A DNA stretch of 64,000 nt, taken from positions 437,550-501,549 of the forward strand of contig NZ_LMHM01000011.1 in assembly GCF_001427785.1 (NCBI RefSeq), given 5' to 3'. Position 1 is the stretch's first letter. Every line of letters starts with the position of its first letter. This DNA is from Lysobacter sp. Root690. Lineage in GTDB: Bacteria > Pseudomonadota > Gammaproteobacteria > Xanthomonadales > Xanthomonadaceae. Both the position numbers and the translations under genes were made by a program. The notes beneath the pieces are model-generated. The model saw nothing but the letters and a program-made list of their open reading frames with translations, did no database searches and had not been told where the DNA came from. Of the stretch, positions 1 through 64,000 are shown piece after piece.

Positions 1-97
1 GCTTGCAGTCTGGCTTCGATCAACGCGCCTGGCCTGACGCCGCGCCCGGGCGGGATTTACCCGCCGCTTGGCGCAACGTCCGCCCGGTCGCAAGCCT

Positions 98-385
98 TCA
101 CGCCGCAATCGGCCGATGCTGCTCGGGATAGATCGCATACAGCGTCTGCTGCGGCTGCGCCAACAGCCCGCCGACATCGTCGCTGGCCACGATGCTGTAG
201 CCGCGCGCGTCGATGTCCTTGGCGATCGCATGCCAATCCAGCTTCGGCATGGCCATCGCGGTATCGATGGTCCAACCGAAGCGCAGCGCGCCGAGCGCCT
301 TCATTTCGTCCAGCGGCAGCCAGCTGTCCGCCGGCGCCACCACATACCCTTCCTCGTTCCCTACCACGAATACGTCTACGCGCAT
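98..385 (-). CDS. Hypothetical protein, 95 aa
   Basis: A small acidic cytoplasmic protein without signal peptide or membrane segment; I do not recognise the family. I chose the ATG giving MRVDVFVVGN because it opens a compact beta-alpha pattern; the longer reading upstream is Arg/Ala/His-rich and looks like translated spacer. The protein has a predicted strand at residues 1-9, an Asp/Glu-rich middle and a C-terminal strand (TLYAIYPEQH, about 81-90). No partner gene is visible because the next gene to the right runs the other way. Function unknown; existence as a gene is moderately likely. Confidence 0.55.
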   Translation of the reverse strand: MRVDVFVVGNEEGYVVAPADSWLPLDEMKALGALRFGWTIDTAMAMPKLDWHAIAKDIDARGYSIVASDDVGGLLAQPQQTLYAIYPEQHRPIAA

Positions 386-908
386 TTTCGTCAGTGCCTT
401 CGCTGTCGATACGTTTGCTGTTGATCCGCAAGCCGGCGCATGGTGGCGACCGGCCCGATAAAAAATAGTGAAAAAGGGATGGCGGATTGGTGAAGACGCC
501 GCCGACGCGCAGTGTGGGTTCACGTTCTATGCACGCAGATGACAAGCGCCGCAATGAGCACAGTCTGCATGGCGACGGTCGCAGGGCTTGCGACCACGAG
601 GCTGGTTTCACGCAGCATCAGCACATGAAGTCTGGGTTGCGCCCGCGCCTTTCGCTGCGACGCAACATGCCCCGGCGCGACCGGATCATCGAATCGTCGT
701 CAAACTGGCCGCGCGGGAAATTCGCGCGGCCATAAGTCCCTCATCGCCGCATTCGACGGACCGCGTCCAGATCAGCGGCCACGACCGAGCTTCAGCGGCT
801 CGAATACCGCGGCGTCTTCGCCGCATCCGGACAGAGGCATGCATCGGCGTGGTGCCGGAGTTACATTGCAGGCCAATCGGTGCGCATGCACCTATCGAAT
901 CGGGAACG
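386..908. other. Intergenic region, no gene seen
   Basis: About 520 bases between two divergent small genes. Open frames cross it but read as Arg/Ala/His-rich sequence with no family resemblance. It must hold the promoters of both flanking genes; I could not pick a convincing -35/-10 pair. Confidence 0.4.
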
Positions 909-1424
909 ATGTTTATGGAAGAACGTTATTTGGACGCCACCACCGCGGATCATGCGCATCGCGCCGCTCGCATCGACACGCGAGCAATCGGCGCGCGCGT
1001 CGCGCTGATCGCACTGTTCCTGGCGACCAGCGCCGCGCAAGCCAGCGGCCATCTGCCCGGCCTGCCGGTACCGCCGCGCGACTTCGCCGACTACGCCGCC
1101 TGCAAGGCGCACTTGCAGGAAGCGCATCGCGTCGACTTGGCCACCGCCACCGACAAACCCGAGGAAATCCGCCCGGGCGTGACCCGGCAGATGCTGGTGG
1201 AGACCGACGGCGTTGTCGAAACCGGCTCCAAGCAAGCGACCTATTCCTCGCGCGTCGGCGCGCAGATCCGCAGCCGCGACGAAGAACGCGGCTACATCCA
1301 GACCAATTACTCGTACAACGAGAAACAGTACGCGTGCAAAGGCCGGACGCTGACGGGGACGGATGGCGGCGGCGGGTATTACTCGCCGGGGTACGAGAAG
1401 ATCGAGACCAAGTCGTCGCCTTGA
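909..1424 (+). CDS. Putative exported hypothetical protein, 171 aa
   Basis: An uncharacterised protein with a hydrophobic segment at about residues 30-45 (VALIALFLATSAAQA) that ends like a signal-peptidase I site, so the mature part of about 125 residues is probably periplasmic. The first 28 residues form an unusually long N-region, so an ATG two codons downstream is also possible. The mature part has two cysteines (about 67 and 149) that could form a disulfide and a Gly/Tyr-rich C-terminus. No known domain was recognised. It stands alone and is followed by a hairpin with U-rich ends. Confidence 0.6.
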   Translation: MFMEERYLDATTADHAHRAARIDTRAIGARVALIALFLATSAAQASGHLPGLPVPPRDFADYAACKAHLQEAHRVDLATATDKPEEIRPGVTRQMLVETDGVVETGSKQATYSSRVGAQIRSRDEERGYIQTNYSYNEKQYACKGRTLTGTDGGGGYYSPGYEKIETKSSP

Positions 1425-1565
1425 GTCTGGTGAGGTCGGCGAATGGTCGCTGCACGCCCATCGCGGCGCGTCATGGAGCATCGCTGACGTCGCTGGGCGC
1501 GGTGTCGACTTGCTTGCCGTGCGAGTCCAGCGCCGCGGGGTGAGCGGAGTTGGTTGGTCGGCAAA

Positions 1566-1598
1566 CAAAAAGGCCTCGCGGATGCGAGGCCTTTGTTT
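1566..1598. terminator. Bidirectional rho-independent terminator
   Basis: Perfect stem AAGGCCTCGC / GCGAGGCCTT around a short loop, with A-rich 5' and T-rich 3' flanks. It can stop both the rightward gene ending at 1424 and leftward transcription from the tRNA side. Confidence 0.75.
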
Positions 1599-1660
1599 TC
1601 CGGGAAGCTTGCCGGCCGTTGGATCGTTGGCCGGGCGGTTGTTTTCTTCTCGGAGTTACG

Positions 1661-1736
1661 TGGTGCCGGAAATAGGAATCGAACCTACGACCTACGCATT
1701 ACGAATGCGCCGCTCTACCAACTGAGCTATTCCGGC
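1661..1736 (-). tRNA. tRNA-Thr (anticodon CGU)
   Basis: On the minus strand the sequence starts GCCGGAA and ends TTCCGGC-A-CCA, a perfect 7-bp acceptor stem with encoded CCA. The D arm contains AGTTGGTAGA, the T loop is TTCGATT, and the anticodon loop TTCGTAA places CGT at 34-36, reading ACG codons. Length 76 nt. Confidence 0.97.
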
Positions 1737-1829
1737 GAGGACGGCAATTCTAGGCGGGACGGGGCCGGGCGGTCAATTCGATCCGGTCCGGTGCCGGCTC
1801 TCAGCGCCCCGTTCTCAGCCCACCAGCTC

Positions 1830-2780
1830 TCAGCCGACAAGTTGCAGGCGCAGTTCCTTGGGCAGGGCGAAGACCATGTCCTCGCGCTCGCCCTCGAGTT
1901 CGCGCACGCCCTGGGCGCCCAGTTCGTGCAGGCGGTCGATCACCCCGCGTACCAGCACCTCGGGCGCGGAGGCGCCGGCGGTGACGCCGATGCGCTTGCG
2001 GCCGCGCACCCATTCGGGGTCGATTTCGACCGCGCCGTCGATCAGGTGGGCTTCCACGCCCTCGCGCTCGGACAGCTCGCGCAGGCGGTTGGAGTTGGAG
2101 CTGTTGATCGATCCCACCACCAGCACCAGGTCGCACTGCGCGGCCAGTTCGCGCACGGCGTCCTGGCGGTTCTGGGTGGCGTAGCAGATGTCGTCGTGGC
2201 GCGGGCCCTGGATCGCCGGGAACTTGGCGCGCATGGCTTCGATCACGCTGCGGGTGTCGTCGACCGACAAGGTCGTCTGGGTGGTGTAGGCCAGGTTGTC
2301 GGGTTGATCGACCTGCAAGGCGGCGACGTCGGCCGCGTCCTCGACCAGGTAGATCCGACCGGTACCGGCTTCGCGCCGCCATTGGCCCATGGTGCCTTCG
2401 ACTTCGGGGTGGCCTTCGTGGCCGATCAGGATCACGTCGCGGCCGGCGCGGCAGTGGCGCGAGACTTCCAGATGCACCTTGGTGACCAGCGGACAGGTCG
2501 CGTCGAACACCTTGAGCGCACGCCGTTCGGCCTCCTGACGCACCGCCTTGGACACGCCGTGGGCGCTGAAGATCACGGTGGCGCCGTCGGGGACTTCGTC
2601 GAGTTCCTCGACGAAGATCGCGCCGCGACGCTTGAGGTCGTCGACGACGAAGCGGTTATGCACGACTTCGTGGCGCACGTAGATCGGCGCGCCGAGGGTT
2701 TCGATGGCGCGCTTGACGATTTCGATCGCGCGATCGACGCCGGCGCAGAAGCCGCGGGGGTTGGCGAGCAGGACGTCCAT
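1830..2780 (-). CDS. ispH: 4-hydroxy-3-methylbut-2-enyl diphosphate reductase
   Basis: Last enzyme of the MEP isoprenoid pathway; reduces HMBPP to IPP and DMAPP with a [4Fe-4S] cluster in the cytoplasm. All three cluster cysteines are present: C12 (GFCAGV), C96 (DATCPL) and C199 (DDICYATQ). The active-site stretch [10 protein letters not shown] (121-130) carries the conserved His and catalytic Glu126. At 316 residues it matches the usual family length. The chosen ATG gives the standard [10 protein letters not shown] start; longer readings run back into the spacer after lspA. It is the last gene of the leftward ribF-ileS-lspA-ispH run, a common proteobacterial order. Confidence 0.97.
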
Positions 2781-2883
2781 GGGACGAGATTGTACTCCTG
2801 TGGCGGTGGCGGCTTGGTGTGACGGAAGGCGGCTGGGAACTGGCTGAATACCACCGCCCGGCCGGCGGAAAACCGCGGCGGGC

Positions 2884-3411
2884 TTAGGCCTTGCCCTGAC
2901 CCGGCTTGTGCTCGGCCGGCTTGCCGCTGAACAGCCCGTACACCGCGATCCCGATCGCCCCGGCCACGATCGCCGAGTCGGCGATGTTGAACGAGGGCCA
3001 GTGGTAGTCGCGCCAGTACCACTGGATGAAGTCGACCACGTGGCCATGGACCATGCGGTCGATGACGTTGCCGATCGCCCCGCCGATCACCAGCGCGTAC
3101 GGCAGCGCGGTCTTCCAGTCGCTGCGCTCGGTGCGCGCCAGCCAGGTCGCGAGCAGGCCGCTGATCCCGACCGCGAGCACCAGGAAGAAATATTTCTGCC
3201 AGCCGCCGGCATCGCTGAGGAAGCTGAAGGCCGCGCCGGTGTTGTAGCTGCGGTACCAGTTCCACACGCCGTCGATGACCGGCACCGCGGTGTACTCGGG
3301 CAGCGAGGCCAGCACCCAGGCCTTGCTGAGCTGGTCGAGCGCGATCACCACGATCGAGACGATCAGCCAGGGCAGCGCGTTGCGGCCGGGTTTGCTTGCG
3401 ATATCGGTCAT
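2884..3411 (-). CDS. lspA: Lipoprotein signal peptidase (signal peptidase II)
   Basis: Inner-membrane aspartyl protease that removes signal peptides from diacylglyceryl-modified prolipoproteins. 175 residues with four hydrophobic segments. The two catalytic aspartates are in their conserved contexts, D118 (GNVIDR) and D145 (FNIADSA), and the NTGAAFS motif is at about 57-63. The MTDIASK start is preferred over an upstream Met because it gives the normal short cytoplasmic N-terminus. It lies 90 bases after ileS and 103 before ispH in the same direction. Several lipoproteins in this window (for example at 15661, 21542, 33974, 54265) are likely substrates. Confidence 0.96.
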
Positions 3412-3501
3412 CGTGGCTCGAATCTGTGCTTGCGAAAGGGATGGCGCGAGGAACACTGGTTCGATGCGCGCGGCGCGATGCCGCGCGCATCGATCGGAGC
3501 G

Positions 3502-6393
3502 TCAGAACCAGCGACGGTCCTCGCCCTCGCCGGCGATGTTGTCGACGCAGCGGCCGCACAGGTCCGGATGCTCGGCGCTGACGCCGATGTCAGCGCGGTA
3601 ATGCCAGCAGCGCACGCACTTGCGCTTGCCGGTCTTGACCGCGAGCACGGCGATGTCCTGGATCGCGTCGTCGGCGACGACTTCGACATCGCCGCTGATG
3701 AACAAGAAGCGCAGTTCGTCGGCCAGCGGCGCGAGCCAGTTCTGATCGGCGACGCCGCAACGCAGCGAGATCTCGGCTTCGAGCGCGGCGCCGATCTGGC
3801 CGGCGGCGCGCATCGGTTCCAGGGTCTTGGCCACGTCGTCGCGCAGCGCCAGCAGGCGCTTGAAGTCTTCCGACGACAAGGCCGCGTCGGGCGGCAACAG
3901 GGCCAGGCCGTCGTACCAGGTCGCGAACAGCACGTTGTCCTCGCGCGGGCCGCTTTGCGTGCCGGCCGGCAGATGCCGCCACATTTCGTCGGCGGTGTAG
4001 CTCAGGATCGGCGCGATCCAGCGCACGAACGCTTCGGCGATGCGGTACATCGCACTCTGCGCCGAACGCCGGCCGCGCGAGTTTTCCTGCATCGTGTACA
4101 GGCGATCCTTGGTCACATCGAGATACAACGAACCCAGGTCGACGCTGCAGAAATTCGTCAGCAGCTGCACGATCTCGGCGAAGTCGTAGCGCTCGTAGGC
4201 CGAGGCGATGCGGTCCTGCAGTTCGGCGGCGCGATGCACGATCCAGCGATCCAGCGCGACCATGTCGTCCAATGCGACCAGATCGCGCGCCGGGTCGAAG
4301 CCGCTCAGGTTGCCGAGCAGGAAGCGCGCGGTGTTGCGGATGCGGCGGTAGCCCTCGCCGTTCTGCTTGAGGATCTTGTCCGACACCGACATTTCGGCGC
4401 TGAAGTCGGTCGAGGCGACCCACAGGCGCAGCACGTCGGCGCCCATCGCGTCGATCACGGTCTGCGGCACGACCACGTTGCCGAGCGACTTGGATTGCTT
4501 CTTGCCGTTTTCATCGACGGTGAAGCCGTGGGTCAGCACCTGCCGGTACGGCGCCGCGCCGTCCATCGCCACGCCGCTGAGCAGCGCGCTGTGGAACCAG
4601 CCGCGATGCTGGTCGGAACCTTCCAGGTACAGATCGGCCGGCTTGCGCAGGCCATCCTGCGGACGCTGCGCGAGCACGCATTCGTGGCTGACGCCCGAGT
4701 CGAACCAGACATCGAGAATGTCGGTGGCCTTCTCGTACTGCGCGGCTTCCTCGCCGAGCAGTTGTTCGGCGGTCATCGCGTACCAGGCGTCGACGCCTTC
4801 GCGTTCGACCACGTCGGCGACCTGACGCATGATCTCGACCGAGCGCGGATGCGGCTCGCCGGTTTCGCGGCTGAAGAACAGCGCGATCGGCACGCCCCAG
4901 TAGCGCTGGCGCGAGATCGTCCAGTCCGGGCGGCTCTCGATCATGTTGTAGATGCGCGCCTCGCCCCAGCCCGGGATCCAGGTGACGCCGCCGATCGCGG
5001 CCAGCGCGTCGCGACGCAGGCCGGCCTTCTCCATCGAGATGAACCACTGCGGCGTGGCGCGGAACACCACCGGCGACTTGTGCCGCCAGCAATGCGGGTA
5101 GCTGTGCTTGAGCCGGCCCGAGGCCAGCAGCACGTCGTGCGCTTTCAATACTTCAAGGATGATCGGATCGACCTTGAAGATATGCACGCCGGCCAGGGTG
5201 TGCTGATCGGCCGGCGGCGTCGACGGCAGGTACAGGCCGCGTCCGTCGACCGGGTTGATCTGCGCCGCGGTGTATTGATCGAGCAGGCCGTACTTCAGGC
5301 CGACCGCATAGTCTTCCTGGCCGTGGCCCGGCGCGTTGTGGACGATGCCGGTGCCGTCTTCGGCCGACACGTAACTGTCGACCAGCACCGGCAGTTCGCG
5401 TTCGGCGTAGAACGGATGCTGCAGGCGCTGACCTTCGAGTTCGACGCCGCGCGCGCGGCCATGCACCACCACCTCGTCGACGCCGTAGCGCTTGAGCGCC
5501 TTCTCGGCCAGCGATTCGGCGATCACCAGCAGGCGGCGACCGCCGTCGGCGCGCTTCGGGCCTTCGACAAGCACGTAGTCGAGTTCGGGGCCGACCGTCA
5601 CCGACAGGCTGGCCGGCAGCGTCCACGGCGTGGTGGTCCAGATCGGCATCGCGATCAGGGTGTCATCGTCGATCGCCGCGCCGAACAGCGCCGCGAGCCC
5701 GCGCGCATGCTTGGCGACGTAGCCCACGTCGATCTGGGTCGACTCCTTGTCCTGGTATTCGATCTCCGCCTCGGCCAGCGCCGAGCCGCAGTCGAAGCAC
5801 CAATGCACCGGCTTGGAGCCGCGCACCAGATGGCCGCGTTCGACGATCTTCGCCAGCGAACGGATGATGTCCGCCTCGTAGCGGAAATCCATGGTCAGGT
5901 AGGGATTTTCCCAATCGCCGATCACGCCCAGGCGCTTGAAGTCGCGGCGTTGCAGGTCGACCTGGCTGGCGGCGTACTCGCGGCACTTGGCGCGGAACTG
6001 AGCCGCATCGAGCTTGTCGCCGACCTTGCCGTAGGCCTTCTCGACCTTGGTCTCGATCGGCAGGCCGTGGCAATCCCAGCCGGGCACGTAGGGCGCGTCG
6101 AAGCCGGCCAGCAGCTTGGACTTGACCACGATGTCCTTGAGCACCTTGTTGAGCGCGTGGCCGATGTGGATCTCGCCGTTCGCGTACGGCGGGCCGTCGT
6201 GCAGGATGAAGCTGCGCTCGCGTTGACCGACCTTCTCGCGAATTCGCTGATACAGGCCCTCGCTCTCCCAGCGCGCCAGAGTTTCCGGCTCGCGCTTGGG
6301 CAGATCGCCGCGCATCGGAAAATCGGTGGCCGGCAGCAGCAGGGTGGCCTTGTACGGATTGGCGGGTGCGGATTGGCTCGAATCGTTGGTCAC
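3502..6393 (-). CDS. ileS: Isoleucine--tRNA ligase
   Basis: Class I aminoacyl-tRNA synthetase charging tRNA-Ile, with an editing domain that removes valine. 963 residues, the normal bacterial length. The ATP-binding HIGH motif is at 76-79 within [14 protein letters not shown], and the KMSKS-type loop is KKQSKSLGN near residue 630. The C-terminus (about 925-955) holds a zinc-binding pattern, CVRCW followed by CGRC, typical of the bacterial zinc-containing form. The start gives [10 protein letters not shown] and lies only 8 bases after the ribF stop, so ribF and ileS are probably cotranscribed and perhaps translationally coupled. Confidence 0.98.
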
Positions 6394-6401
6394 AGCGGGT
6401 C

Positions 6402-7388
6402 TCAGGCAGTTTGGGTCGCGTCGGCGCCCAGGGCTGGCGACGCGGTCGGGCGTCGCGGATCGAGTTGCAGGAGTGCGCGCGCCTGTTCGGCGTCGCGGTG
6501 CATTTGCACGGTCAGTGAATCCAGATCGGGGAACTTGAGTTCGGCGCGCAGGTGGGCGACGAATTCAACCTCGATGCGACGACCGTACAGGTCGCCGTCG
6601 AAATCGAACAGATGCGCTTCGAGCAGCGGTTCGACGCCGGCGACGGTCGGGCGCGTGCCCAGGCTCGACACCGACGCGCGCGGCTGATCGCCGATGCCGT
6701 GGACCCAGGTGGCGTAGATGCCGGACAAGGCCGGCGTCTTGCCGCCAAAACGCAGGTTGGCGGTCGGAAAGCCCAGGGTGCGGCCGAGTTGCTTGCCATG
6801 CACGACGTGGCCGCCGATCGCGTAGCGCCGCCCGAGCAAGCGCCCGGCGCTGGCGAAGTCGCCGGTCAGCAGCGCCTCGCGAATGCGCGTGCTGGATACG
6901 CGCTGGCCGTCCAGATGCACCGGCTCGATTTCGTGCGCAGTGAAACCGGCTTGTTCGCCGAGCCGGCGCAGCAGCGCGATGTCGCCGCCGCGCGCCTTGC
7001 CGAAGCGGAACTCCGGGCCGACCCAGACTTCGCGCGCGGCCAGCCGCTCGACCAGCACGCGCTGCACGAACGCTTCCGCGCTCAGGCCGCTGAGCCGGCC
7101 GTTGAAACGCAGCAGGCCGACCTGATCGGCTTCCAGCGCCAACAGTCCTTCAGCCTTGGCCCGCGGCAACAGCAGCCGCGGCGGCGGCGCCTGCGGCGCG
7201 AAGAATTCGCGCGGCAAGGGCTCGAAACTCAGCGCCACCGCGGGCAAATCCAGCGCGCGCGCGCGCGCCACCGTATGGCGCACCAGCGCGCGATGCCCGA
7301 GATGCAGGCCATCGAAGGCGCCGATGCAGACCACACTGCCGTGCGGGCACCGCGGCCCGCCCTCGACGTCACGAAACAGCCTGCTCAT
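6402..7388 (-). CDS. ribF: Bifunctional riboflavin kinase / FAD synthetase
   Basis: Makes FMN from riboflavin and FAD from FMN in the cytoplasm. 328 residues, as in other bacterial RibF proteins. The N-terminal adenylyltransferase half has the nucleotide-binding [13 protein letters not shown] motif at about 26-38 and a later SSTRIREAL signature. The C-terminal kinase half contains [20 protein letters not shown], the usual riboflavin-kinase region. The [11 protein letters not shown] start is the family-like one; about 25 extra residues upstream are spacer-like. It is followed at 8 bases by ileS. Confidence 0.97.
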
Positions 7389-7551
7389 TGGTTCGGTATT
7401 GGAAACCCGGACGGGCCGGGCCTGCTGAAAGGATGAATAAGGAAGTATAGCCGCCGCACGCAAGTCTCAACGGCATCCGAACCCGCCGGTTCGATGCCGT
7501 TGCGATGGCAATGGCGACAACTGGCCATCGCGATACGGCGCACCCTCGCCG

Positions 7552-9183
7552 TCAATGCCCGCGCAGATCGCGCGGACGGATGCCTTGCAGCCACAACGCC
7601 GCGCCGTAGACCGCGCCGCCGGCGCCGACCACCACCGCCAGCTTGAGCAGGCGTTCCCACCACGGCCAGCCGGTCCAGCCCTGCCACAGCCACAGCAGGC
7701 TCAGCACCACCGCCGCCATCGCCACACTGGCGACCGCGATCTGGCGCAGGAACCGGCCCCAGCCGGGCTGGCGTCGATAAACCTTGGCCCGGCGCAGATA
7801 CCAGGCCAGTTGCAGCGCGTTGGTCCAGCCGGCGATCGCAATCGCCAGCGCCAGGCAGGCATGCGCGCCGGGTATTTCGCCGAGCGCTTCGCGCAGATCG
7901 CCGCCGGTGCGGGCCAATGCGGCCTGGCCGACATCGGTCAGATACAACGCCGCCAGCAACAGCGCCACGGTCGCGATCAGATTGACCATCACCGACACCA
8001 CCGCCGACTTGACCGGGGTCTTGGTGTCCTGGCGCGAATAGAACGCCGGCGCCAGCACTTTCACCAGCAGGAAGGCCGGCACCGCGGTCGACTGCGCCAT
8101 CAGGCTCAGGCGGATCATCGCGGTGTCGTTGGGGGTCAGCTTGCCGTACTGGAACAAGGCCGCGATCAGCGCCTCGGCGCACAGCACCAGGCCCAGGCAG
8201 GCCGGGATGCCGATCAGCAGGCACAGGCGAAAGCCCCAATCCAGGCCCTTGGAATAGCCGTCGACATCGGTCGCGGCATGGCGTTTGGACAGATGCGGCA
8301 GGATCACCGTGCCGATCGCGACCCCGAACATGCCGAGCGGGAATTCGAGCAGGCGATCGGTCAGATACAGCCAGCTCACGCTGCCGACGATCAGGAACGA
8401 GGCCAGCGCGGTGTTGAGCAGCAAATTGACCTGCGCCACCGAGGAGCCGAACAGGGTCGGCACCATCAGCCGCATGATCTTGCGCACGCCCGGATGCGCC
8501 CCGCCCCAACGCGGTCGCGGCAGCAGGCCGAGCTTTTTCAGCGCCGGCAACTGGAACGCCAGCTGCAGGATGCCGGCGAAGAACACGCCCCAGGCCAGCG
8601 CCAGCACCGGATTGAGGCCCAGCCGCGCCATCAGCGGGGTCGAACACGCCGCCGCGGCGATCATCGACACGTTCAGCAGCACCGGCGACAAGGCCGGAAT
8701 CGCGAATTTCTCGTAACTGTTGAGAATGCCGCCGGCCAGCGAGGCCAGCGAAATGAACAAGGCGTACGGGAAGGTGATCCGCAGCATTTCCGTCGCCAGC
8801 GCGTATTGCTCGCTCAACGGGTCCCAGCCCGGCGCGAACAATTGCATGATCCACGGCGCTGCGATCACCACCACCGCGGTCATCGCCAGCAGCGCGGCCA
8901 TCAAGGTGCCAGTGACCCGGTCAACCAGCGCCTTGACCGCGGCGTGGTCCTGTTTTTCCTTGTACTCGGCCAGCACCGGCACGAACGCCATCGAGAACGA
9001 ACCCTCGGCCGAGATCCGGCGCATGAAGTTCGGAATCCTGAACGCGATGAAGAACGCATCCATGGCCGGACTGGCGCCGAACTGCCAGGCGTAGACCTGG
9101 TCGCGGACCAGGCCGGTGACCCGCGAGATGAAGGTCATGGAGCTGAAAATCACCGATGAACGCAGCAAACCGCCCTTGCTCAT
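7552..9183 (-). CDS. murJ: Lipid II flippase
   Basis: Polytopic inner-membrane protein of the MVF/MOP superfamily that moves lipid-linked peptidoglycan precursor across the membrane. 543 residues with about 14 hydrophobic segments. The N-terminus MSKGGLLRSSVIFSSMTF and the region DAFFIAFRIPNFMRRI with its conserved Arg residues are typical of MurJ. The start is set at this Met because the longer upstream reading overlaps the rpsT promoter. It lies upstream of ribF in the same direction, with a gap of 163 bases, and is divergent from rpsT, a widespread proteobacterial arrangement. Confidence 0.96.
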   Translation of the reverse strand: MSKGGLLRSSVIFSSMTFISRVTGLVRDQVYAWQFGASPAMDAFFIAFRIPNFMRRISAEGSFSMAFVPVLAEYKEKQDHAAVKALVDRVTGTLMAALLAMTAVVVIAAPWIMQLFAPGWDPLSEQYALATEMLRITFPYALFISLASLAGGILNSYEKFAIPALSPVLLNVSMIAAAACSTPLMARLGLNPVLALAWGVFFAGILQLAFQLPALKKLGLLPRPRWGGAHPGVRKIMRLMVPTLFGSSVAQVNLLLNTALASFLIVGSVSWLYLTDRLLEFPLGMFGVAIGTVILPHLSKRHAATDVDGYSKGLDWGFRLCLLIGIPACLGLVLCAEALIAALFQYGKLTPNDTAMIRLSLMAQSTAVPAFLLVKVLAPAFYSRQDTKTPVKSAVVSVMVNLIATVALLLAALYLTDVGQAALARTGGDLREALGEIPGAHACLALAIAIAGWTNALQLAWYLRRAKVYRRQPGWGRFLRQIAVASVAMAAVVLSLLWLWQGWTGWPWWERLLKLAVVVGAGGAVYGAALWLQGIRPRDLRGH

Positions 9184-9201
9184 CGGCGCGTCCCCAGCCA
9201 G

Positions 9202-9230
9202 TTGACGCAACCCACTGAATCGGCCATACT
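9202..9230 (+). promoter_or_regulatory. Sigma-70 promoter for rpsT
   Basis: TTGACG (-35, 9202-9207) and CATACT (-10, 9225-9230) are separated by exactly 17 bases. They lie about 90 bases upstream of the rpsT start and just outside the murJ start. The match is seen in the sequence; activity is inferred. Confidence 0.7.
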
Positions 9231-9320
9231 TTTCGGTCTGATTTTCCGTAATTTCGTTTCTAGCAGCATCTCTTCGTCCAGTTCCATTAACGCTTTCAAC
9301 CAAAATTCCAGGAATCCACC

Positions 9321-9590
9321 GTGGCAAACATCAAGTCCGCCAAGAAGCGCGCCAAGCAGACTGTCGTGCGTAACGCCCGTAACGCCAGCCAGCGTTCGAT
9401 GCTGCGTACCGCCGTCAAGAAGGTGCTGAAGGCCCTCGGCGAGAACGACGCCGCGAGTGCCAAGTCCGCGTTCGACGTCGCTCAGCCGATCCTCGACCGT
9501 TTCAGCTCCCGTGGTCTGATCCACAAGAACAAGGCTGCCCGTCACAAGAGCCGCCTGTCGGCCCGCATCAAGGCGCTGGCCGCGGCCTGA
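9321..9590 (+). CDS. rpsT: 30S ribosomal protein S20
   Basis: Primary 16S rRNA-binding protein of the small ribosomal subunit. 89 residues, highly basic, with the family N-terminus [13 protein letters not shown] and the C-terminal [12 protein letters not shown] stretch. The initiation codon is GTG, preceded by AGGAATCCACC. In E. coli rpsT also uses a non-ATG start linked to autoregulation, so this may be a regulated weak start here too (inference). It is monocistronic, between a clear sigma-70 promoter and a strong terminator. Confidence 0.98.
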
Positions 9591-9645
9591 GTCTTGCGAC
9601 GACCTATTGTCGCGCGCGATTGAAAGATCGTTCGCGACGGCATGC

Positions 9646-9671
9646 AAAAGCCCGGCTTCGGCCGGGCTTTT
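9646..9671 (+). terminator. Rho-independent terminator of rpsT
   Basis: AAAAGCCCGGC-TTCG-GCCGGGCTTTT: a perfect stem with a TTCG tetraloop and a T run, 55 bases after the rpsT stop. Confidence 0.9.
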
Positions 9672-9882
9672 GTTTGGGCGGAGGAAAATTTCGCCAAAGG
9701 CTTCGCCGCGAAGGACATCGGCGGACACACGGTCGCTGGCGCACGCGCGGGGCATGCCGCGCATCATCGATGCGACCGGTGAAGTCAGCTTGAAGTCGGC
9801 GCGCGAGTGGGCGCGCGAACGCCGGCGGCGCCGCATCGCGCGACGCTCGGGGTTTGCATTCGAATACCGGTGAGCCCGCGGC

Positions 9883-11082
<1,200 letters not shown>

Positions 11083-11091
11083 CCCCAAACG

Positions 11092-11115
11092 AAAAGCCCC
11101 GCCGAAGCGGGGCTC
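11092..11115 (-). terminator. Terminator/attenuator after rpmA
   Basis: Read on the minus strand: AGCCCCGC-TTCG-GCGGGGCTTTT, a perfect stem with a T run, 23 bases beyond the rpmA stop. It would end or reduce transcription before obgE. Confidence 0.85.
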
Positions 11116-11137
11116 CTCATGCAGCGTGGCGGCGCGA

Positions 11138-11398
11138 TTACTCGGCGACGACGACGCTGACGGTGCGACGCTTCTTCAGGCCCTTGGTCGAGAACTCGAC
11201 CTTGCCATCGACCAGCGCGAACAAGGTGTGGTCGCGGCCGAGGCCGACGCCGGCGCCCGGATGGAACTGGGTGCCGCGCTGACGCACGATGATGTTGCCG
11301 GCCTCAATCGACTGGCCGCCGTAGATCTTCACGCCCAGGTACTTCGGGTTGGAGTCGCGGCCGTTGCGGGTGGAACCTACGCCCTTTTTATGTGCCAT
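11138..11398 (-). CDS. rpmA: 50S ribosomal protein L27
   Basis: Large-subunit protein near the peptidyl transferase centre. 86 residues. The family signature [16 protein letters not shown] is at about 27-42, with the standard N-terminus [16 protein letters not shown]. The Firmicute-type cleavable N-terminal extension is absent. It starts 12 bases after rplU, so the two ribosomal genes form one leftward operon. Confidence 0.98.
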
Positions 11399-11410
11399 GG
11401 CTGCTGCTCC

Positions 11411-11731
11411 TTACTTGTTGTCACCACCGGCAATGCCGGTGATTTCGATTTCGGTGTAGTGCTGACGGTGACCCATCTGCTTGCGGTGGTGCTTACGGCG
11501 GCGGAACTTGACGATGCGCACCTTGTCGGCGCGGCCGTGGCCGACGACCTTGGCGGTGACGCTGGCGCCCTTGAGCGCGTCGCCGAGCTTCACACCTTCG
11601 CCGTCGCCGAGCATCAGGACGGTGTCAAACTTGATTTCGCTGCCGGCTTCGACATCGAGCAGCTCGACGCGGAGCGTCTCGCCTTGCATCACGCGGTATT
11701 GCTTACCGCCGGTGACCAGTACTGCGTACAT
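11411..11731 (-). CDS. rplU: 50S ribosomal protein L21
   Basis: 23S rRNA-binding protein of the large subunit. 106 residues with the typical N-terminus [14 protein letters not shown] and the C-terminal basic [15 protein letters not shown] motif. First gene of the leftward rplU-rpmA operon, with a good sigma-70 promoter 60-90 bases upstream. Confidence 0.98.
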
Positions 11732-11794
11732 GACCAGATTCCTCTGTAGTTATTTTTGGTCCTGCCGCACCCGAACCGGGCGGACAGAAGCGGA

Positions 11795-11823
11795 ATTTTA
11801 GGGGATTCAGCGGGTTACGGCAA
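11795..11823 (-). promoter_or_regulatory. Sigma-70 promoter for rplU-rpmA
   Basis: On the minus strand TTGCCG (complement of 11818-11823) and TAAAAT (complement of 11795-11800) are spaced by exactly 17 bases, about 65 bases upstream of the rplU ATG. Confidence 0.65.
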
Positions 11824-11958
11824 CTATGGCCCCTGGCCGGACGGGCTCGGGGGCCGCGTGGGCGGTGGGCGTCCCGGCCGAATCCCGCGTAACCCGGCCA
11901 TTTTTCCATGAAAATTAATGATTTAGGCGAATTCCGCCCCGCCGGACCGTCCCTATCC

Positions 11959-12050
11959 CCTGTAGGGAGCGGCGCGAGCCGCGACCGCGCACCCACGCCA
12001 ACGTCGGCCCTTGGAAGTCACGATCGCGGCCCGCGGCGCTCCTACAGGGC
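11959..12050. repeat. TGTAGGAGCGGCGC inverted repeat (copy 1)
   Basis: The left arm CTGTAGGGAGCGGCGCGAGC is mirrored by the right arm ending GCGGCGCTCCTACAGG, with GCGACCGCG-type inner arms. Related copies lie at about 20835, 25578 and 42432. No coding content. Confidence 0.8.
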
Positions 12051-13007
12051 CAGTCCGAGGCACGCGCCGGGACCGCGTTGCACCGCAGCTCCTCGTCTTC
12101 TTTGCCGCATGCCTCCCGAGTCGTCGACTCGCAAAACCACGCGAAAAAAAGATCCAGCGCGCGATCGCGGCGCAACGCGACTCAATACCCCGCGGCTCAA
12201 AACGATTTGCGCAAACGGAAATATTCGCGCGCATTCATGCAACCTCATCGCGAACACGTGGCTCGATGCTGATGTTGCGGAGCTGCAACAGCGAAACCGC
12301 GCGAAAACAATCGAGTCACCATCGGCGCGAAATCGCACCGCGTCGCATGCACAGTGAAGAATCGTGCGGCAGTTCATACAAATCGCGCGTGACGCGGCGA
12401 AATATAGATCGACCTAGTTCACAGTTCCGAAAGAAACTCGATTCGACGCGAAAATATTCGCGCAGCTTTCGGCAATCGCGCCGGAGCCTGAAAATCCCTG
12501 TATTCGCAGGCCCTGGCGCCTGCCTCCCTACCCTCGCCATCGAGGTGCATCGCGCGTGTTTGTGCGCTCAGTCGCATTCATGTCGATATCACAGCTTTGA
12601 TGACACTTGCATGCGATGGGTGCGCTCATTTAGCTTCGGTTGTGAGCGACTTGCAGGGGGTCGCGCGACAAGGAACGGCGACATCGAAGCGCAATGCGTG
12701 CGACGCACACGCGCAACGATGAAGCGGTCGCGTTGTATCCGGGGGCTCCGTGCATGTGGTTCGCAGTCGTCAGTTCACATCGGTTTTCCGCGCAGAGGCT
12801 TCGCCTTCGCGCATCAGCCGCACTCCTCTCCTCATCCGTGCAGCGCTTCGCGCACGGTAACGGCGGCGTGCGTGTGTCACAGCACCCTGCAGTTCGGGCG
12901 CGGCGCGATGCGCGCGGCCGACTGCGCAAGAAAGTCCCGCGACGGCACGACGGCACAGCCGTGGCGGACCTAAGGCCCGACGCTAAACAGGGGATGCGAA
13001 GGGGATC
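12051..13007. other. About 0.95 kb without a convincing gene, upstream of the S8 protease
   Basis: No frame here shows a recognisable protein or the codon bias of neighbouring genes. The base composition is visibly less GC-rich than the flanks, with runs such as AAATATTCGCGC occurring twice (12219-12230 and 12452-12463). It could be a long regulatory leader, a decayed gene or an undetected RNA; the sequence alone does not decide. Confidence 0.5.
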
Positions 13008-13028
13008 ATGCGCAACGAAGGATCAAGG

Positions 13029-15116
13029 ATGTTTGTCATGACTCGCAAAGCACGTTCATTGAAATGGACCGCACTGGCCCTCGCGACGGCCGTAGTCGTC
13101 GCGCCGGTGGCCTATTCGGGCAGCAAATTGCAGACGTTCTCGAAGGTGCACACCGCCAACGCCACGACCTCGCCCAAGGCGGTGAAGGCGGCCGCGGCCG
13201 AGAAGAGCAACCGCTTCATCATCACCCGCGCGCCCGGCGCCGCGACCAAGCTGGCTCCGGCCGCGCTCAACCAGCAATACGCCAAGGCCGCGACCACGCT
13301 GGGCGTCGGCATCCTGCCGCTGCGCACGCTGGCCACCGGCTCGAGCCTGATCAAGACCGATACCGCGCTCGACAAGGCCGCCCAGAAAGAGCTGGCGATC
13401 GAGCTGATGAAGCTCGACCCGAGCATCGTCGAAGTCAGCACCGACCGTTTCTACAAGCCGCTGCTGGTCCCCAACGACCCCGGCTACGCTCAGCAGTGGC
13501 ATTACAAGAACGGCCCGGGCGGCCTGAATGTCGAACCGGCCTGGGACATCGCCAACGGCGACGGCATCGTGGTCGCCGTGCTCGACACCGGCATCACCCC
13601 GCACAGCGACCTCGACGCCAATATCGTCGCGGGCTACGACTTCATCGTCGATACCGACGTCAGCGTCGACGGCGACGGCCGCGATGCGGATCCGAACGAT
13701 CCGGGCGACTGGCACGACGGCGAGTGCAACATCTTCGGCATTCCCGAGGACAGCAGCTGGCACGGCACCCACGTGGCCGGCACCATCGCCGCGGTCGCCA
13801 ACAACAGCAAGGGCGTGGCCGGCGTCGCGTTCGGCGCCAAGGTCCAGCCGGTGCGCGTGCTCGGCAAGTGCGGCGGTTACGAGTCCGACATCATCGACGC
13901 GGTGACCTGGGCGTCGGGCGGCACTGTCACCGGCGTTCCGGCCAACGCGACCCCGGCCGAGGTCATCAACCTCAGCCTCGGCGGCAGCGGCGCGTGCAGC
14001 GCGGCCGAACAGCTCGCCTTCACCGAAGCGCGCAACCGCGGTACCACCGTGGTCATCGCCGCGGGCAACTCCAGCGCCGACGTGTCCGGCTTCTCGCCGG
14101 CCAACTGCGAAGGCGTGATCGCGGTGTCCGCGGTGGGCCCGACCGGCACCCTGGCCGATTACTCCAACTTCGGCGACAAGGTCGACGTGGCCGCGCCCGG
14201 CGGTTCGGGCGTGAATCCGGCGGCCGACAACATCCTGTCGACCCTCAACCTGGGCCTGCAGGGCCAGGAAGGCGAAGGTTACGCGTGGATGGCCGGCACC
14301 TCGATGGCGGCGCCGCACGTGGCCGCCGTGGCCGCGCTGATGCAGTCCGCCGCGCCGAGCCCGCTGACTCCGGCCCAGATCGAGAAGATCCTGGTCAACA
14401 CCGCGCATGTCGGCGGCCAGCCGGGCGGTTGCAGCTTCAGCAACTGGTGCGGCTCGGGCATCGTCGACGCGCGTTATGCCGTCGCCGTGGCCAAGGGCAC
14501 CGAAGCGCTGCCGCCCGATCCGCAGGCGCCGGAACCCGAGCCGGCGATCGAGCTGGAGAACGGCGTCACCGTCACCAACATCGAAGTCGCCGCCAACGGC
14601 GTGATCAAGTACCAGCTGCTGGTTCCGAACGGCGCGTCCAACCTGCTGTTCGCCCTGTACGGCGGCACCGGCGATTCGGACATCTACGTCAAGTACGGCG
14701 CCGAGCCGACCAGCACGTCGTACGACTGCCGTCCGTTCACCTCGTCCAACAACGAGACCTGCTTCTTCCCGACCCCGCAGGGCGGCGTGTGGTACGTCCA
14801 GGTCAAGGGCTACCGCGCTTCCGCCGGCATGTCGCTGTACCCGAGCTTCGTCGACGCCAACTATCCGCGTCGCGTCGAAGCCAAGGCCAGCGCGCTGCCG
14901 AATCACCGCACCTCGGTGAACCTGTCGTGGGAGAAGGGCAAGAAGAACATCGACGTCTACCGCAACGGCGCGATCCTCAAGACCGTGCGCAACACCGGCG
15001 CCAACACCGATACGTTCCGCATCATCGGCAGCGGCACCATGAGCTACAAGCTGTGCAACAACGGTACTCAGGAATGTGCTGATCCAGTTTCGATCACCTA
15101 CAGCTCCAGCCGCTGA
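13029..15116 (+). CDS. Secreted subtilisin-like serine protease (S8) with PPC domain
   Basis: An exported protease expected to degrade extracellular protein. A signal peptide (about 10-33, LKWTALALATAVVVAPVAYS) is followed by a propeptide of about 110 residues and an S8 catalytic domain. The triad is intact: D186 (VLDTGI), H245 (HGTHVAGT) and S425 (GTSMAAPH). A pre-peptidase C-terminal beta-sandwich follows at about 500-595 (GTGDSDIYVKYG), then a short C-terminal beta domain. I use the ATG giving MFVMTRKARS because AAGGA lies 6-8 bases upstream; an in-frame ATG at 13008 is the alternative. It is monocistronic, with a strong terminator. Confidence 0.93.
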   Translation: MFVMTRKARSLKWTALALATAVVVAPVAYSGSKLQTFSKVHTANATTSPKAVKAAAAEKSNRFIITRAPGAATKLAPAALNQQYAKAATTLGVGILPLRTLATGSSLIKTDTALDKAAQKELAIELMKLDPSIVEVSTDRFYKPLLVPNDPGYAQQWHYKNGPGGLNVEPAWDIANGDGIVVAVLDTGITPHSDLDANIVAGYDFIVDTDVSVDGDGRDADPNDPGDWHDGECNIFGIPEDSSWHGTHVAGTIAAVANNSKGVAGVAFGAKVQPVRVLGKCGGYESDIIDAVTWASGGTVTGVPANATPAEVINLSLGGSGACSAAEQLAFTEARNRGTTVVIAAGNSSADVSGFSPANCEGVIAVSAVGPTGTLADYSNFGDKVDVAAPGGSGVNPAADNILSTLNLGLQGQEGEGYAWMAGTSMAAPHVAAVAALMQSAAPSPLTPAQIEKILVNTAHVGGQPGGCSFSNWCGSGIVDARYAVAVAKGTEALPPDPQAPEPEPAIELENGVTVTNIEVAANGVIKYQLLVPNGASNLLFALYGGTGDSDIYVKYGAEPTSTSYDCRPFTSSNNETCFFPTPQGGVWYVQVKGYRASAGMSLYPSFVDANYPRRVEAKASALPNHRTSVNLSWEKGKKNIDVYRNGAILKTVRNTGANTDTFRIIGSGTMSYKLCNNGTQECADPVSITYSSSR

Positions 15117-15137
15117 TCGCAGCGTTCGCGTAACCAC

Positions 15138-15170
15138 GAGGGGCCCGGTTGCCGGGCCCTTCGTTTTTTG
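15138..15170 (+). terminator. Rho-independent terminator of the S8 protease gene
   Basis: GAGGGGCCCGG-TT-GCCGGGCCCTTC followed by GTTTTTT, starting about 22 bases after the stop codon. Confidence 0.88.
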
Positions 15171-15242
15171 GGATGAGGTTGTGTCGGCGGCGTCGGCTGA
15201 TGTTATCGAGGTTGAACGACTGCAAGTCGCCGCGCGACTTCA

Positions 15243-15406
15243 AGAACGTCATTCCCGCGAACGCGGGAATCCAGTGACTTTGCATAGGGCTCAGTTGCGA
15301 TTTACTTACAACGAAGGTCGTCAGACTGATCGATCTGAAGTACGTCTACTTTCTTGCAGCAACGTTCAAAGTCACTGGATTCCCGCGTTCGCGGGAATGA
15401 CGTTCT
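15243..15406. repeat. Perfect 40-bp inverted repeat with nested ATTCCCGCG palindromes
   Basis: Arms 15243-15282 and 15367-15406 are exact reverse complements over 40 bases and flank an 84-base spacer. Each arm contains the smaller palindrome ATTCCCGCGAACGCGGGAAT. The nested motif resembles the dRS3 class of repeats in other proteobacteria. Degenerate copies occur at 35100-35303. The rest of this gap (to 15660) holds nothing I can identify. Confidence 0.85.
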
Positions 15407-15660
15407 GGTGGGATTACGATCAAAAAATCGATACATCCCGAAGGCATGAGCGATCACTCGGCAATTACATCAACCGCGGCAATCGGGAACTCCACCGCAT
15501 AACCGCACTCCATTAGCCACCGCTCCATCAGCCGCCCACGCACCGCAATGCCCCGCAACCCGTCGCCCGGCCTCGATCCACCGCCCCGCTCCGACACGCT
15601 TTGCCGATCTCCCCACGCGCCGCACCATCACGACCCCGGTTTCCACCCAGCGGAGAATCC

Positions 15661-16590
15661 ATGCGCACCATCCCGCCCGCCGCCCGCGCCAACCCGTCCG
15701 CCCTCGCCTTCGCCTTCGGCCGCCGTCTCGGCCTGCCGTCGCTGGCCCTCGCCGTGGCGCTCAGCGCCGGCCTGAGCGCCTGCAACCGCGACGCCGCATC
15801 CCCCGATGCCGCGACCGCCAATCCCGCCGCCACCGCCGCGCCCGCGCCGGTCGTGCGCTTCGACGCCAAGCTCAGCCTGGTCAACAACAACGGCGCGATC
15901 CGCTACGACGGCACCCTCGACAGCGAGGCCAACCGCAAGGCCCTGAGCATCGCCCTGGCCCAGGCCTACAGCGGCCAGATCAGCGGCAACCTCAACGTCG
16001 ACAAGGCCGCCAAGCCGGCGCCGTGGCTGGACAAGCTGCCGCAGTTCGCCGCGGCGCTGAGCATGTCCGGCGCGGCGGTGAGCTTCGAAGGCGAGAAGAT
16101 CGAACTCAGCGGCCAGGCCTCCGACGCCGACCGCGCGATCCTGCTGGAAAAAGCCAAGACCCTGTTCCCGGGTTACCAATACGGTGGTCTGTTCGAAGGC
16201 GTCGGCGGCGCCGCGGCGTCCAGCGACGCGGCCGCGCAGGCGCTGGCCGCGCTGGAGCCGGGCAAGGCCGGCCCGGCCGAGATCGTCAAGGCGCTCAACC
16301 AGATCAATCTGCGCTTCGACGACGGCGGCGCCCGCATCGCACCGGCCAGCCTGGACATCCTCAGCCGCGCGGCCAAGGCGATCCAGGCCGGCCCGGCCGA
16401 CGCGCGCTACGAGATCGTCGGTCCCGGCGGCGGCGCCGGCCAGCCCAGCGACAACGAAACCCTGTCGCGCCAACGCGCCGAGGCGGTCAAGGTCCAGCTG
16501 ATCGTCGCCGGGGTCAATCCGGGCGCGCTCGACACCAAGGCCGCCAGCGGCGCGGCGACCACGCCGCTGCAGTTCAACGCGGTCAAGTGA
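15661..16590 (+). CDS. OmpA-like/BON-like lipoprotein, 309 aa
   Basis: Probable outer-membrane lipoprotein. The signal peptide ends in a lipobox LSAC with the acceptor at C41, followed by an Ala/Pro-rich linker. The middle (about 55-185) resembles a BON-like fold: FDAKLSLVNNNGAIRYDGTL and VSFEGEKIELSGQA look like paired strands of an OmpA accessory region. The C-terminal part (about 205-300) has an OmpA-like pattern, INLRFDDGGARIAPASLDIL then LSRQRAEAVKVQLIVAGV, which could bind peptidoglycan. The start follows GGAGAATCC. It stands alone. Role: probably envelope anchoring or stress, by inference. Confidence 0.8.
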   Translation: MRTIPPAARANPSALAFAFGRRLGLPSLALAVALSAGLSACNRDAASPDAATANPAATAAPAPVVRFDAKLSLVNNNGAIRYDGTLDSEANRKALSIALAQAYSGQISGNLNVDKAAKPAPWLDKLPQFAAALSMSGAAVSFEGEKIELSGQASDADRAILLEKAKTLFPGYQYGGLFEGVGGAAASSDAAAQALAALEPGKAGPAEIVKALNQINLRFDDGGARIAPASLDILSRAAKAIQAGPADARYEIVGPGGGAGQPSDNETLSRQRAEAVKVQLIVAGVNPGALDTKAASGAATTPLQFNAVK

Positions 16591-16640
16591 ACACTGGGGC
16601 GCGGTAACGCGTCCGAACCTGAACAAGTCATGCGTTTTTA

Positions 16641-16727
16641 GGTGGGTGGGGCTTCGGCCCCGGCGCTGTTCGGCCACACACCGGCGAGCTGACTAAACAG
16701 CGCCGGGGCTGAAGCCCTCGCCCACGG
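16641..16727. repeat. Inverted repeat GTGGGTGGGGCTTCGGCCCC...GGGGCTGAAGCC
   Basis: The left arm GGTGGGTGGGGCTTCGGCCC plus CGGCGCTGTT is mirrored by AACAGCGCCGGGGCTGAAGC plus CCTCGCCCAC. It can form a long stem in the roughly 460-base gap before uvrA. The rest of that gap (16728-17055) shows no gene. Confidence 0.75.
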
Positions 16728-17055
16728 TGACGCTAGCCACAATCGCATCGCTGCGCCGCCTCTCGTCGCGGCGGCGAGGCCTGCCGCGGAGCGATCCGCG
16801 CTCGACCCGCCACCTCCCACTCCAAGTTCGCGCACTCGGCTTTGCCGAACCCGGCGATCGCCTCGAACCCAGGTCCGGCCGCGATTCCCGCGAGCGCCTG
16901 AACCCCAAGCGCCACGGGCCCCGGATGACATCCCTCATGCCCGCGACAGGCGCTTTCGTTTCCGGGATTTGCCCCCACCTTCCCCACTCGATACGCTCCC
17001 CTGTTCGCCGTCGCGTTTCGCGCCGGCGGCTCTACTCCCCCCTTGCAGGCACCCG

Positions 17056-19979
<2,924 letters not shown>

Positions 19980-19983
<4 letters not shown>

Positions 19984-20750
19984 CCGGTCGCAACAAGAAG
20001 CAAACGCCGGTAGTGGACAACACTGCCGGCGAAACCACGTCGCCGCCGCGCAAGCAACGCAAGCCGCGATCGCGCAAATCCGCGAGTGCCGCGGCGGCTG
20101 TCGACGAGGGGTCTGCCACGCAGGCCGATTCGCAGCGTATCGATTCGAAGCCTGCCGGCTCTAAGCATGCCGGCTCTAAGCATGCAGATTCGAAGCCTGT
20201 GGATTCGAAGCGCGGCGGTTCCAAGCCGAAGGCCGCGCAGCACGCGGCGGCGAAACCCGGCGCGCCCCAGCAACCCGCGATCGCGGCGCTCGCCGGCAGC
20301 GGCAACGCCACCGCGCCGCAAGCATCGGCGCTGCCCGAACCGGCGCCGAATCCCGCCTTGATCCGGGTGCCTCTGTCGGTGCGCTGGCGCGATCTCGACG
20401 CGTTCAACCACGTCAACAACTCCAAATTTCTCAGCTATCTGGAGGAAGCGCGCCTGCGCTGGATGGTGACCCTGCCCGGCCACGGCATGGACGACCATGT
20501 CGCGCCGGTGGTCGCGGCCGCGCATCTGAACTATCGCCGTCCGATCGAATGGCCGAACGAACTCGAGGTCGAACTGTTCGTCGAACGCCTCGGCACCACC
20601 AGCCTGAGCATCGGCCACCGCATCGTTGGCGCGAACGATTCCAGCGCGCTGTATTGCGACGGCAACGTGGTGCTGGTGTGGATCCACCGCGAAACCGGGC
20701 AGCCAGCGGCATTGCCCGAACCGGTGCGCGCGGCCTGCTCGGCCGGCTGA
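19980..20750 (+). CDS. Acyl-CoA thioesterase (hotdog fold) with repetitive basic N-terminal extension
   Basis: A 4HBT-family thioesterase hydrolysing acyl-CoA or acyl-ACP esters. The hotdog domain occupies about 120-250, with the signature [20 protein letters not shown], including the catalytic-type Asp and the HVNN motif. The first 115 residues are atypical: Lys/Arg/Ser-rich and probably disordered, with short repeats such as [18 protein letters not shown] (about 54-71). Typical family members are about 130-160 residues, so this is a long fusion or drifted extension. Its ATG overlaps the uvrA stop, suggesting translational coupling. The true start could be further inside if the extension is not translated. 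Confidence 0.85.
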
Positions 20751-20834
20751 GCCTCATACGGACGGCGTACATCGCCGTCCGCAAATAACCGATCGCACCG
20801 CGCGGGCGTCGCACGCGGCTTAACTACGGGCGCC

Positions 20835-20963
20835 CTTGTAGGAGCGGCGCAAGCCGCGACCGCGAAACCGCGATTACGTCGTATGTTTCATTCGCGAGCG
20901 CGACATCAGGGCTTGCGCGGTAAGCGCTATTTCGCGGTCGCGGCTCGCGCCGCTCCTACAGGG
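20835..20963. repeat. TGTAGGAGCGGCGC inverted repeat (copy 2)
   Basis: The left arm TTGTAGGAGCGGCGCAAGCC and inner GCGACCGCGAAA are mirrored by TTTCGCGGTCGCGGCTCGCG and CCGCTCCTACAGG. Same family as 11959, 25578 and 42432. Confidence 0.85.
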
Positions 20964-21003
20964 AGCTGGCGCGATATTCGACGCTGTCGGCACGACGCCT
21001 GGA

Positions 21004-21504
21004 TCAAGGCGCGGCCTTACGCACCTCGAACTCGCCCAGCAGCGAACCGCCGCCCTTGAGTTCGAACTCGATCGCCACCCGGCTGCCTTGCTTGAGCGGC
21101 GCGTGCGGCTGCATCAGCATCAGGTGCATGCCGCCGGGCTTCAACACCGCCGCGCCGTCGGGCGCGATGCGCAGCTCCGGCAACGCGCGCATCTTGCTGA
21201 CGCCGTCGATGATGCGGGTCTCGTGCAGCGACACGTCGGCGAACGCCGCGCTCTTCGCCGCGACGATCACCACCGGCGCCGCGCAGCGGTTCTCGATCCG
21301 GCCGAAACCGGCCATCATCGGCATCTGCATCGGCGGCAATCGCACCCATGCATGGCGCACCACGATCTGTCCCTTGGCGATGCACGCACTCGCCGCGGTC
21401 GCGACCGGCGGCGCGGGCCGATCCTTCGCCGATGCGTGAAATGCGCACGCCGCGCCCAGCGCGGCGGCGAGCGTCAACCCCATTCGGATGGCAGATACGT
21501 TCAT
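21004..21504 (-). CDS. Periplasmic copper chaperone, PCu(A)C family
   Basis: Periplasmic Cu(I) carrier that in other bacteria feeds cytochrome oxidase assembly or copper homeostasis. 166 residues with a signal peptide at about 1-27. The diagnostic motif H-x10-M-x21-H-x-M is exact: H94, M105, H127, M129. A Met-rich stretch (MQMPMM, 59-64) precedes it. The start was chosen at MNVSAIRM, which gives a normal signal peptide; longer readings cross the divergent neighbour's upstream region. It is divergent from the DUF4139 lipoprotein gene, with starts 37 bases apart. It is not adjacent to cytochrome oxidase genes here. Confidence 0.88.
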   Translation of the reverse strand: MNVSAIRMGLTLAAALGAACAFHASAKDRPAPPVATAASACIAKGQIVVRHAWVRLPPMQMPMMAGFGRIENRCAAPVVIVAAKSAAFADVSLHETRIIDGVSKMRALPELRIAPDGAAVLKPGGMHLMLMQPHAPLKQGSRVAIEFELKGGGSLLGEFEVRKAAP

Positions 21505-21541
21505 CGCCTTATCATACCCCCGAGCCTCCACGGAGTTGACG

Positions 21542-23098
21542 ATGAAACAGTCACTGAGCCTGCTCGCCCTGGCCTGCGCATTGGCCGCCTGCTCCGCCGC
21601 GCCCTCCGGCGCCGACCGCGCCGAATCCACGGGCGCCGACACACCGACCGACAAGACCGGCACCACCACCGGCGCCAGCACCAAGCTCACCGTCTACAGC
21701 GGCGGTTACGAAGCACTGGCCGGCACCCAGGGCGCCAGCGTCGGCATGCCCGGTTATGCGCTGGTCGGACGGCCGCTGCGCTTCAAGCTCAAGAGCGGCC
21801 GCAACGACGTATCGGAACAATCGCTGCCGCCGGCGATGGACATCGAAGCGGCGCTGCTGCAACCTCAAGGCGGCGGCGTGAGCGTGATCGGCCAACGTCA
21901 TGTCTCCGCGGTCGCGGGCGCGCAGAACGTCATCGTGGTTGCGATCGGGCGCAAGGTCTCGGTCGAACACACCGCCGGCGGCGCCAAGCAGACCGACAGC
22001 GGCGTGCTGATCTCGGCCAATAACGGCCTCACCCTCGCCCTCGACGACGGCCGGGTCAAGGTGATCCGCAGCTACGATAGCTTCAGCCTGATCGACAACG
22101 ACAACCTGCTGCCGCGCCAGTCCTCGCTGCAATGGACGGTCAACGCCGACAAGGCCGGCGATGCCGAATTCCTGCTGTCGTACCCGATGGGCGGCATGGC
22201 CTGGCGTGCGGAATACCTCGCCACGCTGGCGCCGGGCGGCGGCTGCAAGCTCGCGCTCGACGGCGCGGCGCTGATCGCCAATCGCTCCGGCGGCGCGTTC
22301 AACGGCGCGCGTCTGAGCCTGGTCGCGGGCGAACCGAATCGCAGCAGCAACGCCGGTCTCGATCGTATTCAGGTGAGCGCCGCGAGGCTCCAGGCCGACA
22401 GCTACGCCGAAATGCCAGCCGCGGCGCTGATGCCGGTCGAACGCGCCGCCGGCGAATACCACGCCTACGATCTGCAGCAAGCGGTGACCCTGGCCAACGG
22501 CAGCACCGAGCGCATCGCGCTGTTCCCGCGCAACGGCGCGGTCGCCTGCGAACGCATCTATTCCTTCGCCAGCGCCGACAACGATTGGCAGCCGCCCACG
22601 CCGCTGATCGACCGCGATTATCACGGCCAGCTCGGCGACCTGCCGGTGATGTCCAAGGTCGAGTTCAACAACGACAAGGCCTCCGGGCTGGGCCTGCCGC
22701 TGCCGGCCGGGCGCGTGCGCGTGTTCGACGGCGGCGATTTCCTCGGCGAATCTGCGCTCGGCCACACTCCGGCCAATGCCCAGATCAAGCTCGAACTCGG
22801 CAAAGTGTTCGACCTGAGCGGCAAGCGTGAGGCGACCGCGTTCAAGCTGGACCGTACCGGACGCACCATCACCGAATCGTTCGCGATCACGCTCAAGAAC
22901 GCGAAGAAGAACCCGGCCACGGTTCGGGTCACCGAGCCCTTGCCGCGCTGGGCCGATTGGGAGATCGTGTCGTCCAGCCTGCCGTCGAAGAAGAAGGACG
23001 CGCGCCATGCCGAGTTCGACGTGGCGGTGCCGGCCGACGGCGAAACCAAGCTGACCTACACCGTGCGTTATCGCTGGCCCCAGGACGTCAAACCATGA
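21542..23098 (+). CDS. DUF4139 domain-containing lipoprotein
   Basis: 518 residues. A lipobox (LAAC, acceptor C17) follows a short signal peptide, so it is probably membrane-anchored in the periplasm. A Thr/Ala-rich linker is followed by a DUF4139-type region, with the family-like WTVNADKAGDAEFLLSYPMG and MAWRAEYLATL stretches at about 195-230 and a C-terminal beta-rich segment ending LTYTVRYRWPQDVKP. Its function is not established. The stop overlaps the ATG of the following isomerase gene by four bases, so the two are a tight operon of unclear logic. Confidence 0.82.
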   Translation: MKQSLSLLALACALAACSAAPSGADRAESTGADTPTDKTGTTTGASTKLTVYSGGYEALAGTQGASVGMPGYALVGRPLRFKLKSGRNDVSEQSLPPAMDIEAALLQPQGGGVSVIGQRHVSAVAGAQNVIVVAIGRKVSVEHTAGGAKQTDSGVLISANNGLTLALDDGRVKVIRSYDSFSLIDNDNLLPRQSSLQWTVNADKAGDAEFLLSYPMGGMAWRAEYLATLAPGGGCKLALDGAALIANRSGGAFNGARLSLVAGEPNRSSNAGLDRIQVSAARLQADSYAEMPAAALMPVERAAGEYHAYDLQQAVTLANGSTERIALFPRNGAVACERIYSFASADNDWQPPTPLIDRDYHGQLGDLPVMSKVEFNNDKASGLGLPLPAGRVRVFDGGDFLGESALGHTPANAQIKLELGKVFDLSGKREATAFKLDRTGRTITESFAITLKNAKKNPATVRVTEPLPRWADWEIVSSSLPSKKKDARHAEFDVAVPADGETKLTYTVRYRWPQDVKP

Positions 23099-23853
23099 AT
23101 TGCGTAGAAACCCTCCAACACGGCGACATCGTCGAAATCAAACTGGCGCGCGCGCCGGTCAACGCGCTCGATCCCAAGCTGTGCAACGCCGCGCGCGAAG
23201 CGCTGGAAAGCGCGATCCATCACGGCGCGCACGGCATCGTGCTCAGCGGCGGGCCGAAGGTGTTCTCGGCCGGCCTCGACGTGCCGTACCTGCTGTCGCT
23301 TGGCGATCAGCGCGATCATCTTCTGCTGGCATGGCAGTCGTTCTTCGGCCTGGCGCGCGCGTTGGCGTCGGCGCCGGTGCCGGTGGTCGCGGCGATCGCC
23401 GGCCACGCTCCGGCCGGCGGCTGCGTGCTGACCCTGTGCTGCGATTACCGGGTCATGGCCGCGGGCAATTACCGCATCGGCCTCAACGAAACCCAGGTCG
23501 GGCTGGTCGCGCCCGAAGGCATCCAGCGCCTGATGCGGCGAGTGATCGGCCATTACCGCGCCGAGCGCCTGTTGATCGCCGGCGAGATGGTCGATGCCGA
23601 CACCGCGCTGCGGATAGGCCTGGTCGACGAACTGGTCGAAATCGACGCCGTCAGCGAACGCGCGCGCGCGTGGCTGGCGCAGCTGCTGACCCTGCCGCGC
23701 AGCGCGATGCTGCAGACGCGCTTGCTGGCCCGCGCCGATCTGGTCGAAGCACTGCGTCCGGAACACATCGAACTCGATCGCTTTGTTGATGCGTGGTATT
23801 CGCCGGATACCCAGGGTGCGTTGAAGGCGTTGGTGGCGAAGCTCGGCAAGTGA
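23095..23853 (+). CDS. Enoyl-CoA isomerase-like crotonase-fold protein
   Basis: 252 residues of the enoyl-CoA hydratase/isomerase superfamily. The oxyanion-hole segment is APAGGCVLTLCCDYR (106-120). The position of the first hydratase glutamate is occupied by Val, while the second is kept as E132 in LNETQVGLVAPEG. A single Glu within LNETQxG is the pattern of mitochondrial-type delta3,delta2-enoyl-CoA isomerases, so isomerase activity on unsaturated fatty acyl-CoA is more likely than hydration (inference from residues). It overlaps the upstream DUF4139 gene by four bases and is followed by a repeat. Confidence 0.85.
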   Translation: MNCVETLQHGDIVEIKLARAPVNALDPKLCNAAREALESAIHHGAHGIVLSGGPKVFSAGLDVPYLLSLGDQRDHLLLAWQSFFGLARALASAPVPVVAAIAGHAPAGGCVLTLCCDYRVMAAGNYRIGLNETQVGLVAPEGIQRLMRRVIGHYRAERLLIAGEMVDADTALRIGLVDELVEIDAVSERARAWLAQLLTLPRSAMLQTRLLARADLVEALRPEHIELDRFVDAWYSPDTQGALKALVAKLGK

Positions 23854-23859
23854 TGAAGC

Positions 23860-23968
23860 GAGGAGTGAGTGCAGAGAAGTGAGAAGTGAGTAAAAGCGGG
23901 ATCGCCACTCGGTCCTACTCACTTCTCACTCCTCTGCACTCACTTCTGGCTCTTACTCACTCCTTTCA
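23860..23968. repeat. GAGTGAGTGCAGAGAAGTGAG inverted repeat
   Basis: The left arm AGGAGTGAGTGCAGAGAAGT plus GAGAAGTGAGT is mirrored by ACTCACTTCTCACTCCTCTG plus CACTCAC. It fills the gap between the convergent isomerase and PBP/OmpA genes and could act as a transcription barrier. Confidence 0.8.
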
Positions 23969-23982
23969 ACTATTTTTTCGCT

Positions 23983-25332
23983 TTAAAGCAGCCAAACCTC
24001 GACGCGTTCATTGCGGTAACGCGCTCCCGCGTTTCGGCTCGAAGTCAGCGGCAGCGCTGTACCCATCCCGCGCGCCTGCTGCACTTTCAGGCCGCGCGAC
24101 ATCAGTTCCTGCGCGACCAGATCGGCGCGGTCGTTGCTCATCATCATCGCGGCCATGCTCGAACCCGCGCTGGCGTCGGCGAAACCGATCACCAATAGAC
24201 GGCGGCCGCGATTGAGCGGCAATTGCATGAACGCGCGCAGGCGATCGAGATCGCGCACCGCGCGGCTGTCGTAAACGCTCGCGGCGACGCCGGCTTCGCC
24301 GGCGCCGTTGAAATTGAAACGCAGGCTCAGCGGCAGACGCACCGCGCCTTCGACCAGTTGCCGATACTCGACCGGTCCGGCGGTCGCCGCGCGCGCGCGG
24401 CCCGGCACCAGGGTCACCGCGAGATGACCGCTGCGCGCGACCGCGCGCTGGCCGGCGCGGGTCATCGCGTACAGCGCGAAGCTGCGGCTCAGCGCGCCCA
24501 TCATCTGGCCGCCATACAGATACAGACGCCGGCTCAGCGGATAGTCCTCGCCGAGCACTTCGGTGCGGGTCGGCACGATCGCGCGGCCGCCGTCGGCGAT
24601 CGCCAGCGGCCGGGTGCCATCGCCGTAATGCTCGCCGATCGGAATCAGACCGATCGCGAGCGGATCGGCCGCGACCGCGGCGACCAGTTCGCGCGCGCTG
24701 GCGTGCAACTGCGCTTCGGCGAACGCCGCGCCGCGCATCACCCGCTCGTTCATCAGATCGCGCACCGCGCCGGCGTTCGGGTCCAGATGCACGCGCACTT
24801 CGCCGGCCGCGCCGCCGAGTTCGCTCCAATCGCGCGACTGCCCGGAAAACAGCTTGCGCAGTTGGTCCAGATCCATGCGCAGCACCGGGTTGCGGCTGTT
24901 GACCACCACCGCGACGCCGTCGAGCGCGACCACGAACTCCTGATCCTGCGAACCCAGATCGCCGAGTTGCCAGCCGGCATCGAGTTCGGCCGCGTTCGGT
25001 CGCCGCGTCATCATCGCGATCTGCGCTTCGCCCTCGACCAGATCGGCGAAACCCTGCGCCGAATCGCTGGCATCGATCTCCACCACCAACGGCAGGCCAT
25101 CGCGGCTGGCGTGGATTTCGGTCAAGGTCGCGCGCGGACGCGAACTGCGAATGCCGGTGTAGCCGATATCGCGCAGCCATGCTTCGGCCACGCCGGGCAC
25201 CAGCGCGTGAGCGAGCGTGTTGGAACCATGGATGCGTACGCGTTCGGCGTCCTGGGCCCGAGCGGGCGCGGCGAACAGGGACGACAGCGACGCGAACAAC
25301 AACAACAGCGGCAAAACCACGGCACGCAACAT
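23983..25332 (-). CDS. Phosphate-binding-like domain fused to OmpA domain, exported
   Basis: 449 residues. A signal peptide (about 1-27) ends in APARAQ. Residues about 30-300 resemble a type 2 periplasmic binding protein of the PstS kind: RIHGSNTLAHALVP near the N-terminus, then LDGVAVVVNSRNPV, LRKLFSGQSRDWSELGG and IGLIPIGEHYGDG. The C-terminal quarter (about 330-449) is OmpA-like, with LLVIGFADASAGS, the SNDRADLVAQELMSRGL helix and the RNERVEVWLL ending, which would tether it to peptidoglycan. The ATG at MLRAVVLPL gives a normal signal peptide. It is transcribed leftward, convergent with the isomerase. It might be an anchored ligand sensor; the ligand is unknown. Confidence 0.8.
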   Translation of the reverse strand: MLRAVVLPLLLLFASLSSLFAAPARAQDAERVRIHGSNTLAHALVPGVAEAWLRDIGYTGIRSSRPRATLTEIHASRDGLPLVVEIDASDSAQGFADLVEGEAQIAMMTRRPNAAELDAGWQLGDLGSQDQEFVVALDGVAVVVNSRNPVLRMDLDQLRKLFSGQSRDWSELGGAAGEVRVHLDPNAGAVRDLMNERVMRGAAFAEAQLHASARELVAAVAADPLAIGLIPIGEHYGDGTRPLAIADGGRAIVPTRTEVLGEDYPLSRRLYLYGGQMMGALSRSFALYAMTRAGQRAVARSGHLAVTLVPGRARAATAGPVEYRQLVEGAVRLPLSLRFNFNGAGEAGVAASVYDSRAVRDLDRLRAFMQLPLNRGRRLLVIGFADASAGSSMAAMMMSNDRADLVAQELMSRGLKVQQARGMGTALPLTSSRNAGARYRNERVEVWLL

Positions 25333-25577
25333 GGTGCGCACTCCCCCTGTGCGAATTTCGCGCAAGGATGGGTGCGGCCTGTGACGCCGCCATTACGCGA
25401 TGCGCGTCACTTCGGTAACGCAATGGAATTAGCACATTGCGCAAATCGCATGAGCGATGGGTGTGGTGTGTTTTGCCTAGCGGCGGCGTTCGCACACGGA
25501 CTACCGCGATCGCAGGACGCGAACGCCCATCAAAGGCCAAACTCCCAAGTCAAATCCGACGTCTGTCCGGCCCCAAA
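25333..25577. other. Intergenic region, no gene seen
   Basis: First part of a gap of about 450 bases. It should contain the leftward promoter of the PBP/OmpA gene. No gene or clear motif was found; the remainder is the repeat at 25578-25717. Confidence 0.4.
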
Positions 25578-25717
25578 CTGTAGGAGCGGCGCAAGCCGCG
25601 ACCGCGAACCTACGCCGACGAGGTAAACCGCTACCGCGCAGTCGCGGCAACTACCCTTCGGGCGGCAACGACACAAACGGATGCATCACGGTCGCGGCTT
25701 GCGCCGCTCCTACAGGT
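25578..25717. repeat. TGTAGGAGCGGCGC inverted repeat (copy 3)
   Basis: The left arm CTGTAGGAGCGGCGCAAGCC with GCGACCGCG is mirrored by CGGTCGCGGCTTGCGCCGCT ending CCTACAGG. The spacer between arms differs in length and sequence from the other copies. Confidence 0.85.
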
Positions 25718-25785
25718 AGCGTTCGTCGCAACGATGAAACTGATAGACAGTTTCTGAGCGGATCGCGGTGTGTTGCTCGGCCCGC

Positions 25786-26637
25786 TCAGCTGTCGCCAAT
25801 CGCAACCGGCCGCTGCGAATCCTCGATCCACCCACTCCACGATCCGGTATACAACGCCGCTCCGTCGAACCCGGCATGCGACATCGCCAGCAGATGGTGG
25901 CAGGCGGTGACACCCGAGCCGCACATCGCCGCGACCTGCGACGGTTCGCGACCGTCGAATAAGGGCGCGAACTCCGCCGCCAACACCTCCGGCGACTTGA
26001 AACGCCCATCGTCGAGGTTGAGCGCATAGGCGCGGTTGCGCGCGCCGGGCACGTGGCCGGCGACGCGATCCAGCGGCTCGACTTCGCCGCGAAAACGCTC
26101 GCCCGCGCGCGCATCGATCAACAGCCCGCCCGAATCGAGCAGGCCGCGCACGTCCTGCGCGTCGAGCAGGCGGCGCGCATCGAAACTGGCTTCGTACTGC
26201 ATCGGTTGCGGCGCGGGAATCTCGGCGTCGCTCGGCAGGCCGAGCGCGCTCCAGCGCTGCCAGCCACCGTCGAGCACGGCCACGCGGCGATGGCCGAGCA
26301 CGCGCAGCAGGAACCACAGGCGCGACGCAGCCAGGGCGCCGTCGGCGCTGTCGTAGACGACGACCTGGTGCTGCGGGGTGATACCCCAGCGGCCAAGCGT
26401 CGCGGTGAAATCGGCCGCGTCCGGCCACGGATGGCGGCCGCCGGTGGTCTTGCGGTGATCGGACAGGTCGCGATCCAGGTCGGCGTAACGCGCGCCGGGG
26501 ATGTGCGCCTGGCGATAGGCTTGCTCGCTCGCGGCGCGATCGGTCAGCGAAGTGCGCGTGTCGACAACGATCAGATCGTCGTTGCCCAGCGCGGCCGCCA
26601 GGTCTTCGGCCGATACCAGCGTGGTCCAGTCGCTCAT
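25786..26637 (-). CDS. 3-mercaptopyruvate sulfurtransferase-type rhodanese
   Basis: Transfers sulfur from mercaptopyruvate or thiosulfate to a thiophilic acceptor in the cytoplasm. 283 residues with two rhodanese domains. The first is structural; the second carries the active-site loop CGSGVTA with catalytic C239. The loop CGSGVT(A/G) is typical of mercaptopyruvate sulfurtransferases (SseA type), whereas thiosulfate sulfurtransferases have CRKGVT-like loops. The N-terminal WTTLVSAEDLAAAL and HIPGARYADLDRDLSD segments fit the family. It overlaps the upstream NUDIX gene by four bases, forming a three-gene leftward operon with that gene and a DUF1289 gene. Confidence 0.92.
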   Translation of the reverse strand: MSDWTTLVSAEDLAAALGNDDLIVVDTRTSLTDRAASEQAYRQAHIPGARYADLDRDLSDHRKTTGGRHPWPDAADFTATLGRWGITPQHQVVVYDSADGALAASRLWFLLRVLGHRRVAVLDGGWQRWSALGLPSDAEIPAPQPMQYEASFDARRLLDAQDVRGLLDSGGLLIDARAGERFRGEVEPLDRVAGHVPGARNRAYALNLDDGRFKSPEVLAAEFAPLFDGREPSQVAAMCGSGVTACHHLLAMSHAGFDGAALYTGSWSGWIEDSQRPVAIGDS

Positions 26638-27311
26638 CGCGTCGCCTCCAGTCGTTGTCGCAGATTCAACAGCATCGACGCCGTCGCGCCCCAGATGCGC
26701 TGGGTCGGATAGCGGTACTCCAATACATGCCGCGCGCGGCCCTTGTAATCAAGGGTGCGGGTGGTCAGGTTGGCCGGATCGAGCAGGAAATCGAGCGGCA
26801 CTTCGAACACTTGCGCCACTTCATTGGGATCGGGCCGCGCGACATAGTCCGCATCGATCACCGCGACCAGCGGCAGCACCCGAAACCCGGTGATGGTCAC
26901 CAGCGGATCGAGAAAACCCAGCGGCGCGATCAACGCCGGCGGCACGCCGATCTCTTCCTCGGTCTCGCGCAAGGCCGCGGCGACCGCGTCCTCGTCGTCG
27001 GGCTCGATGCGGCCGCCGGGAAAGCTGACCTGGCCGCCGTGCTGGCGCAGGCCATCGGTGCGGCGGGTCAGCAGCACTTGCACGCCGTCGCTGCGCGGCA
27101 CCAGGCCGACCAGCACCGCGGCTTGCGCGCGCAGCGCGTCGGCCGGCAGCAGGTCGGTCAGGTCGTCGAGGTTCCAGCCGTCGCTCTCGGGCGCGGCATC
27201 GAGCGGATGCAACGCGGCGATCAGGCGGGTGCGCGCGCGCGAATCGCCGTCGAGAAAGTTCTTGTCGAACAACGTTCCGCCGAAACCGGAATCGGATGTG
27301 GCACCGCTCAT
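26634..27311 (-). CDS. NUDIX hydrolase, CoA pyrophosphatase (NudL) type
   Basis: Hydrolyses the pyrophosphate bond of CoA or related dinucleotides, by family analogy. 225 residues. The motif LLTRRTDGLRQHGGQVSFPG (about 84-103), just before the Nudix box, is characteristic of the CoA-specific subgroup. The Nudix box with RETEEEIG follows immediately. The MSGATSDSGF start is used; it overlaps the DUF1289 gene's stop by four bases. The downstream sulfurtransferase start overlaps this stop by four bases, so all three products are probably translationally coupled. Confidence 0.92.
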   Translation of the reverse strand: MSGATSDSGFGGTLFDKNFLDGDSRARTRLIAALHPLDAAPESDGWNLDDLTDLLPADALRAQAAVLVGLVPRSDGVQVLLTRRTDGLRQHGGQVSFPGGRIEPDDEDAVAAALRETEEEIGVPPALIAPLGFLDPLVTITGFRVLPLVAVIDADYVARPDPNEVAQVFEVPLDFLLDPANLTTRTLDYKGRARHVLEYRYPTQRIWGATASMLLNLRQRLEATR

Positions 27312-27508
27312 CGAACCCTCGACTCGCGCAGCGGCAACACATCCTCCATCAGGCGCAGGCGCTCGTCGTCGTTCATCTGCGACCAGCGCGCGATTTCCGC
27401 GGTGGTGCGCAGGCAGCCCTCGCACAGGCCGTCGTCGCCGAGTTGGCAAATGCCGATGCACGGGCTCAGCACCGCGCGAAAAGTCGTCATATCGTCCACC
27501 GAGGCCAT
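27308..27508 (-). CDS. DUF1289 small cysteine protein, 66 aa
   Basis: A small protein with four cysteines in the DUF1289 pattern SPCIGICQLG...GLCEGCLRT, presumably binding a metal. The C-terminal half is an acidic/basic helix (IARWSQMNDDERLRLME). First gene of a coupled operon with the NUDIX and sulfurtransferase genes. The start at MASVDDMTTF is preferred; an internal Met six codons later is possible. The longer upstream reading is Arg-rich spacer. Function unknown in the family; association with a NUDIX gene is common in proteobacteria. Confidence 0.85.
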   Translation of the reverse strand: MASVDDMTTFRAVLSPCIGICQLGDDGLCEGCLRTTAEIARWSQMNDDERLRLMEDVLPLRESRVR

Positions 27509-27683
27509 GCCGCCATTCTGCCTGGCGACACGGCGGGGTAAAGCCTTACCGGCAGGCCGGCAAGCAGATCGGAATATCGGCGCGGCGCGCGAACGAATAA
27601 CCGTTCGCGCACCGCCAGACCCCAGAAACGACTTGCGCCGGACATGCCGGCGCAAGCGCATCACACTTTCGTTCGCGCCGGTC

Positions 27684-28370
27684 TTACTTGACGCTGACTA
27701 GCTTGATTTCGAACTGCACCGCCACGTTCGGCGGATACGGGGTACGCGGGTCGGCGCCGTAGGCCTGCGCCGACGGCAGGGTCACTTCCCACTTCGCGCC
27801 GGTCGGCATCTGCAGCAGCACTTCGCGCATCGCCGCCATTTCGATCTCGCTGACCTTGATCGACGGGATCGCATTGGCCGGACGCGCCTGCGCCGGACGC
27901 TCGCCGAACGGGAACGGACCGGCGACTTCAAGCGCGACGGTGCTGGACTGGGTCGGCTTGGCGCCGCTGCCCGCGTCGATCACGCGGTACTGCACGCCGC
28001 TCGGCAGCACCTTCACGCCGGCCTTGGCCTTGTTGGCGTTGATGAAGGTGTCGCTCTTGGTCTTGTTCTCGGACGCGGCCTTGTCCCACTCGGCCTTGGC
28101 CTTGTCCTGCTGGCGCTTCTGCATGTTCTGCACCGCGGTGCGCAGCTGGTCGACCGCGACCGCGGGCTGCTTCTTCGCGTAGCCGTCCTGCAGGCCCTTG
28201 ACGATCGTGTTCACATCGACTTGTTCGCCGCTCTCCACGGCGTTGCGGCCGAGGTCGTAACCGAGCGCGTAGCTCAGCTTGCCCTTCTCGGACGAAGTGT
28301 CCTGCGCGACGGCGTTGCCGGCGGTCAGTGCCAGGGCTGCGACGGCGGCAGCAATCAAACGCAACTTCAT
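27684..28370 (-). CDS. FKBP-type peptidyl-prolyl isomerase-like protein, periplasmic
   Basis: 228 residues with a signal peptide (MKLRLIAAAVAALALTAGNAVA, cleaved near 22). Residues about 28-110 form the helical FKBP N-terminal dimerisation domain (KLSYALGYDLGRN). The C-terminal half follows the FKBP layout, ending ALPSAQAYG-like LPSAQAYGADPRTPYPPNVA. The usual active-site strand Y-x-G-x-L-x-D-G...F-D-S-S is not present, its place being taken by VALEVAGPFPFGERPAQARP. Prolyl isomerase activity is therefore doubtful, and a chaperone role is more likely (inference). The signal peptide fixes the start. Confidence 0.85.
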   Translation of the reverse strand: MKLRLIAAAVAALALTAGNAVAQDTSSEKGKLSYALGYDLGRNAVESGEQVDVNTIVKGLQDGYAKKQPAVAVDQLRTAVQNMQKRQQDKAKAEWDKAASENKTKSDTFINANKAKAGVKVLPSGVQYRVIDAGSGAKPTQSSTVALEVAGPFPFGERPAQARPANAIPSIKVSEIEMAAMREVLLQMPTGAKWEVTLPSAQAYGADPRTPYPPNVAVQFEIKLVSVK

Positions 28371-28604
28371 TCGGTGGAATCTCCGGTGGTGGCACGGAAG
28401 GCGCGAGGCCGTTCCGATCAGCTGGGGGCAGTTTCCAAAGCCCCGATAGGTAAAGCCCGGTTCGGTCGTAAGGCCGCAACAGGACGGGTTAGGATACCGG
28501 CGGCAGCGCTTAACCGCCACTGACGCCCCCGGATCTGACCGCGCCCCAGGCCCGGAGTTCCACGGCGATCACATCCCCCTTTCCCGACATCCTACGGCCA
28601 TCAC

Positions 28605-29387
28605 ATGACCGAATCGCCCCTTCTCGTCGCCGATCGCGGCGCCGTGCGCCAGATCACCGTCAACCGTCCGGACAAGCTGAACGCGCTTAATGCCGCGACC
28701 CTGGACGCCCTGCTGGTGGCATTCGAAGCCGCCGCCAACGACCCCTCGGTGCGCGCGGTGATCCTGACTGGGGCCGGCCCGAAGGCCTTCGTGGCCGGCG
28801 CCGACATCTCGGAAATGAACACCCTCAGCCCGGTCCAGGGCCGCGATTTCTCCCTGCGCGGGCAGAAACTGATGCGCCGGATCGAGAAAATGCCCAAGCC
28901 GGTGATCGGCATGATCAACGGTTTCGCGCTGGGCGGCGGGCTGGAACTGGCGATGGGCTGCCATCTGCGCATCGCCGCCGACAGCGCCAAGATCGGCCAG
29001 CCGGAGATCAACCTCGGGCTGATTCCCGGCTTCGGCGGCACCCAGCGCCTGCTGCGCCTGGCCGGACGCGCCGCGACCCTGGAGCTGTGCCTGGTCGGTA
29101 CGCCGATCGATGCCGCGCGCGCCAAGGAGCTGGGCATCGTCAATCGGGTGGTGCCCGCGGCCGAGCTGGAAACCGAGACCTATAAGTTGGCCGAGCAGTT
29201 CGCCGCCTCGGCGCCACTGGCGCTGCGCGGCGTGCTCGACTGCGTCGCGGTCGGCGGCGAATGCGGGATCGAGGAAGGCCTCGAATACGAAACCGCGCAG
29301 TTCGGCCTGATGTTCTCGACCGACGACATGCGCGAAGGCACGACCGCGTTCCTGGAACGCCGTAAGCCGGCTTTCAACGGCACCTGA
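28605..29387 (+). CDS. Enoyl-CoA hydratase/crotonase
   Basis: Adds water across 2-enoyl-CoA in fatty-acid or amino-acid breakdown. 260 residues. Both catalytic glutamates are present, in GGGLELAMG and GQPEINLGLIPG, with the oxyanion-hole Gly of FVAGADISEM. This contrasts with the isomerase-like paralogue at 23095, which lacks the first Glu. The start MTESPLLVADRG lies after a short leader. The gene is followed closely by a small Cys-containing gene and nth in the same direction. Confidence 0.92.
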   Translation: MTESPLLVADRGAVRQITVNRPDKLNALNAATLDALLVAFEAAANDPSVRAVILTGAGPKAFVAGADISEMNTLSPVQGRDFSLRGQKLMRRIEKMPKPVIGMINGFALGGGLELAMGCHLRIAADSAKIGQPEINLGLIPGFGGTQRLLRLAGRAATLELCLVGTPIDAARAKELGIVNRVVPAAELETETYKLAEQFAASAPLALRGVLDCVAVGGECGIEEGLEYETAQFGLMFSTDDMREGTTAFLERRKPAFNGT

Positions 29388-29395
29388 GTCCGGCC

Positions 29396-29860
29396 GTGTC
29401 CGTCGTCTCCGCGAGCTGTGCCTGCGGCTGCGCCGACCCGAGCGGCGCGGCGGCGCATGCGATCGCGCTGGCGCTGGCCTCGGACGACCTGGATCGCGCG
29501 ATCACGCTCGGCTTGTTGCAGGACGAGCAAGCACCGGTCTGCGCGCATTGCACACCGCAATGCACGCAGGCCACGCGCGACGCGCGCGCGCAACGGCTGC
29601 GCGCCTTGGCCGCGCGCGAACGCTATCGCGCGCGCGATGCACGCCTGCAACGCCGCGCCGACGAACGCGCCGCGCAACGCGCGGGCGCGCCAGCGGCGGT
29701 CGCATCCGCCAGCATTGCAGCAGCCGGCACCGCACCCGCCGGCAACCTTATTAATGCGGCCGACGACGCGCCAACGCCGCCGCGTCCGGCCCTGCCCACC
29801 GCGGCCGCGGCCGCGCTCGCGCGCGCCAAGGCCAAAGCCGCGCAACGCGGACCGACCTGA
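29396..29860 (+). CDS. Small Cys-containing hypothetical protein, 154 aa
   Basis: Starts with GTG 8 bases after the enoyl-CoA hydratase stop. The first 70 residues contain CACGCADP (8-15) and CAHCTPQCTQ (49-58), seven cysteines that could bind a metal such as zinc or an iron-sulfur cluster. The rest is Ala/Arg-rich and probably disordered or helical. No known domain was recognised. Its position directly before nth, an Fe-S DNA glycosylase, with a 14-base gap suggests cotranscription; any functional link is speculation. Confidence 0.7.
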   Translation: MSVVSASCACGCADPSGAAAHAIALALASDDLDRAITLGLLQDEQAPVCAHCTPQCTQATRDARAQRLRALAARERYRARDARLQRRADERAAQRAGAPAAVASASIAAAGTAPAGNLINAADDAPTPPRPALPTAAAAALARAKAKAAQRGPT

Positions 29861-29874
29861 TCCCACGAACCCGC

Positions 29875-30798
29875 ATGCCCAAGCCTCTGCCAGCCAAGTC
29901 GCCAGCCAAGCCCGCTTCCGCCGCCGCGCGCACGCCCAGCAAGAACGTCGCGGCGAAAAAATTCGCGGCGGCAACTGACGCCAAGCCGAAGTCGGCGACG
30001 GTTAAATCCGCCGCCAAGAAAGCCGTCGCGAAAAAGGTCGCGAAAAAGCCTGCGCGTACCCTCGGCGGCACTTCGACCGGCAAGGCTGCAAGCAAATCGG
30101 CGAGCAAACCCGCGGCCCAGCGCGAAAAACGCAGCGCGCGCCTGAGCCCTCCCGAAATCGGGGAAATGTTCTCGCGCCTGCAATCGCTCAACCCGCATCC
30201 GACCACCGAACTCGAATACAGCTCCCCGTACGAACTGCTGGTCGCGGTCGCGCTGTCGGCGCAGGCGACCGATGTCGGCGTCAACAAGGCCACACGCAAG
30301 TTGTTTCCGATCGCCAATACCCCGCGGCAGATCGCCGCGCTCGGCGTCGACGGCCTCAAGCCCTACATCGCCACGATCGGCCTGTTCAACACCAAGGCCG
30401 CGAACGTGGTCGCGCTGTCGCAACAACTGATCGACCTGCACGGCGGCGAAGTGCCGCGCGACCGCGCCGCGCTCGAGGCGCTGCCCGGGGTCGGCCGCAA
30501 GACCGCCAACGTCGTGCTCAACACCGCGTTCGGCGAACCCACCATCGCGGTCGACACGCACATCTTCCGGGTGTCGAACCGGACCGGCCTGGCGCCCGGC
30601 AAGGATGTGGTCGCGGTCGAACAAGGACTGCTCAAAGTTGTCCCCGAACGCTACCTGCAGGACGCGCATCACTGGCTGATTCTGCACGGACGTTACGTTT
30701 GCAAGGCACGAAAACCCGATTGCCCGCATTGTGTCATCCGTGATCTTTGTCGCTTCCAGGACAAGACGCCAGGCGATCCGGAGCCCGTAGCGGCTTGA
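29875..30798 (+). CDS. nth: Endonuclease III with basic N-terminal extension
   Basis: DNA N-glycosylase/AP lyase for oxidised pyrimidines. 307 residues, against about 211 in E. coli. The helix-hairpin-helix LPGVGRKTANVVL contains catalytic K209, and VDTHIFRVSNR contains D227. The C-terminal [4Fe-4S] site is CKARKPDCPHCVIRDLC (C-x6-C-x2-C-x5-C). The first 90 residues are Lys/Ala/Ser-rich (KSAAKKAVAKKVAKKPA), resembling histone H1-like tails. It may increase DNA affinity. A much later start is conceivable, but the first in-frame ATG follows the upstream gene closely. Confidence 0.95.
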   Translation: MPKPLPAKSPAKPASAAARTPSKNVAAKKFAAATDAKPKSATVKSAAKKAVAKKVAKKPARTLGGTSTGKAASKSASKPAAQREKRSARLSPPEIGEMFSRLQSLNPHPTTELEYSSPYELLVAVALSAQATDVGVNKATRKLFPIANTPRQIAALGVDGLKPYIATIGLFNTKAANVVALSQQLIDLHGGEVPRDRAALEALPGVGRKTANVVLNTAFGEPTIAVDTHIFRVSNRTGLAPGKDVVAVEQGLLKVVPERYLQDAHHWLILHGRYVCKARKPDCPHCVIRDLCRFQDKTPGDPEPVAA

Positions 30799-30838
30799 TT
30801 TTCAACGCGTTTGCAACCGACACGCCGCGGTTGCGCGA

Positions 30839-30883
30839 GCGTCATCGCAGCGTCATGCCCGCGAAATAAGTCAGTTCTGTCAC
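30839..30883 (+). promoter_or_regulatory. Pho box region upstream of the phosphate porin
   Basis: GCGTCAT at 30839-30845 and 30850-30856 are direct repeats phased at exactly 11 bases, the spacing of a PhoB half-site pair. AAGTCAG and CTGTCAC (30877-30883) follow. The site lies 60-105 bases before the porin ATG. Confidence 0.65.
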
Positions 30884-30944
30884 ATTTACGCAACTTTCAC
30901 ACCCTAGCCTGCGCGGCATCTCTCCACGCCTCAGGGCTAGACCA

Positions 30945-32237
30945 ATGAAACTCTCCCGCACCACCCTTGCCGTCGCGTTGTTCGCCGCTCTGTCGGCGCC
31001 CGCCGCGCATGCTGAAATCGCACTCGACGTCATCGGCGACTCGGAAGTCACCTTCGAAGGTCTGCTCCAGGGCGACTACAACGACTTCAACAGCGACGTG
31101 TTGAACCTCAACGGCGACCTGCCCGACGGCAAGGATTCCGACAACGAATTGCGCCGCGCCGAACTGGTGCTCAAGGGCAAGGGCCCGGGCAACTTCGAAT
31201 GGGTCGCCGGCTACGACGCCAAGGCCGACAAGTTCCTCGACGTCAACCTGAAGTACAAGCTCGGCGGCGACGCCAACCACTACGTCCAGTTCGGTCAGTT
31301 CAAGCAGCCCAACAGCCTGGAAGAGCTGTCCTCGACCAAGAACAACGACTTCATCTCCAAGGCGATGGTGACCAACACCTTCGGCATCGCCCGCCGCGTC
31401 GGCGCCGCCTACAGCTACGGCAGCAACGACTGGAGCATCACCGCCAGCTACTTCGGCGACGAGCTGACCCGCAACCTCAAGCGCGGCGACGGCTACGGCC
31501 TGCGCGGCACCTTCGCCCCGATCAACGAGAAGGGCAACATCCTGCACCTGGGTCTGTCGTACGTGAACCTGGAAGCGGAGCTGGAAGGCAACACCGGCGT
31601 GGTCAAGGACAGCCTGCGCATCCGCACCCGTCCGCAGGCCGACCTCGCCGGCGGCCGCCTGGTCGACAGCGGCACCCTGACCAACCTCGATCGCCAGGCC
31701 ATCGTCGGCGCCGAAGCGATGTACGTGCACGGCCCGATCAAGCTGCAGGCCGAGTACATGCAGAGCAAGATCGGCCGTTACAAGACCGCGACCCTGACCG
31801 GCAAGGACTACACCACCGACAGCTTCTACGTCAGCGGCGTGTGGAACATCACCGGCGAGACCTGGGGCTACAAGGCCGGCGTGCCGACCACCCCGCTGCC
31901 CGACGAACCCTCCAGCGGCATGTGGCAGCTCGCCGTGCGCTACGACAAGATCGACCTCAACGACGGCTCGCTGCGCCCGGGCGCGACCCCGACCGCCGCT
32001 CCGATCGTCGACGGCGTGCTCGGCGGCGAGATGGATTCGTGGACCGTCGGCGTCAACTGGTACTGGCGCTCGAACTTCAAGTTCATGCTCGACTACTCGG
32101 TCGTCGACAGCTCGCGCTACATCGGCAAGACCAGCGCGACCTACTCGCAGAACCCGGTCTACAACAACCGCACCTTCAACCGCGTCGTCGACGACAGCCC
32201 GAACATCCTGTCGGCGCGCTTCCAGTTCTACTGGTAA
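30945..32237 (+). CDS. Phosphate-selective porin, OprO/OprP family
   Basis: Outer-membrane anion channel for phosphate or polyphosphate uptake under starvation. 430 residues. The signal peptide (1-23) ends in APAAHA. The mature protein is beta-rich with alternating aromatic strands and ends FQFYW, a C-terminal aromatic typical of outer-membrane barrels. The segment QFGQFKQPNSLEELSSTKNN matches the O/P porin region. It is the first gene of the Pho cluster, has an upstream Pho box and its own terminator, and sits before pstS. Confidence 0.93.
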   Translation: MKLSRTTLAVALFAALSAPAAHAEIALDVIGDSEVTFEGLLQGDYNDFNSDVLNLNGDLPDGKDSDNELRRAELVLKGKGPGNFEWVAGYDAKADKFLDVNLKYKLGGDANHYVQFGQFKQPNSLEELSSTKNNDFISKAMVTNTFGIARRVGAAYSYGSNDWSITASYFGDELTRNLKRGDGYGLRGTFAPINEKGNILHLGLSYVNLEAELEGNTGVVKDSLRIRTRPQADLAGGRLVDSGTLTNLDRQAIVGAEAMYVHGPIKLQAEYMQSKIGRYKTATLTGKDYTTDSFYVSGVWNITGETWGYKAGVPTTPLPDEPSSGMWQLAVRYDKIDLNDGSLRPGATPTAAPIVDGVLGGEMDSWTVGVNWYWRSNFKFMLDYSVVDSSRYIGKTSATYSQNPVYNNRTFNRVVDDSPNILSARFQFYW

Positions 32238-32298
32238 GCCGCACCCTCACACCGCGTCAAACCGTACATCTCTCCCCCTCGATCGGCACCGATCGTTC

Positions 32299-32330
32299 AA
32301 GGGCGCGGCCGGTGCCGCGCCCTTATTTTT
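32299..32330 (+). terminator. Rho-independent terminator of the porin gene
   Basis: AAGGGCGCGGC-CGGT-GCCGCGCCCTT followed by ATTTTT, about 60 bases after the stop. Confidence 0.9.
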
Positions 32331-32398
32331 CCGATCGCCGCCCGTCGCCGGGCTCGCCCGCCGCCGATCGCGCGACGGCCGGGATCGGATCGGGGAGC

Positions 32399-32449
32399 AA
32401 GTCACGCGTTTGTCATGTTTACGACTCGCGACTGTCATCGAACCGTTAT
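32399..32449 (+). promoter_or_regulatory. Two Pho boxes upstream of pstS (first copy)
   Basis: AAGTCAC (32399) and TTGTCAT (32410) are 11 bases apart. CTGTCAT (32432) and CCGTTAT (32443) are a second 11-base pair. CTGTCAT matches the classic PhoB half-site exactly. They lie 50-100 bases upstream of the pstS start. Confidence 0.75.
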
Positions 32450-32501
32450 GCAATGCGCCACAACGGATTCGTGCCAGCCGTCTCTCTTCAGGAGCCTCAT
32501 C

Positions 32502-33521
32502 GTGTTCAATACCCGTTCGTTCCGCGTGACCGCGCTTGCACTGGCTGCCGCCTTCGCGTTCAACGCGCAGGCCGCCGACGTGACTGGCGCCGGCGCTTCC
32601 TTCGTCTATCCGGTGATGTCCAAGTGGTCGGCCGACTACGCCAAGGCCACCAACAAGAAGGTCAACTACCAGTCGATCGGTTCCGGCGGCGGCATCGCCC
32701 AGATCAAGGCCGGCACGGTCGATTTCGGCTCGTCCGATGCGCCGCTCAAGCCCGATGAACTGGCCAAGTTCGGCCTGGCCCAGTTCCCGTCGGTGATCGG
32801 CGGCGTGGTGCCGGTGCTCAATGTTCCGGGCGTCGTTTCCGGCGCGATGAAGCTCGACGGCGAGACCCTCGCCAACATCTTCCTCGGCAAGATCACCATG
32901 TGGAACGACCCGGCGATCGTCGCGCTCAACGGCGGCGTGCCGTTGCCGGCGAAGAAGATCACCGTCGTCCACCGTTCCGACGGTTCGGGCACCACCTTCA
33001 ACTTCGTCAACTACCTGTCCAAGGTCAGCGGCGAGTGGAAGAGCTCGGTCGGCGAAGGCACCGCGGTCAAGTGGCCGATCGGCATCGGCGGCAAGGGCAA
33101 CGAAGGCGTGGCCGCTTACGTCAAGCAGATCCAGGGCGGTATCGGCTATGTCGAGCTGTCGTACGCGCTGCAGAACAAGATGGCGTATTCGCGCCTGAAG
33201 AACGCCGACGGCAAGTTCGTGCTGCCGACCGACGAGACCTTCGCCGCGGCCGCCGCCAGCGCGCAGTGGGGCGATGCCAAGGACTTCTACCTGGTGATGA
33301 CCAACGCGCCGGGCGAGAACTCCTGGCCGATCACCGCGACCAACTTCATCCTGATGTACAAGCAGCCCAAGAACGCCGAAGGCGCCAAGAACGCCAAGGA
33401 ATTCTTCCGCTGGGTGTACGCCAACGGCGACGCGCAGGCCAAGACGCTGGACTACGTCCCGCTGCCCGACGCGCTGGTCAAGCAGATCGAGACCTACTGG
33501 ACCACGAGCATGAATTACTGA
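32502..33521 (+). CDS. pstS: Phosphate ABC transporter substrate-binding protein PstS (copy 1)
   Basis: High-affinity periplasmic phosphate-binding protein delivering phosphate to PstCAB. 339 residues. The signal peptide (about 1-24, ending FNAQAA) is signal-peptidase I type. Phosphate-contact regions TGAGASFVYPVMSKW, GSGGGIAQIKAGTVDFGSSD and HRSDGSGTTFNF are present. The start is a GTG preceded by AGGAG, giving MFNTRSFRV; an upstream ATG reading is unsupported. It is separated from the second pstS by a terminator and a repeat, so the two can be expressed independently. Confidence 0.96.
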   Translation: MFNTRSFRVTALALAAAFAFNAQAADVTGAGASFVYPVMSKWSADYAKATNKKVNYQSIGSGGGIAQIKAGTVDFGSSDAPLKPDELAKFGLAQFPSVIGGVVPVLNVPGVVSGAMKLDGETLANIFLGKITMWNDPAIVALNGGVPLPAKKITVVHRSDGSGTTFNFVNYLSKVSGEWKSSVGEGTAVKWPIGIGGKGNEGVAAYVKQIQGGIGYVELSYALQNKMAYSRLKNADGKFVLPTDETFAAAAASAQWGDAKDFYLVMTNAPGENSWPITATNFILMYKQPKNAEGAKNAKEFFRWVYANGDAQAKTLDYVPLPDALVKQIETYWTTSMNY

Positions 33522-33594
33522 TCCGAGCGATCGTCGGATCCGGGGGGACCCTTCAGATCGGGGGAGATCGGTTTTTAATTGCAGTGATCGGATG

Positions 33595-33623
33595 AAACGG
33601 GCCTTCGGGCCCGTTTTGTTTTT
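33595..33623 (+). terminator. Rho-independent terminator of pstS copy 1
   Basis: AAACGGGCC-TTC-GGGCCCGTTTTGTTTTT, a strong stem with T runs, 75 bases after the stop. Confidence 0.9.
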
Positions 33624-33628
33624 GCGGC

Positions 33629-33778
33629 CCTCACCCCAACCCCTCTCCCGCGAGCGGGAGAGGGCCTCAGTGCGCGTTTGGGGAAGGCATACGCTGTGGG
33701 GTCGATATTTCGCCCGCCGGCTGACCGAACCCTTCTCCCTCCCGCGGGAGAAGGTGGCCCGAAGGGCCGGATGAGGGC
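33629..33778. repeat. CCCTCACCCCAACCCCTCTCCC inverted-repeat element
   Basis: Begins GGCCCTCACCCCAACCCCTC with the internal palindrome TCTCCCGCGAGCGGGAGA and ends with CTCCCGCGGGAGAAGGTGGC and GGATGAGGGCC. The ends are partly inverted repeats of each other. It separates the two pstS genes. Confidence 0.8.
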
Positions 33779-33879
33779 CTCCCCGCCCCCACTCATCACA
33801 CGTTTGTTACCGTCCGCCCCGCCGAAAACTCGCAAAACCGCGACCTCCAGCACCCCGCCCGGCCTTTCACTACAGATTC

Positions 33880-33908
33880 GTGACGAATCCGTGTCATAGC
33901 CGTGTAAC
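33880..33908 (+). promoter_or_regulatory. Triple-phased Pho box upstream of pstS copy 2
   Basis: GTGACGA (33880), GTGTCAT (33891) and GTGTAAC (33902) are spaced by exactly 11 bases each, followed by an A-rich stretch. The site is 66-94 bases upstream of the ATG. Confidence 0.7.
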
Positions 33909-33973
33909 AAAAAGATCATCAAATGGCGCCAGCCCAGCCGGCGCCCATGCCGGCCCCCTTGATGGAGCACCGC

Positions 33974-35059
33974 ATGAAATCGTCGCCGGCCCGCATCGCC
34001 GCCCTCTCCCTCGCCATCGCGCTGGCCGCCGCCGCGTGCGGCGGCAAGCAGAACCCGGCCCCGGCCGGTGAAGCCAAGACCGACGCGGCCGCCCCCGCGG
34101 GCGACCAGGTCGCCGTGCAGATCACCGGCGCTGGCGCCACCTTCATCTACCCGCTGCTGTCCAAGTGGTCGGACGACTACAACAAGTCGACCGGCGCCAA
34201 GGTCAACTACCAGTCGATCGGTTCGGGCGGCGGCATCGCCCAGATCAAGGCCGGCACGGTCGACTTCGGCTCCTCCGACAAGCCGCTGCCGAGCGAAGAG
34301 CTCGCCGCCGCCGGCCTGGGCCAGTTCCCCTCGGCGATCGGCGGCGTGGTGCCGGTGGTCAACGTCGACGGCATCGAGGCCGGCAAACTGCGCCTGACCG
34401 GCCCGCTGCTGGCCGACATCTTCCTGGGCACCGTGTCGAAGTGGAACGATCCCAAGATCGCCGCGGCGAACCCGGGCACGACCCTGCCGGACGTGAAGAT
34501 CAACATCGTGCACCGCTCCGACGGTTCGGGCACGACCTTCAACTTCTCCAACTACTTGTCCAAGGTCAGCCCGGACTGGAAGGCCAAGGTCGGCGAAGGC
34601 ACCTCGGTGCAGTGGCCCGGCGGCGTCGGCGGCAAGGGCAACGAAGGCGTGGCTTCGTACGTGAAGCAGATCAAGGGCTCGATCGGCTACGTCGAACTGG
34701 CCTACGCGCTGCAGAACAAGATGGCCCATACCCAGTTGCAGAACGCGGCCGGCCAGTTCGTGCAGCCCAGCGCCGAAGCCTTCCAGGCCGCGGCCTCGAC
34801 CGCCGACTGGGCGAGCGCCAAGGACTTCAACCTGGTGATCACCAACGCCACCGGCGAGAAGTCCTGGCCGATCACCGCGACCAATTTCATCCTGATGTAC
34901 AAGCAGCCCAAGGACGCCAAGCGCAGCGCCGACACCCGCGGCTTCTTCAAGTGGGCGTTCGAGAACGGCCAGACGCAGGCGCAGGCGCTGGACTACGTGC
35001 CGCTGCCGCCGGAACTGGTCAAGCAGATCGAGGCGTATTGGGCGGCTGAGTTCAAGTGA
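33974..35059 (+). CDS. pstS: Phosphate-binding lipoprotein PstS (copy 2)
   Basis: 361 residues. Unlike copy 1, it has a lipobox (AAAAC-GG, acceptor at about C24), so it should be anchored in a membrane. A charged Ala/Pro linker follows, then a PstS domain closely related to copy 1, with TGAGATFIYPLLSKW, GSGGGIAQIKAGTVDFGSSD and HRSDGSGTTFNF. The ATG follows GGAG-CACCGC and gives MKSSPARIAAL. It lies directly before pstC and is probably the dedicated subunit of this PstCAB. Retention of both copies suggests different affinity, location or timing (inference). Confidence 0.95.
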   Translation: MKSSPARIAALSLAIALAAAACGGKQNPAPAGEAKTDAAAPAGDQVAVQITGAGATFIYPLLSKWSDDYNKSTGAKVNYQSIGSGGGIAQIKAGTVDFGSSDKPLPSEELAAAGLGQFPSAIGGVVPVVNVDGIEAGKLRLTGPLLADIFLGTVSKWNDPKIAAANPGTTLPDVKINIVHRSDGSGTTFNFSNYLSKVSPDWKAKVGEGTSVQWPGGVGGKGNEGVASYVKQIKGSIGYVELAYALQNKMAHTQLQNAAGQFVQPSAEAFQAAASTADWASAKDFNLVITNATGEKSWPITATNFILMYKQPKDAKRSADTRGFFKWAFENGQTQAQALDYVPLPPELVKQIEAYWAAEFK

Positions 35060-35099
35060 TGCATCGGCCCGCGTCCGCATCGCGGACGCGGGTTTGCCG

Positions 35100-35303
35100 G
35101 TTCGTCATTCCCGCGAAAGCGGCAATCCAGAGTCTTCCGCGTAATGCCACCTGCTTCAGAACGACACGTTTCTCCACTTGAGAGATACGTCGCGATGAAG
35201 CCCTGGATCCCCGCGTTCGCGGGAATGACGGCAAAGGCAGAAGCCGCAACACCGCAACAACTTTAAGTCGCTGGATTTCCGCGTTCGCGGGAATGACGAG
35301 CAA
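35100..35303. repeat. Cluster of three degenerate ATTCCCGCG repeats
   Basis: Three partial arms of the element seen intact at 15243: GTCATTCCCGCGAAAGCGGC near 35104, GGATCCCCGCGTTCGCGGGA near 35203 and GGATTTCCGCGTTCGCGGGA near 35273, each next to AATGACG. They sit in the 350-base gap between pstS copy 2 and pstC. Confidence 0.8.
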
Positions 35304-35411
35304 AAAAACCGCTCGCAGCGCTGTCTCACGAACTCCCGCATCTCGCACCACCCAAACGCGCAGAACCAAGCCCGCCACCGCAAGCCCGGCCACGACGGAC
35401 CCCATCTCGCA

Positions 35412-36383
35412 ATGAACGCGACCGCCCTACCCGCCCATACCGGCAGCAATAGCCGCGACGGCAAAGATGCGCGCAACGATCGTCTGTTCCGCTACGTACT
35501 GACCGCCACCGTCGTCTTCGTGTTGATCGCGCTGGCCAGCGCGGCGCTGTCGATGCTGTGGGGCGGCCGCCACGTACTGGCCGAAGAAGGCATCGATTTC
35601 TTCATCACCACCGAATGGAACCCGGTCGAGAACCACTACGGCGCGCTGGTGCCGATCTACGGCACCATCGTCACCGCGATGATCGCGATGATCATCGCCG
35701 TGCCGATCAGCTTCGGCATCGCCTTCTTCCTGACCGAGGTCGCGCCGCGCTGGGCGCGCGGTCCGATCGGCACCGCGATCGAATTGCTGGCCGGCATTCC
35801 CTCGATCATCTACGGCATGTGGGGCCTGTTCGTGCTGGTGCCGGTGATGACCGAGTACGTCACGCCCTGGCTCAACGACCACGTCGGCACCCTGCCGGTG
35901 ATCGGTACGCTGTTTCAGGGACCGCCGCTCGGCATCGGCATGCTCACCGCCGGCATCGTCCTGGCGATCATGGTGATCCCGTTCATTTCCTCGGTCATGC
36001 GCGAAGTGTTCCTGACCGTGCCGACCCGCCTGAAGGAATCGGCGTACGCGCTGGGTTCGACCAAGTGGGAAGTGAGCTGGGACATCGTCCTGCCCTACAC
36101 CCGCTCGGCGGTGATCGGCGGCGTGTTCCTCGGCCTGGGCCGCGCGCTCGGCGAAACCATGGCGGTCGCGTTCGTGATCGGCAACTCGGTCAACTTCTCG
36201 ACCTCGCTGCTGGAACCGGGCACCACCATCGCCGCGCTGATCGCCAACGACTTCGGCGAAGCCACCGAGACCTACCGCTCGGCGCTGCTGCTGCTCGGCT
36301 TCGTGTTGTTCATCGTGACCTTCGTCGTGCTCGCCGCGGCGCGCTTCATGCTGATGCAGCTCTCGCGCAAGGAGGGCAACTGA
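35412..36383 (+). CDS. pstC: Phosphate ABC transporter permease PstC
   Basis: Inner-membrane permease subunit of the Pst transporter. 323 residues with about six membrane segments; the first is at about 29-51 and is followed by a periplasmic loop. The permease EAA-type loop is near 205-225 (LKESAYALGSTKWEVSWDIV), which contacts PstB. The start MNATALPAHTGS directly follows a repeat. The stop overlaps the pstA ATG by one base (TGATG), implying translational coupling and equal subunit supply. Confidence 0.96.
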   Translation: MNATALPAHTGSNSRDGKDARNDRLFRYVLTATVVFVLIALASAALSMLWGGRHVLAEEGIDFFITTEWNPVENHYGALVPIYGTIVTAMIAMIIAVPISFGIAFFLTEVAPRWARGPIGTAIELLAGIPSIIYGMWGLFVLVPVMTEYVTPWLNDHVGTLPVIGTLFQGPPLGIGMLTAGIVLAIMVIPFISSVMREVFLTVPTRLKESAYALGSTKWEVSWDIVLPYTRSAVIGGVFLGLGRALGETMAVAFVIGNSVNFSTSLLEPGTTIAALIANDFGEATETYRSALLLLGFVLFIVTFVVLAAARFMLMQLSRKEGN

Positions 36384-37288
36384 TGAGCACCGTCGCCAAG
36401 ACCGTCGATGCCGACACCCAGCGCCGCCATCGCGTCGCCGATTCGCTGTACGGCCGCCGCCGCATCGTCAACACAGTCGCCGTCATCCTCGCCTGCGCCG
36501 CGGCCGCGTTCGGCCTGTTCTTCCTGGGCTGGATTCTCTACACCCTGCTCGCCAAGGGCCTGGGCGGCATCAACGTCGCGCTGTTCACCCAGAACACGCC
36601 GCCGCCGATGCAGGAAGGCGGCCTGCTCAACGCCTTCTTCGGCAGCGCGGTGATGTGTCTGATCGCGATCGTGATCGGCACGCCGCTCGGCATCGCCGCC
36701 GGCACCTGGCTGGCCGAATACGGCGCCGGTCGCAAGATCGGCACGGTGGTGCGCTTCGTCAACGACATCCTGCTGTCGGCGCCGTCGATCGTGCTGGGCC
36801 TGTTCGTCTACACCCTGGTGGTGATGCAGAGCGGCGGCAACTTCTCCGCGCTCGCCGGTGCGATCTCCCTGGCCTTTATCGTGCTGCCGGTGGTGGTGCG
36901 CACCACCGACGAAATGCTGCGGCTGGTGCCGGCGCAGATGCGCGAAGCGGCGCTGTCGCTGGGCGTGCCGCAATGGAAGGTGATCGTGCAGGTGCTGTAC
37001 CGCAGCGCCTCGGCCGGCATCGTCACCGGCGTGCTGCTCGCGCTGGCGCGGATCAGCGGCGAAACCGCGCCGCTGCTGTTCACCGCCTTCGGCAACCAGT
37101 ACTGGAGCCACAACGTGCTGCAGCCGATGGCCAGCGTGCCGGTGGTCATGAACCAGTTCGCCGGCAGCCCCTACGAAACCTGGCAGACCCTGGCCTGGGC
37201 CGGCGCCCTGGTGCTCACCTTCTTCGTCCTCGTCGTCAGCCTGCTCGCCCGCGCCCTCGTGTTGCGCAATCGGATCGCCAATGACTGA
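36383..37288 (+). CDS. pstA: Phosphate ABC transporter permease PstA
   Basis: Second inner-membrane permease of the Pst system. 301 residues with about six membrane segments. The cytoplasmic coupling loop is [20 protein letters not shown] at about 190-209. The start ATG overlaps the pstC stop and lies behind AGGAGGGCAAC, a strong ribosome-binding site inside pstC. The stop overlaps the pstB start by 8 bases. Confidence 0.96.
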
Positions 37289-38138
37289 CCTCTCGAACCA
37301 ACCTGTTGCCCGGACCCCGGCCATGAACGATGCACGTATCTCCGTCGCCACCCCCGACCGCGCCGCGGCCGTGGTCGGCGCTTCGCCGGTCAAGCTCTCC
37401 GCGCGCGGCCTGGACTTCTATTACGACAAGTTCCACGCGCTCAAGTCGATCAACCTGGACATCCCGGAGAAGCAGGTCACCGCGCTGATCGGCCCGTCGG
37501 GTTGCGGCAAGTCGACCCTGCTGCGCATCTTCAACCGCATCTACGCGCTGTACCCGAAGCTGGAAGCGCGCGGCGAGGTGATCCTCGACGGCGAAAACAT
37601 CCTCGATCCGAAGTACCCGATGAACCGGCTGCGCAGCAAGGTCGGCATGGTGTTCCAAAAGCCCGTGCCGTTCCCGATGACGATCTTCGAGAACGTGGCC
37701 TACGGCATCCGTCACCACGAAAAGCTGTCGAAGTCGGAAATGAACGATCGGGTCGAACACGCGCTGCGCCAGGGCGCGCTGTGGGACGAGGTCAAGGACA
37801 AGCTGGGCCAGAGCGCGCTGGGCCTGTCCGGCGGCCAGCAGCAGCGTCTGTGCATCGCACGCGCGGTGGCGCTCAAGCCGTCGGTGCTGTTGCTCGACGA
37901 ACCGACCTCGGCGCTCGACCCGATCTCGACCAGCCGCATCGAGCAACTGGTCGAAGAGCTGAAGAAGGACTACACCATCGCGATCGTGACCCACAACATG
38001 CAGCAGGCCGCGCGCGTGTCCGACTTCACCGCCTTCATGTACCTGGGCGACCTGATCGAACACGGCCCGACCGAACAGATCTTCTCGCAGCCGACCAAGC
38101 AGCAGACCGAGGATTACATTACGGGCCGCTTCGGTTGA
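37281..38138 (+). CDS. pstB: Phosphate ABC transporter ATP-binding protein PstB
   Basis: ATPase driving phosphate import. 285 residues. Walker A is GPSGCGKS (71-78), the signature LSGGQQQRL is near 182-190, Walker B is [13 protein letters not shown] and the switch His is in IVTHNMQQ. The first ATG overlaps the pstA stop; an internal ATG (MNDARIS, 37323) would give a protein nearer the family's usual 255-275 residues and cannot be excluded. A strong hairpin spans the stop codon and a repeat separates it from phoU. Confidence 0.96.
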
Positions 38139-38146
38139 AGCGGCCC
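38123..38146 (+). promoter_or_regulatory. Hairpin spanning the pstB stop codon
   Basis: GGGCCGCTTC and GAAGCGGCCC form a perfect 10-bp stem with a GGTT loop; the stop codon TGA lies across the loop-stem junction. No T run follows, so it is more likely an mRNA stabiliser or processing element than a terminator (inference). Confidence 0.6.
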
Positions 38147-38262
38147 GAGATTAGGGATTCGGGATTCGGGATTCGCAAAAGCGATCGCCTCCCCGCCTCC
38201 GCCAATCCCGAGCAGATCGCCTTGCTTTTTCCAATCCCGAATCCCGATTCCCGAATCTCGGC
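38144..38262. repeat. GGGATTCGGGATT-type inverted repeat (copy 2)
   Basis: The left arm CCGAGATTAGGGATTCGGGA plus TTCGGGATTCGCAAAAGC is mirrored by GCTTTTTCCAATCCCGAATC plus CCGATTCCCGAATCTCGG. It lies inside the pst operon between pstB and phoU. Confidence 0.85.
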
Positions 38263-38268
38263 ATTAAT

Positions 38269-38979
38269 ATGAGCACCCAAATGCACGACCACATCGTCAA
38301 AAGCTACGACGACGAGCAGCGCCGCCTGCTCGACGAAACCCTGCGCATGGGCGAGATGGCCGCTTCGCAGTTGGAAGCCGCGCTCGACGTGGTCCAGCGC
38401 CGCGACGACAAGGCCGCAGAGCGCATCATCGCCAACGATGAGGCGATCGACGCACTCGAGCAGGAAATCAGCCACGACGTGATGAAGCTGGCGCTGCGCG
38501 GGCCGATGGCGCGCGACCTGCGCGAGATCCTCGCCGCGATCCGCATCGCCTCCGACATCGAACGCGTCGGCGACTACGCCGCCAACGTCGCCAAGCGCTC
38601 CACCGCGCTGAACCTGTCGCCGCCGCTGCCGCACGTCGCCGGCCTGCATGCGCTGGGTACGCTCGCGGTCAAGCAACTGCGCGATGTGCTGAGCGCCTAT
38701 CGCGACAACGACATTGAGCTGGCGCAGAAGGTGCGCGCGCGCGACGCCGAGATCGACACTGCTTACACCGGCCTGTTCCGCGAATTGCTGACCTACATGA
38801 TGGAGGACGCGCGCAGCATCACCGCCTGCACCCATCTGCTGTTCATGGCCAAGAACATCGAGCGCATCGGCGACCACGCCACCAACATCGCCGAGAACGT
38901 GTGGTTCCTGGTCAAGGGCGAAGAACTGCTGCCGCCGCGCGAGAAGCGCGACGACACCAACACCACCGGCGCGCTGTAA
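38269..38979 (+). CDS. phoU: Phosphate signalling and transport regulator PhoU
   Basis: Cytoplasmic negative regulator linking PstSCAB to the PhoR/PhoB two-component system. 236 residues, all-helical, with the two PhoU repeats. Their metal-binding-type motifs are IRIASDIERVGDYAANVA (about 89-106) and LFMAKNIERIGDHATNIAEN (about 191-210). The start MSTQMHDHIVKSYDDE is close to the repeat's right end. It is the last gene of the Pho cluster. No phoB or phoR gene is in the window. Confidence 0.96.
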   Translation: MSTQMHDHIVKSYDDEQRRLLDETLRMGEMAASQLEAALDVVQRRDDKAAERIIANDEAIDALEQEISHDVMKLALRGPMARDLREILAAIRIASDIERVGDYAANVAKRSTALNLSPPLPHVAGLHALGTLAVKQLRDVLSAYRDNDIELAQKVRARDAEIDTAYTGLFRELLTYMMEDARSITACTHLLFMAKNIERIGDHATNIAENVWFLVKGEELLPPREKRDDTNTTGAL

Positions 38980-39001
38980 GCCCGCGTCAGCGGATGCCGT
39001 T

Positions 39002-39030
39002 ACGGGCGGGGCTTCGGCCCCGTCCTTGTT
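39002..39030 (+). terminator. Probable terminator after phoU
   Basis: GGGGC-TTCG-GCCCC stem inside ACGGGC...GTCCTTGTTT, about 23 bases after the stop. The T tract is short, so confidence is moderate. Confidence 0.55.
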
Positions 39031-39488
39031 TCGATCGAGCGTCGCGAGCGTCCGCGCGGCGAGGTTAGAACCGCCGAGACTGAAACCCGTCCGGCGAAAC
39101 CCCGCCCATCCAGCCTCGCTCCGACGAGTCAGTTTGGCGGGCGACGTCACCCCGACCGCCGAAGCGAACGGTCCGACGAAGCGGCCGTTTTCGCGCACGT
39201 TGCAGTGCAGCAACGGCATATCGCCCGCCCCGGCCGGCGCCAACCTTCCAACGCGTCCTGCCGGTCGACGCCTTCGCCCCTCTCGCGCGACGCTTCGACG
39301 CGCACGCGTCCGAGCCTTGCAAATAAAGGCTGCAAACGGTTACAGCCCAATCCGGCTTAACCCGTTCTAAACAATTTCGGCGCATCGCCGCGGAAGCGCG
39401 AATCCGTTCGCCTCCTCCTAAACTCTTGGTACATGTCCGCAGCCCCACGCTGCAGTGTATTTTTGGGAACTCAGGAGGACAGCCCGGC
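39031..39488. other. Intergenic region upstream of the ECF sigma gene
   Basis: About 460 bases with no recognisable gene. It must hold the promoter of the sigma factor gene. An AAATAAAGGCTGCAAACGGT stretch near 39320 and an AGGAGG about 10 bases before the sigma ATG are the only notable signals. Confidence 0.4.
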
Positions 39489-40004
39489 ATGACGCTATCG
39501 ATGGCCAACGGTGATCTGGCAGCCGCCCGCTCGGGCGACACGGCCGCATTGGAACGGGTGCTGGTGCATTCGCGCCAGGACCTGCGCCGTTACGCCGAGT
39601 ACCACTGCGTCATCAACGACGTCGAGGACGCGGTCCAGGAAAGCCTGTTCACCGTATCGCGCAAGCTGCGCGACCTGCGCGTACTCGAATGCTTCGTGTC
39701 GTGGACCTTCCGCATCGTCAAGCGCGAATGCAACCGGCTCAAGCGCGGCCGGCGCATGCTCAGCGGCGACGCCATCAGCGACGACATCGCGCCGATGGTG
39801 AGCCACGAACCGGCAGAGTGGCGGCATGATGTCGCCGCCGCGCTGGAATCCCTGCCCGCGCATTACCGCCGCATCATCCTGCTGCGCGATCTGGAAGGGC
39901 TGACCATCGCCGAAATCGGCGAACAGCTCGGCCTGACCCGCGAAGCGGTGAAATCGCGTTTGCACAGAGCGCGGCTGCTCGCCCGCGAGTACCTGGCCTG
40001 TTGA
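39489..40004 (+). CDS. ECF-family RNA polymerase sigma factor
   Basis: Alternative sigma factor of 171 residues. Sigma-2 (about 20-90) includes EDAVQESLFTVSRKL and FVSWTFRIVKRECNRLKR. Sigma-4 (about 115-165) includes SLPAHYRRIILLRDLEGLTI and the helix-turn-helix IGEQLGLTREAVKSRLHR. No anti-sigma gene is adjacent, unlike the sigma/anti-sigma pairs that often control such loci. It sits 214 bases upstream of a cysteine-motif precursor gene in the same direction and probably activates it, by analogy with ECF-controlled bufferin operons. The start is behind AGGAGG; an ATG four codons later is possible. Confidence 0.9.
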   Translation: MTLSMANGDLAAARSGDTAALERVLVHSRQDLRRYAEYHCVINDVEDAVQESLFTVSRKLRDLRVLECFVSWTFRIVKRECNRLKRGRRMLSGDAISDDIAPMVSHEPAEWRHDVAAALESLPAHYRRIILLRDLEGLTIAEIGEQLGLTREAVKSRLHRARLLAREYLAC

Positions 40005-40147
40005 CGCGCGCGCTGCTTGAAGGCCGCGCTTGTTGACGACCACGCCCGTCGACCGCCGCCGGCCCGCTGCATCCATGTTCGTAACGAAGTCGTATCACCC
40101 AACAGCTCGACCGCATCCATCGCGATTCAAGCACAACCCGATCTGAC

Positions 40148-40171
40148 GGAACCCGGCACACTGGGCCGTTA
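40148..40171 (+). promoter_or_regulatory. Candidate ECF-type promoter for the bufferin precursor
   Basis: GGAAC (40148-40152) and CGTTA (40167-40171) resemble an ECF -35/-10 pair. The 14-base spacer is slightly short for this class, so this is tentative. It lies about 50 bases before the precursor ATG. Confidence 0.35.
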
Positions 40172-40218
40172 TTCCAACGGCGGACCATCCTCCGCCCTCA
40201 TCGCCACAGGAGTCATCC

Positions 40219-40665
40219 ATGTCCAAGCAAATCAAGAAGCCCCTCGCCCTCGCCCTCGGCGCCACCCTGATCGGTGGTCTGAGCCTGTCGGCTTCCGCGT
40301 TCGCGATGAGCGATCTGTCGCAGGGCTACCTGCTCGGCGCCCAGCAGGCTCCGCCGGCCGCCGAAAAGGCCGCCGACGCCAAGGCCGCCGCCGACACCGC
40401 CAAGACGGCCGAAGGCAGCTGTGGCGCCGACAAGAAGGCGAAGGAAGGCAGCTGCGGCGCAGACAAGAAGAAGGACGCCGAGGGCAAGTGCGGCGAAGGC
40501 AAGTGCGGCGTCGACAAGAAGAAGCACGCCGAAGGCAAGTGCGGTGAAGGCAAGTGCGGCGGCGACAAGAAGGACGCTGCCAAGCCGGTCAAGACCGGCG
40601 AAGCGGCGGCCAAGAAGGCCGGTGAAGGCAAGTGCGGCGAAGGCAAGTGCGGCGGTTCGGTCTGA
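40219..40665 (+). CDS. Bufferin-like RiPP precursor with eight E-G-(K/S)-C-G motifs
   Basis: A 148-residue precursor of a ribosomally made metal-binding peptide. The signal peptide (about 1-29, ending SASAFA) directs it to the periplasm, followed by a leader-like MSDLSQGYLLGAQQ. The rest is Lys/Ala-rich with all eight cysteines in pentapeptides: EGSCG at C68 and C79, and paired EGKCGEGKCG at C91/C96, C108/C113 and C139/C144. EGKCG repeats are the known substrates of DUF692/MNIO enzymes, which convert Cys to heterocycles that bind copper (established for bufferins and related systems). The enzyme and partner genes follow directly. The metal and exact modification here are inferred. Confidence 0.88.
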   Translation: MSKQIKKPLALALGATLIGGLSLSASAFAMSDLSQGYLLGAQQAPPAAEKAADAKAAADTAKTAEGSCGADKKAKEGSCGADKKKDAEGKCGEGKCGVDKKKHAEGKCGEGKCGGDKKDAAKPVKTGEAAAKKAGEGKCGEGKCGGSV

Positions 40666-40678
40666 TTCGTTTCGAATC
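40664..40678 (+). promoter_or_regulatory. Small hairpin at the precursor stop codon
   Basis: GATTCG-TTT-CGAATC overlaps the stop codon in the 40-base gap before the DUF692 gene. It lacks a T run; it could lower read-through so that precursor is made in excess over enzymes. Confidence 0.4.
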
Positions 40679-40705
40679 GGTCTGATATGCCACTGAGCTG
40701 ACACG

Positions 40706-41599
40706 ATGGCCGGCATGCGCAATTTGAAACCCGATGCCGTCGGTCTTGGCCTGCGGCGGGCTCTGCTGAGCCCGCTGCAGTCCGCGCCGACCGCCGAGAC
40801 CGAACGCGATTTCGATTTTCTCGAATGCGCGCCGGAAAACTGGATCGGCATCGGCGGCCGCTTCGGCGAAGCGCTGCGCGATCTGTCCTCGCGCCATCCG
40901 CTGGTCTGCCATGGCCTGTCGCTGTCGCTGGGCGGCACCGAGCCGCTCGACGAAACCTTCCTGGCCCGGGTGCGTCGCTTCCTCGACGAACACCGCGTGG
41001 CCTGCTATAGCGAACACCTGAGTTATTGCAGCGACGACGGCCATCTGTACGACCTGCTGCCGATTCCGTTCACGCAGGAAGCCGTGCATCACGTCGCCGC
41101 GCGCATCCGCCGCACCCAGGACATCGTCGGCCGCCGCATCGCGGTGGAAAACGCGTCCTACTACGCCGCTCCGCACCAGGAGATGAGCGAGGTCGAATTC
41201 ACCCGCGCGATCCTGGCCGAGGCCGATTGCGACCTGCTGCTCGACGTCAACAACGTCTACGTCAATTCGATCAACCATCGTTACGACGCACGCGAATTCA
41301 TCCAGGCGATGCCGCACGAGCGCATCGCCTATATCCATGTCGCCGGCCATTACGACGAGGCCGACGATCTCAAGGTCGACACCCACGGCGCGCCGGTGAA
41401 GAACGAAGTCTGGTCGCTGCTCGGCGATGCCTACCGCATGTTCGGCGCGCGCCCGACCCTGCTCGAACGCGATTTCAATTTCCCGCCCTACGAAGAACTG
41501 GTCGACGAACTGCGGATCGTGCGCCGGGTGCTGAGCGAATCGAGCCAAGCCGCGACCAGCGAGGCCGCGGCCAGCCCGGCCCGCCGCGTGCGCGCCTGA
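40706..41599 (+). CDS. DUF692 multinuclear non-heme iron oxygenase (MNIO), BufB-type
   Basis: 297-residue TIM-barrel enzyme expected to modify the cysteines of the adjacent precursor using iron and O2. Metal-ligand-type residues are in the conserved family contexts: H69 ([10 protein letters not shown]), E103/H104 (YSEHLSY), E148 (AVENAS), D180 and N183 ([11 protein letters not shown]), H211/H215 (IHVAGHYD), D226/H227 and E254 (LLERDFNFP). The N-terminal [13 protein letters not shown] and [11 protein letters not shown] are family hallmarks. The start has only a weak ribosome-binding site; a Met three codons later is possible. Four bases separate it from the DUF2063 gene. Confidence 0.93.
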
Positions 41600-41602
41600 G
41601 CC

Positions 41603-42397
41603 ATGAACGAGGCCCCCTCGCGCCTGCGCGCGCAGCAGTTCGAACTGACCCGGCATCTGCGCGATCCGCAGGCCAGCCCCGCGCCGCAAGGCATCGAGGA
41701 CCGGCGCCTGGGGATCTATCGCGAGCTGCTGTTCAACAACATCCTGGGTTTGCTGTCGGGCAATTTCCCGGTCATCAGCCAACTGCTGGGCGAGGAACGC
41801 TGGCAACGGCTCGTTCGCGATTTCTACCGCGACTACCGCTGCCGCACCCCGCTATTCGCCGAGATCGCGCGCGAGTTCCTGCGCTACCTGGACGATCTCG
41901 ACAGCGACGCTCTCGACAGCGACGTCATCCCGCCGTTCCTGCCCGAGCTTGCGCACTACGAGTGGGTCGAACTGGCGCTGCAACTCAGCGACGCCGCCGC
42001 GCCGCAAGACGAAGTCGCAATCAGCGACGACGAACTGCTGGACCATCACCCGCAGCTGTCGCCGCTGGCCTGGCCGCTGGCCTATGCCTGGCCGGTGCAT
42101 CGGCTCGGCCCCGACTACCAACCCGAACAGCCGCCGGCGACACCGACCCTGGTCCTGCTGCGCCGCGAAGCCGATGGCGACGTGCGTTTTTCCGAACTCA
42201 GCCCACTGGCCTATCGCCTGGTCGAACGCATCGGCGAATCGCCGGAACTGAGCGCGCGCGAACAACTGCACGCCCTGGCCCAGGAAGCCGGCAGCGACGA
42301 CAGCTCCGCCTTCCTCGCGCTCGGCGATGGTCTGTTGCGGCAGATGCGCGCGAGCGGAGTGATCGTCTTTGCGCGCGCCGCGAATCCCGAAGCCTGA
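41603..42397 (+). CDS. DUF2063 MNIO partner protein, BufC-type
   Basis: 264-residue cytoplasmic protein of the DUF2063 (HvfC/BufC) family, which partners DUF692 enzymes and presents the precursor peptide. The N-terminal half has the family-like LRAQQFELTRHLRDPQ and LGIYRELLFNNILGLLSGNF (about 28-47), followed by LLGEERWQRLVRDFYRDYRC and LFAEIAREFLRYL. The C-terminal half (about 130-264) is a winged-helix-like RiPP-recognition region in family members. It starts 3 bases after the DUF692 stop. No dedicated exporter, DoxX-type membrane protein or receptor gene follows. Confidence 0.9.
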   Translation: MNEAPSRLRAQQFELTRHLRDPQASPAPQGIEDRRLGIYRELLFNNILGLLSGNFPVISQLLGEERWQRLVRDFYRDYRCRTPLFAEIAREFLRYLDDLDSDALDSDVIPPFLPELAHYEWVELALQLSDAAAPQDEVAISDDELLDHHPQLSPLAWPLAYAWPVHRLGPDYQPEQPPATPTLVLLRREADGDVRFSELSPLAYRLVERIGESPELSAREQLHALAQEAGSDDSSAFLALGDGLLRQMRASGVIVFARAANPEA

Positions 42398-42431
42398 TTC
42401 CCGCCCCACATCCGCGCTGGTCCGTCTCAGA

Positions 42432-42500
42432 CTGTAGGAGCGGCGCAAGCCGCGACCGCGCCACCGCAACCACGACGCCACTGCGCTCCTGATCACGACC
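42432..42500. repeat. TGTAGGAGCGGCGC repeat, single intact arm (copy 4)
   Basis: CTGTAGGAGCGGCGCAAGCC plus GCGACCGCGCC is identical to the left arm of the other copies; only a vestige of the right arm (GCGCTCCTGATC) follows. It looks like a decaying copy. Confidence 0.7.
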
Positions 42501-42600
42501 TCAGACCGAGGCCTTGGACCGAGCCAGGCCACCCACACCGCACGCCACCGGTTCAGCCGAACGCGCCAAAGCCATCGCCCCAACCTGCTAGGCTTTCGCG

Positions 42601-43245
42601 ATGACCGAAACCGGCCCGACCGCGACCGCGCCCACCGCGGCGCCCTTCCCCACCACCCTGGCCAACCGTTTCCGCGGCTACCTGCCGGTCGTCGTCGACG
42701 TCGAAACCGGCGGCTTCGACTGGAACAAGCACGCGCTGCTGGAAATCGCGGTGCAGCCGCTGGAACTGGACGCCGAAGGCCGGATCGTGCCCGGCGAGAT
42801 CGCCAGCGCCCACGTGGTGCCCGCGCCCGGCACCCTGATCGACCCCAAGTCGCTGGAAATCACCGGCATCGATATCGACCACCCGTTCCGCGACGCCAAG
42901 CCCGAGCGGCAGGCGCTGGAAGCGGTGTTCGGACCGGTGCGCGAGGCGGTCAAGCGCCACGGCTGCCAGCGCGCGATCCTGGTCGGCCACAACGCCCATT
43001 TCGACCTCAACTTTCTCAACGCCGCGGTCGCCCGCAGCGGCCACAAGCGCAATCCCTTCCACCCCTTCAGCGTGTTCGACACCGTGACCCTGGCCGGCGT
43101 CGCCTACGGCCAGACCGTGCTCGCGCGCGCGGTCCAGGCCGCCGGCCTGTCGTGGAACGCGCAGGAAGCGCACTCGGCCGTCTACGACACCCAGCGCACC
43201 GCCGAGCTGTTCTGCAAGATCGTCAACGCGTGGCCGCGCGGCTGA
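42601..43245 (+). CDS. rnt: Ribonuclease T
   Basis: DEDDh 3'-5' exoribonuclease that trims tRNA CCA ends and other small RNAs. 214 residues. Catalytic residues are visible: D33 and E35 (VVDVETGGF), D135 ([11 protein letters not shown]), H191 and D196 ([13 protein letters not shown]). The first 22 residues are a Pro/Thr/Ala-rich extension compared with E. coli RNase T. It stands after the bufferin locus and 46 bases before an orphan gene. Confidence 0.95.
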
Positions 43246-43291
43246 TCCACCCGCCGGCGCTCGCCTGACCGGCCCGCGCAAGGAGCGCCGC

Positions 43292-44263
43292 GTGCCTTCC
43301 GCACCGCCCGCGTACCGATGGATTCCCGGCCAAGGCCCGGATGCCGATGCCTTGCGGCGACTGCGCGAGCGCGCGCCGCGGCCGAAAAAACCGATGGGCG
43401 AAGCCTGGTTCATGGGCGGCGAGCGGGCGATGTACAGCGGCCTGATGCAGCCCGATCCGCAGACCTGGTCCCGGCGCGAACTCGATAACGCGCTCGACGC
43501 ATTGACCTCGGGCCCTCGCTGTTTCGACCACAGCGACGAATGGAGCGAGTGGTTCGACTTCCTGCTGCCGCGCATTCTCGAGCGCGCCGACGACGGCGAC
43601 AGCTACGAACTGCTGGTCACCGCGGTGTTCGTGCATTGCCTGGACCCGGCCTTGCCCGGACGCGATCCGGGGTTCCGCCGCGACCTGCTCGACACGCTCG
43701 GCCGCAGGCTGATGGCGCCGTCGTGCTGGACCGGCGCGCAGGCGGGCGGCGATGGCTCCTTGCTGCGACCGCTCGGCAGCGGCTTCTACGCGATCAATCC
43801 CGGCCACGCGATCTCGGCCGCGTGCTGCCTGGTGTTGCGCTACCTGGATGAGCAGTCGATCGACGGCTGGATCGCCTCGGCGCTGGCCATCGACGATGCC
43901 GCATGGCGTTGCGCATTCGTGGTCTGGCTCGCTGGCGCCGCACCACTGCTGTTCGACGGCCAGCAGCCCGAGCACATGCACAACCCGACGTATCTGGACA
44001 TCGGCTGGGACGGACATTGGCTGCTCGACGGCAGCATTCCGTCGCGCACGCTCGACCCGGACGCGCCGCAGTTCGCGTTCTTCGGCGCAACGCCGCGTCG
44101 GGTCGTGGTCGCGTCGCTGAAGCAGCGGCTAGACCTGACAACGATGCTGCGCTGGGGTGAGGCGCTGGCGGAATGTCCGATCCCCGAATGCGATCGCACC
44201 ACCACCTTGTGGCAATACGACGCCGCCGTGCTGGTGGTGCTCGAGCGCTACGACCTGAGCTGA
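43292..44263 (+). CDS. Hypothetical protein, 323 aa, no recognised family
   Basis: Starts with GTG behind AAGGAG. The protein is cytoplasmic-looking, rich in Trp and acidic residues, with no signal peptide. Mid-protein Cys/Trp segments (PSCWTGAQ, SAACCLVLRYLDEQ) and HMHNPTYLDIGWDGHWLLDG are distinctive, but I recognise no domain. Codon use matches neighbours. It lies between rnt and a GH19-type hydrolase; the 173-base gap to the latter makes a shared transcript uncertain. Confidence 0.75.
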   Translation: MPSAPPAYRWIPGQGPDADALRRLRERAPRPKKPMGEAWFMGGERAMYSGLMQPDPQTWSRRELDNALDALTSGPRCFDHSDEWSEWFDFLLPRILERADDGDSYELLVTAVFVHCLDPALPGRDPGFRRDLLDTLGRRLMAPSCWTGAQAGGDGSLLRPLGSGFYAINPGHAISAACCLVLRYLDEQSIDGWIASALAIDDAAWRCAFVVWLAGAAPLLFDGQQPEHMHNPTYLDIGWDGHWLLDGSIPSRTLDPDAPQFAFFGATPRRVVVASLKQRLDLTTMLRWGEALAECPIPECDRTTTLWQYDAAVLVVLERYDLS

Positions 44264-44436
44264 GCCATCGCCGCGACAGCCGGCGCGACATGTTTCACCG
44301 CTGTAACACCCCTCGCTGTCCTGCCCGCCAAAGCACGCGCGTTCAATGAACATCGAGCGGCATCGCGCCGCCTCGACCGCCCTCATGCGCCGCGCCCGCC
44401 GCGCGCACGAACGGTACTCATGGACAGGAGGACAGG

Positions 44437-45048
44437 ATGTTCGCTTTCGACGACGAGCAATTTCTCGATGGTTACCGCAAGCGCTTCGGACCGTTGCGCG
44501 ACGACCTCGCGCAGGCGCTGCGCTTCTTGATCGGACGCATCGAGCAGGACGCCAGTTTCAGTTCCAACCCGGTGCATCGCAATCAGATCGCCTATTGCCT
44601 GGCGACGTTCAAATGGGAAACCGCGCACACCCTGCGCCCGATCGACGAGTTCGGTGACGACGCGCGCTTCAACCGCCTGTACGGCCCGGACACCCGCGTA
44701 GGCAAGATGCTCGGCAACACCCGCGCGGGCGACGGCGCGCGCTTCCACGGCCGCGGCTACGTGCAGCTGACCGGCCGCGCCAACTACGAGCGCGCCGGCA
44801 AGATCCTCGGTATCGATCTGCTCAACAAGCCCGACGATGCCAAGAAGCCCGAGGTCGCTTACGCGATCGCGATGGAAGGCATGAAGAAGGGCTGGTTCAC
44901 CGGCAAGAAGCTCGACAACTACTTCAAGCCCGGGCAACTGCCGAACTACGAGGAAGCGCGGCGCATCATCAACGGCCAGGACAAGGCGCAGACCATCGCC
45001 GACATCGCGCGCCGGTTCGATGAGTTGCTGGTCAACGCGCTGCAATAA
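44437..45048 (+). CDS. GH19-type chitinase/lysozyme-like hydrolase, 203 aa
   Basis: A compact single-domain glycoside hydrolase 19 relative, the group that includes phage endolysins and some secreted muralytic enzymes. The catalytic-type Glu is E61 in FKWETAHTL, and the conserved FHGRGYVQLTGRANYERAG stretch follows at 103-121. There is no signal peptide or carbohydrate-binding domain, so it either acts on the cell's own wall after non-classical release or is a prophage remnant. The start lies behind ACAGGAGGACAGG. No holin or phage genes flank it. Confidence 0.85.
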   Translation: MFAFDDEQFLDGYRKRFGPLRDDLAQALRFLIGRIEQDASFSSNPVHRNQIAYCLATFKWETAHTLRPIDEFGDDARFNRLYGPDTRVGKMLGNTRAGDGARFHGRGYVQLTGRANYERAGKILGIDLLNKPDDAKKPEVAYAIAMEGMKKGWFTGKKLDNYFKPGQLPNYEEARRIINGQDKAQTIADIARRFDELLVNALQ

Positions 45049-45074
45049 ACCGCTGTCCGCGCGCGCCCCAAGCA

Positions 45075-45225
45075 CTTCCCCCCTTTGAAAAAGGGGGGCC
45101 AGGGGGGATTTGCTTTTTGCTTCCAGCCACTGCGTCTGCCGCGATAAAAGCAAATCCCCCGCGCAGACAATTGCGATCGAAACGAGGCCGCGATGGCGCT
45201 CGCCCCCTTTTGTAAAGGGGGCAAC
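45075..45225. repeat. CCCCCCTTTGAAAAAGGGGGG element (copy 1)
   Basis: Begins TTCCCCCCTTTGAAAAAGGG followed by GGGCCAGGGGGGATTTGCT. The inner reverse copy AGCAAATCCCCC follows after about 30 bases, and the element ends with CGCCCCCTTTTGTAAAGGGG. A second copy lies at 47644-47800. Confidence 0.85.
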
Positions 45226-45260
45226 AGTTCAATCGATCGACTGCCTGGCACACGCGATCC

Positions 45261-45307
45261 GCCATCGCCATCGCCATCGCCGTTGCCGTTGCCGTTGCCG
45301 TTGCCGT
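45261..45307. repeat. Hexanucleotide tandem repeat (GCCATC then GCCGTT)
   Basis: About three GCCATC units run directly into four to five GCCGTT units. A frame on the minus strand reads Asn-Gly and Asp-Gly repeats, but no gene is supported. It could vary in length by slippage. Confidence 0.8.
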
Positions 45308-45479
45308 AAGAGCACGACACGAAGAAGCGATCAAACTGCCGACTGGAAGCGGCATCAAAAGAAAACAGCCGGCAAGGTCATCGACCCGCCGGCTGCCTGG
45401 TTTTCCCGCATCGATCAGATTCCAACGTGTCAGCGCCATCGACGCCTCTCGCGTCGATCACGCCGAACCACGCGCTACG

Positions 45480-45791
45480 TCAGGCCAGCTTCAAACCAAC
45501 CAGACCGGCGACGATCAACACAACGCTGCCGATGCGCAACGCATTGACCGGTTCGTTGAACAGCACGATGCCGAGAATGACCGTGCCGACCGCGCCGACG
45601 CCGACCCAGATCGCGTAAGCGGTGCCGACCGGCAGCGACTTCATCGCCAGGCCGAGCAGGCCCAGGCTGACGATCATCGCCGCGACCGTGCCGAGCGAGG
45701 GCCAAAGTTTGGTGAAACCTTCGGTGTATTTCAGACCGATCGCCCAGCCCACTTCGAACAGGCCGGCGAGTACGAGCAAGATCCAGGACAT
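45480..45791 (-). CDS. sugE: Guanidinium exporter, SMR family (Gdx/SugE)
   Basis: Small multidrug resistance-family antiporter of 103 residues with four membrane helices and the conserved E13 ([13 protein letters not shown]). The SugE/Gdx subgroup exports guanidinium ion in exchange for protons. The assignment is strengthened by a two-hairpin guanidine-II riboswitch 21 bases upstream. The start at [10 protein letters not shown] is standard for the subgroup and follows CTGGAGTCAGTC. It is transcribed leftward as a single gene. Confidence 0.95.
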
Positions 45792-45812
45792 GACTGACTC
45801 CAGGTTGACGAT

Positions 45813-45856
45813 GGGGCCGTCCCCGGATGCGATTGAAGCAGCGGGGTCGTCCCCGC
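45813..45856 (-). promoter_or_regulatory. Guanidine-II (mini-ykkC) riboswitch
   Basis: On the minus strand, two GC-rich hairpins carry the class-defining ACGR loops. The first is GCGGGG-ACGA-CCCCGC-like (45841-45856) and the second GGGG-ACGG-CCCC (45813-45824), joined by a 16-base linker. They lie just upstream of the sugE ribosome-binding site, so guanidine binding is expected to raise translation. Confidence 0.88.
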
Positions 45857-45942
45857 CTCGTGATGCGCAGTTTCTCACGCGCCCCGCGGCCTTCGATGAC
45901 CGGGATGTAACCCCGCGGCCCGTTGCGGCCGCGCCGCCGCGC

Positions 45943-46656
45943 TCAGGCCAGCTCGGACAGAAAACGCGTATCCACCCAGTAGCGCTTGGGCTTACCGGGC
46001 CGGATCAACACGCTGATATGTTCGCCGACATAGTCGCTCGGGTCGAACCAGAGCATGTCGCTGCGAAACAGGTGGATCTTGCCGCTGGCCGGATCGCGCC
46101 ATTGCGCGTGAATCCGCCACGGCGAGCGCCCGTTGACCTTGATCGAACTGTCGCGCGCCACCTCGACCACATCGGCCTGCACCGCCACGCCGGTCGCGCG
46201 CAAGTCGGCCGCGATGCGACGGCCTCGCAGACCCGGTACCACCGCCAGCAGGCCGATCGCGAGAAACACGCTACCGAGGCCGCCCACGACCATCACCGCG
46301 AGCCAGCGGGTCAGGAACGAATCGATCCTGGCGTCGTGTGGATCGTCCCCGCGATACAGCACCGCCACCGTGTCGCCGACATTTTCGGCGCGAGGTTGCG
46401 AACACACGCCGCCGGCGAATTCGATCTGCTGGCCGTCGGCGGCGGTGAAACGCACGATCGGGCAATAGGTGCCGCCGCTGCTCGAATCGTCGGAGCGACT
46501 GAAGCTGTGGTCGACGACCAAGCCCTGCGCATGCAGCGCGTGAGTCCGGAACCGTTGCTGCGTCACCGCGATCGCGATCGCGCCGAGCAGCATCGCCGCG
46601 CCGATGGCCGGGAACAGCCACAACCAATTCATGCCCCGGCCCAGCGACAGGCTCAT
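45943..46656 (-). CDS. DUF3592-type membrane protein, 237 aa
   Basis: Two membrane segments, at about 10-30 ([20 protein letters not shown]) and about 117-142, flank an extracytoplasmic domain with [16 protein letters not shown] and [19 protein letters not shown], the usual DUF3592 pattern. The C-terminal part is a second beta-rich soluble region ([20 protein letters not shown]). Function unknown. It is the immediate downstream neighbour of rlmB (one-base gap) in the leftward direction, but shows no functional link. It might be a paralogue in role of the smaller membrane protein at 56997. Confidence 0.75.
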
Positions 46657-46657
46657 C

Positions 46658-47419
46658 TCACGCCGCGCCGCGCTGACGCACCGCTTCGAACAAGGTCACG
46701 CCCGAGGCGACCGATACGTTGAGGCTTTCCACGCCGCTGGCCGCATTGCCGCCGGGCATCGGGATCTTGACCAACTGGTCGCAGTTCTCGCGGGTCAGGC
46801 GGCGCAGACCATCGGCTTCGCCGCCGAGAACGAGGGCGACGTTGCCCTTGAGATCGATCGAGTACAGCGATGCCTCGGCTTCGCCCGCCAGACCGTAGAT
46901 CCATACGCCCAACTGCTGCAGATCGCGCATGGCCCGGGCCAGATTCGTCACCGGGATCACCGGAATGCTGTCGGCCGCGCCGGCCGAGGTTTTGCGCACG
47001 GTCGCGTTGACCTGCACCGACTTGTCCTTCGGGATGATCACCGCGGTCGCGTTGGCCGCCGCCGCGCTGCGCAGGCAGGCGCCGAGGTTGTGCGGGTCCT
47101 GCACGCCGTCGAGGATCAGGATCAGCGCCTTGCCCTCGGCGGCTTCGACCAGTCCTTCGAGTTCGTTCTCGTTCCAGGTCTTGGCCGCGGCGTAGCGCGC
47201 GACCACGCCCTGATGGCGCAGATTGCCGACCACGCCTTCGAGCGCATTGGTCGCGACCCGGCGCACATCGATGTCGGCGCGGCGCGCGGCGGTCTCGATC
47301 TCGGTCAGACGCGGGTTCTTGGCGCCGGCCTCGATCAGGACCTCACGCACGTTGGACGCATCGTGTTCGATCGAGGCGGCGACGGCGTTGATGCCGGCGA
47401 TCCATTGTTTCTGGCTCAT
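46658..47419 (-). CDS. rlmB: 23S rRNA (guanosine-2'-O)-methyltransferase RlmB
   Basis: SpoU/TrmH-family enzyme methylating Gm2251 of 23S rRNA with SAM. 253 residues. The N-terminal substrate-binding domain (about 1-80) is followed by the SPOUT domain, with LDGVQDPHNLGACLRSA (motif 1), NVALVLGGEADGL (motif 2) and IPMPGGNAASGVESLNVSVA (motif 3, the knotted SAM site). The start MSQKQWIAGINAV is standard. It follows rnr in the same direction at about 570 bases, a common pairing, but here a repeat lies in the gap. Confidence 0.95.
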   Translation of the reverse strand: MSQKQWIAGINAVAASIEHDASNVREVLIEAGAKNPRLTEIETAARRADIDVRRVATNALEGVVGNLRHQGVVARYAAAKTWNENELEGLVEAAEGKALILILDGVQDPHNLGACLRSAAAANATAVIIPKDKSVQVNATVRKTSAGAADSIPVIPVTNLARAMRDLQQLGVWIYGLAGEAEASLYSIDLKGNVALVLGGEADGLRRLTRENCDQLVKIPMPGGNAASGVESLNVSVASGVTLFEAVRQRGAA

Positions 47420-47643
47420 GGGGATTCCGTGGGGCGGTCGTGGCCGGGGCGCCCGCGCGGGCGCGCGAGGCCGGGGCTGGATCTTGGGGGATGAATTCTA
47501 AGCTACCGCAGGGTTGGGGGCGGTTGGCGGGGGTCGTGGGAGTCGCGCGGCGTGGCGTTTCTTTGCCGTGGCAGGGGCCGGCCGGCGCGGGTTCTTGCGT
47601 CCGAGCCGAAGCAATCGCCCCATCCCGCGACACCCGCCGAAGG

Positions 47644-47800
47644 ATTCCCCCCTTTGAAAAAGGGGGGCCAGGGGGGATTTGCTCTTACCCACCCGCAGCA
47701 ACGCAACCACCCGGAAGAAGAGCAAATCCCCCGCGCTGGAGTTGGTGGCTCGAATCGAAGTTGCGCCGGGCGCCCGCCCCCTTTGTCAAAGGGGGCGACT
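47644..47800. repeat. CCCCCCTTTGAAAAAGGGGGG element (copy 2)
   Basis: Nearly identical to 45075-45225 in its left arm (CCCCCCTTTGAAAAAGGGGG plus CCAGGGGGGATTTGCT), inner AGCAAATCCCCCGCG and closing CCCCCTTTGTCAAAGGGGGC, with a different spacer. It lies between rnr and rlmB; the rest of that gap shows no gene. Confidence 0.85.
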
Positions 47801-47992
47801 GATTAACGCGCCGCGGTCGCAATCACAGGCAATCTGGATCGTGGTTACGAAGTCGCAGTCACCCGCAGCCTCACCAGCACACGGGCGCGGTCGCAGGGCG
47901 ATAAAGCCCCACGGCCAGCGTTCGGCTCACATCCAGCCTGGGATGGTTCCGGCGCGGTCAGGTAACTCCCGATCCACGCCGGCCGCGGGGCC

Positions 47993-50479
47993 TCAATACT
48001 TCTGCTTAGTCCGCTTGGCCGGCTGCCCACGCGGCGGCAACGGCTTGGCGCCGCGCTCCTCGACCAGGCGGAAGTCGATCTTGCGGTCTTCCACGCTGGC
48101 CTTGAGCACCACGATCGCGACCCGGTCGCCGAGCCGGAACTCGCGCGCGGTGCGCTCGCCCTTGAGCGTCTTGCGGATCGGATCGAAGTGGTAGTAGTCG
48201 TGTGGCAACTGGGTCACGTGGACCAGGCCGTTGACCTTGGATTCGTCGAGTTCGATGAACAGGCCGAAGCTGGTCACGCCGCTGATGGTGCCTTCGAACT
48301 CGCCGCCGACATGCTGCTCCATCCACGCGGCGCGGTAGCGCTCGTCCACCTCGCGCTCGGCCTCGTCGGCGCGGCGCTCGCGTTCGGAGCATTGCAGCGC
48401 CAGCGCGCTCATCTGCCGCGGCGAATAGCCGTACGTGCTCGGCTTGGCCCCGCTGAGCGCGTGCTTGATCGCGCGATGCACCAGCAAGTCCGGATAACGC
48501 CGGATCGGCGAGGTGAAGTGAGCGTAAGCATGCAGCGCCAGGCCGAAGTGGCCGACGTTCTCCGGCGCATACACCGCCAGGCTCTGACTGCGCAGCAGCA
48601 CCGATTCGATCAGCGCGGCATCGGGACGCTCGCGGATCTTCTTCAGCAACGCGGTGAAATCGCGTGGTTCGACCTGATTCCAGGCCGGCATGCGCAGCTT
48701 GAATTCCTTGAGGAACTCCTGCAGATCGGCGTACTTCTGTTCCGGCGGGCGATCGTGGATGCGGTACGGCGCCGGCACTTCCTGCGCGATCAGGTACTTC
48801 GCGGCCTCGACATTGGCCGCGATCATGCATTCCTCGATCAGCTTGTGCGCGTCGTTGCGCTGGAGCATGCCGGCCTGGGTCACTTCGCCGTTGCTGCCGA
48901 GCACGAAGCGCACTTCGCTGGATTCGAATTCGATCGCGCCGCGCTTCTGCCGCGCCTTCAACAACACATGGAACAACTGGTGCAGGCGCTCGATGTTCGG
49001 CAGCAGCGAGCCGATCTGCGCGCGCGCCTCGCTCTTCAATTCTTCCGGGACGTCGCCGACCGCGTTCCAGACCGTGGTGTAGGTCAGGCGCGCGTGCGAG
49101 TTCATCACCGCCTCATAGAACTTCGACTCGCTGACCTGACCCTCGCGATCGATCTGCATGTCGCAGACGAAGCACAGGCGGTCGACCTTCGGGTTCAACG
49201 AGCAGATGCCGTTGGACAAGGTCTCCGGCAGCATCGGCACGACGAAGCCGGGGAAGTACACCGAGGTCGCGCGCTTTTGCGCCTCATCGTCCAGCGGCGT
49301 GCCCGGGCGGACGTAATGCGATACGTCGGCGATCGCGACCACCAGGCGGAAACCGTCGCGGTTGCTTTCGCAATACACCGCGTCGTCGAAGTCCTTCGCG
49401 TCTTCGCCGTCGATGGTGACCAGCGGCAGCTTGCGCAGGTCGACGCGTTGCGCGGCCACCGACTCGGGCACGGTCAGCGGCACCGCCGCGGCTTCGTCGA
49501 GGGTTTCCTGCGGGAACACGTCGGGAATTTCGTGGCCGTGGATCGCCGCCTGCACCGCCAGCGAGGCGGTGAGCTTGTCGCCGAGCACCGCGAGCACGCG
49601 GCCGATCGGCGGACGCTTGTGATCGGGCGCCTGGACCAGTTCGCACACGACCAATTGGCCGTTGTGCGCGTCCATGCGCGCGTCCGGCGGGATCTGCACA
49701 TTGCGCTGGATGCGGCGATCGTCGGGCACGACGTAGCTGATGCCCTGCTCGATCGTGAAGCGGCCGATCAGACGGTTGAGCCGGCGTTCGAGCACTTCCA
49801 CGATCGCGCCTTCGCGGCGGCCGCGCCGGTCCATGCCGGTGACGCTGACCAGCACGCGGTCGCCGTGCATGGCCTTGCGCATTTCGTACGGCGGCAGGAA
49901 CAGGTCGTCGCCCACGCCGCTTTCCGGGCGCAGGAAGCCGAAGCCGTCGGGATTGGCGATCACCACGCCGGGGATCAGGTCCATCTGCGCGGCGGGGGCG
50001 AAATCGCCCTTGCGGTTACGGATCAGCTGGCCGTCGCGAATCATCGCGCCCAGGCGCTTGCCCAGCGCGTCGGCGCGGTCGGGCTCGCTGAGCTTGAGCT
50101 GTTCGGCCAGGGTCTCGGCCGACATCGGGCCGTCGGCCGCGGCCAGGGTCTGCAGGATCAGTTCACGGCTGGCGATCGGCTGCTCGTAGCGCGAGGCTTC
50201 GCGGTCGGCGTAGGGATCGTGGTAAGGCGGCGCTTTGCCGGCCGGGCCTTTGACAGCGGGGCCGGGAACCTGCGGGAGGAAGCTGGCGGGGCCGGACGCG
50301 GCCTTCTTGCGCGGGGTCTTGCTGGCGCCGTGCTGGAGATTGTCGGGCAGCCAGGGCGGGCGCGCCGCGGGCGGCTTGGCGCCGCCTTTCTTGCTGGGAC
50401 CCGGGCCGGCGCCGGTGTGCGAGGGGGTGTTGCCAGTGCCGGGCTTACCGGGCTTCTTACTGTTCGTTTTTTTGGTCAT
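47993..50479 (-). CDS. rnr: Ribonuclease R
   Basis: Processive 3'-5' exoribonuclease of the RNB family that degrades structured RNA. 828 residues. A Lys/Pro/Gly-rich N-terminal tail (about 1-90) precedes a winged-helix region (RELILQTLAAADGPMSAETL), cold-shock domains, the RNB catalytic domain with the Asp-rich motif DGEDAKDFDDAVYC (near 365), and a C-terminal S1 domain (EFEGTISGVTSFGLFIELDE). The C-terminus is short, KRTKQKY, without the longer basic tail of E. coli. Leftward transcription toward rlmB. Confidence 0.96.
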   Translation of the reverse strand: MTKKTNSKKPGKPGTGNTPSHTGAGPGPSKKGGAKPPAARPPWLPDNLQHGASKTPRKKAASGPASFLPQVPGPAVKGPAGKAPPYHDPYADREASRYEQPIASRELILQTLAAADGPMSAETLAEQLKLSEPDRADALGKRLGAMIRDGQLIRNRKGDFAPAAQMDLIPGVVIANPDGFGFLRPESGVGDDLFLPPYEMRKAMHGDRVLVSVTGMDRRGRREGAIVEVLERRLNRLIGRFTIEQGISYVVPDDRRIQRNVQIPPDARMDAHNGQLVVCELVQAPDHKRPPIGRVLAVLGDKLTASLAVQAAIHGHEIPDVFPQETLDEAAAVPLTVPESVAAQRVDLRKLPLVTIDGEDAKDFDDAVYCESNRDGFRLVVAIADVSHYVRPGTPLDDEAQKRATSVYFPGFVVPMLPETLSNGICSLNPKVDRLCFVCDMQIDREGQVSESKFYEAVMNSHARLTYTTVWNAVGDVPEELKSEARAQIGSLLPNIERLHQLFHVLLKARQKRGAIEFESSEVRFVLGSNGEVTQAGMLQRNDAHKLIEECMIAANVEAAKYLIAQEVPAPYRIHDRPPEQKYADLQEFLKEFKLRMPAWNQVEPRDFTALLKKIRERPDAALIESVLLRSQSLAVYAPENVGHFGLALHAYAHFTSPIRRYPDLLVHRAIKHALSGAKPSTYGYSPRQMSALALQCSERERRADEAEREVDERYRAAWMEQHVGGEFEGTISGVTSFGLFIELDESKVNGLVHVTQLPHDYYHFDPIRKTLKGERTAREFRLGDRVAIVVLKASVEDRKIDFRLVEERGAKPLPPRGQPAKRTKQKY

Positions 50480-50967
50480 GGCCTAAATGGTCTCACATCG
50501 CCATGAACGCGGCGTCGCAGCGGCCCCTCGGCAGGGCCGTGAGCGAGGTCGCGCCGGGCCTGCCCGTCGCGCCGATCCCAGCCGCTGAGCGGGCCCGCGA
50601 CGGCACATCCGAAGGTATGCGCGACCACATGCATTCGCGCAGTCGAACCGGCATTTGCCGGATTTTCGAACCAGATCAGCGATTTTGTGCCGCTTATGCA
50701 CCCAAATTTTCAGCGTGGGTTGCTAGGCGTTTCACAGATCGGCCGCCGCCATCGCCGCCCCGCCCCTTGCGTCCGCGCGGCTTTCGCGAAGTCCGCCAGA
50801 GCGCACAAAACCTCGCCGCGCGCGCGGCCTAGGTTCGAAGCGTCCCTGCCCGGCCCGGATCTCGCGCCACCCATCGCCTGGATCCGCTCAGACCGCGCAC
50901 GACACGGCGGCCACCCCGCCGGACTCGCTCCCCTTTGCTTCCGCTCGCCCTGATAAGGAACCGCTCA
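50480..50967. other. Divergent intergenic region, no gene seen
   Basis: About 490 bases between rnr and the first S1 protease gene. A palindrome CCGGCATTTGCCGG (near 50649) followed by ATTTTCGAAC is the only structure noticed. It must hold promoters in both directions; none was clear. Confidence 0.4.
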
Positions 50968-52341
50968 ATGATCGTCAACCACACGCTTCGTATCGCCGTC
51001 CTCGTCGGATTGTCCTGCCTGTCGGCGTCCGCCGCGGCTCAGTCCATCGCGCAGATGGATTCCGCGCCGGTGACCGCGGCGCCTTCGGCCGGCGCCCTGG
51101 GCGCGGCCGAATTCGCCGCCTCGGCGAAAATCTCCGCGCCGCGCGTGCTGAGCCTGGCTCCGCTCACCCGCGCCGACGTCAGCACCTTGCAAGCGCAGCG
51201 CGTGCAGCAGGAAAAAGACGGTCTGCCGCTGCAAATCGGTTTCAACCGCGACGTGCAACGCGGCCGCATCGACTTGAACACCCTGGCCTGGCAACCGCTG
51301 GCCGACGGCGGCCGCGCGGCGCGCTTCGAGATGTCGTCCGAAGGCGCGGTCGCGATGCGCGCGGCACTGTCGCTGAGCGGCGCCGGCGCGAAATCGGCCA
51401 GGCTGCATTTCGGCGGCAACGACGGCCGCGTGTTCGAGAGCCGCGGCGGCGAATTCGCCGGCGCCTCGCCCGGTTGGTCGCCGGTGGTCATGGGCGATAC
51501 GGTCGTGGTCGAGCTGGTGCTGGCCAAGGGCGTGAATCCGAAGGCGTTGCGCTTGAACGTGCCCCGCCTGTCGCATCTGGATGCGAGCCCGGTCGTAGGC
51601 GAAAAAGGCCTCAAGGCCCGGATCGGCGCGAGCGGATCGTGCAACAAGGACATCGTCTGCCGGGTCAATCCCCCGGCGGGATTCGTTTCCACCGCGAAGT
51701 CCGTCGCGCACATGATCTTCACCAATCCACAGGGCACCTTCATCTGCACCGGCACTTTGCTCAACAACAACCACTCGCCGAAGAAGCAGTTGTTCTGGAC
51801 CGCCGCGCATTGCTTCACCGAGCAGAGCGTCGCCGACACCTTGCAGACGTATTGGCTGTTCGACGCCACCACCTGCGGCGGCTCGACCGCGAATCCGTCT
51901 TACAGCGTCCTCACTGGCGGGGCGTTCGTGCGTCATAGCAACACCACGCGCGACACCTCGTTGCTGGAGCTGAAAACCGCGCCGCCGGCGGGCGCGATGT
52001 ACGCGGGTTGGTCCAACGCGTTGATCGGCTCGACCAACACCGCGGTCGAAGGCATCCATCACCCCAGCGGCGATCTCAAGAAATATTCGCTGGGCACGGT
52101 GACCGGATTGTCGTCGTCGGCGCTGGGCAGCTCGCCGCTATATCGCGTGGTCTGGAACACCGGCACCACCGAAGGCGGCTCGTCCGGCTCGGGTCTGTTC
52201 ACCGTGACCAGCAGCGGTGGTTATCAGTTGCGCGGCGGCCTGCTCGGCGGCGGCGCTTCGTGCAGCAACCCGAAATCTCCGGACTATTACTCGCGTTTCG
52301 CCGATATCTATCCGAGCGTCGCGAGTTACTTCAATCCCTGA
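50968..52341 (+). CDS. Secreted lysyl-endopeptidase-like serine protease (S1), copy A
   Basis: 457 residues. The signal peptide (about 1-25) ends in ASAAAQ, followed by a propeptide of about 190 residues and a trypsin-like catalytic domain. The triad is visible: H281 (FWTAAHC), D329 (RDTSLLEL) and S406 (EGGSSGSGL). The domain start (CNKDIVCRV), the IHHPSGDLKKYSLG stretch and the disulfide-type cysteines resemble lysyl endopeptidase of Achromobacter/Lysobacter. Expected to be secreted as a zymogen. The start follows AAGGAACCGCTCA. A strong terminator follows, then a paralogue, copy B. Confidence 0.9.
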   Translation: MIVNHTLRIAVLVGLSCLSASAAAQSIAQMDSAPVTAAPSAGALGAAEFAASAKISAPRVLSLAPLTRADVSTLQAQRVQQEKDGLPLQIGFNRDVQRGRIDLNTLAWQPLADGGRAARFEMSSEGAVAMRAALSLSGAGAKSARLHFGGNDGRVFESRGGEFAGASPGWSPVVMGDTVVVELVLAKGVNPKALRLNVPRLSHLDASPVVGEKGLKARIGASGSCNKDIVCRVNPPAGFVSTAKSVAHMIFTNPQGTFICTGTLLNNNHSPKKQLFWTAAHCFTEQSVADTLQTYWLFDATTCGGSTANPSYSVLTGGAFVRHSNTTRDTSLLELKTAPPAGAMYAGWSNALIGSTNTAVEGIHHPSGDLKKYSLGTVTGLSSSALGSSPLYRVVWNTGTTEGGSSGSGLFTVTSSGGYQLRGGLLGGGASCSNPKSPDYYSRFADIYPSVASYFNP

Positions 52342-52366
52342 TCGTCGACACGGGCTGAAAGTCGCC

Positions 52367-52400
52367 ACCGGCCGCTGCGCAAGCAGCGGCCGGTTTTTTT
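52367..52400 (+). terminator. Rho-independent terminator of protease copy A
   Basis: ACCGGCCGCTGC-GCAA-GCAGCGGCCGGT followed by TTTTTT, about 26 bases after the stop. Confidence 0.93.
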
Positions 52401-52803
52401 CGTCTGCTTCAACAAACCCTGCTCAAGCCCGGTTGCGCAAGCCTTCGCCGCAATAGCGAAGCTGACAAAAAATACCGACGCGAATGCCCAGGCCTCACGC
52501 ATCGTCGGCGCCGCGCGTGCGCCCTGCGCGTGTTGCAATGCCGCAGCTACCGGCCCCATACATCGATCGTGCAAGCGATAGCGCATGCGCGCGCCTGGTC
52601 CCGATCGCCGCATCTGTGATCGCAACCACGCTTGACCGAATCCGTTTCATCGGTAACGGCTTGCACTTCACCGGCTTCCGAGAAGCCCGAATAAGAGCAC
52701 AAAAAAGCCATATCGATGCGGCATAGCGTGCTCACTCCGCGTGGTCACGCGGAGCTTTCGGCCACTGCGCCGACATTCCCCTAGCCACCCAAGGAAACGC
52801 ACG
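52401..52803. other. Intergenic region between the tandem protease genes
   Basis: About 400 bases with no gene. It must hold the promoter of copy B. I saw no conserved block shared with the region upstream of copy A. Confidence 0.4.
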
Positions 52804-54180
52804 ATGATCCGCAAGAACGCACTCTGCCTGGCGCTCGTCGCCGGCCTGTCCTGCTTCTCGATCCAAGCGTCCGCCAAGACCGCCAACGCCGAAATGGATT
52901 CGGCGCCGGTCACCGAAACTCCGTTGGCCGGCGCCATGGGCGCCGCCGATTTCGCGATCTCCGCCAAGGCCGCCGCGCCGCGTCTGGTCAGCCTGGGCCA
53001 GCCGACCAGCCTGGACGTGTCCGCGCTCAAGGACCGCCGGGTCCGCCAGGACAAGAACGGCGAGCCGTTGGAAATCGGCTACGCGCGCAACATCGCGCGC
53101 AGCCAAGTTGATCTCAAGACCTTGAACTGGCTGCCGCTGGCCAATGGCGGTAGCGCCGCGCGCTTCGAAGTGTCCTCGGCCGGCGCGGTCGCGCTGCGCG
53201 CGGGCCTGTCGCTGCGCGGCGCCGGCGCCAAGTCGGCGCTGCTGCATTTCGCCGGCAACGACGGTCGCGTGTTCGAACAAAGCGGCGCGGATTTCGCCGG
53301 CAATGCGCTGGGCTGGTCGCCGGTGGTCGCCGGCGATACCGCCACGGTCGAAATCGTCCTGCCCAAGGGCGTCAGCGCGAAGTCGCTGTCGCTCAACATT
53401 CCGCAGCTCTCGCACCTGGACGTCAGCCCGGCGGCCAGCGAGAAGGCATTGCAGAAGGCCATCGGCGACAGCGATTCATGCGAGAAGGACATCGTGTGCC
53501 GGGTCAGCCCGCCGTCGGGTTTCGTGTCGACGGCCAAGTCGGTCGCGCGCATGACCTTCACCACCGGCGGCGGCACCTACCTGTGCACCGGCACCCTGCT
53601 CAACAACAATTACTCGCCGAAGAAGCGCCTGTTCTGGACCGCCGCGCATTGCATCAGCACCCAGACCGTCGCCAACACCCTGCAGACGTACTGGTTCTAC
53701 GACGTCACCACCTGCAACGGCTCGGTGGTGAATTCGGCTTACACCACGCTCAGCGGCGGCGCCTATCTGCGTCATGCCAACACCACCCGCGACACCGCGC
53801 TGCTCGAACTCAAGACCGCGCCGCCGTCGGGCGCGGTATATGCGGGCTGGTCGAGCTCGGCGATCGCCTCCACCGGCACCGCCATCGAAGGCATCCACCA
53901 CCCGGCCGGCGACGTCAAGAAATACTCGCTGGGTTCGGTGACCGGCCTGTCGACCTCGATCGACGGCAAGTCGCCGCTGTACCGCGTGGTCTGGAACACG
54001 GGCGTCACCGAAGGCGGCTCCTCCGGTTCGGGCCTGTTCACCGTGACCAGCAGCGGCGGCTATCAGCTGCGCGGCGGCCTGTACGGCGGAACCTCGTACT
54101 GCAGCGCGCCGCGCGATCCGGATTACTACTCGCGCTTCTCGGACATCTATTCGAGCGTATCGAGCTATTTCAATCCCTGA
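52804..54180 (+). CDS. Secreted lysyl-endopeptidase-like serine protease (S1), copy B
   Basis: 458 residues, paralogous to copy A along its whole length: signal peptide (about 1-22), propeptide (MDSAPVTETPLAGAMGAADF close to the corresponding part of A) and S1 domain. Triad H282 (FWTAAHC), D330 (RDTALLEL) and S407 (EGGSSGSGL). Both end SSYFNP or ASYFNP. The start follows AAGGAAACGCACG. The catalytic domains differ less than the propeptides, as expected for a duplication with diverging activation or substrate range (inference). A strong terminator follows. Confidence 0.9.
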   Translation: MIRKNALCLALVAGLSCFSIQASAKTANAEMDSAPVTETPLAGAMGAADFAISAKAAAPRLVSLGQPTSLDVSALKDRRVRQDKNGEPLEIGYARNIARSQVDLKTLNWLPLANGGSAARFEVSSAGAVALRAGLSLRGAGAKSALLHFAGNDGRVFEQSGADFAGNALGWSPVVAGDTATVEIVLPKGVSAKSLSLNIPQLSHLDVSPAASEKALQKAIGDSDSCEKDIVCRVSPPSGFVSTAKSVARMTFTTGGGTYLCTGTLLNNNYSPKKRLFWTAAHCISTQTVANTLQTYWFYDVTTCNGSVVNSAYTTLSGGAYLRHANTTRDTALLELKTAPPSGAVYAGWSSSAIASTGTAIEGIHHPAGDVKKYSLGSVTGLSTSIDGKSPLYRVVWNTGVTEGGSSGSGLFTVTSSGGYQLRGGLYGGTSYCSAPRDPDYYSRFSDIYSSVSSYFNP

Positions 54181-54209
54181 TCACTCGGTCTGAACATGCG
54201 TGAAGGACG

Positions 54210-54242
54210 CGGGCCGCTGCCGATGCAGCGGCCCGTTTTTTT
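54210..54242 (+). terminator. Rho-independent terminator of protease copy B
   Basis: CGGGCCGCTGC-CGAT-GCAGCGGCCCG followed by TTTTTTT, about 30 bases after the stop. Confidence 0.93.
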
Positions 54243-54264
54243 AGGCGCGACAACCATCGAATGC

Positions 54265-55224
54265 TTACGGCCAGGGCATTTCGCGCTTGGCGACCTTGGC
54301 GCTGATATCCAGGGACAACTCGCCTTCCAGTGCCGGATAACGCCGCTTCATCGCCGCGATCAAGGCTTTCGAATCCTTGGCCTTGGCCGCCTCTTCATCG
54401 AACGCGCGAATGTAATCGGCGCTGAAACGTACCGCGTCCAAGCTCTGCGCCGAACCGGGCGCGAAGTGACCGGGCACGACGACGTCGGGCTTGAGCGCTT
54501 CGATCTTTTGCAGCGTCGCCAGCCAATCCCGATGCGATTGCGGCGTGGGCGTATCGGCCATGAACAGATGTTCGCCGGCCACCACCGGCACGCCGCCGGC
54601 CACGGTGCGGATCGAAGGAATCCAGACCACGCTGCGGTCCGGCGTCGGCCCATCGAGGCCGACGATCTGCAAGGCCTGCCCTTCCAGCTCGATGTGGTCG
54701 CCTTGCAAGGGCTCGGGGATCACGATGCGCTTGGGCGCATCGGCGCCGAGCTTGGGGCCCCAGTAGGCGAGTTTCGCCGCTTGGGTCGCGCGAATGTGTT
54801 CGACCGTCTGCGGCGTCGCCAGGATCTTCGCCTGCGGAAAGGCGGCCTGCAGCGTGTCCAGGCCGAAGTAGTAATCCGGGTCGCCGTGGCTGATATAGAT
54901 GGTGGTGAGGGTCTTGCCGGACGCCTTGATCCGCTCGACCAGTTCGCGCGCCTGCGCCGCGCCGAACTGCGCGTCGATCAACACCGCATCGCGCGCGCCA
55001 GTGACCAGCACCGAGCTGACCTGGAACAGGCCGTTCTTACCGGGGTTGTAGACCTGGGTCTGCAACGGCTGCGCGGCCGGTTCGGCGGGCTGAGCCGGAG
55101 CACTGGCGGCGGACGCGGTCGGTTCGGCGGTAGACGGCGCTGGTGCGTCGTGCCGAGTGCAAGCGGCGAGGCCTAGGCTCAGGCAGGCCAGCGAAACTGC
55201 GACAGACAATCGGGAGGAGGGCAT
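54265..55224 (-). CDS. MBL-fold lipoprotein with altered metal motif
   Basis: 319 residues. A lipobox (LAAC, acceptor C22) and an Ala/Pro/Thr-rich linker precede a metallo-beta-lactamase fold. The canonical H-x-H-x-D-H motif is replaced by SHGDPDYYFG (H113, D115, D117, Y118): the first His is retained, the second His is Asp and the final His is Tyr. Later candidate ligands are His in VVAGEHLFMADT and VVPGHFAPGS. Metal content or activity may therefore differ from classical hydrolases of this fold. It is leftward and divergent from the CGNR regulator, with the regulator's palindromic operator between them. Confidence 0.85.
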   Translation of the reverse strand: MPSSRLSVAVSLACLSLGLAACTRHDAPAPSTAEPTASAASAPAQPAEPAAQPLQTQVYNPGKNGLFQVSSVLVTGARDAVLIDAQFGAAQARELVERIKASGKTLTTIYISHGDPDYYFGLDTLQAAFPQAKILATPQTVEHIRATQAAKLAYWGPKLGADAPKRIVIPEPLQGDHIELEGQALQIVGLDGPTPDRSVVWIPSIRTVAGGVPVVAGEHLFMADTPTPQSHRDWLATLQKIEALKPDVVVPGHFAPGSAQSLDAVRFSADYIRAFDEEAAKAKDSKALIAAMKRRYPALEGELSLDISAKVAKREMPWP

Positions 55225-55368
55225 GGCGGGGTTCTCCGACGAAAGGGCAGACCAAGGTGGCGGTCAGGGTGAACCAGATCCGGCGCAGATCGCGTGACGG
55301 CTTGCGCGCATGCCGCCCATCGGAAATCCGTCGATGCCGCATTGCCGCCCGGGCCCGAATCGCTATAA

Positions 55369-55390
55369 CCTTTAAAACGAATTTTAAAGG
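55369..55390 (+). promoter_or_regulatory. Perfect palindromic operator before the CGNR gene
   Basis: CCTTTAAAA-CGAA-TTTTAAAGG: two 9-bp arms with a 4-base spacer, 6 bases before the ATG. Its position over the translation start region suggests repression, probably by the gene's own product (inference). Confidence 0.7.
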
Positions 55391-55396
55391 TGAAGC

Positions 55397-56017
55397 ATGC
55401 AACTGGAATTCCATGCCTTCAAACCGGCCGATCTGGTCGGCGGCGACCCTGCCCTGGACTTGGTCAACACCGTCACCGCGCGCGACACCCAGCCGCGCGA
55501 CTGGCTCGACGACTATGCCGGGCTGCTGCGCTGGGCGCGCCAGAGCGAGTTGTTCGCGCGCGGCGATCTGAACACGCTGGACACGCTCGCCGCCGAGTCG
55601 CCGGCCAAGGCCGCGGCCGCGTTGGCGCGCTGCAAGACCTTGCGCGAAACGCTGTGCGAAGCCTTGTACGCGCTCGCCCACGGCCGGCAGCCGGACGATG
55701 CGTCGCTCGACAGCCTCGATCAGGCGCGGCTCGCCGCCTCGCGCGCCGCGCGGCTGGTCTCGCGCGATTCGCGCTTGCAGACGCAATGGTCGGTAGAACG
55801 TTCCGGCCTCGATCTGATCGCGCACGTCATCACCGCGTATGCGATCGAACTGCTCAAGGACGCGCGCCTGGACCGGCTGCGCGTGTGCGACGGCAACGAT
55901 TGCGGCTGGGTGTTCATCGACACCTCCAAGAACGGCCGCCGGCGCTGGTGCGATATGGCCACCTGCGGCAACGTGGCCAAGGCGCGGCGGTTCCAGCAGC
56001 GGCAACGCGACGACTAG
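55397..56017 (+). CDS. ABATE/CGNR zinc-finger putative stress-type transcriptional regulator
   Basis: 206 residues. The N-terminal helical ABATE-like domain (about 1-150, DLVGGDPALDLVNTVTARD) is followed by a C-terminal CGNR zinc finger, RVCDGNDCGWVFID...RRRWCDMATCGNVAKARRF, with cysteine pairs C-x4-C and C-x4-C. This layout belongs to a family of predicted transcription regulators. A perfect AT-rich palindrome overlaps its ribosome-binding region. Targets may include the divergent MBL-fold gene and the downstream beta-propeller gene. Confidence 0.88.
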   Translation: MQLEFHAFKPADLVGGDPALDLVNTVTARDTQPRDWLDDYAGLLRWARQSELFARGDLNTLDTLAAESPAKAAAALARCKTLRETLCEALYALAHGRQPDDASLDSLDQARLAASRAARLVSRDSRLQTQWSVERSGLDLIAHVITAYAIELLKDARLDRLRVCDGNDCGWVFIDTSKNGRRRWCDMATCGNVAKARRFQQRQRDD

Positions 56018-56040
56018 CGCTCCGCGCACAGGACGCCACA

Positions 56041-56976
56041 GTGAACCCAACGCCTCCGCGTCATCCGGAACCCGCCGTGTACTGGCTGGCCAGCGCCCTG
56101 CTCGCCGCGACCTGCGCGACCGCCTACGCCATGGCCTACCACCGTCCCTCGGCGCATGCGCCCGAACCGCTGCGTTGGGCGCCGCCGAATATCAGCAGCG
56201 ACCAATACGAATCCTCGCCGACCTTCAGCCCCGACGGCCGCGAGATCTATTTCATGCGCAGCGACCGGCAATTCGCCAACTGGCGGCTGCTGCATTCGCG
56301 CTGCGAGGCCGGCGGCTGGTCGACGCCAAGCGCGCCACCGTTCGCCGCGTCCAAGCCGGGCCTCGACGCGGACCCGTTCGTGACCGCCGACGGCCGCCGC
56401 CTGTATTTCGTATCCGCGCGCCACGACCCCAAGGGCGAAGACCTCGACATCTACGTCGTCGAACGCACACGCGAAGGCGAATGGAGTCAGCCGCAACGCC
56501 TGCCCGAACCGGTCAATTCGAAAGCGTCCGAACTGCTGCCGCGCGCGACGGCCGACGGTCGTCTTTACTTCGGCTCCAGCCGCGACGGCGGCCATGGCAA
56601 CGGCGATATCTACCTGGCCACGCCGCAAGCCGAGGGCGCCTGGCAGGTGCGCAATCTCGGCTCGCCGGTCAGCACCGCGGCGAACGAGTACGAAGCCGAG
56701 GTTTCGCGCGACGGCCGTCGCATGATCGCGGTGATCGACCGCGGCGACCGCTCGCATCTGTACCGTTTCGAACGCAGCGGCAATGCCTGGAAGGAGCGCG
56801 GCCGCATCGCCGCGCGCGCCGATGTGTTCCAGGTCGGTCCGTTGCTGTCGCCACGCGGCGACCGGCTGTTGTTCGCGCAGGCCGACGGCGAACGCTCCGG
56901 CGAATTCTTCGTGGTCGATCTGACGACGTCGCCCGATAAACGCTGGCCGCCCGATTGCGCGAGCGCCAAGCGCTGA
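56041..56976 (+). CDS. PD40/TolB-like beta-propeller protein, membrane-anchored
   Basis: 311 residues starting with GTG 23 bases after the CGNR stop. A hydrophobic N-terminal segment (YWLASALLAATCATAYAMAY, about 12-31) acts as an anchor or signal. Propeller blades follow with the PD40 pattern SPTFSPDGREIYFMR, FVTADGRRLYFVSAR, PRATADGRLYFGSSRDGGHG and EAEVSRDGRRMIAV. Such proteins often bind polysaccharide or act in envelope signalling, but the role is unknown here. Probably cotranscribed with the CGNR regulator. Confidence 0.78.
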   Translation: MNPTPPRHPEPAVYWLASALLAATCATAYAMAYHRPSAHAPEPLRWAPPNISSDQYESSPTFSPDGREIYFMRSDRQFANWRLLHSRCEAGGWSTPSAPPFAASKPGLDADPFVTADGRRLYFVSARHDPKGEDLDIYVVERTREGEWSQPQRLPEPVNSKASELLPRATADGRLYFGSSRDGGHGNGDIYLATPQAEGAWQVRNLGSPVSTAANEYEAEVSRDGRRMIAVIDRGDRSHLYRFERSGNAWKERGRIAARADVFQVGPLLSPRGDRLLFAQADGERSGEFFVVDLTTSPDKRWPPDCASAKR

Positions 56977-56996
56977 CTACGCCCGCGGCGGCAGCC

Positions 56997-57539
56997 TCAA
57001 CCGCCGGCCGCGCCGCTTTGCAGCAAGGTACTGCTCCACAACACCGCCGCGAACGCCGATCCGAACATCGCCATCGCCGCGCCGGTGATGCCCAGCGCCA
57101 CCCACATCGCCACCACCTGCTCGACATCGCGCTGGATCACCACCCAGGTCGCCGTTTCGGCTTCAGGCGCGGGGTTTTCGATCGACAGTTCGACCACGCC
57201 ATCGTCGGGGGTGATGAAACTGGTGACGACCCGGTCCGGGGGCGGCTGACGGTTGTAGCGCACCCGCAGCCACTTGCCGTATTGCTCCAGCTCGGCGCCT
57301 TTCGCGTCGCGCAGGACGAAGCGCGCGTCGTCGAAATAATTGCGATAGTCGCGGCGCTCGATCGACACGTTGCAATAGACCGTGCCGGGCAATTCCAGCC
57401 GCTGCCGCGGCAAAGGGCGCACCCGCGCCAACGTCGCGCTGGCGTGCACGCGCATGCCGTACTTGAACGCGAGGATCATGAACACGACGCCAAGCACGGC
57501 GGCGGCCGGAAACACGAAATGCCAAAGCGTCCATGCCAT
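56997..57539 (-). CDS. Hypothetical membrane protein, 180 aa
   Basis: Two membrane segments, at about 6-27 (WHFVFPAAAVLGVVFMILAF) and about 143-166, flank a central domain of about 110 residues with strands such as LPGTVYCNVSIERRDYRNYF and GVVELSIENPAPEAETATWV. The topology resembles DUF3592-type proteins. No catalytic motif. Leftward, convergent with the propeller gene and 43 bases downstream of the antiporter gene, so probably in its transcript. Confidence 0.7.
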   Translation of the reverse strand: MAWTLWHFVFPAAAVLGVVFMILAFKYGMRVHASATLARVRPLPRQRLELPGTVYCNVSIERRDYRNYFDDARFVLRDAKGAELEQYGKWLRVRYNRQPPPDRVVTSFITPDDGVVELSIENPAPEAETATWVVIQRDVEQVVAMWVALGITGAAMAMFGSAFAAVLWSSTLLQSGAAGG

Positions 57540-57582
57540 TAATGATGTCTCCTGTGTATGCGTCGAACGCGCCAGCGCTCGC

Positions 57583-59400
57583 TCAAGCGGAAATGCCGGG
57601 CGCGTGCTCGTCCTCGTGATCCTGCCGCGACGGCCGCGGCTTGGGCGCGATCAGCGGGGTCTGCTGCATGTTGCCGTACAACAGCGAAGTCCCCGCGCGC
57701 ACGCCGCCGACCAGTTCGAGTTCGAACCGTTCCGCGTCGCGGCGGCGGATGTCGGCCACCACCTCGGCGGCTTCGTCGACCGGCACGCCGAGTTCGACCA
57801 GCGCCGCCTCGCCGAAGCGCATCGCCGATTCGAAGGTCTCGCGCACCTGCAGGTCGACCCCGGCATGCACCAGGTCCAGCGCGTGTTCGCGGTCGAAGCT
57901 GCGCGCCAGCAAGCGCGCCTGCGGAAATTCGTGGCGGATCAGCTGCGCGGTGATCGTCGCAGCGGCGCGGTCGTCGATGCAGATCGCGATCAACTGGGCG
58001 CTGTCGGCGCCGGAGGCATGCAACACGTCCAGGCGCGTGCCGTCGCCGTAATAGACCTTGAAACCGAAGGTCTGCGCGCTTTCGATCATCTCCACGTCGG
58101 TGTCGATGATCGACACCTCGACCCCACGCGCGAGCAACGATTGCGAAACGACTTGGCCGAACCGGCCGAAGCCGATCAGCAGCACGCTGCCGCTGAGCCC
58201 GTTAGGTTCGTCCACGCCCTCCAGCGACAGCGCGATCTTCGGCGACAGCTTGCGCAAGGCGATGATCGCCAGCGGGGTCAAGGTCATCGACAGCACCACG
58301 ATGGCGGTCAGGTTGGCGTTGATCTCGGCGTCGATCAGCTTGGCCGCGGCGGCGGCGGAAAACAGCACGAACGCGAATTCGCCGCCCTGTGCCATCAGCA
58401 CCGCGCGGTCCAGCGACTCGGTGTGGCAGGACTTGAGCAGCCGCGCGACGATGTAGATGCACAGCGCCTTGACCAACATCAGCGTCAGCACCCCGCCGAC
58501 GATCAGTGGCCAGTTCGCCGCGACCACGGTCAGGTTCAGCGACATGCCCACGCTGAGGAAGAACAGGCCCAGCAGGATGCCGCGGAAGGGTTCGACATCG
58601 GCCTCGAGCTGATGGCGGAAAGTCGATTCCGACAGCAGCACCCCGGCCAGGAACGCGCCCATCGCCATCGACAGGCCGCCGATCTGCATCAGCAGCGCCG
58701 CGCCGAGCACCACCAGCAGCGCCGCCGCAGTCATCACCTCACGCGCCTTGGCCGCGGCGAGCACGCGGAACAGCGGGTTCAACAGCCAGATGCCGGCCGC
58801 GAGCAGGGTCGCCAACGAAGCCATGGCGATGCCGATGTCGAGCCAGCGAGAATGGGTGACGCCGCTCGCGTCCGGCGGCGCCATCAGCGCGACCAGCGCC
58901 AGCAGCGGCACGATCAGCAGGTCCTCGAACAGCAGGATCGCGACGATCCGCTGACCGCGCGGCAAGGCCAGGTCGCCGCGTTCGCCGAGGATCTGCATCA
59001 CGATCGCGGTCGAGGTGAGCACGAAGCCCATCGCGCCGATGAAGGCCACCACCGGCGGAAAACCGAACAACAGCCCGACCCCGGTCATCGCCGCCGAGCA
59101 CAGCGCGATCTGCGCGGTGCCCAGGCCGAAGATGTCGCGACGCAGGCTCCACAGGTGCGAGGGCCGCATCTCCAGGCCGATGATGAACAAGAACATCACC
59201 ACGCCGAGTTCGGCGACATGCAGGATCGCCTGCGGATCGGCGAAGAAACCCAGCCCGAACGGCCCGATCGCCAGCCCCGCGGCCAGATAACCGAGCACCG
59301 AGCCCAGGCCGATCCGCTTGAACACCGGGACCGCGATCACGCCCGCCGCCAGCAGCACCACCACATTGACCAGTTCGCTGCCCTGCGCCTGAGCTGCCAT
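57583..59400 (-). CDS. Monovalent cation:proton antiporter, CPA2/KefB-type
   Basis: Inner-membrane K+/H+ antiporter of 605 residues. About 12 membrane segments (about 1-385) contain the exchanger-domain LGYLAAGLAIGP and MGAFLAGVLLSES stretches. The C-terminal cytoplasmic RCK/TrkA-N domain begins VLLIGFGRFGQVV (near 412) with a GxGxxG nucleotide-binding motif and an acidic loop (DTDVEMIES), and ends at about 545. This layout matches glutathione-gated KefB/KefC and related YbaL transporters; the ancillary KefF/KefG gene is absent. Regulation by nucleotide or glutathione is inferred. Confidence 0.9.
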   Translation of the reverse strand: MAAQAQGSELVNVVVLLAAGVIAVPVFKRIGLGSVLGYLAAGLAIGPFGLGFFADPQAILHVAELGVVMFLFIIGLEMRPSHLWSLRRDIFGLGTAQIALCSAAMTGVGLLFGFPPVVAFIGAMGFVLTSTAIVMQILGERGDLALPRGQRIVAILLFEDLLIVPLLALVALMAPPDASGVTHSRWLDIGIAMASLATLLAAGIWLLNPLFRVLAAAKAREVMTAAALLVVLGAALLMQIGGLSMAMGAFLAGVLLSESTFRHQLEADVEPFRGILLGLFFLSVGMSLNLTVVAANWPLIVGGVLTLMLVKALCIYIVARLLKSCHTESLDRAVLMAQGGEFAFVLFSAAAAAKLIDAEINANLTAIVVLSMTLTPLAIIALRKLSPKIALSLEGVDEPNGLSGSVLLIGFGRFGQVVSQSLLARGVEVSIIDTDVEMIESAQTFGFKVYYGDGTRLDVLHASGADSAQLIAICIDDRAAATITAQLIRHEFPQARLLARSFDREHALDLVHAGVDLQVRETFESAMRFGEAALVELGVPVDEAAEVVADIRRRDAERFELELVGGVRAGTSLLYGNMQQTPLIAPKPRPSRQDHEDEHAPGISA

Positions 59401-59647
59401 CGCGCGTCTCCCGTGTTGCGGTTGCCGTTGATCGATCGCGCGGACGGGGCAATGGCCGAGTCGTGGGCCGGTCGTGAGCCGAGTCCGACAGCCACCGCCG
59501 CGCCGCTACAGCCTAACAGGCGTGGTGGCGCGGACCGCCGCGCAGTGCACGTTCCAGGCGGGGTAAAGCCACCCAACCCGACGCCGGCATTGCGTATCAT
59601 CGCCACCATCCTCGCCCCCGACCCGCCGCCCCAGGAACGCAATCAGG

Positions 59648-60826
59648 ATGTTTCGCCGCATGGCCGCGCCCGCCCTTGCCTGTGTGATCGGCCTCGCCTC
59701 GACGGTCGGGCCGGTGCATGCGCAAAGCGACCGCGTGCAGGTGGTCAGCGCCACCCTCGCCGATCACCCCATCGACGGCGCGACGGTGAGCCTGCAACGC
59801 GCCGACCGACCCTCGCTGGTCGCGACCACCGACGCGCAAGGCCGCGCCACGCTCGACCCGGTGCTCGCGCGCGATCCACAATCGCGATTGGTGATCAGCA
59901 AACCCGGTTACGCCGAACTGATCGCGCAATGCCCCTGCGACGTCCCGGCGTATGCGCTCAGCCCGGTGATGCACAATCTTGACGGCCTGCGCGTGGTGCT
60001 CAGCTGGGGCGATACCCCGGCCGATCTGGACGCGCATCTGAGCTATCCCGGCAATCACGTCTATTTCGAACGCAAGAGCGGACGAGACGCCAGCCTGGAC
60101 CTGGATCACAGCGGCCAGCGCGGCCCGGAAACCATCACCGTGCAACGCCGCCATCCCGGCGAGGCGTACACCTTCGCGGTCCACGACTTCGGCCATCGCG
60201 ACCGGGCCGACAGCCGCGCGCTCGCGCGCAGCCAGGCGCAGGTGTTCGTCTACGTCGGCGAATCGCTGGTGCGCAGTTACCGGGTGCCGCGCGATCAGGT
60301 CGGCAATCTGTGGACCGTGTTTCGGGTCGATGGCGAAGGCCGCTTTGACGATCTCAATGCGATCAGCACGGTCGCGGTCAATGCCGAGCGTATCGGCGAC
60401 GAGATCGCGCGCATCGGCGGACACGGCGGCGATGAACCAGTTGGCAGCGAAGCCGGCGACGCGGCGATCGCGACCAATCTGCGCGGCGAAGCGGCGTATC
60501 GCAACGGCGATCTGCGCGGCGCGGTGGCGCTGTACCAGCAGGCGATCGAACTTAATCCCGCGCATGCGCTGAGCTACAGCAATCTGGGCCTGGCCTACGT
60601 CAAGCTGGGCCGCGCCGCCGAGGCGATCTGGGCCTCGCGCAAGGCCATCGCCCTGGCCAAGGGCGCGGGCGCGGCGACGATCCGCGCCGGCGCGTACTAC
60701 AACATCGGCAAACTCTACGAAGAAGACGGCCAGTACGAACGGGCCATGTCGAACTATCTGGCGGCCAAGCGCGAAAAGCCGGACAAGACCTACGATCAGG
60801 CATTGGAGCGTGTCAGTGGCTATTGA
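59648..60826 (+). CDS. Exported YfaP-like domain plus TPR protein
   Basis: 392 residues with a signal peptide (about 1-25). A beta domain (about 28-110) is followed by a YfaP-like region with LRVVLSWGDTPADLDAHLSY (114-133) and VYFERKSGRDASLDLDHSG. The C-terminal third (about 275-385) contains tetratricopeptide repeats (AAYRNGDLRGAVALYQQAIE, then ALSYSNLGLAYVKLGRAAEA). It may be a periplasmic scaffold. It overlaps the deacetylase gene start by up to 17 bases, so the two are probably cotranslated and may act together on envelope polysaccharide (inference). Confidence 0.75.
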   Translation: MFRRMAAPALACVIGLASTVGPVHAQSDRVQVVSATLADHPIDGATVSLQRADRPSLVATTDAQGRATLDPVLARDPQSRLVISKPGYAELIAQCPCDVPAYALSPVMHNLDGLRVVLSWGDTPADLDAHLSYPGNHVYFERKSGRDASLDLDHSGQRGPETITVQRRHPGEAYTFAVHDFGHRDRADSRALARSQAQVFVYVGESLVRSYRVPRDQVGNLWTVFRVDGEGRFDDLNAISTVAVNAERIGDEIARIGGHGGDEPVGSEAGDAAIATNLRGEAAYRNGDLRGAVALYQQAIELNPAHALSYSNLGLAYVKLGRAAEAIWASRKAIALAKGAGAATIRAGAYYNIGKLYEEDGQYERAMSNYLAAKREKPDKTYDQALERVSGY

Positions 60827-61997
60827 ACACCCGCGCGGCGAGCGCGTGCGCATGCGCCGTCCGATGTTGTTGGCGCTGTCGCTGCTGCTGTGCGGCGCGC
60901 TGACGACGGCCCAGGCCGCCGGCCCGTCCGAAGTCGCCCGCGCCGACCGCGCGACCTGGCCGCACGCGTTGAATTCGCCGGCCGCGTTCGATCGCGCCTC
61001 GCGCGCCGAGATACTCGCCTTCGGCCACGAACTGGCGCTCAGCGAAGCCGTCGACGACTCGGCCTTGGCGCAAAGGCTCAAGCTCAAGCAGATCGATCGC
61101 GCCTGGGTCGACAAGATCCGCGCGCGTTTCTGGCAGCGGCTGAGCACGAACTACCGCCTCGCCGCGCGCGCCTGCGCGCCGCGCGAAGCGTTCTGCCAAC
61201 CCGCCGCCGACACCGTCGCGTTGCGCGCGCTAGCACTCGCCTTCAACGCCGCGCCCGATCCCGCCTACGCCGCCTGGCGCGGCGACGCGGCGCGTTTCCA
61301 TCGCATCTATCTCGACGAACAACTGCGCCTGGCCGCGCTGTTCCCGCGCACCAGCAGCGAGATCGACACCTATTCGGCCGACGAAGTCGACGGCAGCGAA
61401 CTGCCCGACCGGCAGTTCCTGCTGACCTTCGACGATGGCCCCAGCGCGGCCGGCGGCAACACCGACAAACTGCTGCGGATGTTGCGCGAGCACAAGCTCG
61501 ACGCGACCTTCTTCCTGCTCGGGCAGTCCTTGCAGCAACAGGTCGCGGCGAATCCGAAGCTGAGCACCGCGCAGCGCTATGCCGGCATGTGCGTGGCCTC
61601 GCACGGCTGGGAGCATCAGTCGCATTCGCGCTGGCCGCAATGGCAGGACTCGGTCGTGCGCAGCGCGGCCTTGATCAAGGCTCAATCCGGCCCGCTGTAC
61701 GTGCCTTTGTTCCGACCTCCATACGGACAGCGTCTTGCCGACAGCGGCGCTTTCTTTCGCGAACACGGCCAGCGCGTGGTGCTGTGGGGCATCGATTCGC
61801 AGGACTGGAACGCGAAGATGACGCCGACCGACATGCAAGGCCGCATGCTCAGCCTGATGCTGCTGTGGCGGCACGGCACGATCCTGTTCCACGACATACA
61901 CGACAAGGCACGCATCGCGTTGCCATGGGTGTTGCAGCACACCCGCGGCGCCGGCGTGCACTGGGTCGATTGCAAGGATTATCCGGCGCGCGGCTGA
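60816..61997 (+). CDS. Polysaccharide deacetylase (NodB-like), exported
   Basis: 393 residues. The signal peptide MLLALSLLLCGALTTAQA follows a short basic N-terminus. The catalytic domain has LTFDDGPSA with D206/D207 (base and metal ligand), the metal His pair in SHGWEHQSHS (H263, H267) and RPPYGQR, the usual NodB motif set. An N-terminal domain of about 170 residues precedes it. Several GTG starts are possible; the GTG at 60816 has GGAG seven bases upstream, and 60810 or the ATG at 60852 are alternatives. Probably removes acetyl groups from a cell-wall or surface polysaccharide. Confidence 0.9.
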   Translation: MAIEHPRGERVRMRRPMLLALSLLLCGALTTAQAAGPSEVARADRATWPHALNSPAAFDRASRAEILAFGHELALSEAVDDSALAQRLKLKQIDRAWVDKIRARFWQRLSTNYRLAARACAPREAFCQPAADTVALRALALAFNAAPDPAYAAWRGDAARFHRIYLDEQLRLAALFPRTSSEIDTYSADEVDGSELPDRQFLLTFDDGPSAAGGNTDKLLRMLREHKLDATFFLLGQSLQQQVAANPKLSTAQRYAGMCVASHGWEHQSHSRWPQWQDSVVRSAALIKAQSGPLYVPLFRPPYGQRLADSGAFFREHGQRVVLWGIDSQDWNAKMTPTDMQGRMLSLMLLWRHGTILFHDIHDKARIALPWVLQHTRGAGVHWVDCKDYPARG

Positions 61998-62230
61998 TCG
62001 CTTCGGATAATTTCATTCGTCGCTCGCGCGGTTTCGTCGGCCCGATCCGCGCTTCATCGCAAACCCCTCCCAGGCATATTCACGCCGGATGCCGCCTGCG
62101 CCACATTCGCCGCGACGCCGCCCACGGCGGCGTCGTTCGCGCGATCCGGGCGTACGTCCGACCGGATGGGACGCCCAAGGGGACAGGGCCGCGCGGACTT
62201 CAGTCCATCGACACCCAAGGAAGATTCGCC

Positions 62231-62707
62231 ATGCTCAAGACCCACACCGCCTCGGCGCTGGCCGCCGGTTTGCTCTCACTGATCCTGCCGCTGGCCGCAT
62301 TCGCGTCCGATCCGCCCAGCGTCTGGGAAAACCAGTCCGCCTGTGGCGGCAAGTATTCGGCCAAACTCAAACTGGATTTCGGCCAGAGCGGCACCACCGC
62401 CAGCGCCCACGCCGAAGCCAGCCTGGTGCGCCATCCCTTCGCCCACGGCTCGATCCCGTTTCCAAGCTATTTCGTCGCCGAAAGCACGGTGATGCGGCGC
62501 AACGCCGTCAACCCCAATTGGACCAGCGACACTCACAGCAGCGAAGTCTATGGCGCCTATTCGACCGCGCCGGTCACCGCGAACGGCATGTTGTTCAAGG
62601 ATGCCGGCTGCGAACTGGTCGCCAGCGCCATCGTCAACGTGCATTGCCCCGACGGCAGTTGGGAAACCAAGCAGCTGACGCGCAATTGGGTCGGTTGCGG
62701 TTTGTAA
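62231..62707 (+). CDS. Small secreted four-cysteine protein, WVGCGL family member 1
   Basis: 158 residues. The signal peptide (about 1-26, ending AAFAS) is followed by a beta-rich mature domain. Its four cysteines are at 38, 127, 139 and 156; motifs are CGGKYSAKLKLDFGQS, CELVASAIVNVHCPDG and the C-terminal WVGCGL. The next gene encodes a protein of exactly the same length with the same cysteine positions, and a third partial copy follows. I do not recognise this family. Secreted, possibly disulfide-stabilised; function unknown. The upstream gap (61998-62230) shows no gene. Confidence 0.82.
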   Translation: MLKTHTASALAAGLLSLILPLAAFASDPPSVWENQSACGGKYSAKLKLDFGQSGTTASAHAEASLVRHPFAHGSIPFPSYFVAESTVMRRNAVNPNWTSDTHSSEVYGAYSTAPVTANGMLFKDAGCELVASAIVNVHCPDGSWETKQLTRNWVGCGL

Positions 62708-63244
62708 GCTGTTCGGCGGCCGCGCGCTGACGCGTGGCCGCGCGCTCGGTAACGCATCGGCCGGAACTTGATGCGATAGCGGCGTTGCTTGTCGCGACGA
62801 ATGCCCACGCCGTGGTCGGCCGATTACATCGTCTACCACGGCTTTACGTTGCGCGACATCGATCGACCGGCGATCGGCACGGAACGATCGCGCCGGTCCG
62901 AGCCGGGGTACCTCGCCTGCGCGCACGCCCACCGCTGCGCACGACGTCCGGCCTCGAGTCCGCCGTCAGGCAGATCCGGCGCAACCTTGCCGAACCATGA
63001 GCCGTTGTTCGCGCCGATTGCGAGTACCCGTAAGCGCACGAAGGATTTCGCGCGCCTGAGTCACTCACTGCAAGGATGAACCATGAACAGTTGCATCGTC
63101 CGCCGGCGCTGGCCGCCGCCGGCGCGAGGGTTCGGCGACGGCAGCGAACGCCCCGACGCCAGCGGCATGGTTCCGAAGCCAACGATACCGGCTGCGTCCG
63201 CGCCGCCGATTTCACCGATTCGCCACTCAAACAAGGAACGTTCC
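62708..63244. other. Intergenic region between family members 1 and 2
   Basis: About 540 bases. A short ATG frame at 63083 has a good ribosome-binding site (AAGGATGAACC) and merges in frame into member 2, but its residues are Arg/Pro-rich, so I treat it as leader. From about 63174 the sequence resembles the leader of member 3. Confidence 0.5.
63235..63244 (+). promoter_or_regulatory. Palindromic GGAACGTTCC at the start of member 2
   Basis: A perfect 10-base palindrome that contains the ribosome-binding GGAA and abuts the ATG; the same sequence is at 63837-63846 before member 3. It is a candidate site for a protein or RNA regulator. Confidence 0.5.
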
Positions 63245-63721
63245 ATGCGCAAGAATCCCTCGATCGGCCTGTGCGCGACCTTGGCCCTGTGCCTGCTCGC
63301 CTCGCTGCCCGCCGGCGCCACGCCACCGCCGGATGTCGACGCTTCGGTCCCGCTGTGCAACGGCGCCTACACCGGCCGCTTCGTCTTCGATTTCGGCAAC
63401 ACCACTTCCACCGCGACGGTGGTCGTCAACACCACCATCGTTCCGGCCAACGGCTTCAGCCCACCGCCACCTCCGGTGCCGCACTACTCCCTGCGTTCGC
63501 AGGCGGGGCACCGCAACAGTCCGAGCGATCCGCGCACCTTCACCACGACGCAGCTTCAAGGCGACAACCAGTATCCGCCGGCGCCGGCCGAAGCGATCAA
63601 GCTCGCCGGCCGCAGCCCGACTTGCGAGCTGAGCGCATACGCCGTCATCGACGTGGTCTGCCCGAACGGCACGGTCGACAATCGCAGCAAACAACAAACC
63701 TGGGTCGGTTGCGGGCTTTGA
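63245..63721 (+). CDS. Small secreted four-cysteine protein, WVGCGL family member 2
   Basis: 158 residues. The signal peptide (about 1-25, ending PAGA) is followed by CNGAYTGRFVFDFGN, a Pro-rich loop (FSPPPPPVPH, 71-80), CELSAYAVIDVVCPNG and the WVGCGL ending. Cysteines at 38, 127, 139 and 156 match member 1 exactly, although overall identity is modest. The start MRKNPSIGL lies behind AAGGAACGTTCC. Function unknown. Confidence 0.83.
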   Translation: MRKNPSIGLCATLALCLLASLPAGATPPPDVDASVPLCNGAYTGRFVFDFGNTTSTATVVVNTTIVPANGFSPPPPPVPHYSLRSQAGHRNSPSDPRTFTTTQLQGDNQYPPAPAEAIKLAGRSPTCELSAYAVIDVVCPNGTVDNRSKQQTWVGCGL

Positions 63722-63846
63722 GACCATGCGTAACGCAGGGGATCGCGGCGAACGCACCAACGCACGCGGCGTTATCTCGAAGCCAACGATGTCGGCTACG
63801 CACGCGTGCCGACTTCATCGATCATCACTTAAACAAGGAACGTTCC

Positions 63847-64000
63847 ATGCGCAAGCAATCGTTGATCCCCGCCTGCACGACAGGCCTGTTCGCCTTGGTC
63901 CTGTGCTCGGCCGCCGCCGCGACGCCGCCACCGAATGCGTCCTCCATCATTCCTATCTGCGGCTATGTCATCGATTTGAATCTAAGCTTCGGCCAGACCG
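63847..64000 (+). CDS. Small secreted protein, WVGCGL family member 3 (cut by window edge)
   Basis: The first 51 residues are visible: signal peptide (about 1-25), then TPPPNASSIIPICGYVIDL and LSFGQT. The cysteine is at position 38, as in members 1 and 2, and the leader and start (AAGGAACGTTCC then ATGCGCAAG) are nearly identical to member 2. The rest is beyond the window, so the C-terminal WVGCGL can only be predicted. Confidence 0.75.
   Translation, partial: MRKQSLIPACTTGLFALVLCSAAAATPPPNASSIIPICGYVIDLNLSFGQT

Follow-up and report, generated by a model that had tools for sequence, protein, structure and literature searches.

A predicted HvfA-type metallophore operon with a linked ECF sigma factor gene in Lysobacter

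Among the EGKCG-repeat peptides matured by an MNIO (DUF692) enzyme and a DUF2063 partner, conversion of cysteine to 5-thiooxazole has been published for fontiphorin, oxazolin and gonophorin. Fontiphorin, with seven sites, binds up to four copper ions, while in Microbulbifer one pair cassette binds Cu(I), and the product bulbicupramide binds Cu(I) but shows no appreciable binding of Fe, Ni, Zn or Mn. In Microbulbifer itself, the mmr proteins went undetected and showed no copper induction, and slight copper protection was found in E. coli. The precursor HvfA of H. influenzae has three motif pairs (PMC13419390), and Microbulbifer MmrA has three two-cysteine cassettes (PMC12538549). Control of EGKCG operons by ECF sigma factors is likewise already known in kind: in Neisseria, the ECF NGO1944 is placed together with its EGKCG operon and Ecf is linked to msrAB, and the ECF factor RpoE2 of H. 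influenzae, which responds to HOCl and H2O2, controls an hvf-like operon.

Here, we analysed a 64,000-nucleotide stretch of Lysobacter sp. Root690 DNA (the window), which holds a Lysobacter copy of this widespread gene set, in which the cysteines of an exported small protein become copper-binding rings (Table 1). What is new is modest: a probably self-driven sigma switch and a positional rule for serine-variant motifs.

Table 1. Features of the Lysobacter locus, in window positions
Feature	Position	Strand	Details or basis
ECF-type promoter-like element GAATCC-N17-CTCTT, predicted	39400..39427	+	upstream of sigma gene
Possible 5'-UTR hairpin of sigma transcript	39430..39459	+	covariation
ECF sigma factor gene	39489..40004	+	171 aa, ATG at 39489, stop ends 40004
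RiPP precursor gene, HvfA/Buf_EGKCG type, Sec export predicted	40219..40665	+	148 aa, 8 Cys; NF050137
Two lone EGSCG motifs (Cys68, Cys79), nearest leader	40411..40458	+	sequence
Three EGKCGEGKCG pairs (Cys91/96, 108/113, 139/144)	40480..40653	+	sequence
MNIO (DUF692) peptide maturase gene, HvfB family	40706..41599	+	PF05114, NF003818
DUF2063/RRE partner gene, HvfC family	41603..42397	+	PF09836, PF22106, NF050145

Gene layout and family assignment

The order sigma factor, precursor, DUF692 and DUF2063 proposed in the earlier note was exact to the base, and its view of an apparently exported EGKCG precursor modified by MNIO and DUF2063 proteins fits the family models of all three genes, each of which scores above a curated NCBIfam cut-off of the HvfA-type family. 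Judged by these models, the locus is of the HvfA/HvfB/HvfC (oxazolin, Buf_EGKCG, captophorin) type. The MNIO matches Pfam PF05114 with 344 bits, the HvfB model NF003818 with 434 bits (cut-off 360) and structure 3BWW (E = 1.1e-70), and the partner combines DUF2063 (PF09836) and NGO1945_C (PF22106) domains, scoring 297 bits against the HvfC model NF050145 (cut-off 142) and E = 5e-10 against PDB 3DEE. Among the relatives with letters at these places, MNIO residues R17/R18 are kept in 141/141, and D225/H227 and D256/F257 in 142/142; mapped by motif context, these seem to be the counterparts of the published residues D242/H244 of HvfB and R15, R16, D249 and F250 of FonB.

The precursor scores far beyond chance against the KCGExKCG_twice model NF050137 (75.6 bits, cut-off 19.5, E = 1.7e-21), and reaches 41.7 bits against the full-length HvfA equivalog NF050188, below its cut-off of 95, which indicates that the protein has the motif domain in common with HvfA but is not an HvfA equivalog itself. 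Its N-terminus, read by eye, has a basic start and a hydrophobic stretch with a Sec cleavage site of the SAFA type, and no lipobox. The precursor has no Pfam match, and neither the Pfam search nor inspection by eye found EF-hand segments in it, so that it is not a Buf_EGKCG/EF-hand chimera. The genome also contains a second locus, where EF-hand-like segments were seen by eye.

The sigma factor and its putative promoter

The sigma protein matches Pfam Sigma70_r4_2 (E = 4.3e-17), while its Sigma70_r2 score narrowly misses the threshold (21.1 against 24). The AlphaFold model is mediocre (pLDDT 71.9, pTM 0.41), and in a fold search it matched ECF sigma factors with a good fit for region 4 only. 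After 4 of 121 loci with short upstream DNA had been set aside, the sigma gene was found directly 5' of the precursor gene in 37 of 117 unique loci, and its absence from the other 80 implies that the system does not need it. No linked sigma gene was seen in the wider class sample (0/26, over some 1.5 kb upstream of the MNIO). No anti-sigma gene was seen next to the sigma gene, and in five relatives the sigma and precursor genes stand 45-52 nt apart, which leaves no space for one between them. Copper-sensing ECF factors of the CorE type have a C-terminal Cys-rich domain (PMC8999054); this type was rejected, as the Lysobacter protein lacks such a domain and ends just past region 4 with the tail REYLAC, its last-place Cys occurring in 3/37 loci. 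Residues C40 and C81 are invariant in 37/37 sigma-linked loci, which is weak evidence of a role given 53 invariant columns in all and a paralogue (L147) with Cys near both places; the model does not place C40 relative to C81.

A G(A/C)AYC-N17-CTCTT-like element lies before the sigma gene in 36/37 sigma-linked loci, with a spacing of exactly 17 nt in 34/36, by a pattern chosen after inspecting, and fitted to, the very sequences counted. The same pattern gave a mean of 2.15 and a maximum of 6 in 200 mononucleotide shuffles, and it stands before the precursor gene in only 2/37 loci. This distribution suggests that the sigma, precursor, MNIO and partner genes form one self-activated operon. Across the genome, the stricter GCGAAYCC-N14-18-CTCTTG occurs once, at the sigma gene in the window, and a looser scan added one site beside a rhomboid-like gene (identified by eye), which we take as chance. 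Downstream of the element, a 5'-UTR hairpin in the sigma leader is suggestive only: in 15 distinct Lysobacter-group sequences, 83.6% of cells are paired and 4/10 pairs changed on both sides, and among 500 shuffles the covariation score was reached in 0 and the number of both-side-changed pairs in 23. RNAalifold alone gave no consensus structure in this leader (the more divergent L010, L136, L011 and L017 left out).

One alternative, which we regard as possible but unlikely, is that the operon responds to oxidative (hypochlorite-like) envelope stress rather than to copper, its modified thiols scavenging oxidants or another soft metal. The HOCl/H2O2 response of RpoE2, the link of Neisseria Ecf to msrAB and the lack of copper induction of Microbulbifer mmr all lend it weight, but the selectivity of bulbicupramide for Cu(I) points the other way, as does the strict promoter pattern, whose single genomic site means that no msr-type regulon is seen. 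The reading we prefer, and hold with good confidence, is a stress-induced, ECF-driven metallophore operon of the HvfA (captophorin) type, the inducer of which would be a metal or oxidative envelope stress and not necessarily copper.

Paired and lone cysteine motifs

The eight-cysteine precursor described in the earlier note agrees with the sequence: two EGSCG motifs nearest the leader are followed by three EGKCGEGKCG blocks, with cysteines at 68, 79, 91, 96, 108, 113, 139 and 144 and spacings of 11, 12, 5, 12, 5, 26 and 5. The note's judgement that both the paired arrangement and the serine variants are unusual was not borne out, as the pair defines the family modelled by NF050137, the three pairs recur in HvfA and MmrA, and serine variants are common among relatives. 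These were gathered with one collection step that took the best 80 of 154 loci, and motifs were counted in 138 of 142 rows, collapsed to 117 unique precursors, without L039 (no precursor found) and without L071, L079 and L082, which lack the anchor for leader trimming. This main set comes mostly from the window's own family, plus a few loci labelled Pseudomonas, Pantoea, Rheinheimera and Bacillus. Within it, Lys precedes Cys in 559/568 paired motifs and Ser in none (0/568), whereas lone motifs have Lys in 76/166 and Ser in 67/166. Lone motifs precede the first pair in 128/164 cases, and an EGxxG frame without Cys occurs once among the 117 precursors, which means that the Cys is almost never lost.

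Farther out, the association of Lys with pairs is weak (125/142 paired against 29/41 lone, Fisher p = 0.014), the lone counts here including a few Cys outside EGxCG motifs. In this wider class sample, a precursor was found in 26/29 loci, of which L150 and L151 belong to the window's own family and L160 is a fragment only. A complete locus of another family, L172, has EGSCG motifs exclusively (precursor 1148-1420, MNIO 1501-2313, DUF2063 2327-3067). Together with the weak bias farther out, this locus makes the serine variants look like real substrates, and with the frequency of lone Ser motifs in the main set it led us to reject EGSCG as a general non-substrate. In the open-access literature searched, the matches listed for EGSCG include no RiPP paper by title, and EGSCG with "metallophore" has no match.

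A second alternative, to which we give slightly less credence than to the oxidative one, holds that modification and copper binding belong to the pairs and that the lone EGSCG cysteines remain unmodified thiols with another role, for example in redox sensing, in disulfide cross-linking of peptides or as a leader-side spacer. The confinement of Ser to lone motifs in the main set speaks for it, and lone motifs could stay unmodified because FonBC failed on a shortened one-repeat substrate and, among short substrates, modified only the one with two repeats. Against this, a single Cys left in an MmrA cassette is still modified by MmrBC (PMC12538549), FonBC tolerates Ala, Arg or Thr in place of the Lys, the L172 precursor has no other motif to offer, and the Cys is nearly always retained. 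The rule of Lys in pairs and Ser in singles lends itself to a clear-cut test of whether the metal is bound by thiooxazoles in pairs as a unit.

Proposed mechanism and known systems

In the preferred metallophore reading, the ECF sigma factor would drive its own promoter and, as conservation implies, the four genes would be transcribed as one unit. In the cytoplasm, the RRE of the partner and the signal-peptide leader would deliver the precursor to the MNIO, and this iron-dependent enzyme, by the chemistry published for its relatives, would turn Cys of EGxCG into 5-thiooxazoles, almost surely at the six Lys-paired cysteines and probably at the two lone Ser-type ones. Sec would then export the modified precursor to the periplasm, as its signal sequence suggests, where the thiooxazole thiolates may bind Cu(I); copper binding by this peptide is likely by analogy. 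At about one Cu per two rings, eight sites would most simply hold about four Cu, the variable lone motifs near the leader giving additional capacity. A bolder and improbable extension is a two-tier thiooxazole buffer, in which a conserved Lys-paired core and fast-varying leader-proximal lone Ser sites differ in copper affinity or redox behaviour, and an orphan ECF factor with no neighbouring anti-sigma gene activates no operon but its own, with C40 and C81 as possible sensors of metal or oxidants. The locus leaves the known picture of thiooxazole chemistry unchanged and adds to the HvfA/captophorin class an operon from Lysobacter that has a sigma factor of its own linked to it, a compact system in which to study the inducer of these peptides, given that the Microbulbifer relative was not copper-induced.

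A strict bufferin (Buf1/DUF2282 or Buf2) locus, to which the MNIO, DUF2063 protein and signal peptide and the sigma genes reported in Buf1 clusters might point, is barely credible, and Buf1 is refuted at family-model level, as the MNIO falls under the BufB cut-off (NF050167; 269 bits against 310) and over that of HvfB, the precursor exceeds that of KCGExKCG, and no DUF2282 protein matched anywhere in the genome. Of the earlier "bufferin-type" label, the MNIO/DUF2063 EGKCG metallophore kind therefore stands, and the branch becomes HvfA/oxazolin (Buf_EGKCG). Caulobacter bufferin 1, a copper-stress locus with a Sec-exported precursor, is similar in its MNIO and DUF2063 genes and in the export predicted for the Lysobacter precursor, but its own precursor is a DUF2282 protein with four conserved Cys, and NrsF anti-sigma genes as well as sigma genes can occur in Buf1 clusters. 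Caulobacter's own Buf1 locus is presumably sigF-nrsF.

Closer likenesses are found among the EGKCG systems. Fontiphorin of Fontimonas thermophila (fonABC) shares the repeat-block precursor, the MNIO with its Arg-Arg and Asp-Phe residues and the DUF2063 partner, but its seven sites fall into blocks of two, three and two, and the description of fon lists nothing besides precursor, MNIO and partner, hence no sigma gene. Microbulbifer bulbicupramide (mmrABC) shares three two-Cys EGKCG cassettes, MNIO and DUF2063, but "sigma factor" is absent from the main text of the mmr paper and mmr is not copper-induced. The gonophorin (ngo) cluster of N. gonorrhoeae likewise links an ECF sigma gene (NGO1944) to MNIO, DUF2063 and an EGKCG precursor and differs in its DoxX gene (NGO1948), none of which adjoins the Lysobacter locus. 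H. influenzae oxazolin shares three AEGKCGEGKCG pairs in a precursor for which Sec export is predicted in the Lysobacter case, an HvfB-type MNIO and an HvfC-type DUF2063 partner; compared with it, the Lysobacter copy has no adjoining DoxX gene, its precursor carries two additional lone EGSCG motifs, and its sigma gene, which in Haemophilus lies elsewhere in the genome, stands next to the precursor.

Family assignment and layout of the locus

The four genes (ECF sigma factor, precursor, DUF692/MNIO enzyme and DUF2063 protein), accurately described in the earlier note, are precisely where it placed them. The locus follows a phoU gene, itself preceded by apparent pst transporter genes (judged by eye), and an RNase T gene lies downstream.

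Features of the locus (window coordinates)
Feature	Position	Strand
Possible hairpin at start of sigma leader	39430-39459	
ECF sigma factor gene	39489-40004	+
Precursor gene (148 residues, signal sequence)	40219-40665	+
DUF692/MNIO enzyme gene	40706-41599	+
DUF2063 protein gene	41603-42397	+

Judged by curated models, all three core proteins belong to the HvfA/HvfB/HvfC system, with the precursor exceeding the cut-off of NF050137 "KCGExKCG_twice" (75.6 bits vs 19.5), the MNIO enzyme that of NF003818 HvfB (434 vs 360), and the DUF2063 partner that of NF050145 HvfC (297 vs 142). The precursor scored 41.7 against the full-length HvfA equivalog model, below its cut-off of 95, and the MNIO enzyme 269 against the BufB model, below 310; a search of the genome for a DUF2282 bufferin, which did hit its control, Caulobacter vibrioides, had no match. 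Among solved structures, the MNIO enzyme is related to 3BWW (E=1.1e-70) and more remotely to MbnB, and the partner to 3DEE. Arg-Arg 17/18 of the enzyme was kept in 141/141 relatives with letters at those positions, and D225 and H227 (in the DTH motif) and D256/F257 in 142/142. Mapped by motif context, without aligning HvfB and FonB themselves, the functional residues described in the available parts of the publications (HvfB D242/H244, PMC13419390; FonB R15/R16/D249/F250, PMC12668002) appear to be kept here. The nearest named genomes among the matches listed were Lysobacter, with MNIO identities of 90% (Lysobacter sp. ISL-50) and 88% (L. antibioticus 13-6). Overall, the locus is well formed and belongs clearly to a known, very common RiPP class.

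Lysine and serine in paired and lone motifs

Of the eight Cys of the precursor (68, 79, 91, 96, 108, 113, 139 and 144), two lie in lone EGSCG motifs and the other six in three EGKCGEGKCG pairs. Relative loci were pooled from several searches, one contributing the best 80 of 154, and 141 of the 142 rows whose MNIO match was full, the window among them, yielded a precursor; 138 precursors were trimmed to the mature part, giving 117 unique sequences for motif counts, in which "paired" denotes another Cys five residues away. Lys preceded Cys in 559/568 paired vs 76/166 lone motifs, and Ser in 0/568 vs 67/166, the Lys contrast persisting among 32 cluster representatives (172/180 vs 15/43). Lone motifs, with or without Lys, came before the first pair in 128 of 164 cases, and a pair was the final motif in 97 of the 117 precursors. 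The motif Cys is evidently kept, since the EGxxG frame without Cys occurred once in these precursors.

A wider, class-level search gave 29 new loci and precursors from 26 of them, 24 in other families; Lys preceded Cys in 125/142 paired vs 29/41 lone motifs, so the rule is weak there. It is broken by one locus from another family of the class (L172, 1148-3067), a complete precursor-MNIO-DUF2063 locus whose six motifs are all EGSCG and form two triplets. Given this Ser-only locus and the weak wider rule, EGSCG appears to be a substrate form that occurs in nature, and a strict Lys-paired/Ser-lone separation characterises the group to which the window belongs. The view that the EGSCG variants are unusual is thus not upheld. 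Published enzyme evidence on lone sites is mixed: in the available part of each report, MmrBC still modified a Cys after its partner was changed to Ala (PMC12538549), while FonBC, among short substrates, modified only the two-repeat form and tolerated Ala, Arg or Thr at the Lys position (PMC12668002).

Relative locus L003 has four near-identical tandem EGSCGADKK units ahead of its pairs, where the window has two, and L093 has five motifs of the Ser/Thr/Asn/Gly/Gln type; across these close species the lone-motif array apparently grows and contracts. Locus L047, on a contig labelled Bacillus subtilis SK7B5, has a precursor closely resembling those of Stenotrophomonas (cf. locus L055), and its assembly is probably mislabelled or contaminated.

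The linked sigma factor and its promoter-like element

In 37 of the 117 unique loci, a same-strand sigma gene lies directly 5' of the precursor gene. At least one motif whose Cys is preceded by Ser, Thr, Asn, Gly or Gln was present in 27/37 sigma-linked vs 23/80 other loci, a link confounded by kinship. Upstream of the sigma gene, G(A/C)A(C/T)C-like and CTCTT-like blocks were found in 36 of the 37 loci (200 mononucleotide shuffles: mean 2.15, maximum 6), with exactly 17 bases from hexamer to CTCTT in 34 of the 36; directly before the precursor gene they occurred in 2/37, the same as in shuffles. Because the pattern was composed after inspecting the sequences in which it was counted, better evidence than the counts is that the spacing stays constant among sigma proteins as little as 50% identical. 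Genome-wide, the strict form has one site, at the sigma promoter of the locus, and a looser form two.

The simplest reading is that the operon would be self-activating through its sigma factor. In five relatives the sigma-precursor gap is 45-52 bases, which leaves no space for an anti-sigma gene between the two. The Cys residues C40 and C81 are invariant in all 37 linked sigma factors, and a sigma factor with no anti-sigma gene beside it could itself act as the sensor, but 53 of the 171 columns are invariant. The possible hairpin just past the -10-like block has arms that covary in some relatives, with double changes at 4 of its 10 pairs (15 sequences), but RNAalifold predicted no structure for the sigma leader.

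The same genome carries a second EGKCG locus (G000 C12:390861-392053; L002/L108) with MNIO, motif domain and DUF2063 matched and, by eye, a DoxX-like gene, a three-pair precursor with EF-hand-like segments and a ferric-reductase/MsrQ-like membrane protein; no sigma match was found in the 3.8 kb of DNA covered there.

Probable copper binding and comparison with known systems

Thiooxazole formation and Cu(I) binding, established for relatives in the available parts of PMC12668002 and PMC12538549, are likely for the window precursor. About four Cu on its eight sites would be a reasonable guess, because fontiphorin, with seven sites, is described as taking up to four (PMC12668002, available part). 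The Microbulbifer mmr proteins, as far as the available part of PMC12538549 goes, were undetected whether copper was added or not, and the authors were reluctant to credit them with a protective role; this counts against a simple copper-buffer account, and the inducer need not be copper.

ECF control of EGKCG-type operons is already known in principle from other genera. The available parts of two reports group Neisseria NGO1944 with NGO1945-1948 (PMC2954202) and place the H. influenzae DoxX/DUF2063 operon under RpoE2 during HOCl exposure (PMC7907618). Most EGKCG clusters consist of precursor, MNIO, DUF2063 and DoxX genes in varying combinations, and sigma genes are reported for Buf1 clusters, not for Buf2 (PMC12452194). 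What remains of interest is the sigma linkage, together with the conserved promoter-like element, and the Lys/Ser rule seen in the window's group. The paired arrangement itself, which the earlier note had considered unusual, is not so: the paired domain is present in 116 of the 198 genomes searched within the window's family, and the available parts of the reports describe AEGKCGEGKCG three times in HvfA of H. influenzae (PMC13419390) and three two-Cys cassettes in MmrA of Microbulbifer (PMC12538549).
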